This document shows positions 1-38,920 of a DNA stretch of 38,920 nt, piece by piece. The stretch comes from Caloramator sp. Lineage in GTDB: Bacteria; Bacillota; Clostridia; Clostridiales; Caloramatoraceae. The position numbers were made by a program, and so were the translations under genes. Every line of letters starts with the position of its first letter. Within the stretch, counting starts at the first letter, position 1. Below the pieces are notes generated by a model. It was not told where the DNA came from and did not search any database. It saw nothing but the letters and a program-made list of their open reading frames with translations. The stretch is from contig JAOAAJ010000051.1 of the NCBI GenBank assembly GCA_026418935.1, positions 1-38,920 of the forward strand, written 5' to 3'.

Positions 1-549
1 ATACTTTTCATTATTTTTTCCTATGGTATATATGTTTCCTCCAAAATCAAGAATGGCATTTTTAATTGAAAGTGCCTTTAAAATATCCTTTGATATATCA
101 GTTGCATATCCCTTTGCTATTGCACCCAAATCAATCATCTGGCCTTTTCTTTTTAAAAACACAAAATCATCTTTTATGACAATATCTCTTGAATCAACTA
201 ATGATTTGGCATTTTTTATTTCCTCACTACTTGGAATTTCATTATCTTTCAGTTTTTTACTCCATAACAATGCCAAAGGCCTTATTGTTATATCAAATTT
301 ATCTGATATTTTATTAAACTCAAGTGCTCTTTTTATCACATATTGTGTGTCTTTACCTACTAAAACCTCTTTAATACTTGCATTTTTATTAATTAAGCCT
401 ACTTCACTGTCATCAATAAATGCTGACATCTTCTTATCAATATTTAAAACCCTTCTAAAAATAAGTTCAGTAGCTATCTTACCATAAACTCCAGATACAT
501 TAACATAAATATCGCTTCCTAAAGCATATATCCCTTTAATTGTCCACAC
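1..549 (-). CDS. apbE: FAD:protein FMN transferase (ApbE family), 3' end cut off by the window
   Basis: Reading the minus strand from about 549 gives about 183 codons without a stop, running off the window edge. The product begins with an ApbE-like YALGSDIYVNVSG stretch, then an NIDKKMSAFIDDSEVG region, a RPLALLW segment and the family motif IDLGAIAKGYATD. The family transfers FMN from FAD to Thr/Ser of target proteins such as Rnf and Nqr subunits. No signal peptide or lipobox precedes the domain, so a cytoplasmic enzyme is likely. The start is uncertain. The only in-frame conventional start is GTG at 549-547, but it lies inside the Shine-Dalgarno sequence (553-549). An ATT codon at 540-538 sits at ideal spacing. 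A stop lies just upstream in frame and there is no ATG. The family call is solid; which Rnf or Nqr partner it serves is not visible. Confidence 0.85.
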   Translation of the reverse strand, partial: MWTIKGIYALGSDIYVNVSGVYGKIATELIFRRVLNIDKKMSAFIDDSEVGLINKNASIKEVLVGKDTQYVIKRALEFNKISDKFDITIRPLALLWSKKLKDNEIPSSEEIKNAKSLVDSRDIVIKDDFVFLKRKGQMIDLGAIAKGYATDISKDILKALSIKNAILDFGGNIYTIGKNNEKY

Positions 550-568
550 CTCCTTATAAATTAATTCT

Positions 569-597
569 ATTGTAGCATCGTGACATTACGATGCAAA
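569..597 (-). promoter_or_regulatory. Candidate apbE promoter with a dyad inside its spacer
   Basis: On the minus strand a TTGCAT box (596-591) is followed by a 16-nt spacer and a TACAAT box (574-569). A perfect 7-bp inverted repeat, GCATCGT-N6-ACGATGC (575-594), fills the spacer. A repressor or a MerR-type activator could bind there. The promoter is inferred from sequence only. Confidence 0.5.
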
Positions 598-620
598 ATT
601 TATTAACAAAGTGTAAATAT

Positions 621-655
621 AAGTGCCACCCAGGTGAAATGTGATGTTATCCATT
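621..655 (-). repeat. Dispersed 35-bp intergenic repeat, copy 1
   Basis: In the common orientation (minus here) the unit ends TTTCACCTGGGTGGCACTT. It aligns without gaps over 35 positions to the other four copies at 7974, 11903, 13380 and 14958. This copy differs from the common core at CTGGG versus CTAAG. It points toward apbE. Confidence 0.8.
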
Positions 656-699
656 TAATACCACAAACAAAAATATTGAATGTTCTTAACAAAATAATA

Positions 700-735
700 G
701 GTTTCAATTTAGCTGCACTTAGCCAAACTGAAACC
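700..735 (-). terminator. Probable terminator of the first ABC operon
   Basis: On the minus strand GGTTTCAGTTTGGCT pairs with AGCTAAATTGAAACC through two G-U wobbles. The stem is 15 bp with a 6-nt loop and is followed by TATTATTTTGTT. The wobbles become A-C mismatches on the plus strand, so it favours minus transcripts. It lies about 120 nt after the permease stop. Confidence 0.55.
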
Positions 736-858
736 TTTAAAACTTAATTCATATTTTCTTTTCATTTAACTTTAAACATTCACAAATAAATTTTCGTTCT
801 TTAAAACCTAATTTTTACCTACTACCCAACTTAATTCTTGTAGGTTATTAACCTCAAC

Positions 859-2514
859 CTATAACCTACTATAGAGCCCCTCAACATTTTTATTTAAATA
901 TAGGTATACAACTAAAAGCAATATAATTGGTATTATAAAAAATGCTAACATTAGAATACTTTCAGGTATAATCTTAGCTATAAGACAGTTAATTCCAATC
1001 AGAGCAAAATCGATAAATATTATAAAAACAGCATTCATATTCTGCTTAACTGCTTTTTGAGGATTGTCCCATACTAATTTTGGCCAGTTTAATTCAAGGA
1101 TTATCCCTAAAAGATAGATTATGAAAAGATATAGGTTTCCTATTACAACTGAAAGAAAAACTATATAAAATGGAACCTTTAGATATAAAAGTCCTGTACT
1201 TACAATTATTGAGGCAATAAACCCAAAGAAGGCACCGTGAAGAAATTTTGCCTTTATAATGTCAATAGGCCTAATTGGAAGTGATTTTAAAACATATATT
1301 CCACTACCTTCCCTTGATATACAAGTTGATGTTATTGAAGTTGTAGAACCTATAAACATTATTATACCTGTTGAAATCAAAAGTAAATATTTTATATTAT
1401 CAGGTTCCCTTATTAAAGTATCTATCGGGCCAAAACTTTGTTTGTTAACTGTAAACATTATAGCAAATATAAGTGGAAGTAATAAAACTACAAAGGGTCC
1501 ATTTAAAAAATATATAGGCTCTCTATTCATAAGCTTCATTTCTCTTGTAAATAGTGAACTTAATAAGCTTCTTCTCTTAAATACTTTATCTATCTCTTCG
1601 CCTTTTATCTCTCTATTTTTCTTTGTAACCTCACTACTTCCAATAATACTTGAATAATATAAATTTGACGTAGTAAGTAAAAGCAAATATACAATTAAAA
1701 TAGACAATAAAACAAATGCAACTAAATACAAAATTCCTGATAAACTTTTATAATTCAATATTCCATTACTTATCCATATTGATGGATAATAAATCCTTCC
1801 AACCACATCAATTAATCCATTTTCTTTCATTAAACTCTTTATTATATCTTCTGGTCCTGCATTAGTGCTGGCAAGTTTATTTATTAATACCTGATATATT
1901 AGGGCAATTATAATACTGAAAAATCCACCTAAAATCATAAAAAGATCTTTTTTCTTTGTTAAGTTTCCATATTTCATCAAGGGTATTATTAAAAAATAAC
2001 AAATTGAAAGTGGAATTAGCGGAATAAAGAAAGTTAAAACTATCGATACTAAGTAAAATAAAATTCCTTCACCCGATTTTATTCCATAAACACCAATGCC
2101 AACTCCCATAAATATAAATGTCACAATTAACTCCACAATATATGCATTTATAAACTTAGCAAAAAGTAAATCCCTCTTTTTTATAGGAAGTGCTAATATA
2201 ATATCTCCCTCTTGGTTGTAAAAATAATTTGCTAAAACTGTTAAAATACCAAACATAAGTATTAAAGTTGAGGCAGATACTACAGCTAAAGTTATTACTG
2301 CTCCTTGTTGATTTATTTTTTTCAATAGATCATACATCTTAATGTTAAAATATAGATACATTCCAAACATACCGCTTAAGGAAAATATAATTAACAGGAT
2401 AAAACCTATTGTTTTTGCAGCATTCTTTTTATTATATTTTAAATCCCTTATAAATCTGCTTAATCCGTATGTTGAATTTATATAAATTTTTGCTAAACTT
2501 AAACCCTTACTCAT
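859..2514 (-). CDS. ABC transporter membrane permease (ABC-2-like, about 12 helices)
   Basis: This is a 551-residue polytopic membrane protein with about twelve hydrophobic segments. Two halves are separated by a hydrophilic region of charged residues near residues 290-330, containing GEEIDKVFKRRSLLSSLFTRE. Its size and layout suit the permease of an ABC-2-type exporter, and it is translationally coupled to the ATPase gene just upstream (8-bp overlap). The start is taken as ATG at 2514, which has GGAG ten bases upstream at 2528-2525; a TTG two codons earlier is less likely. The exported substrate cannot be read from the sequence. Possibilities include peptides, antibiotics or lipids, and nothing nearby narrows this. 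The gene ends in a 3' region with a hairpin terminator. Confidence 0.8.
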   Translation of the reverse strand: MSKGLSLAKIYINSTYGLSRFIRDLKYNKKNAAKTIGFILLIIFSLSGMFGMYLYFNIKMYDLLKKINQQGAVITLAVVSASTLILMFGILTVLANYFYNQEGDIILALPIKKRDLLFAKFINAYIVELIVTFIFMGVGIGVYGIKSGEGILFYLVSIVLTFFIPLIPLSICYFLIIPLMKYGNLTKKKDLFMILGGFFSIIIALIYQVLINKLASTNAGPEDIIKSLMKENGLIDVVGRIYYPSIWISNGILNYKSLSGILYLVAFVLLSILIVYLLLLTTSNLYYSSIIGSSEVTKKNREIKGEEIDKVFKRRSLLSSLFTREMKLMNREPIYFLNGPFVVLLLPLIFAIMFTVNKQSFGPIDTLIREPDNIKYLLLISTGIIMFIGSTTSITSTCISREGSGIYVLKSLPIRPIDIIKAKFLHGAFFGFIASIIVSTGLLYLKVPFYIVFLSVVIGNLYLFIIYLLGIILELNWPKLVWDNPQKAVKQNMNAVFIIFIDFALIGINCLIAKIIPESILMLAFFIIPIILLLVVYLYLNKNVEGLYSRL

Positions 2515-3232
2515 TTTCAATCAACTCCAAAAATATATTTTCTAATGACTCATCATTCTTTCTTTCCTTTAATTCGTCAACTGTTCCAACAAATATTATT
2601 CGTCCACCCTTTATAATTCCTATTCTGTCACACACCTTTTCTGCAACCTCCATAACGTGGGTTGAGAAGAAAACTGTTTTACCACTATCTGCGTGCTGCC
2701 TCATCATCTTTTTTAGCGTAAAGGCAGATTTAGGATCAAGCCCCACCATAGGTTCATCAAGTATCCATACAGGAGGGTTGTGCATCAAGGCACCTATTAA
2801 AACTAACTTTTGCTTCATACCGTGGGAATAACTGCTTATACTCTCTTTAAGTGCAGATTTTATTTCAAATTCTTCGGCAAGTTTCATTACTATATCTGCT
2901 CTCTCTTTGCTGTCCATTTCAAAAACATCAGAAATAAAATTTAGATACTCTAATCCCGTTAGTCTATTAAATATTTCAGGGTTGTCTGGAACATAGCCTA
3001 TTTGTTTTTTTGCCTCAATAGGATTCTTTTTTACATCTATTCCGTTTATAAGTATCCTACCTTCATCCATATTAAGTATTCCTGTTATAAGCTTTATCGT
3101 TGTAGTTTTTCCTGCCCCATTTGGACCTAAAAATCCAAATATTTCTCCATCCCTAACCTCAAGATTAATGTTATCAAGTGCTTTAACTTTGTTTTTCCCA
3201 TAGGTTTTAGAAACATTTTGAATTGTTATCAT
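2507..3232 (-). CDS. ABC transporter ATP-binding protein (exporter type)
   Basis: The 241-residue nucleotide-binding domain has Walker A GPNGAGKT (36-43), signature YSHGMKQ (135-141), Walker B VWILDEP (155-161) and an H-loop histidine in STHVME (about 192). The YSHGM form of the signature is common in CcmA/NatA-like exporter ATPases (ABC-2 systems), which fits the partner permease encoded directly downstream with an 8-bp overlap. ATG at 3232 is preceded by AGAGGTG. The pair forms a two-gene operon driven by a promoter at 3288-3316 with a palindromic operator. There is no fused membrane domain and no substrate-binding protein, so export is more likely than import. Confidence 0.9.
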   Translation of the reverse strand: MITIQNVSKTYGKNKVKALDNINLEVRDGEIFGFLGPNGAGKTTTIKLITGILNMDEGRILINGIDVKKNPIEAKKQIGYVPDNPEIFNRLTGLEYLNFISDVFEMDSKERADIVMKLAEEFEIKSALKESISSYSHGMKQKLVLIGALMHNPPVWILDEPMVGLDPKSAFTLKKMMRQHADSGKTVFFSTHVMEVAEKVCDRIGIIKGGRIIFVGTVDELKERKNDESLENIFLELIENE

Positions 3233-3259
3233 AACAACACCTCTTTGTAATTTTTGTAA

Positions 3260-3275
3260 TTAGACATTTGTCTAA
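3260..3275. promoter_or_regulatory. Palindromic operator in front of the ABC exporter operon
   Basis: TTAGACA-TT-TGTCTAA is a perfect 7-bp inverted repeat with a 2-bp centre. It lies about 13 bp downstream of the inferred -10 box, so it covers the transcription start. The regulator is not encoded next to it, and I do not recognise the motif with confidence. Confidence 0.55.
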
Positions 3276-3287
3276 ATATCTAATTAC

Positions 3288-3316
3288 ATTTTAGCAAAGT
3301 ACACTTAAAAATTCAA
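3288..3316 (-). promoter_or_regulatory. Sigma-A promoter of the ABC exporter operon
   Basis: On the minus strand TTGAAT (3316-3311), a 17-nt spacer and TAAAAT (3293-3288) match the sigma-A pattern. The -35 box abuts the terminator of the upstream chemoreceptor gene, and the palindrome at 3260-3275 follows. Confidence 0.65.
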
Positions 3317-3319
3317 TAT

Positions 3320-3359
3320 AAAAAAATCGTTTTGGCAATAAGCCAAAACGATTTTTTTA
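3320..3359. terminator. Intrinsic terminator after the chemoreceptor gene
   Basis: ATCGTTTTGGC (3326-3336) and GCCAAAACGAT (3342-3352) form a perfect 11-bp stem with a 5-nt loop, flanked by an A-run and a T-run. The chemoreceptor stop codon (3359-3357) lies in the flank of the hairpin. On the minus strand a T-run follows directly. Confidence 0.9.
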
Positions 3360-4832
3360 TACAAGTCTATTTGCCATCTCTAAAAGCTCATTTGAAAGCC
3401 TCTTTGCATTTTCTGCTTGATTAATATGTTCTCTTGACATTGCAGCTGCCTCTTCAGAATTTGCCATAGTCTCCTGTGATACTGCTGCTATGTTTTCTCC
3501 TGCATTTGCTATTCTATTCATTCCTGCTATTACATTTTCCATCATTCTATTTAACATATTTGTCTTTTCCCTAATGTCAGATACATTTAAATTAATCTTT
3601 CCAAACATACTGCTTACTTCTTCTACGAGCTTTTGTTGTTTTTCATTTATCCTAATGAGCTCTGCAACCGCCTTTACTGATGTTATTGTCTCATTTTGGA
3701 GTTCATTTATTATATTTGCTATGTTATCTGAATTGTTTTTGCTCTCAAGTGCAAGCTTCTTAATTTCATCTGCTACTACTGCAAATCCACGTCCTGCTTC
3801 TCCAACTCTTGCCGCCTCTATTGCTGCATTTAATGCAAGAAGATTTGTCTGCTCTGCAATCTGTGCAATAACACCAGTTATATTTACAATGTCATCTGAC
3901 TTTGTTTTAAGTGCATCCATTGTATGGCTTACGCTAACGTTTTTATCCTTAACTTCTTCTGCCATATTTGACAGGTCATTTATTATTGCTTGTCCATTTT
4001 GCACTATTGCTGTTGTTGCCTCTGTTGCCTCTTTAATTTCAGATGATGCCTTTGATGTACTTTCAACCTCTTGTCTAATTGAATCTATTGCATTATTGGC
4101 ATCCTGTATTTCCTCTGCAGTATTTGATGCTCCGTGGGCAATTTCTTCTACTGCGTTAGAAAATGCCATTGTTGATGATGCTATTTCATCTATTATGTTA
4201 TTTAATTCATTAGAATTGCTCTTTACTAAATTTGCAATTTCAATTAAATTTTCAATTGCCTTTCTTGCATCTTTTTCTTTATTCTCAAGCTCAGCTAAAT
4301 TTGCTAACGTTTGCTTTCTTAAATTTCTTGTTACTCTAACTATAGTAAAGGTTGCTGGAATATACATTAAAACTGTTCCTGACATTAAAGCATAGTTTGA
4401 AGTATCAAGGCTTGTTGTTGCACCAGCTTGAATTCTTAAATATATAAATAGACCAATTGTGATAAAGGCAACTATATTTTGAATTGTCGTTAACATCCAG
4501 TCTGCATAAAGTGTATATGTAACAGCATATGGGAAAAAGAAAATAAAAGTCATTGCTTTTTCAGAAGTTAAAAGAGTTATTATATATGGGATACCATAAC
4601 TTATCATTAATATCCATTTAATTTTTGTTGAGTCGTTTTTCTTGTTATATACCACATATGACAATATAAGTCCTGCAAATGCAACTGCTAAAATTGGGAC
4701 TATAAAAGTGAGCGTTCTGTTGCCCTTCATATACTCGCCTGCAAAGCCTAATGCAAAAATAACAAAAATTAGAACGTGGATTTGTAATACTCTTTTGTTG
4801 ATCATTTTTAGTTCTCTTTCGATAATACCCAT
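3357..4832 (-). CDS. Methyl-accepting chemotaxis protein with a six-helix membrane sensor
   Basis: This is a 491-residue receptor. Residues about 14-168 hold six hydrophobic segments with very short loops, so there is no extracellular ligand domain. A coiled coil begins near 175 and the cytoplasmic signalling tip spans about 324-356, with [17 protein letters not shown] and [10 protein letters not shown]. No HAMP domain is evident between the last helix and the coiled coil. Such integral-membrane sensors may detect membrane or energy state, but this is inference. ATG at 4832 follows AAAGGGGAAAGGTAG. The promoter upstream matches sigma-D spacing, as expected for a motility regulon gene. The gene ends directly in its own terminator. 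Confidence 0.93.
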
Positions 4833-4871
4833 CTACCTTTCCCCTTTCTTGAACTAAGTAGTCTAATTATT

Positions 4872-4898
4872 ATATCGTATGAATTTTGGAAAACTTTA
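4872..4898 (-). promoter_or_regulatory. Sigma-D (sigma-28) type motility promoter for the chemoreceptor
   Basis: On the minus strand TAAA (4898-4895) is followed after 17 nt by CGATAT (4877-4872). The Bacillus sigma-D consensus TAAA-N15-GCCGATAT has the same TAAA to CGATAT distance; only the GC before CGATAT differs (TA here). An overlapping TATAAT has no good -35 partner, which favours the sigma-D reading. Confidence 0.6.
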
Positions 4899-4907
4899 TA
4901 CTTCATT

Positions 4908-5288
4908 TTAAACTGACTTTTTTGCCTCTTCTGTTAAATAGTCAAGTATTTTATTTTTATCATCCACCAAAATAACCTTTGGCTTTAAATTTATTGCCTC
5001 TTTCTCATCAACATACGCATATGCCATTATAATAACCTTATCTCCTATATGCACAAGCCTTGCTGCTGCACCATTTAGGCATATATCTCCCTTTCCTCTT
5101 TCACCCTTTATTACGTATGTATCAAATCTTTCTCCATTATTTACATTTACTATCTGAACCCTTTCATTTTCAAGTAGCCCAACTGCATCCATCAATTCTT
5201 CATCTATTGTTATACTTCCAACATAATTTAAATTTGCTTCTGTTACTGTTGCCCTATGAATTTTACTCTTTAACATACAAAGCATCAT
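4908..5288 (-). CDS. panD: Aspartate 1-decarboxylase (pantothenate synthesis)
   Basis: PanD converts L-aspartate to beta-alanine, the partner of pantoate in PanC's reaction. The 126-residue proenzyme carries the self-cleavage site Gly24-Ser25 in [10 protein letters not shown], which generates the pyruvoyl group. It also has the conserved [15 protein letters not shown] opening and an LNGAAARLV core. Starting at ATG 5288 puts the cleavage site at the family's usual residue numbers. This ATG overlaps the panC stop as ATGA, indicating translational coupling. GGTGAG lies just upstream. It is the last gene of panG-panB-panC-panD. No clear terminator separates it from the chemoreceptor, which has its own promoter 10 bp downstream. 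Confidence 0.96.
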
Positions 5289-6130
5289 ACTCTCACCACC
5301 ATATTGTCTATTAATCTTGTTTTGCCAAATTTAACTGCAAGAGCAATTAAAACTTCACCCTCTATCTTTTCTACTGGTTTTAGTGTTTCATTATTTACAA
5401 TCTCTATATAATCTATCTGTGCATCTGGCATCTCTAATATAGTTTTCCTTATAGTATCAATGATTTTTTCTGATACTCTCTCTCCCTTTTCTATTTCTTC
5501 CTTTGCCTTTAGTAAAGATTTGTATAATATAGGTGCCTGTCTTCTCTCCTCTTCTGTTAAATATGTATTTCTTGAACTTAAGGCTAATCCGTCATCATCC
5601 CTAACTATTTCACATCCTACTATTTCAATATCAAAATCTAAATCCTTTACCATTCTTTTTATAACCGATAGCTGCTGTGCATCCTTTTGACCAAAATACG
5701 CTCTATCTGGCTTTACTATATTAAAAAGTTTAGTTACTATTGTTGCAACACCTCTAAAATGGCCAGGTCTTTTTGCACCACATAGTCCTTCTGTTAAACC
5801 AAGAACCTCTACATAGGTTGAATAGTTTTCTCTATACATATCATCCTTTGTTGGCATAAATAGAACATCACAACCTGCCTCTTCGCACATCCTACTGTCT
5901 CTCTCTTCATCCCTTGGGTATCTTTCATAGTCCTCATTTGGACCAAATTGAGTAGGATTAACAAAAACACTAACTACAACCACATCATTTTCGCCTCTTG
6001 CTCTTTTTACAAGGCTAATATGGCCTTTGTGAAGATACCCCATTGTTGGGACAAAACCTATACTTTTACCTTGTCTTTTTATATCCTTCATATACTTTTT
6101 CATTTCATCTACCGATTTAAAAATTAACAT
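5285..6130 (-). CDS. panC: Pantothenate synthetase
   Basis: PanC joins pantoate and beta-alanine with ATP to give pantothenate through a pantoyl-adenylate. The 281-residue product has the HIGH-like motif in [10 protein letters not shown] (28-37), the [19 protein letters not shown] segment and an LALSSRN stretch at the usual KMSKS-equivalent position. Length is normal for the family. ATG 6130 is preceded by AAGGAGGATTAGT. It lies 12 bp after panB and overlaps panD by 4 bp, so the four pan genes form one transcript. It is a cytoplasmic dimeric enzyme in the family. Confidence 0.97.
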
Positions 6131-6142
6131 ACTAATCCTCCT

Positions 6143-6979
6143 TTAATATAATTTTTCAAGTTCAGTTTTTGTTTGTTCATCAAGCTTAAAGGAGTGTTCA
6201 TCCTTTGGAAATTTTCCACCCTTTACTTCATTTATGTATTCCTTAAAGGCATCAATTATATCAATTCTCAAATTCCTATACTGTTTAACAAATTTAGGCA
6301 CAAAGTCGCTATATAGTCCTAATAAATCCTGCGTAACAAGAATCTGCCCATCACAGTGCACACCTGCACCAATTCCAATAGTTGGAACTGAAATAGCTTC
6401 AGTTATACGCTCTGCAACCTCCTTTGGAATTCCCTCAAGAACTATCGCAAAGACACCTGCTTCTTCTAATAGCTTTGCATCCCTTATTAATTTTTCTATC
6501 TGCCCTTTATTTTTACCCTGCACTTTAAACCCACCAAACACATTTACCGATTGAGGGGTTAATCCTAAGTGCCCCATAACTGGTATTTGGGCATTAATTA
6601 TCGCCCTAACCTTATCAATTATTTCTTCTCCACCTTCTAATTTAACAGCGTGAGCCATACCTTCCTTTATCATTCGTCCTGCATTTTTTATAGCATCCTC
6701 AACGCTTATGTGGTAAGACAAAAAAGGCATATCAGCAACTATTAAGGCCTCCTTTGCACCCCTTGCAACTGCTCTTGTGTGGTGTATTATATCATCAACA
6801 GTTACCTGAAGAGTATTTTCGTAACCAAGAACCACCATACCAAGTGAATCACCAACAAGTATTCCATCTATCTTAGCTTCATCAACAAGCTTTGCCATAG
6901 AATAATCATAGGCAGTTAGCATTGTAAGTTTTTCGCCTCTTTTTTTAGCCTCTTTAAAGTAGGCAGTTGTTTTTTTCAT
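6143..6979 (-). CDS. panB: 3-methyl-2-oxobutanoate hydroxymethyltransferase (ketopantoate synthase)
   Basis: PanB adds a hydroxymethyl group from 5,10-methylene-tetrahydrofolate to 2-oxoisovalerate, giving ketopantoate. The 278-residue TIM-barrel protein has LVGDSLGM (41-48), ADMPFLSY (82-89), AVKLEGG (111-117) and the catalytic Glu181 in VLEGIP. This matches the E. coli enzyme's numbering as I recall it. ATG 6979 follows GGGAGGAGCAAAT and overlaps the stop of panG by 4 bp. Product flow then passes to the reductase encoded just upstream, and to PanC and PanD downstream. Confidence 0.97.
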
Positions 6980-7821
6980 ATTTGCTCCTCCCTTAAAATA
7001 TTAAATAGTTTTTCTACTGTTTTTTCATCTAAATTACCCTTTTCCAAAGCTATTGAGAGTGCAACTTCTCCAAGCATACTATATATTTTTCTATACTCAC
7101 CTATACTTTGAATATGCTTCTCAACTGTACCAACATCACCTCTAACTATAGGCCCTGTAAGTGCTCCTTCTATTCCCCTTTGTTTAATGTTTTCTACTGC
7201 AGAGGCCATAAGTGGATATATTGCCTCCTCAATTTTATCTTCAGGAAAGCAACACTCTTTTAAAAGTTTCTTTGAAATTTTTGCTAAAGCAACTATATAA
7301 TTTGATGCAAACACCATAGCGGAATGGTATTTTGCTTTAGAATTTGAAGGTATTTCTATATAGTTTATAGATATTTTTTCTAAAAAGCCCCTAATTAATT
7401 CTATATTTCTACCTTCAACTGTAAAATATGCGTCTTTTAAATTTTTATATACTTCTCTATCTGGAAAAGGGAAGATTGGATGAAGGGAGTATCCAAATGC
7501 ACCACTGGCTTCTAATTCTGAAAAGACATCAGAAGAAAGTGAACCGCTCATATGAAATAATTTTTTATCCTGCAGGTTGAAATGTTTTAAACTTGAAACT
7601 ATTTGTGCTATAACATCATCAGAAGTTGTAATAAATATAAATTCGCATTTTTCTACTATATCATCAATAGAAAAATATGCAGTAGATGCTGTAAATTCAG
7701 CCGCCCTTTTTGCCGATTCAAAGCTTCGACTAAAATAGCCATATACTTCAAGGCCGTGTTCTTTTAGGTAGCGTCCGAAGGCACAACCAACCTTTCCGGC
7801 GCCAATAAAACCTATTTTCAT
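6976..7821 (-). CDS. panG: Rossmann/DUF2520 protein, probable ketopantoate reductase PanG
   Basis: The 281-residue protein opens with the dinucleotide motif GFIGAGKVG (4-12) and continues as a Rossmann domain. A helical C-terminal DUF2520 region follows, with SLHPIFPF and [21 protein letters not shown]2520-type reductase, PanG, is known as a non-PanE ketopantoate reductase in Francisella and has homologues in Gram-positives. Position as first gene of a pan operon that lacks panE makes the same role likely: ketopantoate to pantoate with NAD(P)H. The start is ATG 7821, with AAGGGGTGATAAT upstream; a longer ORF to 7881 would begin at the inferred transcription start, so it is rejected. It overlaps panB by 4 bp. 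Confidence 0.85.
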
Positions 7822-7836
7822 ATTATCACCCCTTTT

Positions 7837-7895
7837 GAGTCTCACTCCTGCAGGATATGAGCTCTGGTGCAAGGGATACACCTTTAATTATTATA
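7837..7895 (-). promoter_or_regulatory. pan operon -10 box and structured leader
   Basis: A TATAAT box (7895-7890, minus) lacks a good -35 partner. The predicted 62-nt leader folds almost entirely. A GGTG/CACC hairpin (7882-7866) sits at the 5' end. A second dyad (7864-7837) has arms GAG/CTC, CTCA/TGAG and a palindromic centre TCCTGCAGGA. The ribosome-binding site of panG follows immediately. Confidence 0.45.
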
Positions 7896-7973
7896 GCACA
7901 CTTTGTCGTTTATTAACTATTTATTTGTAAAGGTTACAAATTTTTTATGTAAATTTGATTTGTATATGCAAAA

Positions 7974-8008
7974 AATGGTTTATTTCACATTTCACCTAAG
8001 TGGCACTC
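7974..8008 (+). repeat. Dispersed 35-bp intergenic repeat, copy 2
   Basis: The unit ends TTTCACCTAAGTGGCACTC and starts AATGGTTTATTTCACA. It aligns gap-free with the copies at 621, 11903, 13380 and 14958. It lies between panG and the divergent class V aminotransferase-like gene and points toward the latter, ending 40 bp before its ATG. Confidence 0.8.
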
Positions 8009-8047
8009 CTTGAATAATATAGTATAGAAAACGAAGGGGTGATTAAT

Positions 8048-9334
8048 ATGGATTCCTTTAGAGATTTTGTTGTTGGTGTTGAGAGTTTGGTTCCATTAAA
8101 GGATGGCAGTTTTGTTAAATATATAAATTTTGATAATGCAGCAACAACACCTCCCTTTAAAAATGTCATGTGGTTCATAAACTACTTTTCAGAATACTAC
8201 TCCTCTATTCACCGTGGTGAAGGTTACAAGTCAAGGTTATCTACAGATTTATATGAATCGGCAAGGGATGATATTTTAAACTTTGTTGGTGCAAATAAAG
8301 AGGATACTGTTATCTTTGTTAAAAATACTACCGAAGCTATAAACAAGCTCTCCTTTAAGATATGCAGCCAATATCCAAATTGTGTTGTTTTAACAACAGA
8401 AATGGAACATCACTCTAATTTGCTTCCTTGGAGATTTAGATTCCATGTAGATACTATAAAGACAGACTCTTGTGGAAGAATTGACCTTGAAAACCTTGAG
8501 AAGAAACTAAAAAGCTATTATGGTATTGTAAAGCTTGTTGCAATAACCTATGCCTCTAATGTAACAGGCTACATTAATCCAGTCCATGAAATTGCTGAAC
8601 TATGCCACAAATACGGTGCCAAAATATTCGTTGATTGTGCCCAAATTATAGCCCATAAAAAAATATCTATGAAAAATGAAGATGAACGCAAAAGTTTAGA
8701 CTTTATTGCCTTCTCTGCCCATAAAATGTATGCCCCCTTTGGAATAGGTGTTTTAGTTGGGAATAAGAACAGCTTAAATTCAGGTATTCCAGACATAAAG
8801 GGAGGAGGAACTGTTAAGGTTGTAACCGACGATTTTGTTGTATGGGACGACCTACCCCATAAAGAAGAAGGAGGTACCCCTAATGTTATGGGGGTTGCTG
8901 CATTAATTGCTGCTATTAATACTCTAAATTATATTGGACTTGATAAAATAGAAGTCTATGAAAAGGAGCTTTTAAAATATGCCTCTGAAACATTACGCGA
9001 TGTAAAAAATATAAAGTTCTACTGCGATGGAATAGAAAACAAAGTTGCGATTATTCCTTTTAATATTGAAGGAGTAAATCACAATGATGTTGCAAGACTG
9101 CTTTCTGAAGAATATGGAATTGGTGTTAGAAATGGATGCTTCTGTGCACAGCCGTATGTTCATAAGCTATTAAATTTAAGTAGAAATGACATTAAGAATA
9201 TAATCAAGGATAGTGACATAACCAAAAGACCAGGGCTTGTTAGATTAAGTTTTGCACTATACAACACCTTTGAGGAAATAGATAGGCTAAAATGGGCACT
9301 TGATGAGATATCTAAAAAGTATTCTCAAAAATAA
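8048..9334 (+). CDS. Class V aminotransferase-fold PLP enzyme (cysteine desulfurase-like)
   Basis: The 428-residue protein has the SufS/Csd-type opening YINFDNAATTPP, the PLP-ring aspartate in VDCAQ, and the Schiff-base lysine in AFSAHKMYAP (about residue 226). A C-terminal RNGCFCAQPYV places cysteines at about 364 and 366, where desulfurases hold the persulfide cysteine. A sulfur or selenium transfer role is therefore possible. No SufU, SufB or NifU gene lies nearby, and members of this family also include other cysteine or isopenicillin-epimerase-like enzymes, so substrate is open. ATG 8048 is preceded by GAAGGGGTGATTAAT; an in-frame GTG three codons upstream lies in that ribosome-binding site. 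It is monocistronic and converges on the threonine aldolase gene. Confidence 0.85.
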   Translation: MDSFRDFVVGVESLVPLKDGSFVKYINFDNAATTPPFKNVMWFINYFSEYYSSIHRGEGYKSRLSTDLYESARDDILNFVGANKEDTVIFVKNTTEAINKLSFKICSQYPNCVVLTTEMEHHSNLLPWRFRFHVDTIKTDSCGRIDLENLEKKLKSYYGIVKLVAITYASNVTGYINPVHEIAELCHKYGAKIFVDCAQIIAHKKISMKNEDERKSLDFIAFSAHKMYAPFGIGVLVGNKNSLNSGIPDIKGGGTVKVVTDDFVVWDDLPHKEEGGTPNVMGVAALIAAINTLNYIGLDKIEVYEKELLKYASETLRDVKNIKFYCDGIENKVAIIPFNIEGVNHNDVARLLSEEYGIGVRNGCFCAQPYVHKLLNLSRNDIKNIIKDSDITKRPGLVRLSFALYNTFEEIDRLKWALDEISKKYSQK

Positions 9335-9335
9335 A

Positions 9336-9356
9336 GGGGTAGCAATTTGCTACCCC
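9336..9356. terminator. Shared hairpin terminator between convergent genes
   Basis: GGGGTAGCA-ATT-TGCTACCCC is a perfect 9-bp stem one base after the plus-strand stop codon. It overlaps the final base of the threonine aldolase stop on the other strand. Short T-rich tracts flank both sides, so it can serve both genes. Confidence 0.8.
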
Positions 9357-10378
9357 TATTTAATAATCCTCTTAATATCCTCCACAAACTCATCTATCTC
9401 TTCCCTTGTTGTATCAAAGGATGTCATCCATCTAACCTCATTTTTATCTTCATTCCAAATGTAGAAATAGTATTTTTCTAAAAGCCTATCTATTACCTCT
9501 CTTGGAAGTGAAGCAAAAACAGCATTTGCCTCAACCCTTTGTGTAATTATTATATTTGGTATCTCCCTTAATTTTCCTTCAAGATATTTTGCCATATCAT
9601 TTGCATTCCTTGCGTTTTTTATATACAAGTCATCAGTTAAAAGAGCTTCAAACTGTGCTGATATATATCTCATTTTTGAGTGAAGCTGCATATACTGTTT
9701 CCTTCTGTATTTAAACCCTTCTGATAAATTTCTATTAAAAAATATAACTGCCTCTCCAAACATCATACCATTTTTAGTTCCTCCAAAGGATAGAACATCT
9801 ACTCCTGCATCCTTTGTAAACTCTTTTATATCTAAATTTAAAAAACAAGCTGCATTTGCAATCCTTGCTCCATCCATATGTAAATACATATTATTATTAT
9901 GGGCAAAATCTGCAATCTCCTTTATTTCTTCCTTTGTGTAAACAGTTCCTAACTCTGTTGATTGAGTAATTGATATAACCTTAGGCTGTGAGTGGTGCTC
10001 TACTCCTACTGCAAACAAATGCTTTTTCACATCTTCAAGCTTGATTCTTCCATCCCTACTTGGCACTGAAATTATCTTGCAACCAATGTTTTTCTCTGGT
10101 GCTCCACATTCATCAGTATTTATATGAGCCCATTCTGAACAGATTATAGAATTGTATGTATTCGTTATTGATGCAAGTCCTAATATATTTGCCGCAGTAC
10201 CGTTATATACAAAATACACATCAATATCTTCACCAAATAACTTTTTAAATTTCTCCTCTGCCCTCAATGTATATTCATCATATCCATAGGACTTTGCATT
10301 ATCAAAGTTTGCATTTACTATACTCTCCATTATTTTAGGATGTACCCTTGATGTATTATCGCTGGCAAAACTTTTCAT
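9356..10378 (-). CDS. ltaE: Low-specificity L-threonine aldolase-type PLP enzyme
   Basis: The family cleaves L-threonine or allo-threonine to glycine and acetaldehyde. The 340-residue product has the opening FASDNTSRVHPKI, the PLP-binding HMDGARIANA (167-176) and the catalytic lysine in SFGGTKNG (Lys202). Length and motif spacing are normal for beta-eliminating-lyase-family aldolases. ATG 10378 follows GGGGGGATATT. It is a single gene, convergent with the class V enzyme and divergent from the DMT permease. Substrate preference (threonine, allo-threonine, phenylserine) cannot be told from the sequence. Confidence 0.9.
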   Translation of the reverse strand: MKSFASDNTSRVHPKIMESIVNANFDNAKSYGYDEYTLRAEEKFKKLFGEDIDVYFVYNGTAANILGLASITNTYNSIICSEWAHINTDECGAPEKNIGCKIISVPSRDGRIKLEDVKKHLFAVGVEHHSQPKVISITQSTELGTVYTKEEIKEIADFAHNNNMYLHMDGARIANAACFLNLDIKEFTKDAGVDVLSFGGTKNGMMFGEAVIFFNRNLSEGFKYRRKQYMQLHSKMRYISAQFEALLTDDLYIKNARNANDMAKYLEGKLREIPNIIITQRVEANAVFASLPREVIDRLLEKYYFYIWNEDKNEVRWMTSFDTTREEIDEFVEDIKRIIK

Positions 10379-10507
10379 AATATCCCCCCATTTTTGTTAT
10401 ACTAAATATATTTTAGCATACATTTATATTATTATACTATTTTTTGTTTACTACTTTACCTTTAAAAGCAAACTCTGTTAAAATAGCACTATAAGGGGGG
10501 ATTAGTA

Positions 10508-11413
10508 ATGGATAAAGAAAAAAGACAGGATCTATTTGCAATGTCTATTTTACTTATAACCTCAATAATATGGGGTGGTGGATTTGTTGCGACAAGAAAT
10601 GGACTTGAACATATAAAACCCTTTTATCTACAGTTTTTAAGGTTTTCAATAGCCTTTCTTCTTTTATCATCAATATTTTTTAAAAAGCTAAAACAAATAA
10701 CCAAAGATGATTTAAAGGGAGGGCTTATTGTAGGTATTTTTCTTTTTACAGCCTTCTCAAGCCAAACAATAGGACTTCAATATACAACACCGTCAAAACA
10801 AGCCTTTTTAACTGGAACAAATGTAGTTATGGTTCCTTTCTTATATTGGTTTGTGTTTAAGAAAAAGCCTGATATATTTTCTTATATTGGTGTATTTTTA
10901 AGCTTCATAGGAATATCTGTACTTACCTACGAAGGTGGAGTAGGCATAAATTTAAATATAGGAGATATGCTAACACTGTTATGTGCTCTTTTGTATGCTG
11001 CACATATAGTTGCAACAGGTCATTTTGCCAAGAATATAGACCCTGTAATATTATCTATAATTCAATTTGGACTAACAGCAATACTTTCTTTAATATTTGC
11101 TCTTATATTTGAACCTGTACCTGCAGTATATAATAAAACCACAGCATTTTCAGTTCTTTATCTTGGAATTTTTAGTTCCTGTATTGCATTCTTATTTCAA
11201 ACAATAGGACAAAAATATACATCCTCCACTAAAACTGCAATCATATTAAGTACAGAGTCAGTATTTGGAACTATATTTTCAGTTATACTATTACACGATA
11301 AATTTACACTTAATATGTTTATAGGATGTTTACTTATTTTTGTATCTATATTAGCTGTTGAAACAAAATTTGGATTAAAAATAGAGCCTAATGCAGAAAC
11401 AGCAAGTGAGTAA
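10508..11413 (+). CDS. EamA/DMT-superfamily permease
   Basis: The 301-residue protein has ten hydrophobic segments arranged as two EamA repeats. The first begins ILLITSIIWGGGFVATRNG and the second follows LTLLCALLYAAHIVATGHFA. Characteristic features include LQFLRFSIAFLLL and, near the C terminus, ESVFGTIFSVILLHDKF. DMT proteins of this type usually export amino acids or metabolites at the cytoplasmic membrane. Proximity to threonine aldolase might hint at threonine or homoserine export, but the genes are divergent and this is weak. ATG 10508 follows AAGGGGGGATTAGTA. The gene ends inside a hairpin shared with ogt. Confidence 0.88.
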   Translation: MDKEKRQDLFAMSILLITSIIWGGGFVATRNGLEHIKPFYLQFLRFSIAFLLLSSIFFKKLKQITKDDLKGGLIVGIFLFTAFSSQTIGLQYTTPSKQAFLTGTNVVMVPFLYWFVFKKKPDIFSYIGVFLSFIGISVLTYEGGVGINLNIGDMLTLLCALLYAAHIVATGHFAKNIDPVILSIIQFGLTAILSLIFALIFEPVPAVYNKTTAFSVLYLGIFSSCIAFLFQTIGQKYTSSTKTAIILSTESVFGTIFSVILLHDKFTLNMFIGCLLIFVSILAVETKFGLKIEPNAETASE

Positions 11414-11425
11414 ATCACTTGCTGT
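11399..11425. terminator. Hairpin covering both stop codons of convergent genes
   Basis: ACAGCAAGTGA (11399-11409) and TCACTTGCTGT (11415-11425) form a perfect 11-bp stem with a 5-nt loop. The DMT stop codon (11411-11413) is in the loop and the ogt stop (11417-11415) is in the right arm. The two genes are one base apart. T-tracts on both sides are short, so termination efficiency is uncertain. Confidence 0.65.
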
Positions 11426-11882
11426 TTCTCGCTTCGTGCTCAAGGAGCCACTTTTTTCTAAAGAGACCTCCAGCATATCCTGTTAAAGAGCCGTCCTTCC
11501 CAACTACTCTATGGCAGGGTATTATTATTGCAATTTTGTTTTTATTGTTTGCACCACCTACTGCCCTTACAGCCTTTTCATTTCCAATGGCAACTGCAAT
11601 ATCCTTATAGCTTCTAACCTCTCCATAAGGTATTCTTTTTAATTCTTCCCAAACCATTCTTTGAAATTCTGTCCCATTTATCTCAACATTAACATCAAAT
11701 TCTTTTCTTATTCCTTTAAAATACTCATCAAGTTGAATCTTGCATTTCCTTATTACATCATTCTCATTTTCCTTTAACCTTTTGTAGACAAAATCAATGG
11801 CGACTATTGCCTCTTCATTTGCAGCAATCTTAATAAGTCCTATTGGCGAATCATAGAAAGATATGTACAATGAACCCAACAC
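11415..11882 (-). CDS. ogt: Methylated-DNA--[protein]-cysteine S-methyltransferase
   Basis: The protein repairs O6-alkylguanine by one-step transfer of the alkyl group to its own cysteine. The 155-residue product has the N-terminal ribonuclease-like domain, the DNA-binding helix segment PYGEVRSYKDIA, and the acceptor motif IPCHRV (Cys123) followed by GSLTGYAGG. There is no fused Ada regulatory domain. The start is a GTG at 11882 with GGGGGTG six bases upstream; a TTG next to it has no spaced ribosome-binding site. The gene stands alone, and a copy of the dispersed 35-bp repeat ends 21 bp upstream of the start. Confidence 0.93.
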   Translation of the reverse strand: MLGSLYISFYDSPIGLIKIAANEEAIVAIDFVYKRLKENENDVIRKCKIQLDEYFKGIRKEFDVNVEINGTEFQRMVWEELKRIPYGEVRSYKDIAVAIGNEKAVRAVGGANNKNKIAIIIPCHRVVGKDGSLTGYAGGLFRKKWLLEHEARNSK

Positions 11883-11902
11883 CTTACACCCCCATTATTT
11901 TA

Positions 11903-11937
11903 AAGTGCCACTTAGGTGAAATATGAGTCGAACCATT
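11903..11937 (-). repeat. Dispersed 35-bp intergenic repeat, copy 3
   Basis: Read on the minus strand the unit ends TTTCACCTAAGTGGCACTT and starts AATGGTTCGACTCA. It points toward ogt. The first and third copies also share the flank ATTAAATGG, so homology may extend a few bases beyond the 35-bp unit. Confidence 0.8.
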
Positions 11938-12036
11938 TAATGGTAATTATTATTTCAACCTATTCAGTATACTTTTTAATTATATCAAAAAATTTGATTA
12001 ATACCTACAGAATTTTTACAAAAATTTATTCATTTA

Positions 12037-12065
12037 TTGTAATTCCCCACTTCCTCATATATAAT
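12037..12065 (+). promoter_or_regulatory. Promoter of the MFS permease gene
   Basis: TTGTAA (12037-12042), a 17-nt spacer and TATAAT (12060-12065) precede the gene. The start codon is 29 bp further on, behind AGGGGGTG. Confidence 0.6.
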
Positions 12066-12093
12066 CGTTATTAGGGGATTAGGGGGTGTTATT

Positions 12094-13311
12094 TTGTCTA
12101 AACTTAAGAGTAATTATTACCTTAATATACTAAATGGAGTTTTTCAAGCAATCGCACTAAATCTTGCCACTTCCTTTGCTGGTCTTTTTCTTAAAAGGTT
12201 AAATGCTGGTGATTCACTTGTTTCTCTTTTCAATTCTCTCCCAGCTTTTTTTAGTATAATGGCTATTTTTATTGGAGGTATAATTTTAAGTTCAGCTCAA
12301 AACAAAAAAAGAACTACATCTTTGATGTTTTTCATAACAAGATTATTTTACATACTAATTGCACTTGTTCCATTTCTAAACGAAAAATATAGAGCACTTA
12401 TTTTTGTTATTCTATACAGCTCTATGAACTTTCCAAACTCTATTGCGGTATTTTTATGGCAGTCCTTCTTTGCGGATATTTTCCCACCAGGGCAAAGAGA
12501 ACAATATCTTTCAATTAGAAACAGTATAGCTACCTTTGCTGGAACAGCTACAACACTCTTTGCAGGTTATCTTCTTACAACACTTTCAAGTTCAAAGGCA
12601 GAACTTATTAAGACCTATCAATACATATTTTTAATAGCATTTAGATTTGGAATTCTTGAGGTTTTTGTTCTTTCAAAACATAAATACAATGCAAAATCCT
12701 CCTATGCTGAAATTACAACAGAAAATAATAAACTTTCAATTGAATTTATAAAGAATCTACCTAAAAATAAGGAATATCTTATATTTATAACAACAGTTAT
12801 AATATTTCACTTTACTTGGCAGATGGGATGGCCTCTATTTTTAACCTATGAAGTGGATTACCTACATACAAATGAATTTTGGGCATCTATTATATCAACA
12901 ATAAATGGACTTGCAATGGCCTTTGGTTATAGATTTTGGGGAAGATTTTCCAAAAATCGTGGAAACTCCCTTGCACTCACATTAGCTGCAGTAGGAATGT
13001 CCTTTGCTCCATTTATGTATGCAATGTCTACTAAAATTTATCACGTTGCCTACTTCGTAGTAATAACTGGACTTAGTGTTTCAGGTACAATGCTTCTACT
13101 TATAAACTCCCTTTATGAGGTTGCCCCAAGGGAAAACAGAACATCCTATATTGCCTTTTATAACCTTGTTACAAATATAACCCTTGTAATTGCCCCTTGG
13201 GTTGGGATGAAGCTTTATAGAGTAACTACAATTAGGATTGCTTTAGTTATAGTCGGTATTTTAAGATTTATTTCAGGTATGCTCTTTATTTTAAGACATA
13301 AAAGGGCATAA
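12094..13311 (+). CDS. Major facilitator superfamily permease
   Basis: The 405-residue membrane protein has about twelve hydrophobic segments in two halves separated by a hydrophilic loop near residues 195-220. An AVFLWQSFFADIFP segment and a short PPGQREQYLSIRN loop lie in the N-terminal half. The start is TTG at 12094 with AGGGGGTG at good spacing; no in-frame ATG lies near. The substrate is not evident, and I see no sugar, drug or peptide signature I would trust. The gene is monocistronic, with its own promoter and a hairpin terminator. Confidence 0.82.
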   Translation: MSKLKSNYYLNILNGVFQAIALNLATSFAGLFLKRLNAGDSLVSLFNSLPAFFSIMAIFIGGIILSSAQNKKRTTSLMFFITRLFYILIALVPFLNEKYRALIFVILYSSMNFPNSIAVFLWQSFFADIFPPGQREQYLSIRNSIATFAGTATTLFAGYLLTTLSSSKAELIKTYQYIFLIAFRFGILEVFVLSKHKYNAKSSYAEITTENNKLSIEFIKNLPKNKEYLIFITTVIIFHFTWQMGWPLFLTYEVDYLHTNEFWASIISTINGLAMAFGYRFWGRFSKNRGNSLALTLAAVGMSFAPFMYAMSTKIYHVAYFVVITGLSVSGTMLLLINSLYEVAPRENRTSYIAFYNLVTNITLVIAPWVGMKLYRVTTIRIALVIVGILRFISGMLFILRHKRA

Positions 13312-13345
13312 AACCATTAAGGTTTTATGCCTAAGTGGATTTTTT
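13305..13345 (+). terminator. Terminator of the MFS permease gene
   Basis: GGCATAAAACC (13305-13315) and GGTTTTATGCC (13321-13331) form a perfect 11-bp stem with loop ATTAA. The stop codon lies in the left arm. The T-run starts about 8 nt after the stem. CCTAAGTGG at 13330-13338 equals nine bases of the dispersed repeat core, probably by chance. Confidence 0.7.
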
Positions 13346-13379
13346 GTTGCCTGTTTATATTAAATACTCTTTTACAATT

Positions 13380-13414
13380 TGTGGATGATTTCACCTTTAA
13401 CCTAAGTGGCACTT
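13380..13414 (+). repeat. Dispersed 35-bp intergenic repeat, copy 4
   Basis: The unit ends TTTAACCTAAGTGGCACTT and shares TGGATGA and TTCACCTTT with copy 5. It ends one base before the stop codon of the convergent yfcC-family gene. Unlike the other four copies, it does not point toward a gene start. Confidence 0.8.
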
Positions 13415-14833
13415 TTAGAGGGCTCCTATTGTGAGTACTGCAATTATTATCACCATTAGTATTACAAGTAGCTTCCAAACGTGTTTTAGCCACTTATCAT
13501 ATGAAACTCTTCCTATTGCAAGACCTCCCATAACAACAGCACTTGTTGGTGTAATTAGATTTACAATACCCGACGCAGATTGGTATGCCGTTACTATTAT
13601 ATGCCTCGAAACATTCGCAAAGTCAGCAAGTGGTGCCATAATAGGCATTGATAAAGTTGCAAGCCCTGACGTCGATGGAATTAAAAAGGATAGTGGTATA
13701 TAAAATAGATATGAAAGAATTGTAAATCCAACTCTACCTGTACCTGCAAGCGTCTGTTCTCCTAAATGTAAGATAGTATCTGTTATTTTACCTTCATTCA
13801 TAACAACAGTAATTCCTCTTGATACACCAATTATTAATGCAACACCTAAAAGATCCCTTGCACCTTCAACAAATGTTGATGTAAGCTCATCTTCCTTCAT
13901 TCCATATACAATTCCTATTAAAATTGCTGAAACTAAAAAGAGGGCTGTTAATTCTCCAAACCACCATCCAAGTGTTGGAATAGCTGTTATACCTATATCT
14001 GAGAATGGAATTACTCCAAATACCATTATTATAAATGTTGCAGCAAACATATATAAAACAAGCTTTCTCTTTCCTGTAAGCTCTAAAAACTCTGTTCCTT
14101 CCTTATGTGCAAGAAAATGTTCCTTATCCTCCTTTAAGGCTTCGTATACAAGGGATTTACTTTTATCCCTTCTTATTTTTTCTGCATAATTCATTACATA
14201 TAATATAGCTGCTGCTTCACCTAAAACTAAAATTAAAAGCCTATATATTATACCATCGCCTATAGATATATTTGCAAATCCAGATGCTATTCCTGTTGCA
14301 AAGGGATTTACAGTTGAACCTAAAACTCCAGCTCCAGCACCCAGCATTATAACAGAAACTGCTGTTAGCGTATCATAGCCTGCTGCCAAAAATACAGGAA
14401 TTAGGAGTGGATAAAAGGCAATAGTCTCCTCTGCCATACCAAAAGTTGTACCTCCTAAAGAAAATAAAATCATTAAAATAGGTATCATCCACTTCTCTTT
14501 TCCCTCAAGCCTTCTTGTTACATTTGCTATCCCCGCCTCAATTGCACCTGTCCTCATAACTACACCCAAAAAACCTCCTATTACAATTACAAATAAAGAA
14601 ACATCAACAGCATCATAAAATCCATTAACAGGTGCTAAAATTATCTCTTTTAATCCCTGTGGGTTTCTCTCAACTAAATGATAGGTATTCGGTATAGGTT
14701 GTTTTTTTGCTGCTGTTGGGTCAACATAATTATACTGTCCTGCTGGTACAATCCAGGTTAAAATAGCCACCAATATTATAATTATAAAAAGTATTGTAAA
14801 GGCACTTGGCATCTTAAATCTCCTCTTTTGCAT
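13415..14833 (-). CDS. YfcC-family carrier, candidate arginine/ornithine exchanger
   Basis: The 472-residue membrane protein has about twelve to thirteen helices. It shows the YfcC / C4-dicarboxylate-carrier-like features LTWIVPAGQY at the N terminus, FSLGGTTFGMAEET, LGSTVNPFATGIASGFA and SFLIPSTSGLATLSMPIMAPLAD. YfcC relatives next to arc genes (often called ArcE in streptococci) are linked to arginine or peptide uptake. Here the gene is divergent from arcA, and no ArcD-type antiporter is present in the window. Exchange of arginine for ornithine is therefore a reasonable inference, not a proof. ATG 14833 follows GGGAGGAATGAAAG. The gene probably shares the 488-bp control region with arcA. 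Confidence 0.82.
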   Translation of the reverse strand: MQKRRFKMPSAFTILFIIIILVAILTWIVPAGQYNYVDPTAAKKQPIPNTYHLVERNPQGLKEIILAPVNGFYDAVDVSLFVIVIGGFLGVVMRTGAIEAGIANVTRRLEGKEKWMIPILMILFSLGGTTFGMAEETIAFYPLLIPVFLAAGYDTLTAVSVIMLGAGAGVLGSTVNPFATGIASGFANISIGDGIIYRLLILVLGEAAAILYVMNYAEKIRRDKSKSLVYEALKEDKEHFLAHKEGTEFLELTGKRKLVLYMFAATFIIMVFGVIPFSDIGITAIPTLGWWFGELTALFLVSAILIGIVYGMKEDELTSTFVEGARDLLGVALIIGVSRGITVVMNEGKITDTILHLGEQTLAGTGRVGFTILSYLFYIPLSFLIPSTSGLATLSMPIMAPLADFANVSRHIIVTAYQSASGIVNLITPTSAVVMGGLAIGRVSYDKWLKHVWKLLVILMVIIIAVLTIGAL

Positions 14834-15321
14834 CTTTCATTCCTCCCAAAATCTAAAATGCTCCATTTATATTACCTATTATTCTTTCTTAATTGATAGT
14901 TTCCCCAATATTAATTTTCATATTAAATATGTTAACCACCTAAAACCAATTACAAATATTGGATGAATTCACCTTTCACCTAAGTGGCACTTTCTGTTAC
15001 AAACTTTTAATTATGTAAGAAGTATACATACATATTGTATATTAAATTAATTTATTGCATAAAACAAGTTTTTTTACGAATAAATATTATATTTTATACA
15101 AACCCTCTGTTTAAAAACACAATATCTTGAATAAAAAATTTTTAATTTTCAAAATAGTTAGTATACTGACGTAAAAAGAAGATAAAATAATAATATTGAT
15201 AAAAATTCAATACCAATAGGCATTTTTGCCAAAGTATAAGGTTTTACCTGCTTTATACATAAAATGTATAATGAATAATGTAAAATAATTGCAATATAAG
15301 TTGCAACAAAGGGGGGATAAA
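14834..15321. promoter_or_regulatory. Divergent control region between the YfcC gene and arcA
   Basis: No ORF is credible here. The region holds a 6-1-6 palindrome CATATT-A-AATATG (14919-14931) and repeat copy 5. Several TGTATA/TATACA half-sites lie near 15020-15040, and an inverted repeat TATTGA-N7-TCAATA lies at 15194-15212. A perfect 8-bp dyad, TTATACAT-N3-ATGTATAA (15253-15271), overlaps a TATAAT -10 box (15267-15272) whose TTTACC -35 box is at 15243-15248. The dyads could bind ArgR/AhrC or an anaerobic CRP-type regulator, but none matches a consensus well enough to name. Confidence 0.55.
14958..14992 (+). repeat. Dispersed 35-bp intergenic repeat, copy 5
   Basis: The unit contains a tandem TTCACC-TTTCACC and ends CTAAGTGGCACTT. 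It is closest to copy 4 in its left half. It lies in the divergent region upstream of arcA and points toward it from 330 bp away. Confidence 0.8.
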
Positions 15322-16551
15322 ATGAGTAACCTTATAAACATCACCTCCGAGATTGGAAAACTCAAAAAAGTTCTATTGCATAGACCAGGAAATGAAGTTG
15401 AAAACCTCGTACCCGAGTATCTCGGAAGACTGCTTTTTGACGATATACCATATCTTAAAATAGCACAGGAGGAGCACGATAAATTTGCACAGGTTCTTAA
15501 AGAAAACGGTGTTGAAGTTGTATACCTTGAAGAACTTGTTGCTTCAGCTTTAAATGATAGCAAAGTAAAAGTAGCATTTTTAGAAGAGATGTTAAGTGAG
15601 AGCCGAATTAACTCACCTTCTCTTAGACAGGCTATTATTGAATATCTACTCTCTATGCCTACACGTGATATGGTAGATAAAATAATGGCTGGAATTAGAA
15701 AAGAAGAAATTGAAATTAAAGAAATAACATCCCTTGCTGACCTAATGATGGACGACTATCCCTTCTATTTAGATCCAATGCCAAATCTTTATTTTACTCG
15801 TGACCCAGGTGCAGCAATTGGTAATGGAATTACATTAAATAAGATGCAGACTGAGGCAAGACGACGTGAAACTCTCTTCTTAAAATACATCCATAAATAT
15901 CACAAAGACTTCAAAGAAGCTAATGTCCCCCTATGGTATGACAGAACATTACCCTTCTCTATTGAAGGTGGAGATGAACTTGTTTTATCAAATAAAGTTA
16001 TTGCAATAGGCTGTAGTGAAAGAACATCTCCAGAGGCTATTGAAATAGTTGCTAAAAATTTGTTTAAAGAAAATACAGGCTTTGAAAAGGTTCTTGTATT
16101 TGAAATACCAAAATGTAGAGCCTTTATGCACCTTGATACTGTATTTACTATGGTTGATTATGACAAGTTTACAATTCACCCTGCAATTCAAGGGCCACTT
16201 AGCGTATATGAGGTAACTAAGGGTGTCAACAATACATTAAAATTCAAACACAATACAAGCCCACTTGAAGAAATATTGAAGGATGCCCTAAAACTTGACA
16301 GCGTTGAGCTTATAAAATGTGGTGGAGGCGACTTTATAGTTGCAGGACGCGAACAATGGAATGATGGTTCAAACACTTTAGCAATAGCACCTGGTGTAGT
16401 TATAACCTATGAAAGAAATTATGTTACAAATGAGATTTTAGATAAAAAAGGAATTAAAGTCTTATCCATCCCAAGTTCAGAGCTATCTCGCGGACGTGGT
16501 GGTCCAAGATGTATGAGTATGCCTCTATATAGGGAAAATATTAATCTTTAA
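15322..16551 (+). CDS. arcA: Arginine deiminase
   Basis: ArcA hydrolyses arginine to citrulline and ammonia, the first step of the arginine deiminase pathway. The 409-residue protein has PNLYFTRDP (154-162), the catalytic region EGGDE, the [11 protein letters not shown] histidine segment, [14 protein letters not shown], and the nucleophilic cysteine near residue 397 in [11 protein letters not shown]. Length is typical. ATG 15322 follows AAAGGGGGGATAAA; an upstream in-frame TTG at 15289 would add eleven unsupported residues. It is first in arcA-arcB-arcC, 32 bp before arcB. The promoter's -10 box overlaps a perfect dyad, so repression near the start is likely. Confidence 0.97.
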
Positions 16552-16583
16552 AATATATTTACATAAAGAAAGGGGAAATAGGT

Positions 16584-17573
16584 ATGCCAGTTAATTTAAA
16601 AGGAAGAAGTTTTTTAACACTTATGGACTTTACTCCAGAGGAAATTAGATACTTACTTGACTTATCCCACGATTTAAAATCTAAAAAGAGAGCAGGAATT
16701 AGAAACAACCTTCTTGCTGGAAAGAATATAGTACTTCTATTTGAAAAAACTTCAACAAGAACAAGATGTGCCTTTGAAGTTGCAGCATTAGATGAAGGTG
16801 CCCACGTTACATTCCTTGATTCAAATAGTTCACAAATGGGTAAAAAGGAATCATTAGAGGATACTGCAAAGGTTCTTGGAAGATATTATGACGGTATTGA
16901 GTATAGAGGTTTTGACCAAAAGGTTGTTGAAGATTTAGCAAAATTTTCAGGAGTTCCTGTATGGAATGGTTTAACTGACGTTGACCATCCAACACAAATT
17001 CTTGCAGACCTTATGACAATTGAAGAACACGTTGCAAAGCCACTTAACAAGGTTAAGGTTGTATTTGTTGGAGATACAAGAAACAATATGGCATATGCTT
17101 GGATGTATGGATGTGCAAAGATGGGAATGCACTTTGTTGCATATGGTCCAAAGGAACTTTGGCCACAGGAAAATACAGTTGAAAAGGTTCGTGAAGTTGC
17201 AAAGGAAACAGGTGCAACAATTGAAATTACCGATAACATAGAAGCTCTAAAGGGTGCTGATGTAATCTATACAGATGTTTGGGCATCAATGGGAGAAGAA
17301 GCTCAACTTGCTGAAAGAGTAAGACTTTTAACTCCATTTAGAGTAACTATGGATATGATAAAGGCTACTGAAAATCCTGATGTAATATTTATGCACTGTC
17401 TACCATCCTTCCACGACTTTGAAACTAAGATGGCAAAGGATGCTATGGAAAAGATGGGACTTGATATTAGAGAAGTTACTGACGAAGTATTTAGAAGCAA
17501 GCACTCAGTTGTATTTGATGAAGCTGAAAACAGAATGCATACTATAAAGGCGGTTATGGTTGCTACTCTATGA
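16584..17573 (+). CDS. arcB: Ornithine carbamoyltransferase (catabolic context)
   Basis: In this operon the enzyme would run phosphorolysis of citrulline to ornithine and carbamoyl phosphate. The 329-residue product has the carbamoyl-phosphate motif STRTR (57-61), DVDHPTQ (132-138) and the ornithine-binding HCLP (271-274). The sequence does not by itself separate catabolic ArcB from anabolic ArgF; the assignment rests on sitting between arcA and arcC. ATG 16584 follows AAAGGGGAAATAGGT. A perfect 17-bp inverted repeat begins two bases after its stop codon. Confidence 0.95.
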
Positions 17574-17574
17574 T

Positions 17575-17611
17575 AAGTAAACAAAAGGTGCCAAGCACCT
17601 TTTGTTTACTT
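17575..17611 (+). repeat. Perfect 17-bp inverted repeat between arcB and arcC
   Basis: Arms at 17575-17591 and 17595-17611 are exact complements with a 3-nt CAA loop. The top of the stem is GGTGC/GCACC. No T-run follows beyond the T-rich right arm, so it is not a classic terminator. It could protect the arcAB mRNA 3' end, or partly terminate and lower arcC expression. Confidence 0.8.
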
Positions 17612-17639
17612 AATATTAAATAAAGATAGGAGGATAATT

Positions 17640-18590
17640 ATGGCAAGAATTGTGGTAGCTTTAGGGGGAAATGCTCTTCAAGCTAATCCAAAGGATATTT
17701 CAGCAGAGGCACAACTTGAAACTTGTCATCATACTGCAAAGGCAATAGTTGATTTAATAGAGGATGGTCACGAAGTTATCATTGCCCACGGAAATGGCCC
17801 TCAAGTTGGACAAATTGTTGCAACTTATGAAGCTGCAAATGCACAGGATAGCTCAAAACCTGTTATGCCATTTCCTGAATGTGGTGCTATGAGTCAAGGA
17901 TATATAGGATACCATTTGCAACAAGCAATAAGAGAAGAAATGCTAAAGAGAGATATTAAAAAATCTGTTGCAGCAATTGTAACTCAAGTTGTAGTTGATA
18001 AAAACGACCCTGGATTTAAAAATCCTACAAAGCCAGTTGGTTCCTTCTTTACAGAAGAACAAGCAAAGGTTTTAATGGCTGAAAAGGGATATGTAATGAA
18101 GGAGGATGCAGGTCGTGGATGGAGACGTGTTGTTCCATCACCTATGCCAATTGCTGTTGTTGAGGAACCTATTGTAAAAACACTTGTTGAGGCAGGACAC
18201 GTTGTTATTACTGTTGGAGGCGGTGGTGTCCCTGTTATTATGAAGGAGGATGGAACACTTGAAGGTGTTGCGGCAGTTATAGACAAGGATCTTGCCTCAG
18301 AAAAGATTGCAGAACTTCTTGATGCTGATGAACTTGTTATACTAACTGCTGTTGAAAAGGTTGCTATAAACTTTAATAAGCCAGACCAAAAGGATTTAGA
18401 TACATTAACTGTTGAAGAGGCTGAAAAGTATATAGAGGAAGGACACTTTGCTCCAGGTTCAATGCTTCCAAAGGTTAAGGCTGCAATGATGTTTGCAAAT
18501 TCAAAGGAAGGAAGAAAGGCTATTATAACTTCCCTTGAAAAGGCAAGAGAAGCATTAAAGGGATTTACAGGAACAGTAATTACAAGATAA
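17640..18590 (+). CDS. arcC: Carbamate kinase
   Basis: ArcC transfers phosphate from carbamoyl phosphate to ADP, giving ATP and carbamate, the energy-yielding step of arginine fermentation. The 316-residue protein opens with VVALGGNALQ and has AHGNGPQVGQ, AIVTQVVVD, the VVPSPMP loop, VGGGGVPV and AVIDKDLASEK. These are all family hallmarks of this amino-acid-kinase fold enzyme. ATG 17640 is preceded by ATAGGAGGATAATT. The gene has its own strong ribosome-binding site after the arcB-arcC inverted repeat and ends in a bidirectional terminator. Confidence 0.97.
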   Translation: MARIVVALGGNALQANPKDISAEAQLETCHHTAKAIVDLIEDGHEVIIAHGNGPQVGQIVATYEAANAQDSSKPVMPFPECGAMSQGYIGYHLQQAIREEMLKRDIKKSVAAIVTQVVVDKNDPGFKNPTKPVGSFFTEEQAKVLMAEKGYVMKEDAGRGWRRVVPSPMPIAVVEEPIVKTLVEAGHVVITVGGGGVPVIMKEDGTLEGVAAVIDKDLASEKIAELLDADELVILTAVEKVAINFNKPDQKDLDTLTVEEAEKYIEEGHFAPGSMLPKVKAAMMFANSKEGRKAIITSLEKAREALKGFTGTVITR

Positions 18591-18591
18591 G

Positions 18592-18627
18592 AAAATTCGC
18601 TTTGGTAATTCCAAAGCGAATTTTTTA
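18592..18627. terminator. Bidirectional terminator after arcC
   Basis: AAAATTCGCTTTGG (18592-18605) and CCAAAGCGAATTTT (18611-18624) form a perfect 14-bp stem with a 5-nt loop and a T-run. It lies between the convergent arcC and chemoreceptor genes and can serve both. Confidence 0.92.
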
Positions 18628-18664
18628 TTTAACAAAATAAATATATATTAAGGAAGAAAGCAAT

Positions 18665-20734
18665 CTAAATTTTAAATTGCAGAATTATTTCTTCTAACTT
18701 AGAAGATACATCTTCAAGCTGGGTCATTAAATTCTTAACATTTTCAACAGCATTAACTTGTTCTTCTGATGCTGTACTTATTTCACTTATTGAAGTTGCC
18801 GTGCTTTGTGAAATATTTGCAATTTCATAAATGGAGCTTATAACTTCCTCTTTGCTTTTATCAATTTGATTTACTGCATCACCAAATTTATTTATTCCAA
18901 GAGCAACCTCTTTAAAGGATTCATTTATTTCATTAAATATTGAAATAATCTCATTTATCGATTTTGTTTGGTTGTTTAACACATTAGCAATATTCTCCAT
19001 AGACATGGATGTATTACTAATATTTCTATTTATATCTTTAATTATTTTTACTATAGTAGAAGCAGACTTTTTAGAACTATCTGCAAGCTTTCTTACCTCA
19101 TCAGCAACTACCATAAATCCACGTCCAGCTTCCCCTGCCCTTGCAGCTTCTATAGCAGCATTTAATGCAAGTAGATTTGTTTGTTCCGCAATTTGATTTA
19201 TGTCATTTAATATAGCCTCTACATTCTTTGTACTTAAGGTCAAACTATTTGACATTTCTTTTACGTTATTAATACTTTTTACATTTTCATCAAATTCATT
19301 AATAATGCTTTTTACATATTCAATTCCATTTAAGCTTTTTTGCATTGCTATTTTTGATTTTTTATCTAAGTTTTCAAATGTTTCTACAGATTCCCTCAAC
19401 TGATTACCAAAACTTTTAACCTTGTCAGTACATATATCTGCCATATCATTTTGTGTATTTGCTCCATCTAAAATTGATTGTATACTTGCAGAAATTTCAT
19501 AAATAGCACTATGAAGTTCGTAAACACTTGAGCTTACATCTCCTGCAACCTTTTTTGTTTCATTTACTGCATTTGATGTTTTTTCAATCATAGTTCTTAA
19601 ATTATTAATCATATTGTTGAATATATTTGACAGTTTTCCTAATTCGTCTTTTGTATTCACATCAACATTAATTGTCAAATCTCCAGTTTCTATGCTTTGG
19701 GTTGCCCTAACTATTTTATCTAGTGGTTTAAGCAACCTTCTCATATATACAATTATAGTTAATGTAATTATTAATATAAACAATATGCCCACTATTAAAA
19801 TATAATTTAATATCTTAATCGTATCCTTTAATAACAGATTTTTAGGAACTTCATAGACTAACTTCCAACCATTTTGTGCAGTTGTATAAATTATTAGTTT
19901 TTCCTTTAAATTGTCTTTGAAGTAAAAGTATCCCTTTTCGTTATTTAAATTAGCTTTTTTATCTTTTGATAATTCTTTACCAATAAAATTTAAATCTGGA
20001 TGGGAAATTATATTTCCCTCCTGATTTACTATATACATTATTGAACCATCATTATTTTTCATTAATGCCTTTGAAAATTTCAAAGGACTTAAACTAATAA
20101 CAAGAAGTCCTAATTTTTTACCAGAGTCTAAATCTTTAATTGCTGAATAATTACTTACTGTAATATCATCAACAAAACCCAAATTTAATTTTGCTGGAGG
20201 TGTCCAATAGTTAGGACTTTTAGATTCTACAAACTCCTTATAGTACGGAACTTTTTCAGTTGTTATATCACTTTTAATATTTGGATATCCATAATTTATT
20301 TTTCCATCTATAATTATGAAAACATCACTTATTATATCATTTGATAATGCTATAGAGGAAACTTTACTCTCTAATGCCTTGCTTGCTAACAATTTATCAT
20401 AATCATCTTTAAAATCCTTTTGTAAAATCTCAATTAAATCCTTATCGGATATAATTTGGATTGCATAATTATTTATACTCTTGGTAATATATTCAATATA
20501 ATTTTTGTTTTGTTCCAATACTTGATTAGCTGAATTAATATATTGCATTTTTGCAGATGTCATTAAAACATCATATATCGTTCCAAGCAAAAGCAAAAAA
20601 GCCATTAATGTAATAAAACTAATTACCCTAATTAATCTTATTGAAAGTCTCTTGTTTGAAAAAATACTAATATTACTAATATTTATCTTTCTGTATAAAT
20701 TTTTGATTTTAGCATTAGCCATTCTCTTTAACAT
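18665..20734 (-). CDS. Methyl-accepting chemotaxis protein with extracellular sensor and HAMP
   Basis: This is a 689-residue receptor. A transmembrane helix at about 36-58 leads into an extracellular region of about 250 residues with Cache-type features such as [17 protein letters not shown] and [16 protein letters not shown] second helix lies near 310-333, and a HAMP domain follows ([37 protein letters not shown]). The cytoplasmic tip has [17 protein letters not shown] and [15 protein letters not shown]. Cache domains bind small ligands such as amino acids or organic acids. Its neighbours are arginine and sugar loci, but the ligand is not inferable. ATG 20734 follows AAAGGTGGGGGG. No sigma-D-like promoter is clear here, and the gap to the upstream glycosyltransferase gene is only 77 bp, so read-through is possible. 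Confidence 0.93.
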
Positions 20735-20811
20735 TTTCCCCCCACCTTTTATCCATTAGACCTTTATTTATCTCTTCTAAATGTAAATGCAGCTGTTTCA
20801 GGAGATAACAC

Positions 20812-22263
20812 TTAATCACCTAACAATCCCTTCATTTTCCTCATTAAATTTTCTTCTCCTTCTTTCGTATAATAGTATCTTTCAATTCCCTCTCTTTTTC
20901 TCAAAGCCTCATTTATTGCATCAAGGTATCCCTTTGCAGTAGCCCTCCAAGTATATTTTGATTCTACTCTTTCTATTCCAAGCTTTTTATACATTTCAAA
21001 ATTATCAAGTGCCTTTATAAGCCCCTCTGCAACATCCTCTGGATTTTCAGGGTCAACTATAACTCCATAATGTCCTCTATCTACTGTCTCAAGAGTTCCA
21101 CCATTTTTAGTAACAACTGCAGGAAGACCAGCATACATTGCCTCAATTGGAGCAAGACCAAATGGCTCATATAGTGCTGTTAGGCAGAAAACAGATTTTA
21201 ATCTACTAAAAACTCTATATTCAGAAGCAAGCTGTCTTTGACAATTTATAGGGAACATTGATACCTTTCCATAAAGGTTATATTCTTTTATAATAGCCAT
21301 TATTTCATCCATTATTTCCTTCTCTTCAGCATTTAAATTTGAATAGTCCTCAAAGGCATTCTCAACATTTCTTAATACTATAACAAGGTTTGCCTTCTCC
21401 TGTAATTTTTTATTTTTAGCAAAGGCAATGACTGCCCCCTTATGATTTTTCTTTTTATCAAATCTTGAGGATAAAACAACATATTGAAGGTTTAATCTAT
21501 CCTCAGATATATCCCTTCTTAAATATCTATCTATATATTCCTTAGTTTTATCATCTTCTTCCGAATATTCATAGGTAAATACCTTTGTATTTACTCCTGG
21601 AGGAACTACCTTAAACTTTCTATCATCATTTACATCAACTGCCCCTGTATAGTATTTATGGCTATACTGATTAAACCTTTCCTGTTCTGTAGAAACGATG
21701 TTCACACAGGACCTATTCATTGCAATTCTCTCTGCAAATATTCTTTTTGAAAAGTTAAATCTCTTTTCAAACTCATCAAAGTTGTCTTTATTGACACCAA
21801 GCTTGTCCATTTTTTGTGCACCAAGTGAATGTGCTGTAAAAGTAAATGGAACATCAAAAATGTTAGAAAGTATTGCTCCAACAAGTCCACCATCTGCATA
21901 ATGGGTCGTTATTGCATCTAATTTTGTATTCTCTTTTCTATAAAACTCCACTATCCCATCCACAAATTCATTCGCAAGATATGGCCAAAGCTCCTCCTTT
22001 GGTAAAAATTTATCTCCACCAAAGGTTATTCTTACTACTCTAACATTTTTGTTTCCGTGATAAATTTCAACGTCCTTTGAAAACTCTGGCCACTTGTCAT
22101 CTACTATTTTTCTTGTAATTATATCTACATTTATCCCCATTTCTCCAAGAGCAAGTGCGACTTCCTTTACATAAACAAGCTGTCCACCAAAGTCTGGATG
22201 TTGCGTCCAGTAGCTATCGTTATTATCAAAATTACCTTGTGGATTGATGAATGCTATTCTCAT
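20812..22263 (-). CDS. GT4 glycosyltransferase, sucrose-phosphate-synthase type
   Basis: The 483-residue GT-B enzyme has the N-terminal acceptor domain with HPDFGGQLVYVKE (22-34) and FGGDKFLPKEELWPY (81-95). Its C-terminal nucleotide-sugar domain has SSRFDKKKNH (265-274) and the GT4 E-x7-E pair in EPFGLAPIEA (Glu366, Glu374). This pattern matches the bacterial sucrose-phosphate synthase of Halothermothrix, whose acceptor is fructose-6-phosphate. The GGQ and GGDK segments that contact the sugar phosphate appear present. It could equally run in reverse or act on free fructose like sucrose synthase. No phosphatase of the SPP family lies next to it. ATG 22263 follows AGGAGGTAAGT. It lies 9 bp after pfkB in a LacI-controlled locus. 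Confidence 0.85.
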   Translation of the reverse strand: MRIAFINPQGNFDNNDSYWTQHPDFGGQLVYVKEVALALGEMGINVDIITRKIVDDKWPEFSKDVEIYHGNKNVRVVRITFGGDKFLPKEELWPYLANEFVDGIVEFYRKENTKLDAITTHYADGGLVGAILSNIFDVPFTFTAHSLGAQKMDKLGVNKDNFDEFEKRFNFSKRIFAERIAMNRSCVNIVSTEQERFNQYSHKYYTGAVDVNDDRKFKVVPPGVNTKVFTYEYSEEDDKTKEYIDRYLRRDISEDRLNLQYVVLSSRFDKKKNHKGAVIAFAKNKKLQEKANLVIVLRNVENAFEDYSNLNAEEKEIMDEIMAIIKEYNLYGKVSMFPINCQRQLASEYRVFSRLKSVFCLTALYEPFGLAPIEAMYAGLPAVVTKNGGTLETVDRGHYGVIVDPENPEDVAEGLIKALDNFEMYKKLGIERVESKYTWRATAKGYLDAINEALRKREGIERYYYTKEGEENLMRKMKGLLGD

Positions 22264-22272
22264 ACTTACCTC

Positions 22273-23229
22273 CTATACATTAAATTCTTTTATTAAATCT
22301 TCATACTTTGACATTGGTGAAATAGCACCTACATATCTTAATTTAAAGGCACTTGCAGCAAGCCCAACCTTTACTGCGTCTAAAATACTTCTTCCCTTTA
22401 CTATTCCTGTGTAAAAGCCTGACCAAAAGGCATCTCCTGCCCCCGTTGTATCTTGAACTTCAGTTGCTAATGTGCAAAACCTTTGAATTTGGTTTTTATC
22501 TGCAACTATCACTCCATCTTTTCCAAGGGTCATAACAACAAGTTTTGCATCAAGTTCAAGGAATTTTTTTATTTGATTTTCTGGAGTATCCTTACCAAAT
22601 AATCTTTCTGCATCATCCTCTGATGGCTTTATAAAGTCCACATGCTTTATTATTGATTTAATATAACCTACTCCATCAAAATCTTCTTCCCACAAATCTT
22701 TATGGTAATTTGGGTCAAAGCCTATTAGTGTACCACTTTTTTTTGCTGTTTCAATCCCCTTTTCTACTACTTTTCTTGATTTCTCTCTTGATAATGGCCA
22801 AGTTGAAAAATGCATAATCTTTGATTTTTTTATAGCCTCATCTAATTCCTTTGTATATACTAAATCATAATCTGCACCTCTATAAAATATAGGTATGGGT
22901 GTACCCTTTGATCTTGTAACAACAACCATACTTGTAGAAGCATTTGAACGTTCTATAAGTCTTGTATCTATACCTTCTGAGTTTAATCTTTCAATTAGGA
23001 AATCTCCCATTCCATCTCTTCCTACACAGGAGACAGTTATTGAATTTAGCCCTAATTTTTTTGTATTTATAGCTATATTAGAAGGTGAGCCCCCAAAGTT
23101 TCTAACATAATCATTACAACCTTTATTATCTTCATATTCTTTTGAAATCATATCTATAAGTATTTCACCTAATGTTAATAAATCAAATTCTACATTTTTA
23201 AAAACGATTGGTTTTGTCATATCCAGCAT
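22273..23229 (-). CDS. PfkB-family carbohydrate kinase, probable fructokinase
   Basis: The 318-residue ribokinase-fold protein has the substrate-side FGGSPSN (45-51), CVGRDGMGDF (68-77), FDPNYHKDLW (171-180) and the catalytic/ATP motif DTTGAGDAF (260-268) with base Asp266. Overall it is most like fructokinases and 5-dehydro-2-deoxygluconokinases. Next to a sucrose-type glycosyltransferase, phosphorylation of fructose is the simplest role. ATG 23229 follows GGTGGGATTTTT; an in-frame ATG three codons later is possible. A perfect LacI-type operator lies 37 bp upstream, between it and the lacI-family gene. Confidence 0.85.
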   Translation of the reverse strand: MLDMTKPIVFKNVEFDLLTLGEILIDMISKEYEDNKGCNDYVRNFGGSPSNIAINTKKLGLNSITVSCVGRDGMGDFLIERLNSEGIDTRLIERSNASTSMVVVTRSKGTPIPIFYRGADYDLVYTKELDEAIKKSKIMHFSTWPLSREKSRKVVEKGIETAKKSGTLIGFDPNYHKDLWEEDFDGVGYIKSIIKHVDFIKPSEDDAERLFGKDTPENQIKKFLELDAKLVVMTLGKDGVIVADKNQIQRFCTLATEVQDTTGAGDAFWSGFYTGIVKGRSILDAVKVGLAASAFKLRYVGAISPMSKYEDLIKEFNV

Positions 23230-23265
23230 AAAAATCCCACCTTATATTAGTTTAAGAAACAATTT

Positions 23266-23279
23266 TGAAAAGCTTTTCA
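23266..23279. promoter_or_regulatory. LacI-family operator before pfkB
   Basis: TGAAAAGCTTTTCA is a perfect 14-bp palindrome with the central GC step typical of many LacI-family sites. Thirteen of the 14 bases recur at 27747-27760, just after the promoter of the binding-protein gene. No strong promoter separates it from lacI, so it may act as a roadblock on lacI read-through or on a weak pfkB promoter. Confidence 0.8.
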
Positions 23280-23295
23280 TTAATGTTTAAAAAAA

Positions 23296-24288
23296 TTACT
23301 TCGTACTATTTCTTATAATTAATTTATATTCTAATTCAATATATTTTTTTATAATTTTACCATCTATCTTATTTATTATTGATTTAGCTGCCATCCTTCC
23401 AGCTCTATTAAAATCAATCTTTACCGTAGTTAGTGATGGATTATATATTCCAGATATGATGTTATCATCAAATCCTACAACCTGTACATCCTTAGGAACA
23501 TAAATTCCTAAATCCAATAAACACTTTATTGCACCAAGTGCCATAAAATCATTTGCTGCAAGAATTGCATCCACCTTTTGTTTGTCTAAAATTGCTCTCA
23601 TTAGTTCATATCCTGATTTTATTGTAAAATCTCCTTCTTCATAAATAAGATTATTAGGATTTAAGCCTTCTTCTACAGCGGCTGTAAGAAACCCCATAAA
23701 TCTATCATAACCTGCTGCCCTATCCCAAAGTGGACCACCTATCATTGCTATATTTTTTGCTCCTTTTGAAAATAAGAGCTTTGTTGCCTCATAGGCAGCT
23801 TTTTTATTGTCTATATTCATTGATATAATATTTTCGTGTTCAAAATTTTGTCCAAACACAAGAAAAGGAATTGGTGTATTGTCAATCACTGTTTTATGTT
23901 TTTCAGTATATCTTGTTCCTGTAAATATTATACCATCTACTCTTTTTTCTTTAAAAACCTCGAAACATTCAACCTCTCTATTTAAATCATTACCTGATGT
24001 TGTAAGTAAAATGTTATATCCATATTCCTTTGCCTCTTTTTCTACTCCTTTTACAAACTCAGAAAAATTTATATTTGAAATATCCGGAACTACAATACCA
24101 AGGGTATAGGTTCTTTTGTGTATTAGTCCCCTTGCCAAGGCATTTGGCTTATAACCAGTTTCTTCTAAAACCTTTAATACCCTATCTCTTTTTTCATCCT
24201 TTACATTTCCCGTTCCATTTATAACCCTTGATACTGTAGCCGGCGAAACTCCTGCAAGTTTAGCTATATCCTTAATGTTAAAACTCAT
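23296..24288 (-). CDS. LacI-family transcriptional regulator of the sugar locus
   Basis: The 330-residue protein has an N-terminal helix-turn-helix IKDIAKLAGVSPATVSRVIN (5-24), the hinge PNALARGL (about 49-56) and a periplasmic-binding-protein-like effector domain ending in LTTVKIDFNRAGRMAA. The effector is likely a sugar of this locus. ATG 24288 follows GTGGGG; a TTG five codons upstream is less likely. It sits between the ABC permease operon and pfkB, and copies of a shared operator flank both. It is read from a strong promoter (24427-24455) with a leader of about 130 nt. The sequence does not show whether it controls itself. Confidence 0.92.
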   Translation of the reverse strand: MSFNIKDIAKLAGVSPATVSRVINGTGNVKDEKRDRVLKVLEETGYKPNALARGLIHKRTYTLGIVVPDISNINFSEFVKGVEKEAKEYGYNILLTTSGNDLNREVECFEVFKEKRVDGIIFTGTRYTEKHKTVIDNTPIPFLVFGQNFEHENIISMNIDNKKAAYEATKLLFSKGAKNIAMIGGPLWDRAAGYDRFMGFLTAAVEEGLNPNNLIYEEGDFTIKSGYELMRAILDKQKVDAILAANDFMALGAIKCLLDLGIYVPKDVQVVGFDDNIISGIYNPSLTTVKIDFNRAGRMAAKSIINKIDGKIIKKYIELEYKLIIRNSTK

Positions 24289-24426
24289 ATTTATACCCCA
24301 CAATAATATATATTTAGTAAATTAAGGAGCGAACTTCTTTTATTAATACTATCTCGTTAATCCCTAAATATTATGATGTCACTTCCCCAAATAATATAAA
24401 ACTTTATAGATTTTTTATTCAAAATA

Positions 24427-24455
24427 ATTTTATGTTTTGTGCCTCTATTTGTCAA
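24427..24455 (-). promoter_or_regulatory. Strong sigma-A promoter of the lacI-family gene
   Basis: On the minus strand a perfect TTGACA (24455-24450), a 17-nt spacer and TAAAAT (24432-24427) lie 15 bp after the end of the permease gene. No LacI operator overlaps it, which suggests constitutive expression of the regulator. Confidence 0.75.
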
Positions 24456-24469
24456 CTATTTATATATTA

Positions 24470-25330
24470 CTATTTTATTGATCCTGAAATCATACCTTTG
24501 ATTATATGCTTTTGTCCTAATAGGAATCCTATAACTATAGGTGTTGCCGCCATCAATACTGCTGTCATTATTAAGTCCCATTTTTTAACAAATGAGCCTG
24601 CAAATGCAGCAATTGCAAGTGGAATAGTTTGTATATTTTGCCCTATACCTAAAACAAGGGATGGTAATAAGAAGTCATTCCAAATCCAGATTGCATTTAA
24701 AATACATATTGTAACAATTATAGGTTTTAATATAGGTAATATTATCTTAAAAAATATCTGAGGTTTTGTACATCCATCTATCCAAGCAGCCTCTTCCAAT
24801 TCAAGAGGTATAGTTTTAATAAAACCATGGAACATAAATACAGCAAGTGGTGCACCAAAACCAATGTAAGCAAAAATCATACCGTGGTAAGTTCTCAGCA
24901 TTGGTAATCCAATCGCCTCATTTATCATTCTAAAAAATGATACAAGAGGGAACATAACTACTTGGAAAGGAATTATTAAACCACTTACAAATAACAAAAA
25001 TATAAAATTTGAAAGTTTTGTCTTTCGTCTAACTAAAACCCACGCTGCCATTGCAGAAAATAGGGCTATAGTAATAAGTGAAAATACTGTAATAATTACT
25101 GATGTATATACGCTTGACGCATATCTTATATTAGGATTTGTCCATATAGTCTTTATATTTACAAACAACTGCATCCATCTATCTGGAAGTTTTATAGGAT
25201 TAGTAACAATTTCTAAAGAAGACTTTGCTGAATTTATAATTACAATAAAGAAGGGGAAAATGGTTATTAAAAATAAAATTAAAGTTAATAATTGTAATAA
25301 GACTTCCTTTAGCCTCTTTTTTGATATCAT
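24470..25330 (-). CDS. Carbohydrate ABC transporter permease (MalG type)
   Basis: The 286-residue protein has six helices and the cytoplasmic EAA loop EEAAWIDGCTKPQIFFKIILP, through which the permease docks on an ATPase. The MalG-type features IFPFFIVIINSAKS near the N terminus and WNDFLLPSLVL are present. ATG 25330 overlaps the stop of the upstream permease as TAATG. Together with the binding protein and the MalF-type permease it forms a CUT1 sugar importer. The likely substrate is a di- or oligosaccharide such as sucrose, inferred from the neighbours. No ATPase gene is in the cluster. Confidence 0.93.
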   Translation of the reverse strand: MISKKRLKEVLLQLLTLILFLITIFPFFIVIINSAKSSLEIVTNPIKLPDRWMQLFVNIKTIWTNPNIRYASSVYTSVIITVFSLITIALFSAMAAWVLVRRKTKLSNFIFLLFVSGLIIPFQVVMFPLVSFFRMINEAIGLPMLRTYHGMIFAYIGFGAPLAVFMFHGFIKTIPLELEEAAWIDGCTKPQIFFKIILPILKPIIVTICILNAIWIWNDFLLPSLVLGIGQNIQTIPLAIAAFAGSFVKKWDLIMTAVLMAATPIVIGFLLGQKHIIKGMISGSIK

Positions 25331-26238
25331 TACATTTCAACCTCGCTTTTCTTGTTATAATAAACTTGAGCAATAGATATTACTGACAACATTATAAAGA
25401 AGATAATTGCACGTGCTTGTCCTTCAGCCATCTTATTGTACTTAAAGGCAACATTGTATATATGAACTGCTAAAAGTTCAGTTGAGTTTACTACATCACC
25501 TCTAAACATTGCAGTTGGTCCACCATTTGTTAGCGCAACTATAATATCGTATTGCTTAAAGGAGTTAACCAATGTTAAGAATGTAGTAATAGTAAAAGCA
25601 TGTGCTATCATTGGTATTGTTATATTCTTTAATTTTTGCCAGTAATTTGCACCATCAATTGAGGCGGCTTCTACTAACTCCTGAGGTACATTCAATAATG
25701 CTGCAACATAAATCATCATAATATATCCTGCATATTGCCAAGTAAATGCAAATACAAGTCCAAACAAGGTTAAATTTGGATTTGATAAAATAAGAACATT
25801 TGCTAACTTTTGAATTCCAAGAGCAGAACCAATTGCTGGAACAACACTTTTAAATATAAATTGCCAAATATAACCTAAAACTAATCCACCAATTAGGTTT
25901 GGTATAAAAAATCCTGCCCTATAAAAATTTTTAAATTTTATTTCCCTTGTTACTAAAATTGCAAACAGTAATGCTACAATATTTATTGATATAACACTTA
26001 AAAGAGTAAATATAAATGTTCTAAATAGAGAATATAAAAATTTATAATCTGAAAACATTTTTGTATAGTTTTTAAAACCAATCCAATTAGGCTTAAGACC
26101 TGCAACAGCCGTCCAATCAGTGAAGGAGTAATAAAGCCCCATAAAGAATGGAATTATTACTACCATTACAAATGCAAACAAAGCTGGTGTCACAAACATC
26201 CAAAATACTGCTCTATCGTAACTTTGTTTATTTTTCAT
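25330..26238 (-). CDS. Carbohydrate ABC transporter permease (MalF type)
   Basis: The 302-residue membrane protein has six helices. A typical YYSFTDWTAV segment follows the first helix, and the EAA loop EAASIDGANYWQKLKNITIP is complete. MalF-type permeases pair with the MalG-type partner encoded directly downstream (1-bp overlap). ATG 26238 follows AAAAAGGGGAGAAATAGA. An intercistronic hairpin separates it from the binding-protein gene, which probably sets the binding protein at a higher level than the permeases. Confidence 0.93.
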   Translation of the reverse strand: MKNKQSYDRAVFWMFVTPALFAFVMVVIIPFFMGLYYSFTDWTAVAGLKPNWIGFKNYTKMFSDYKFLYSLFRTFIFTLLSVISINIVALLFAILVTREIKFKNFYRAGFFIPNLIGGLVLGYIWQFIFKSVVPAIGSALGIQKLANVLILSNPNLTLFGLVFAFTWQYAGYIMMIYVAALLNVPQELVEAASIDGANYWQKLKNITIPMIAHAFTITTFLTLVNSFKQYDIIVALTNGGPTAMFRGDVVNSTELLAVHIYNVAFKYNKMAEGQARAIIFFIMLSVISIAQVYYNKKSEVEM

Positions 26239-26266
26239 TCTATTTCTCCCCTTTTTAATTTATGAA

Positions 26267-26298
26267 AAAGAAAGGGTGAGCAGGAACACCCTTTCTTT
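26267..26298 (-). terminator. Intercistronic stem-loop after the binding-protein gene
   Basis: AAAGAAAGGGTG and CACCCTTTCTTT form a perfect 12-bp stem with an 8-nt loop, 8 bp after the stop codon. Only two to three T residues follow the stem on the minus strand. This suits partial termination or 3' end protection, a common device for raising binding-protein levels. Confidence 0.75.
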
Positions 26299-26305
26299 AG
26301 TTTTA

Positions 26306-27583
26306 TTACTTAATTGACTTAATCTTTTCTGCAATCTTTTCTATAAATTGCTCTTTTGTTAAATCGCCTTTTGCATAACTTTCATATATTGGTCCAAGTG
26401 TTCCCATACCAAATCCATCTGGCATATCATTTTGTAACCAAGTATATGCTGTTCCCTTTGCTAACCATTCTGTTACATTTGCTGAAAGTGGAGCAGATGG
26501 CTTAAGCTTTACGTTTTTGAACGCTGGAACCATTTTAGCTTCATTAACCATATAGTTATGTCCTTCTTCTGTCATAGCAATAGAATTTATAAAATCTCTT
26601 GCTTCCTTAAGGTTTTTGCTATCTTTATTTAAAACATAAAAGGATGGTGCTCCTATAAATATTCCCTTCATTTCTCCCTTTACTGATGCGTGTGGTGCAA
26701 ATCCCATTGGGAAGTTAACATTGTTTTGTGCAAGCCATGGATCTATCCAGTTTCCTTGGTGTATAAATGCAGCCTTCTTTGTTGCAAATTGTCCAACTTG
26801 TGCATCATAGTTTCCTGTTAAAAGAACATTTTTATCTGCATACTTGAATAATAACTCTACCCAATCAGCATATTCCTTTAATCTTTGCATATCTGGTTCG
26901 CCATTTAATAGTTTATTTAATACTGTCTTGTCCCCATATGGAAGACCAGCTGATAAATATCCATTAAAGTTATGTAAACCTGTAACCCATCTCATATCAG
27001 GACCTGCTGCCATAGCAACAACTGATGAAATACCTAATTCTTTCTTCATTGAATCTAACTTTTCAAATGCAGCTTTATATGCTTCTTGTGAAGTTAATGT
27101 ATTTGGATCTATTCCTGCCTTATCTAACATTTCTTTATTATAAGCCATACCCCAAGCTTCAACTGCCACAGGGAATCCATATACTTTACCATCAACTACA
27201 AACTCTAAATCTGTTTGATCTATCCATTCGTCACCTTCAAATGGAGCAAGCTTTGATTTCCAAGTGTTATATCCACCCATACCTTCAATAACAAAGATAT
27301 CAGGTTGACGGTCTGATTGGAATTCTGCCTTTAGATTTTCTGCATATGGTGAATCTCCGCCTGATGTTTTAACAATTACTTCTACACCTGTTTTCTTTGA
27401 ATATTCTGCGGCATATTTTGTTAAAGCATCATGAATTTCTACTTTGTTTTGGTAGATTACAACAGTCTTTTTTTCATTTTTGTTTTCTTTGTTTTCCCCA
27501 GTAGTTGAATTTTTAGATGAACAACCTGTCATAAGGCTACCAACTAAAAATACTGAGGTTAAAAGTGCTAAAGCTCTTTTCAT
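26306..27583 (-). CDS. Extracellular sugar-binding lipoprotein of an ABC importer
   Basis: The 425-residue product has a lipoprotein signal peptide with lipobox LMTGC (17-21), a Lys/Asn/Glu-rich linker, and an SBP_bac_1-type fold with QPDIFVIEG, VYGFPVAVEAWGMAYNKEML and KKAAFIHQGNWID. It would be anchored at Cys21 and deliver a sugar to the two permeases encoded downstream. Substrate is inferred as sucrose or a related saccharide from the glycosyltransferase and kinase genes in the same regulon. ATG 27583 follows AAAGGGGGATTATATA. The leader is unusually long (about 180 nt) and carries the LacI operator, a cre-like site and a hairpin. Confidence 0.93.
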   Translation of the reverse strand: MKRALALLTSVFLVGSLMTGCSSKNSTTGENKENKNEKKTVVIYQNKVEIHDALTKYAAEYSKKTGVEVIVKTSGGDSPYAENLKAEFQSDRQPDIFVIEGMGGYNTWKSKLAPFEGDEWIDQTDLEFVVDGKVYGFPVAVEAWGMAYNKEMLDKAGIDPNTLTSQEAYKAAFEKLDSMKKELGISSVVAMAAGPDMRWVTGLHNFNGYLSAGLPYGDKTVLNKLLNGEPDMQRLKEYADWVELLFKYADKNVLLTGNYDAQVGQFATKKAAFIHQGNWIDPWLAQNNVNFPMGFAPHASVKGEMKGIFIGAPSFYVLNKDSKNLKEARDFINSIAMTEEGHNYMVNEAKMVPAFKNVKLKPSAPLSANVTEWLAKGTAYTWLQNDMPDGFGMGTLGPIYESYAKGDLTKEQFIEKIAEKIKSIK

Positions 27584-27617
27584 TATATAATCCCCCTTTA
27601 TAAATTTTATTTATTTA

Positions 27618-27641
27618 ATGAATAGTAAAACAACTATTCAT
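27618..27641. repeat. Inverted repeat in the binding-protein leader
   Basis: ATGAATAGT-N6-ACTATTCAT is a perfect 9-bp inverted repeat, 35 bp before the start codon. It could be an mRNA hairpin or a protein site. The stem is AT-rich, so I would not call it a terminator. Confidence 0.5.
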
Positions 27642-27657
27642 TTTTACAATTTAGTTT

Positions 27658-27671
27658 TTGAAACGTTTCCA
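27658..27671. promoter_or_regulatory. cre-like CcpA site in the binding-protein leader
   Basis: The sequence is centred on a perfect GAAACGTTTC (27660-27669), nearly symmetric over 16 bp. Read on the minus strand, TGGAAACGTTTCAA fits the 14-bp cre consensus at about 11 positions. It lies roughly 100 nt downstream of the inferred transcription start, a position where CcpA would act as a roadblock. Confidence 0.55.
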
Positions 27672-27746
27672 ACTAACTTAAAAAAATAAATAAAGTAAGT
27701 GGATTCTAAAGATATATAAATTTATTTTTTATCCATAGGATATATT

Positions 27747-27760
27747 TGAAAAGCTTTTCT
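27747..27760. promoter_or_regulatory. LacI-family operator before the binding-protein gene
   Basis: TGAAAAGCTTTTCT matches the pfkB operator at 13 of 14 bases. It begins a few bases after the predicted transcription start of the promoter at 27770-27797, a classic repression position. Confidence 0.75.
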
Positions 27761-27769
27761 TAATTAAAA

Positions 27770-27797
27770 ATTATCACACTTTTTATATAATTGTCAA
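27770..27797 (-). promoter_or_regulatory. Promoter of the sugar ABC operon
   Basis: On the minus strand a perfect TTGACA (27797-27792), a 16-nt spacer and GATAAT (27775-27770) precede the LacI operator. The leader from here to the start codon is about 180 nt. Confidence 0.65.
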
Positions 27798-27810
27798 TAT
27801 TTTTTTTTAT

Positions 27811-28464
27811 TTATTTTTTGAAAATATAATCTTTTTGAATTATCTGCATAAGCTCTCTTAATCCATCTATAACAAAATCTGGGCTATAGCTTAATACCTC
27901 ATCTAAATCAAGCATTGTATATTTCACAAGACAGGTTTTAGAGCCTGCATTTTTTCCACATTGAATATCATAATGGCTATCACCAACATATAGAACTTCA
28001 CTTGGTGATATTTTAAGTCTTTTGCAGGCCTCAAGTAGAGGTTGTGGATTGGGTTTGTGTATTTCTGTATCCTCCATTGCAATTATTACATCCATTAATT
28101 CAAATAAGTTAAAATACTTAAGTCCCCTCTCTGCCATCCTCTTTCTTTTTGAGGTTACAACACCTATTTTAAGCCCTCTATTTTTAAGCTCCTCCAATGT
28201 TTCCTTAGCATTGTCCATTAATTTAATCATACTGTCGTGTTTTTCTTCATTGTATTTAACATAGGTTTTATACATTTCTTCAACCTTTTCCTTATCATAT
28301 CTTTCAAGAGTTAATCTTAATGGTTCACCAAAATATCTTACAATTTCTTTTTCATCTAAGTCTCTATTCAAATGCTTTTTTAAGGTATGTTTATAAGATG
28401 AAATTATAAGCTGATTTGTATCTATAAGTGTTCCATCTAAATCAAATAACACTGCCTTAAACAT
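27811..28464 (-). CDS. HAD-superfamily phosphatase, PpaX-like pyrophosphatase
   Basis: The 217-residue HAD protein has motif I FDLDGT (7-12, nucleophile Asp8), motif II VVTSKRKR (102-109), the lysine of motif III in HKPNPQP (136-142) and motif IV GDSHYD (161-166). The helical cap is of the small subfamily I type. Length and the opening with ISSYKHTL resemble Bacillus PpaX, which hydrolyses pyrophosphate, though phosphoglycolate phosphatase is an alternative. It is not of the sucrose-phosphatase (SPP) type, so it does not obviously complete sucrose synthesis. ATG 28464 follows AGGAGGGAGAAT. No terminator is clear before the sugar ABC promoter, whose -35 box begins 14 bp after the stop. Confidence 0.82.
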   Translation of the reverse strand: MFKAVLFDLDGTLIDTNQLIISSYKHTLKKHLNRDLDEKEIVRYFGEPLRLTLERYDKEKVEEMYKTYVKYNEEKHDSMIKLMDNAKETLEELKNRGLKIGVVTSKRKRMAERGLKYFNLFELMDVIIAMEDTEIHKPNPQPLLEACKRLKISPSEVLYVGDSHYDIQCGKNAGSKTCLVKYTMLDLDEVLSYSPDFVIDGLRELMQIIQKDYIFKK

Positions 28465-28657
28465 ATTCTCCCTCCTAAAAACAAGTTAAGTTACAATCTA
28501 ATAATAACATAAATACATAATATTTCAAAACTTTGTAAAAATAAATTGTATAGGTATTAATTTAAAATAAATTATTAAAACCTAATGGTAGATAATACAC
28601 TAAAAATTTTGTATAATATATCGTATTATAATGATATTATGTTTAAGAGGGGTTATT

Positions 28658-28978
28658 ATGAAACTTACAACATTAGACTCAATTAAAAATTTTATAAAAG
28701 AAAATACAATGTGTATTTTATATTTTTCAAGCAAAACTTGTACTGTATGCTACGCACTTTATCCTAAAATTGAAGAGGTTCTCCTTAGCTATCCAAACAT
28801 AAAACTTGCTGAAGTAGAGATAACTGACGTGCCAGAATCTGCTGGAGAATATTCAATATTTTCATTTCCTACAATACTTATATTTATAGATGGGAAAGAA
28901 ATAGCCCGAAAATCAAGAATAGTAAGCATTGATGATTTTCAGGCTACTGTTGATAAGTATTATTCACTCTTATTCTAA
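28658..28978 (+). CDS. Small thioredoxin-like protein
   Basis: The 106-residue protein is a single thioredoxin domain. It has SSKTCTVCYALYP with redox cysteines at 28 and 31, and the cis-proline in FSFPTILIF (Pro71). The CTVC active site differs from the classical CGPC. The protein is therefore a thioredoxin-like reductant or chaperone of uncertain partner. ATG 28658 with AAGAGGGGTTATT upstream is preferred over an in-frame ATG nine codons earlier, which has no ribosome-binding site and overlaps a TATAAT box (28627-28632). It is a single gene ending in a strong terminator shared with the convergent ABC operon. Confidence 0.88.
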   Translation: MKLTTLDSIKNFIKENTMCILYFSSKTCTVCYALYPKIEEVLLSYPNIKLAEVEITDVPESAGEYSIFSFPTILIFIDGKEIARKSRIVSIDDFQATVDKYYSLLF

Positions 28979-28985
28979 AAATATA

Positions 28986-29020
28986 AAGTTAGTAAAAGGG
29001 TGCAACCCTTTTGCTAACTT
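28986..29020. terminator. Bidirectional terminator after the thioredoxin-like gene
   Basis: A 16-nt arm at 28986-29001 pairs with 29005-29020, with one G-T position, around a GCA loop. The stop codon of the convergent permease gene (29021-29019) overlaps the right arm. Confidence 0.85.
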
Positions 29021-30710
29021 ACTTTATTAAATCATCCACCCATTTATTATTTGTATCTATTACATATGCTACATACTTATATTGTTGTCCGTCATATCCA
29101 TAGTACATTTCAATACTTCCTCTTGCTTTATCTATTCCGTCAAAAATTATCTCATCTTTATACTTATAATTATTATTCAATATATCCCTTCTTAAATTAT
29201 TTACAACAAATTTAATCTTCTCCTTGTCATTAATTTCAATCTCTCTTTTATCCTTTAAAAATATCATAACCTTATCAAATTCATTGTAATCTATGTTGAA
29301 TATATTATAATTTATTTTTTTATATTCCTCATCCATTGATATTAAATTCATATACTCTTTATACTTGCTATCAAAACTTCCTTCATATAGTCTTTTTATT
29401 TCTCTACCATTTTTAAGTTTATATACTATATATACACTCTCTGATGAACTATATTCCCTCTTTAACGATGTTATATGCTCCTGTAGAGAAATTATTTTTT
29501 TGATGGTTTCTTTGTTTGTAATATAAAACCTTGGTGCTTTAAACTCATGCTCCATATCATAAATAATCTTTTTTGAATTAGATATACATACACTCTCAAT
29601 ATCATCTATTTTAGGAGGGTTGTGCCTAAATATTATATCAGTCTGACTAATTAATAAAAATAAAGACATTAAGGAAACAACTATAAAATATCCCTTTAGT
29701 TCTTTATGCACTTTTAAGTTTCTTTTTAATAGCGCTTCTGATAAATAATATCCTAAAAAAGCACCTATTAATCCCCATATAAAAGTTGTAAATATACCTC
29801 CTTTTACTATCATTGTAGATAAACTTGAAACTCCAAACATAAATAGTACTGAATTAAAATATTTTAGTCCTTCCGCTATTAAGTCAAATACTATTAATTT
29901 TGTTGCCCTTTCGTTTTTTCTTTTTATAAAAAGCATGTAAGTTAGTGCTAAATATATTAGTATTGTTAAAACTGAATATAAATAATCAATAAAAAGTGCC
30001 CTACTAATTACAATTTTACCGTTTAACCAACTTAAAAGAGGAAACACATAAATTATAAGTGATTTTTTTGCTTCTAAAGCTTCAAAACTGCTATTTAAGT
30101 ATAAACCATAAAAAATAACATTTAAAAAGGAGTATAAAACAGATACAAATATAATTGGAATAAAATTAATAGCCAATCCTCCTGCTGTTTGAAACAACGT
30201 GTTCGATGTAATAATTCCTAACAACAAACTTTGTAAGAAGAAAATTATACAAACTAAAAAGAGCATTATATAAAAATTTATTATTATACTTTGTTTAATC
30301 AATTCATTAGCGTTTAATATATAATAAATCACTTCAGTTATTAAAAAATTAACAAAAATTGGAGTAAAAATTAGAACAATCCCTGCAAAAAACTTGCTTA
30401 TTAAAATATATGTCTTTGAAAATGGTAAACTAAAGATGTGAATGCTGCTCCTATACCCTTGTACCTCACATATTAAAAGTATTCCAACTAAAAGGGTTAT
30501 AATAAATATTCCAAATACAAAGTATTGTTCTGGATAACTGAAGATTCTTGTTAGTGAAAATATTAGTTCTTCTTTATCTCCTCCCTTTGATAGATAAATC
30601 AACATATATAAAGGTATGTTTATAAAGATTAAAACTAAATATAAAAAACCAACAACCCAAAACCTTTTTAAATCATTTTTTAATATTGGATTAGTAGTTG
30701 ATAATCTCAT
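29019..30710 (-). CDS. YtrC/YtrD-like ABC permease with C-terminal soluble domain (second paralogue)
   Basis: The 563-residue protein has an N-terminal membrane part of about ten helices, beginning after ILKNDLKRFWVVGF. A hydrophilic C-terminal region of about 200 residues follows from RHNPPKIDDIES. The SLPFSKTYILISKFF segment after the second helix is typical of ABC-2-type permeases of YtrA-controlled systems. It is a clear paralogue of the permease at 31983-33632: the two share NDxKRFW, HxxSLPFSK, RHxPPK, VYKLKxG and NxxWxxxxI patterns in the same order. The Bacillus YtrC and YtrD proteins are shorter and lack such long tails as far as I recall. ATG 30710 follows GGAGGGGATAGGGT and overlaps the ATPase gene by 20 bp. 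Confidence 0.82.
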   Translation of the reverse strand: MRLSTTNPILKNDLKRFWVVGFLYLVLIFINIPLYMLIYLSKGGDKEELIFSLTRIFSYPEQYFVFGIFIITLLVGILLICEVQGYRSSIHIFSLPFSKTYILISKFFAGIVLIFTPIFVNFLITEVIYYILNANELIKQSIIINFYIMLFLVCIIFFLQSLLLGIITSNTLFQTAGGLAINFIPIIFVSVLYSFLNVIFYGLYLNSSFEALEAKKSLIIYVFPLLSWLNGKIVISRALFIDYLYSVLTILIYLALTYMLFIKRKNERATKLIVFDLIAEGLKYFNSVLFMFGVSSLSTMIVKGGIFTTFIWGLIGAFLGYYLSEALLKRNLKVHKELKGYFIVVSLMSLFLLISQTDIIFRHNPPKIDDIESVCISNSKKIIYDMEHEFKAPRFYITNKETIKKIISLQEHITSLKREYSSSESVYIVYKLKNGREIKRLYEGSFDSKYKEYMNLISMDEEYKKINYNIFNIDYNEFDKVMIFLKDKREIEINDKEKIKFVVNNLRRDILNNNYKYKDEIIFDGIDKARGSIEMYYGYDGQQYKYVAYVIDTNNKWVDDLIK

Positions 30711-31584
30711 ACCCTATCCCCTCCATTTCATACATAAATATTTCCTCAAGTGTGAGTGATACAACATCAAATAAAACAGGATTATAGGATTGAAGTATTT
30801 TTTCTATTTCACTTCTTTCTCCCTCAACTACAAGCACCCATATTCTACCCTTTTGTACAGATTTTATTGGTTTTATCCTATCCATTAATTCTTCAGGCAT
30901 TCCATCATTAAATGCAACTTCTACTTTGAAAATACTGCTCTTTAACTTTTCAACTTCTCTTTCTAAAATCACCTCTCCATTATGAAGTATTGCAACATAA
31001 TCACAAAAATCCTCAAGTTCCCTTAAATTATGGGAGGATATTAATACTGTAAGCTCTCTATCTATAACCTCTTGGAAAATTAATTTTTTTACTCTCTGCC
31101 TTATTACAGCATCAAGTCCATCAAGCGGTTCATCTAAAATTAAAACATCTGTATTTGTCGATAATCCAAGCCATATTGCCACTTGCTTTTGCATTCCCTT
31201 TGACATATTCCTTACCTTTTTGTTTTCATCTATCTTAAATATATCCCTTAATCTTTCGTATTTATTATCATCCCAAGTTTCATATACGCTTTTATAAAAC
31301 TTTGCCATATCCTTTACTGTATATCCTGGATAAAAATAAGGATTATCTGCTATAAAAAATATCTTCTTTTTTGCCTCAGCATTTTCATAAATCTCCTTTT
31401 CATTTAAAGTTACATTGCCTCTATCCTTTTCATATATTCCTGTTACCGTCTTTAATAAAGTCGTTTTTCCTGCACCATTGGAACCGATTAGTCCATAAAC
31501 TACTCCCTTTGGTATATGAAGGCTTACATTCTTTATTGCCTCAAAATCATCGTACTTTTTATAAAGTCCATTTACCCTTAACAT
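30691..31584 (-). CDS. ABC transporter ATPase of the YtrA-type operon
   Basis: The 297-residue protein has Walker A GSNGAGKT (34-41), a variant signature NMSKGMQKQ (126-134), Walker B VLILDEP (147-153) and a SSHNLRELED H-loop. A C-terminal extension of about 80 residues follows the nucleotide-binding domain. This fits the YtrB/YhcG class encoded beside GntR regulators. It would energise the two paralogous permeases, perhaps as a heterodimer. ATG 31584 overlaps the regulator's stop as TAATG and follows AAGGAGGGAAAATA. Confidence 0.9.
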   Translation of the reverse strand: MLRVNGLYKKYDDFEAIKNVSLHIPKGVVYGLIGSNGAGKTTLLKTVTGIYEKDRGNVTLNEKEIYENAEAKKKIFFIADNPYFYPGYTVKDMAKFYKSVYETWDDNKYERLRDIFKIDENKKVRNMSKGMQKQVAIWLGLSTNTDVLILDEPLDGLDAVIRQRVKKLIFQEVIDRELTVLISSHNLRELEDFCDYVAILHNGEVILEREVEKLKSSIFKVEVAFNDGMPEELMDRIKPIKSVQKGRIWVLVVEGERSEIEKILQSYNPVLFDVVSLTLEEIFMYEMEGIGYEIINY

Positions 31585-31964
31585 TATTTTCCCTCCTTAA
31601 TTTTAACAACATCTTCTAAAACCTTTATAATATCCTCTCTATTCATTCCTAAATGAAACCCCTCAAGCATAAGTTTCTTTATCTCTTCTAAAATCTTTTC
31701 TATCTTTTCTTTGTTTATATCTTTATCCTTTAAAGGTGCCACAAAGCTTCCCTTACCAGGTATTGAATATATATACCCTTGGTTTTCAAGTTCCCTATAT
31801 GCCTTTTGAATTGTATTAGGATTTATTGTTAAGTCATTCGATAATGCTCTAACTGAAGGAAGTTGTTCGTGTTCCTTTAACAATCCCTTTATAATGAGCT
31901 CCTTTATCTTTTCAACCAGCTGTTCATAAATAGGTACTCTACTTCGTACATCAAGTTCAAACAT
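31584..31964 (-). CDS. GntR-family regulator, YtrA subfamily
   Basis: The 126-residue protein has an N-terminal winged helix (PIYEQLVEKIKELI, QLPSVRALSNDLTINPNTI, GKGSFV) and a short helical tail of about 45 residues. This is the architecture of the YtrA subfamily, which lacks a large effector domain. Such regulators repress ABC operons that respond to cell-wall-active peptides and antibiotics in Bacillus. ATG 31964 follows GGAGGTGAACTT. Its likely target is the ACTGTA-N13-TACAGT site at the operon promoter, the same spacing as the known YtrA operator. It lies between the two permease genes rather than first in the operon. Confidence 0.92.
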   Translation of the reverse strand: MFELDVRSRVPIYEQLVEKIKELIIKGLLKEHEQLPSVRALSNDLTINPNTIQKAYRELENQGYIYSIPGKGSFVAPLKDKDINKEKIEKILEEIKKLMLEGFHLGMNREDIIKVLEDVVKIKEGK

Positions 31965-31982
31965 AAGTTCACCTCCATTCTC

Positions 31983-33632
31983 CTAATTTATCACCTCTTC
32001 AATCCACTTATTACTTGTATTTATTTGATAATTCAGAATTTGGTTATCACTGTCTATACCGTATCTTTTATAGTATTGCGGGTGTAATGTTATTTTTATA
32101 GTTCCTTCAAATGAATTTTTATTATATCTGTCATTTAAAATGTCTTCTCTTAAGTTTTTATATAAAATGTTTATCTTGTTATTATCTTTAATCTCATATG
32201 TTTGATTCTTATATATAACTAATACATCCTTTATATGCTCTAATTGTATACGCAGAATATCATATTCAATACTTTTAAAATCCCTATCCTTTGAAATCCT
32301 ATTTAAATACTCTTCTTCCTTTACTGTATAATCTGTTTTATATCTTCTCTTTATTAATGAACCATCCTTTAATTTATAAACAATAAAGGTTGAATTAACA
32401 TCATAAGCAATCTGATCTAAACCAATTAAATAGTTCTGCAGATCTATTATTTGTCCTATTGTATCTGGACTTTTTATAAGATAATCAAAATTATTTTTTT
32501 CAAGAGATTTAAACTTGTTATAATCTATTGTTACATAAGCCCCTTCTACCTCTTCCACTTTAGGTGGCGTATGTCTATAAATTATATTAGTTTTTCCAAG
32601 AACAAATATGGCTATAAACATTATAATTGCATATATATAAAATCCCTTCATATACCTAAAAACAACTATTTCTTTATGAAGAACCATTTGAGAAACATAA
32701 TAACCTAAAAATGCACCTATAAAACAGCCTATAGCTACTCCTACAAAACTTTTTGGTAATATATTGATTATAATTATCCCAAATATTAGCATCGAGAAAA
32801 AGGTTACTATATACACAAATACAGGTTCTAAAAAATTAAATATAATTAATCTGTTAATATTCTCGTTTTTTCTGTATAAAAATAATACATAGGATAAGAC
32901 AAGTATGAAAATTATGTTTGTTGAAAATAAAATTAAATCCTTATTGTTAAACAACTCTAAAGTTAAATCTGACATTATGCTAAAAGGAAAAAGATGAGGT
33001 AAAACTGTCTCCTTCAACTGTTCATATCTACCAATAAAAATATTTTCTAATAACATATTCAAAAGCCTCAAAATACCAAAGGGTAGTATGCAAAATATAA
33101 AACTAAAAAAAGCATTAAGCATATTATTTGTTGTTATTGTTGAAAATAAGATACTATACATAAAGAAAACCATACTTAAAATAAAAACCAAGGTATAGTA
33201 TTTTAGTATATTTTGTTTAAACAAACTAAGGTATTTTGTATTAAGTAATAAAGAATAACAAACAACAATATTAAATAGGCATGCAAATAATATAATAACA
33301 GCACCAACTAAAACTTTGTTAATGAATATTTCTCTTTTTGAAAATGGAAGACTATATAAGTGGTTATTTGAGCTAAAATTTTGTACTTCACTTAATATAA
33401 CAACACCAAGCATTATTGAAAAAATAACAATACCTAATATATTAAGACCATTTGCAGAGTTGAATCTAAAGATATCATATTGGTTTACAGCTTTTATATC
33501 TTTTGAATAGTTAATAAAATTAAACAGCCTAATAGGTATAAATAAACTCAAAAACAAACCATATATTAAACTAAACAACCAAAACCTTTTAAAATCGTTT
33601 AAAAATATTGGATGTATTTTCCCCCTGTTCAT
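31983..33632 (-). CDS. YtrC/YtrD-like ABC permease with C-terminal soluble domain (first paralogue)
   Basis: The 549-residue protein shares the architecture of the permease at 29019-30710. It starts with IFLNDFKRFWLFSLIYG, has HLYSLPFSKREIFINK after the second helix, and has a hydrophilic C-terminal region of about 200 residues starting at RHTPPKVEEVEG. The two probably arose by duplication and form a heterodimeric membrane unit with the shared ATPase. ATG 33632 follows AAAGGAGGGTTAGA. It is the first full-length gene of the operon, 20 bp after a predicted 19-codon leader ORF. Its substrate is unknown; the family is tied to peptide antibiotic and envelope stress. Confidence 0.82.
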   Translation of the reverse strand: MNRGKIHPIFLNDFKRFWLFSLIYGLFLSLFIPIRLFNFINYSKDIKAVNQYDIFRFNSANGLNILGIVIFSIMLGVVILSEVQNFSSNNHLYSLPFSKREIFINKVLVGAVIILFACLFNIVVCYSLLLNTKYLSLFKQNILKYYTLVFILSMVFFMYSILFSTITTNNMLNAFFSFIFCILPFGILRLLNMLLENIFIGRYEQLKETVLPHLFPFSIMSDLTLELFNNKDLILFSTNIIFILVLSYVLFLYRKNENINRLIIFNFLEPVFVYIVTFFSMLIFGIIIINILPKSFVGVAIGCFIGAFLGYYVSQMVLHKEIVVFRYMKGFYIYAIIMFIAIFVLGKTNIIYRHTPPKVEEVEGAYVTIDYNKFKSLEKNNFDYLIKSPDTIGQIIDLQNYLIGLDQIAYDVNSTFIVYKLKDGSLIKRRYKTDYTVKEEEYLNRISKDRDFKSIEYDILRIQLEHIKDVLVIYKNQTYEIKDNNKINILYKNLREDILNDRYNKNSFEGTIKITLHPQYYKRYGIDSDNQILNYQINTSNKWIEEVIN

Positions 33633-33652
33633 TCTAACCCTCCTTTATAAAA

Positions 33653-33712
33653 TCAGCTTAAACAATCTCTTTTGAACCTATTTGATTTAACAAGCTTTTT
33701 CATACAACCCAT
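33653..33712 (-). CDS. Predicted 19-residue leader peptide of the YtrA-type operon
   Basis: ATG at 33712-33710 is preceded by a near-ideal AGGAGGGGTGA. It opens a 19-codon frame, MGCMKKLVKSNRFKRDCLS, ending at TGA 33655-33653. The peptide is strongly basic with two cysteines. It lies in the leader between the operon promoter and the first permease, with 20 bp to that gene's start. Its ribosome-binding site is as good as any in the window, which is the main argument for translation. It may be a regulatory leader, a small membrane-active product, or a chance ORF. I know of no named family. Confidence 0.5.
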   Translation of the reverse strand: MGCMKKLVKSNRFKRDCLS

Positions 33713-33739
33713 TCACCCCTCCTGCTGTCTTATGTGTAT

Positions 33740-33768
33740 TAACTGTATTATTTTATTTAGTACAGTTA
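33740..33768. promoter_or_regulatory. YtrA-type operator
   Basis: TAACTGTA-N13-TACAGTTA is a perfect 8-bp inverted repeat with a 13-bp spacer. The Bacillus YtrA operator is AGTGTA-N13-TACACT, so spacing and five of six bases per half-site agree. It begins just after the -10 box. Confidence 0.75.
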
Positions 33769-33769
33769 T

Positions 33770-33798
33770 ATTATATTCTACTTTTTTCCTTATGTAAA
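33770..33798 (-). promoter_or_regulatory. Promoter of the YtrA-type operon
   Basis: On the minus strand TTTACA (33798-33793), a 17-nt spacer and a perfect TATAAT (33775-33770) lie directly upstream of the operator. A bound YtrA-like repressor would cover the transcription start. Confidence 0.75.
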
Positions 33799-33823
33799 TA
33801 CTTTACTGTAAATTTTTATAAAT

Positions 33824-33861
33824 AAGAAAAGACGAAGTACATTGTATCTTCGTCTTTTCTT
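33824..33861 (-). terminator. Terminator of the FmdE/ABC operon
   Basis: AAGAAAAGACGAAG (33824-33837) and CTTCGTCTTTTCTT (33848-33861) form a perfect 14-bp stem 9 bp after the stop codon of the binding-protein gene. The right arm and flank on the minus strand are T-rich. Confidence 0.85.
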
Positions 33862-33870
33862 CAAATACTT

Positions 33871-34971
33871 TTATTTTATATTTAACTTTCCAAGCTCCCC
33901 AAAATCCTCCTTCATCTTATCAAATAGTTCTTCTCTTACAAAAAACTTATATATTTCATCAGCCTTTTCCTTTATATTAATATCATTAAACCTTTCAGGA
34001 TAAACTGTCTTTCCTATAAAGTAGGCATCAACTAAGGCTGTGTCTATATTGGTGCTGTAAAAATTATAGGGTAGCTGTGAATATACATTTCCTTCTTTAA
34101 ATGCCTTAAGCGAATCATAGAATTTTGGGTTTTTGCCGTAATCCTGCTTAACTATTTCAAGTCCACCTAAGTCGATAAACATTATATCTGGGTTCCACTC
34201 AACTAATTTTTCTTTATCTATCATAACACTTCCTGTTTTTCCCGTTTCATCTGCAACGTTTTTAATATTTAATACAGTAAAGAGAGAATAGTTTCCCTGA
34301 GTACTTTCTATACCGTGCATTCCCTTCATTCCAAGGGCCCCTATATAAACAGAAGGTTTATTTTCATCCTTTAAGTCTCTTGTTCTTTTTTCTAAATCCT
34401 TCTTTACTCCTTCTATAAAATCTACCACTTCCTTTGCTCTTTCTTCTTTATTAACCACTTTACCAATTAATTTTAAAGATTCATTAACTGCATTGTCAAA
34501 GAGAGATACTTTCCCATAGCTTATTGCTACAACTGGAATACCTGTTTTACTCTGCAGATTATCTGCCTCCATCTTATCCTTTGTATAGGTTGTAAAAATC
34601 ACATCAGGTTTAACTGATATAATTTTTTCTGCATCTGGTGGATTATTTGATCCTCCAAGCCCAACTGTAGGTAACTCTAAAAGCTCATTATTTGCTATAA
34701 TATATGGTCTTCCTTTTGCGTTCTTCTTTTCAAACTCTTCAATTCCAACAATTTTGTCTTTACCTGCTATGTATGTATAGAGCCTTAATGCTCCTGGTCC
34801 TATTGCTACAACCCTTTCAACATTCTCCTTAATCTTTACTTCTCTTCCAAGTAAGTCTGTAACTACTATTTCCCTTTGACTAGTCTTTAATTCTTTGCTT
34901 TTACAACCTATCATAAACATAGATAAAAACAGCATTAAAATAGACATATATACTGCTAATCTTTTTCTCAT
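33871..34971 (-). CDS. FecB/BtuF-type substrate-binding lipoprotein
   Basis: The 366-residue product has a lipoprotein signal with lipobox MIGC (Cys23) and a class III periplasmic-binding fold: VVTDLLGREVKI, ERVVAIGPGALRLYTYIAGKDKIVG, KPDVIFTT and WNPDIMFIDLGG. Such proteins bind siderophore-iron, haem, cobalamin, or metal oxyanions. It is the last gene of an operon with FecCD- and FecE-type genes and an FmdE protein, which in my view makes a metal or metal-cofactor ligand more likely than a siderophore. ATG 34971 follows GGAGGGATTAAA, 13 bp after the ATPase gene. Confidence 0.9.
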   Translation of the reverse strand: MRKRLAVYMSILMLFLSMFMIGCKSKELKTSQREIVVTDLLGREVKIKENVERVVAIGPGALRLYTYIAGKDKIVGIEEFEKKNAKGRPYIIANNELLELPTVGLGGSNNPPDAEKIISVKPDVIFTTYTKDKMEADNLQSKTGIPVVAISYGKVSLFDNAVNESLKLIGKVVNKEERAKEVVDFIEGVKKDLEKRTRDLKDENKPSVYIGALGMKGMHGIESTQGNYSLFTVLNIKNVADETGKTGSVMIDKEKLVEWNPDIMFIDLGGLEIVKQDYGKNPKFYDSLKAFKEGNVYSQLPYNFYSTNIDTALVDAYFIGKTVYPERFNDINIKEKADEIYKFFVREELFDKMKEDFGELGKLNIK

Positions 34972-34984
34972 TTTAATCCCTCCA

Positions 34985-35737
34985 TTAAACTGGTATCACT
35001 ATTTTTTTATTTCTTATATTTTCTACTTTTACATCCACAGAATAAACATCTCTAATTGCCTCTTCTGTAATAACTTCTTGTCCTCCAGCAGAATATATTT
35101 TGCTATCCTTCATCATTATAAATTTATCTGCAAATCTTAAGGCTAAGTTTAAATCGTGTATTATTACAACAACCGAAATTCCCCTTTCCCTTGCAATCTT
35201 TTTTATAAAATCCAAAACCTCAATTTGATTTTTTAAATCTAAACTGCTGGTTGGTTCATCAAGTAGCAACACCTTAGGCTGTTGTGCAAGTGCTCTTGCA
35301 ATTAAAACCTTTTGAAACTCTCCACCACTTAATTCATCAATGTACTTTAGACTATATTTTTCAAGTGAAAGGTGTTTTAATATGTCCTTTACAATATCAA
35401 TATCCTTATCGGTTGCATCTAATCTTATATAGGGCTTTCTACCTAATAAAACAGCATCAAAAACCGTCATCCTTGACACATTTGTACGCTGTGGTACATA
35501 TCCAATATCTTTTGCAATCTCAATTTGAGGCATTTTACTCACAACTTTGTCTTCTATATAAACACACCCACCATCTGGCATAAGTATCTTATTAATACAC
35601 TTTAGTAGAGTGGATTTTCCAGCTCCATTTACACCAAGAACTGCAACACACTCTCCCCTATCTATAGTAAAACTTACTTTATCTAAAACCATTTTGCTAT
35701 TATATGAAAAACATAAACTATCTACCCTTAATATCAT
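34985..35737 (-). CDS. FecE/BtuD-type ABC importer ATPase
   Basis: The 250-residue protein has Walker A GVNGAGKS (35-42), the Q-loop in IGYVPQRTNV, a canonical signature LSGGEFQK (136-143), Walker B VLLLDEPTSSLD (156-167) and IIHDLNLALRFADK. The pattern is that of iron-chelate/B12-type importers (type II). It overlaps the permease gene by 4 bp and starts at ATG 35737 behind GGAGGAGGACAGAGG. Confidence 0.94.
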   Translation of the reverse strand: MILRVDSLCFSYNSKMVLDKVSFTIDRGECVAVLGVNGAGKSTLLKCINKILMPDGGCVYIEDKVVSKMPQIEIAKDIGYVPQRTNVSRMTVFDAVLLGRKPYIRLDATDKDIDIVKDILKHLSLEKYSLKYIDELSGGEFQKVLIARALAQQPKVLLLDEPTSSLDLKNQIEVLDFIKKIARERGISVVVIIHDLNLALRFADKFIMMKDSKIYSAGGQEVITEEAIRDVYSVDVKVENIRNKKIVIPV

Positions 35738-36798
35738 CCTCTGTCCTCCTCCTTTATCAAAAGATATAGAAAAAGAGGAGCACCCAAAAATGATGTTATA
35801 ACTCCAACTGGAAGCACAATAGGACTAATTATAGTTCTTGCAATGGTATCTGATAATAAAAGTAGAACTGAACCTAAAATTGTAGAAGTAGGTATTAAAA
35901 ACCTTAAGTCACTTCCTACAATTCTTCTCATTATGTGTGGTGCAATAAGACCAATAAATCCTATAACACCTATAAAGGATACTGCTGTTGCTGTTGCAAA
36001 TGAAACTAATAAAAGACTTCTTAAACGTAACTTTTCTACATCAACACCTAAAGATTTTGCAACATCATCGGAAGCCTCTAATGTATTATAGTCCCATCTA
36101 TGTAAGTAAAAATATACATATGATATTAATGTGGCAGTTGCCATAATTAATACCTCTTTATAGGACACCCTTCCTAAATCTCCAAAGGTCCAAAACACAG
36201 CTGCAGCAACTTGATAGTCCTGTGCAAAATACTGTATGAGAGTTGTAGCTGCCGTAAAAAGTGAACCTAATGCTACACCTGATAAAACTATTGCCTCTTT
36301 ACTAAAAAATTTGAGTTTTGCAAGCTTTATAACAATAAATGTGGCAAATATTGAAAATACAAATGCACAAATATTTACTATATAAGGATTATTTATTATT
36401 ACCGCATCCTTTGTACTACTTTGCGTTGAGCCTGCATCTAAAAGAATTATTGCAACATTTGCACCAAAGGCTGCCGCATTTGAAATACCAAGAGTAAAGG
36501 GAGAAGCAAGGGGATTTTTTAAGTTGTTTTGCATTATACATCCTGATATTGAAAGTGCTGCACCAGCAACAATTGCAGCAAGTATCCTTGGAAGTCTTAT
36601 CCTCCAAAGAATCAAATTTGCATCTTGGTCGTCTATTCCTCTAAAAAATCCAATTAAGTTTATGAGTGTAGCTCTACTTGCACCTAAATTTAAAGCTACA
36701 AAAGACAGTATAAATAAAATTAAAAGTAGAGCTATAAATACATATTTTTTTCTGCCTACATACCTTTTGTACATAATATCTGCCTGCATTGTTACCAT
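35734..36798 (-). CDS. FecCD-family ABC importer permease
   Basis: The protein has up to 354 residues and about ten helices. It carries FecCD hallmarks: ILWRIRLPRILAAIVAGAALSISG, NPLASPFTLGISNAAAFGA, GVIGFIGLIAPHIMRRIVG and ITSFLGAPLFLYLL. Two such subunits would form a type II importer with the ATPase. The start could be ATG 36798, which overlaps the FmdE stop and has no spaced ribosome-binding site, or ATG 36789, which has GAGG nine bases upstream; I lean to 36789. Tight overlap on both sides indicates a single transcript. Confidence 0.92.
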   Translation of the reverse strand: MVTMQADIMYKRYVGRKKYVFIALLLILFILSFVALNLGASRATLINLIGFFRGIDDQDANLILWRIRLPRILAAIVAGAALSISGCIMQNNLKNPLASPFTLGISNAAAFGANVAIILLDAGSTQSSTKDAVIINNPYIVNICAFVFSIFATFIVIKLAKLKFFSKEAIVLSGVALGSLFTAATTLIQYFAQDYQVAAAVFWTFGDLGRVSYKEVLIMATATLISYVYFYLHRWDYNTLEASDDVAKSLGVDVEKLRLRSLLLVSFATATAVSFIGVIGFIGLIAPHIMRRIVGSDLRFLIPTSTILGSVLLLLSDTIARTIISPIVLPVGVITSFLGAPLFLYLLIKEEDRG

Positions 36799-37316
36799 CC
36801 TCTTGTATATTCTTTAAAGCAATCTAAACAAACCATCTTACCATTTTGAACTCTTATCCTGTGTTCTGCTGCAGCCTCTCCACATTCCTCACATACTATA
36901 CTGTTAAAAATTCTTGCCGTTTCAGGCAATTTCACACTTAAAGGCTTTACTTCAAATACATAATCTTCTTTTGCCTCTAAAATATATTGTTTTCTTTCCT
37001 CCCTTGACATTTCTTTATTTGAAGGTTTTAATACTACCCTTATTCCTTCTCCTGTATTTCTTTTAATAAATGAAAAGGCCATTTTACCTCTGTCTTTAAA
37101 TATTAAATTGCCCTTTCCCATTGTACATCCTGTTATAACCTGCACAGCATCTACACCACAAGCATCATTTTCTGTTATGCATACAACCTCCTCATCCTTG
37201 GAAAAAGTTAAACTAAGTTTTTCTACTGCAATTTCACAGGCTCTAAAACCTATTGCAAGCCCTGGACACTCATGTCCATGAAATTCAACGCATTTTTTCC
37301 ATAGCTCTTTATTCAT
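36792..37316 (-). CDS. FmdE-domain protein with C-terminal zinc ribbon
   Basis: The 174-residue protein has the FmdE (PF02663) metal-site motif FHGHECPGLAIG (His13, His15, Cys17), a conserved ENDACGVDAVQVITGCTMGKGN block, and a C-terminal four-cysteine zinc ribbon (about Cys142, 145, 163, 166). FmdE was first named as a gene beside molybdenum formylmethanofuran dehydrogenase, but its biochemical role is not settled. Stand-alone bacterial members like this one lack a partner dehydrogenase. Here it heads an operon with FecCD, FecE and FecB-type genes, so handling of an imported metal or metal cofactor is the best inference. ATG 37316 follows TTAGGAGGTTGAATT. Confidence 0.88.
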   Translation of the reverse strand: MNKELWKKCVEFHGHECPGLAIGFRACEIAVEKLSLTFSKDEEVVCITENDACGVDAVQVITGCTMGKGNLIFKDRGKMAFSFIKRNTGEGIRVVLKPSNKEMSREERKQYILEAKEDYVFEVKPLSVKLPETARIFNSIVCEECGEAAAEHRIRVQNGKMVCLDCFKEYTRGW

Positions 37317-37361
37317 AATTCAACCTCCTAACAACATAATTTTATAATTTAAAGAAGAACA

Positions 37362-37397
37362 AAAAATAACCCACGAAGGTTAACCCTTCGTGGGTTT
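37362..37397 (-). terminator. Leader terminator hairpin before the FmdE operon
   Basis: AACCCACGAAGG (37368-37379) and CCTTCGTGGGTT (37385-37396) form a perfect 12-bp stem with a 5-nt loop. On the minus strand it is followed by ATTTTTTG. It lies between the promoter at 37448-37476 and the FmdE start, so it is placed as an attenuator rather than as the end of the previous gene. Confidence 0.75.
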
Positions 37398-37441
37398 AGT
37401 TCTATTTATTAAAAGATTACCTATTTGGAACTTCGTGTTCC
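37362..37441 (-). ncRNA. Attenuator-like 5' leader RNA of the FmdE/ABC operon
   Basis: The predicted transcript starts near 37441 and runs about 80 nt to the terminator. It opens with a hairpin GGAAC-ACGAA-GTTCC (37441-37427), and after an AU-rich linker the terminator stem follows. CACGAAG occurs both in the first hairpin and in the terminator's 5' arm, so the terminator's 3' arm could pair with either. I do not recognise a known riboswitch class. The gap from terminator to start codon has no strong promoter. Confidence 0.45.
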
Positions 37442-37447
37442 ACTTTT

Positions 37448-37476
37448 ATGTTAACAAAATATATTATTTTAGTCAA
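37448..37476 (-). promoter_or_regulatory. Promoter of the FmdE/ABC operon
   Basis: On the minus strand TTGACT (37476-37471), a 17-nt spacer and TAACAT (37453-37448) precede the leader. The initiation site would fall near 37441, right at the first leader hairpin. Confidence 0.6.
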
Positions 37477-37533
37477 TATAAATCATCTTTTAACCATATC
37501 ATTTATTTTTTATTCATAACTATGCAGAAAATT

Positions 37534-37560
37534 AGATTGGGCAATTTCACTAAACCAATC
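37534..37560 (-). terminator. Weak terminator after the DUF1287 gene
   Basis: GATTGG (37560-37555) pairs with CCAATC (37540-37535) on the minus strand across a 14-nt loop, followed by TAATTTTC. The stem starts at the stop codon. The short stem makes efficient termination doubtful. Confidence 0.4.
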
Positions 37561-38284
37561 AATCTACTTTAGGAAACCTGTAATGCCCTATTATTTTTGG
37601 ATACCATAATAAAAAATCATCCGCCTCCACTGCATAGGGACCTGCATTGTGAATTAAATAAGGAATTCCATCTCTTCTTCGTTTATCAGATAAAATACCT
37701 ATATGACCCGGATTTTTAAAAACAACAATATCCCCACCCTGCCACTGTTTCAAATTTTCTTTGTCATAGGGTTTTAATACTAATGTTAGTGAAGTTGCAT
37801 GCCTTTTGAAAAAAACATCTAAATTAGGAACTCTTCTAAAATCAATATTAGGGTCTGGTTTACCATTGACTCTTGGATATAATCTTACATTATTTCTGAT
37901 ATCTTTATCTACCATCTCTTTTAAGTCATATCCTGCATTTTTAAAGGCCCTCCATATTACATCTGTACATACACCCTCTGTCTCTGGAGGATAGCCTCCT
38001 TGGTAATAGGCACTTTTATAGATAGGTCTTCTTTGAGCTTCAAGCCTTCCACCCTCTACTATATCATCTAAATCATATATACCATCGTTGTCTTTATCTA
38101 CAGGAATAACAATCTTTTCTACATCAACAGTTTTTAAAATTGGTATATTATCTAAAATATTATTATCTACAATATTTTTAGGTATAATTTCTGCTACTTT
38201 AAAATCTAAAGAGTATTTGTTAAATACTAAAATACTTATTAATACAATAATTAAAATATATACTACTTTAATTCCCTTTTTCAT
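37559..38284 (-). CDS. Membrane-anchored DUF1287 protein
   Basis: The 241-residue protein has one N-terminal hydrophobic segment (about residues 6-22), then an extracellular linker. A calcium-loop-like DKDNDGIYDLDD segment follows near residue 65. The DUF1287 (YijF-like) domain has GVCTDVIWRAF with a candidate cysteine nucleophile, GGDIVVFKNPGHIGILSD with a candidate histidine, and IGHYRFPK at the end. The Cys-His layout resembles NlpC/P60-like hydrolases, so cell-wall or peptide hydrolysis is possible, but no DUF1287 activity is known to me. ATG 38284 is preferred; GGAGTG lies upstream, and an in-frame GTG at 38293 is part of that site. It is a single gene with a TATAAT-like box about 45 bp upstream. 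Confidence 0.82.
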   Translation of the reverse strand: MKKGIKVVYILIIVLISILVFNKYSLDFKVAEIIPKNIVDNNILDNIPILKTVDVEKIVIPVDKDNDGIYDLDDIVEGGRLEAQRRPIYKSAYYQGGYPPETEGVCTDVIWRAFKNAGYDLKEMVDKDIRNNVRLYPRVNGKPDPNIDFRRVPNLDVFFKRHATSLTLVLKPYDKENLKQWQGGDIVVFKNPGHIGILSDKRRRDGIPYLIHNAGPYAVEADDFLLWYPKIIGHYRFPKVD

Positions 38285-38372
38285 ATAATTCACTCCATTT
38301 ACATATGTTTCTATATTATTATAGCTATAAATATAAACTTTTAAAATTAAAATATAGTAAAAAAGGTATAAA

Positions 38373-38415
38373 GAATAGGTAACATTTGGTGACTAACACC
38401 AAATGTTACCTATTC
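38373..38415. terminator. Long hairpin terminator after the DUF134 gene
   Basis: A perfect 19-bp stem (38373-38391 with 38397-38415) has loop ACTAA. The DUF134 stop codon (38412-38410) lies in the right arm. On the minus strand TTTATACC and then a T-run follow. Confidence 0.85.
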
Positions 38416-38850
38416 CTCGCACCTACACCACTTTTTACACTTCTCAGCCTTTTTACTGCACATTACCTTATTAGAACCGCACACAGGACACTTTGTTTTA
38501 TCATACTCAACGTTTATATCGTATTCACTACCACAGTCAAAGCATTTAAATTTGCAATGCTTTGTTACAAAATGTCCTCCTCCAATCCTTATTGCCTTTC
38601 CTTCTGTTAAAGCTATTGCTACCTTTTTTCTTGCACTGTCTATTATGTTTTGAAAGGTCTGCCTTGAGACATTCATCCTTTCTGCACAATCCTCCTGATG
38701 CAGTTCTTCAACATCCTTTAATCTCATAGCCTCAAGCTCTTCAACCTTTAAAACAACCTCATCTAAGGAGCATTTTGGAACATTTGAAGGAACAAAATAT
38801 TCCTCTTTAGGTAGATTTTCTACCATTCTGTATTTAGTAGGTCTTGGCAT
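38410..38850 (-). CDS. DUF134 (UPF0251) DNA-binding-like protein
   Basis: The 146-residue protein starts MPRPTKYRMVENLP, a DUF134 hallmark. It has a sigma-70-region-4-like helix-turn-helix (VEELEAMRLKDVEELHQEDC, MNVSRQTFQNIIDSARKKV) and a C-terminal cysteine-rich part (CFDCG, CPVCG, KCKKWC) that looks metal-binding. Family members often lie next to MinD/NBP35-type ATPases or NifX-like proteins, and the partial gene just upstream could be such a partner. ATG 38850 follows GGAGGGTTTT; an in-frame ATG four codons upstream lies before that site. The regulatory target is unknown. Confidence 0.88.
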   Translation of the reverse strand: MPRPTKYRMVENLPKEEYFVPSNVPKCSLDEVVLKVEELEAMRLKDVEELHQEDCAERMNVSRQTFQNIIDSARKKVAIALTEGKAIRIGGGHFVTKHCKFKCFDCGSEYDINVEYDKTKCPVCGSNKVMCSKKAEKCKKWCRCEE

Positions 38851-38861
38851 AAAACCCTCCA

Positions 38862-38920
38862 TTAATTTAATTTTTTCATTATATCTAAAACTATTGGTGT
38901 AAATATTTTATCAAATTCCA
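38862..38920 (-). CDS. C-terminal end of an unidentified gene
   Basis: An open frame enters from the window edge and reads EFDKIFTPIVLDIMKKLN before a TAA at 38864-38862. The stop is 11 bp before the DUF134 start and overlaps that gene's ribosome-binding region, as expected for an operon. Eighteen residues are too few to name a family. It looks coding by its balanced amphipathic composition and its spacing to the next gene. Confidence 0.45.
   Translation of the reverse strand, partial: EFDKIFTPIVLDIMKKLN

What the first reader, a model, noticed from the sequence alone, without database searches (positions are those of the whole stretch)
37362..37476. Attenuator-like leader RNA before the FmdE/ABC operon
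A good promoter is followed within about 60 nt by a strong terminator that lies before, not after, the genes it precedes. The 5' hairpin and the terminator arm share CACGAAG, so alternative pairing is possible. The layout is that of a short riboswitch or protein-dependent attenuator of no class I recognise, upstream of a likely metal importer.
Basis: partly seen in the sequence, partly recalled or inferred. Interest (0 to 1): 0.6.

Follow-up and report, generated by a model that had tools for sequence, protein, structure and literature searches.

The report
Twin-hairpin nickel-operon attenuator RNA
The short RNA leader in front of this metal-import operon is one member of a widespread, apparently undescribed two-hairpin RNA switch that sits before nickel-uptake genes in many Clostridia-like bacteria and probably decides, by letting a terminator form or not, whether those genes are read.

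Summary
On the minus strand a promoter (37476-37448) is followed by a hairpin (P1, 37442-37426) and a strong terminator (37396-37368) that precedes the FmdE/FecCD/ATPase/binding-protein operon. The shared CACGAAG is not mainly a P1/terminator pairing. Both copies are the closed loop (C-ACGAA-G) of twin hairpins, and the second hairpin (P2, 37396-37382) uses the terminator's 5' arm, so P2 and terminator exclude each other. The same layout (stem-C-ANGAA-G-stem, two or three copies, P2 inside a terminator, promoter just upstream) recurs before nikABC-type, NikLMQO/CbiM, NicO, FmdE-FecBCD and FmdE-Opp operons in dozens of Bacillota genomes, including a second leader in this genome. P1 shows strong covariation. 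No Rfam 15 family matches. CbiM operons with a cobalamin riboswitch are separate, sometimes in the same genome, which points to nickel. ANTAR and CsrA are each missing from some genomes that have the leader. DUF3842, usually beside nickel genes, tracks it closely (34/35 against 6/32 genomes) and is the best candidate effector, untested. Most likely a low-nickel factor binds both loops, holds P2 open and prevents termination. The RNA element is well supported; effector and direction are inferred.

The parts
37448..37476 (-). Promoter-like TTGACT-17-TAACAT, TG before the second hexamer; predicted start near 37441
   Evidence: equivalent promoter 4-16 nt before P1 in nearly all related leaders that score 9/12 or more
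37426..37442 (-). Hairpin P1: TGGAAC-ACGAA-GTTCCA, pentaloop ACGAA at 37436-37432, closing pair C-G
   Evidence: P1 covariation in 37 leaders and in 30 distinct stems
37382..37396 (-). Hairpin P2 (antiterminator form): AACCC-ACGAA-GGGTT, pentaloop ACGAA at 37391-37387; excludes the terminator
   Evidence: predicted as the fold of the transcript before the terminator 3' arm is made
37368..37396 (-). Intrinsic terminator stem-loop (12 bp), T-run at 37367-37358
   Evidence: terminator form -31.8 against -19.3 kcal/mol for the forced P1+P2 form
36792..37316 (-). FmdE domain plus DksA/TraR-type zinc finger; first gene of the operon
   Evidence: Pfam PF02663 and PF01258
35734..36798 (-). FecCD-family permease
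   Evidence: Pfam PF01032
34985..35737 (-). ABC ATPase of the FecE/BtuD type
33871..34971 (-). Substrate-binding protein (Peripla_BP_2)

Best explanation
The leader is a transcription attenuator of a nickel-uptake regulon. Twin hairpins with a C-ANGAA-G loop (P1 free, P2 overlapping an intrinsic terminator) are the recognition sites of a trans-acting factor. Without the factor the terminator, which is more stable, forms and transcription stops (OFF). When the factor is active, most simply when nickel is scarce, it binds P1 and then P2, holds P2 folded, blocks the terminator, and the operon is transcribed (ON). Shown here: conserved architecture, covariation, P2/terminator exclusion, association with nickel genes. 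Inferred: binding by a factor, its nature (best candidate DUF3842, otherwise an unidentified protein), and low nickel as the ON signal.
For: Same layout in Caloramator/Thermobrachium, Clostridium rectalis, Thermohalobacter, Pelotomaculum and others before FmdE. Model searches with R1-R3 find it across many families before FmdE-FecBCD, SBP-FecCD, NikB-like ABC, NikL/CbiM-QO, NicO, ECF-S plus methyltransferase and CobN-like genes. P1 paired 96% against 62% with shuffled arms, 0 of 2000; five of six P1 pairs have changes on both sides and the covariation score is 0.514 against 0.225 +/- 0.013 shuffled and 0.05-0.13 when slid. Independent of any RNA model, the motif is visible before most CbiM-PDGLE genes fetched by protein search and about half of the FmdE genes. 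In a second leader of this genome and one of C. rectalis the terminator uses the 3' arm of P2 instead of its 5' arm, yet P2 and terminator still exclude each other. CbiM genes with a cobalamin riboswitch are different copies, in the same genome in several cases, so nickel rather than cobalt. DUF3842 is present in 34/35 leader-bearing and 6/32 other genomes (four of those six do carry the leader on inspection), better than CbiM 31/35 against 16/32, and it neighbours hypDE, larBC, CODH and nickel transporters.
Against: No experiment; no ligand or protein binding was tested. DUF3842 has a plain Rossmann-like predicted fold with no RNA-binding relative found, one leader-bearing genome (G139) lacks a match, and co-occurrence is confounded by phylogeny and by nickel use in general. 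Some leaders seem to have only P2 (L023, L069, L117), so two hairpins are not always needed. Window gene names alone would also fit iron or corrinoid import.
Confidence: 0.62

Rival explanations
1. A true riboswitch: the two ANGAA hairpins bind a nickel ion or a nickel-linked small molecule directly, perhaps by loop-loop contact, with no protein.
For: Only short conserved loops and small hairpins, as in the guanidine-II class; wide distribution; no protein is proven; ANTAR and CsrA are each absent from some genomes with the leader.
Against: P2 formation excludes the terminator, so ligand binding would switch an importer ON, the wrong sense for nickel. Loop position 2 is free (A, C, G or U) and does not match between loops as kissing would need. 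Linker length runs from 4 to 80 nt.
Confidence: 0.2
2. An ANTAR-protein target (EutV/NasR type) with altered loops.
For: Same architecture: two small hairpins, the second overlapping the terminator (Ramesh 2012, PMC3369931). Most leader-bearing genomes encode an ANTAR protein (30/33).
Against: Loops are pentaloops A-N-G-A-A, not hexaloops with A1 and G4. Linkers usually exceed the 5-12 nt range that EutV needs. G370, G578 and G500 carry the leader but no ANTAR protein. This genome's ANTAR gene lies beside glutamine synthetase.
Confidence: 0.06
3. Plain terminator of the upstream DUF1287 gene, with the operon read from a promoter downstream of it.
For: The upstream gene has no obvious terminator of its own; the hairpin also fits a terminator on the plus strand.
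Against: Upstream genes differ between relatives while leader and downstream gene stay together. A promoter precedes P1 in 40/47 leaders. No promoter-like site lies between terminator and gene. P1 is conserved and covaries although a terminator does not need it.
Confidence: 0.03
4. The leader responds to another metal or cofactor (cobalt, molybdenum, iron, corrinoid), not nickel.
For: FecCD and CbiM families are shared by several substrates; CobN-like and FmdE genes are in the regulon.
Against: NikB-like, NikL and NicO members are in the regulon. Separate CbiM copies carry cobalamin riboswitches. The DUF3842 neighbours hypDE, larBC and CODH are nickel-linked.
Confidence: 0.12

Closest known systems
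ANTAR dual-hexaloop antiterminators (eutP leader/EutV; nasF/NasR; amiE/AmiR)
   Same: Two small hairpins with identical conserved loops; the second is built from one arm of the intrinsic terminator; binding favours read-through
   Different: Pentaloop ANGAA with C-G closing pair instead of hexaloop A1/G4; linker 4-80 nt; ANTAR protein absent in three leader-bearing genomes; nickel genes instead of ethanolamine, nitrate or amidase genes
Guanidine-II riboswitch (mini-ykkC)
   Same: Two short hairpins with similar loops (ACGR, from memory) and a variable linker
   Different: No covariance-model match; loop is five bases with a free second position; nickel-import genes
CsrA target hairpins
   Same: Paired hairpin loops of the form ANGRA, tolerant spacing (from memory)
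   Different: Mostly GAA, not GGA; CsrA is absent from this genome; transcription terminator overlap
NiCo (czcD) riboswitch and cobalamin riboswitch
   Same: Control of nickel/cobalt-related genes in Bacillota
   Different: Unrelated structure; no Rfam match in the leaders; cobalamin riboswitches sit before other CbiM copies

Membership tests
ANTAR dual-hexaloop target RNA | Two hairpins, the second overlapping the terminator | tested here: met
ANTAR dual-hexaloop target RNA | Six-base loops with A at position 1 and G at position 4 | tested here: not met
   Loops are ANGAA pentaloops in P1 and P2; definition from PMC3369931
ANTAR dual-hexaloop target RNA | Short linker of about 5-12 nt | tested here: not met
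   29 nt between the stems in the window, 4-80 nt overall
ANTAR dual-hexaloop target RNA | ANTAR protein in every genome that has the RNA | tested here: not met
   Missing in G370, G578, G500
Guanidine-II riboswitch | Match to the Rfam covariance model | tested here: not met
   No match at gathering score in the window or in 20 related loci, none up to E 10 at the leader
NiCo riboswitch | Match to the Rfam covariance model | tested here: not met
CsrA-regulated leader | ANGGA loops and a CsrA protein in the genome | tested here: not met
   Loops are mostly ANGAA; no CsrA match in G000
Intrinsic-terminator attenuator | Promoter, mutually exclusive hairpin and terminator before the start codon | tested here: met
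Intrinsic-terminator attenuator | Short and long transcripts that change with a signal | not testable with these tools
   Needs an experiment

The most novel reading that the evidence does not exclude
A new class of nickel-responsive RNA control in Bacillota: a family of twin-hairpin (C-ANGAA-G) antitermination leaders read by a new RNA-binding nickel sensor, with DUF3842, a Rossmann-like protein of unknown function, as that sensor.
Probability: 0.3. Interest if true: 0.9.

Novelty: new variant of a known kind. Interest (0 to 1): 0.74.

Why it matters
It would give many anaerobic Bacillota a nickel regulon controlled at the RNA level. It marks nickel importers, including unnamed FmdE/FecBCD and ECF operons, by a recognisable leader, and it suggests a function to test for DUF3842.

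Tried and rejected
Rfam at gathering score on window and related loci: no match; low-score E<=10 hits at the leader (His_leader, trpB, rnk_leader) are far below their cut-offs and reflect a generic terminator. ANTAR: loops and co-occurrence do not fit. CsrA: absent in this genome. Loop-loop kissing: position 2 does not match between loops. Many R1 class hits and low-scoring R2/R3 hits are ordinary terminators and were discarded; R1 also matches terminators read backwards. DUF3842 fold comparison: only generic Rossmann-like matches; sequence search of solved structures gave nothing convincing. Literature library: nothing on FmdE plus riboswitch, nickel plus antiterminator leaders, or DUF3842; the library holds open-licence papers only.

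Full report
WHAT IS IN THE WINDOW. On the minus strand, between the DUF1287 gene (37559-38293) and the FmdE gene (36792-37316), a promoter-like pair TTGACT-17-TAACAT (37476-37448) leads into a hairpin TGGAAC-ACGAA-GTTCCA (P1, 37442-37426) and a 12-bp intrinsic terminator (37396-37368) with a T-run. The fold is far more stable than shuffles (z -5.5). The operon encodes FmdE with a DksA/TraR zinc finger, a FecCD permease, an ATPase and a binding protein. The upstream gene has no clear terminator of its own, so the hairpin may serve it too, but no promoter-like site lies between the terminator and FmdE.

THE KEY FEATURE. The second CACGAAG is itself the loop of a hairpin: AACCC-ACGAA-GGGTT (P2, 37396-37382). 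P1 and P2 are twin hairpins with the same closed pentaloop C-ACGAA-G, and P2 shares its 5' arm with the terminator. A transcript ending just after P2 folds as P1+P2; the complete leader prefers P1+terminator (-31.8 against -19.3 kcal/mol). Default is therefore predicted OFF, and anything that holds P2 gives read-through.

CONSERVATION. FmdE relatives fetched by protein similarity show the same layout in Thermobrachium, Caloramator, Clostridium rectalis, a Bacillota MAG, Thermohalobacter and Pelotomaculum, with different upstream genes. Models R1-R3 found it across many families of the class and phylum. Many low-scoring hits are ordinary terminators; I kept leaders in which the hairpins can be seen. 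In 49 compiled leaders the P1 loops are ATGAA 19, ACGAA 10, AAGAA 9, AGGAA 3 and rarer forms; the P2 loops are ATGAA 25, ACGAA 20, AAGAA 4 and rarer forms. The closing pair is C-G in 47 of 48 P1 copies. Stems vary freely with pairing kept: P1 96% paired against 62% for shuffled arms (0 of 2000); P2 74% against 56% (0 of 2000). On the model alignment, five of six P1 pairs have changes on both sides; that alignment leans towards the structure. The motif is also plain in leaders found only through the CbiM protein. Some leaders have three copies (L030, L031, L068, L085); some appear to have only P2 (L023, L069, L117). A promoter scoring 9/12 or more lies upstream of P1 in 40 of 47 leaders, mostly 4-16 nt away, against 11% of random 60-mers. 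So P1 is normally the first thing transcribed.

TWO WAYS TO BUILD THE SAME SWITCH. This genome has a second leader, before an ECF S-component gene (L211 about 4798-4886, minus strand, scored 32.5 bits). There the terminator uses the 3' arm of P2, not the 5' arm. C. rectalis has the same arrangement (L212). P2 and terminator exclude each other in both designs, which is strong evidence that P2 is the antiterminator.

WHICH GENES. Downstream are FmdE-FecBCD, binding protein-FecCD, FmdE followed by an Opp-type ABC transporter (L191, L198, L200), an operon with a NikB-like permease and a CsoR-family protein (L134), NikL/CbiM/CbiQ/CbiO (L135), many CbiM-PDGLE operons, NicO (L130), ECF-S plus methyltransferase, and CobN-like genes. 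In G041, G098, G721 and G137 one CbiM copy has the new leader and another has a cobalamin riboswitch, which separates this regulon from cobalt/B12. Nickel is the best reading.

EFFECTOR. ANTAR proteins work on a similar architecture (PMC3369931, PMC8934654), but loops and linkers differ and three leader-bearing genomes lack ANTAR. CsrA is absent here. DUF3842 is in 34 of 35 leader-bearing genomes and 6 of 32 others in the panel as drawn (Fisher 1e-11, not corrected for phylogeny). On inspection four of those six (G137, G316, G407, G409) do carry the leader; negatives without DUF3842 were inspected only through model hits and CbiM leaders, so this second look is uneven. CbiM as a control is much weaker (31/35 against 16/32). 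DUF3842 lies beside hypD/hypE, larB/larC, CODH and nickel transporters, and in this genome beside the second leader's gene. These neighbour names (other than the Pfam and NCBIfam calls cited) are my reading of the translations. Its predicted fold (pLDDT 94) is Rossmann-like with no RNA-binding relative found. It may be the factor, or only another nickel gene.

MECHANISM. Shown: conserved twin hairpins, exclusion of the terminator, nickel-gene context. Inferred: a factor active at low nickel binds both loops and prevents termination. The sense follows from the anatomy: the recognised form is the read-through form, and importers should be on when nickel is scarce.

NOVELTY. No Rfam 15 family matches, and the open paper library gave no description. 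It works like an ANTAR leader but is not a member by the tests made. I rate it a new variant of a known kind, with a chance of a new RNA-binding sensor family behind it.

Noticed in passing
L211:4238-4886 (G000:C2, same genome as the window): A second leader of the same kind precedes an ECF S-component gene, convergent with the genome's only DUF3842 gene.
   Followed up: yes
L073/L209 (G706:C8): A P2-type terminator hairpin lies about 450 nt before an iron-hydrogenase-like gene; if regulated by the same factor this could be a nickel-free replacement switched on at low nickel. No P1 seen, so it may be chance.
   Followed up: partly
L172, L174, L175, L177 (genus g243): In this genus the loops are AUGGA or AAGGA instead of ANGAA, in both hairpins or only in P2; a natural variant that could show what the factor reads.
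   Followed up: partly
L131, L192, L212, L117, L123, L134: A class I methyltransferase gene repeatedly follows ECF-S or nickel transporter genes, or stands alone, in this regulon; it might make a nickel-binding small molecule.
   Followed up: no
window 38371-38417: A 20-bp hairpin between the DUF134 and DUF1287 genes, likely the terminator of the DUF134 gene.
   Followed up: no
L133, L082, L083: CobN/magnesium-chelatase-like genes follow single P2-type hairpins; a chelatase in a nickel regulon would be unusual.
   Followed up: no
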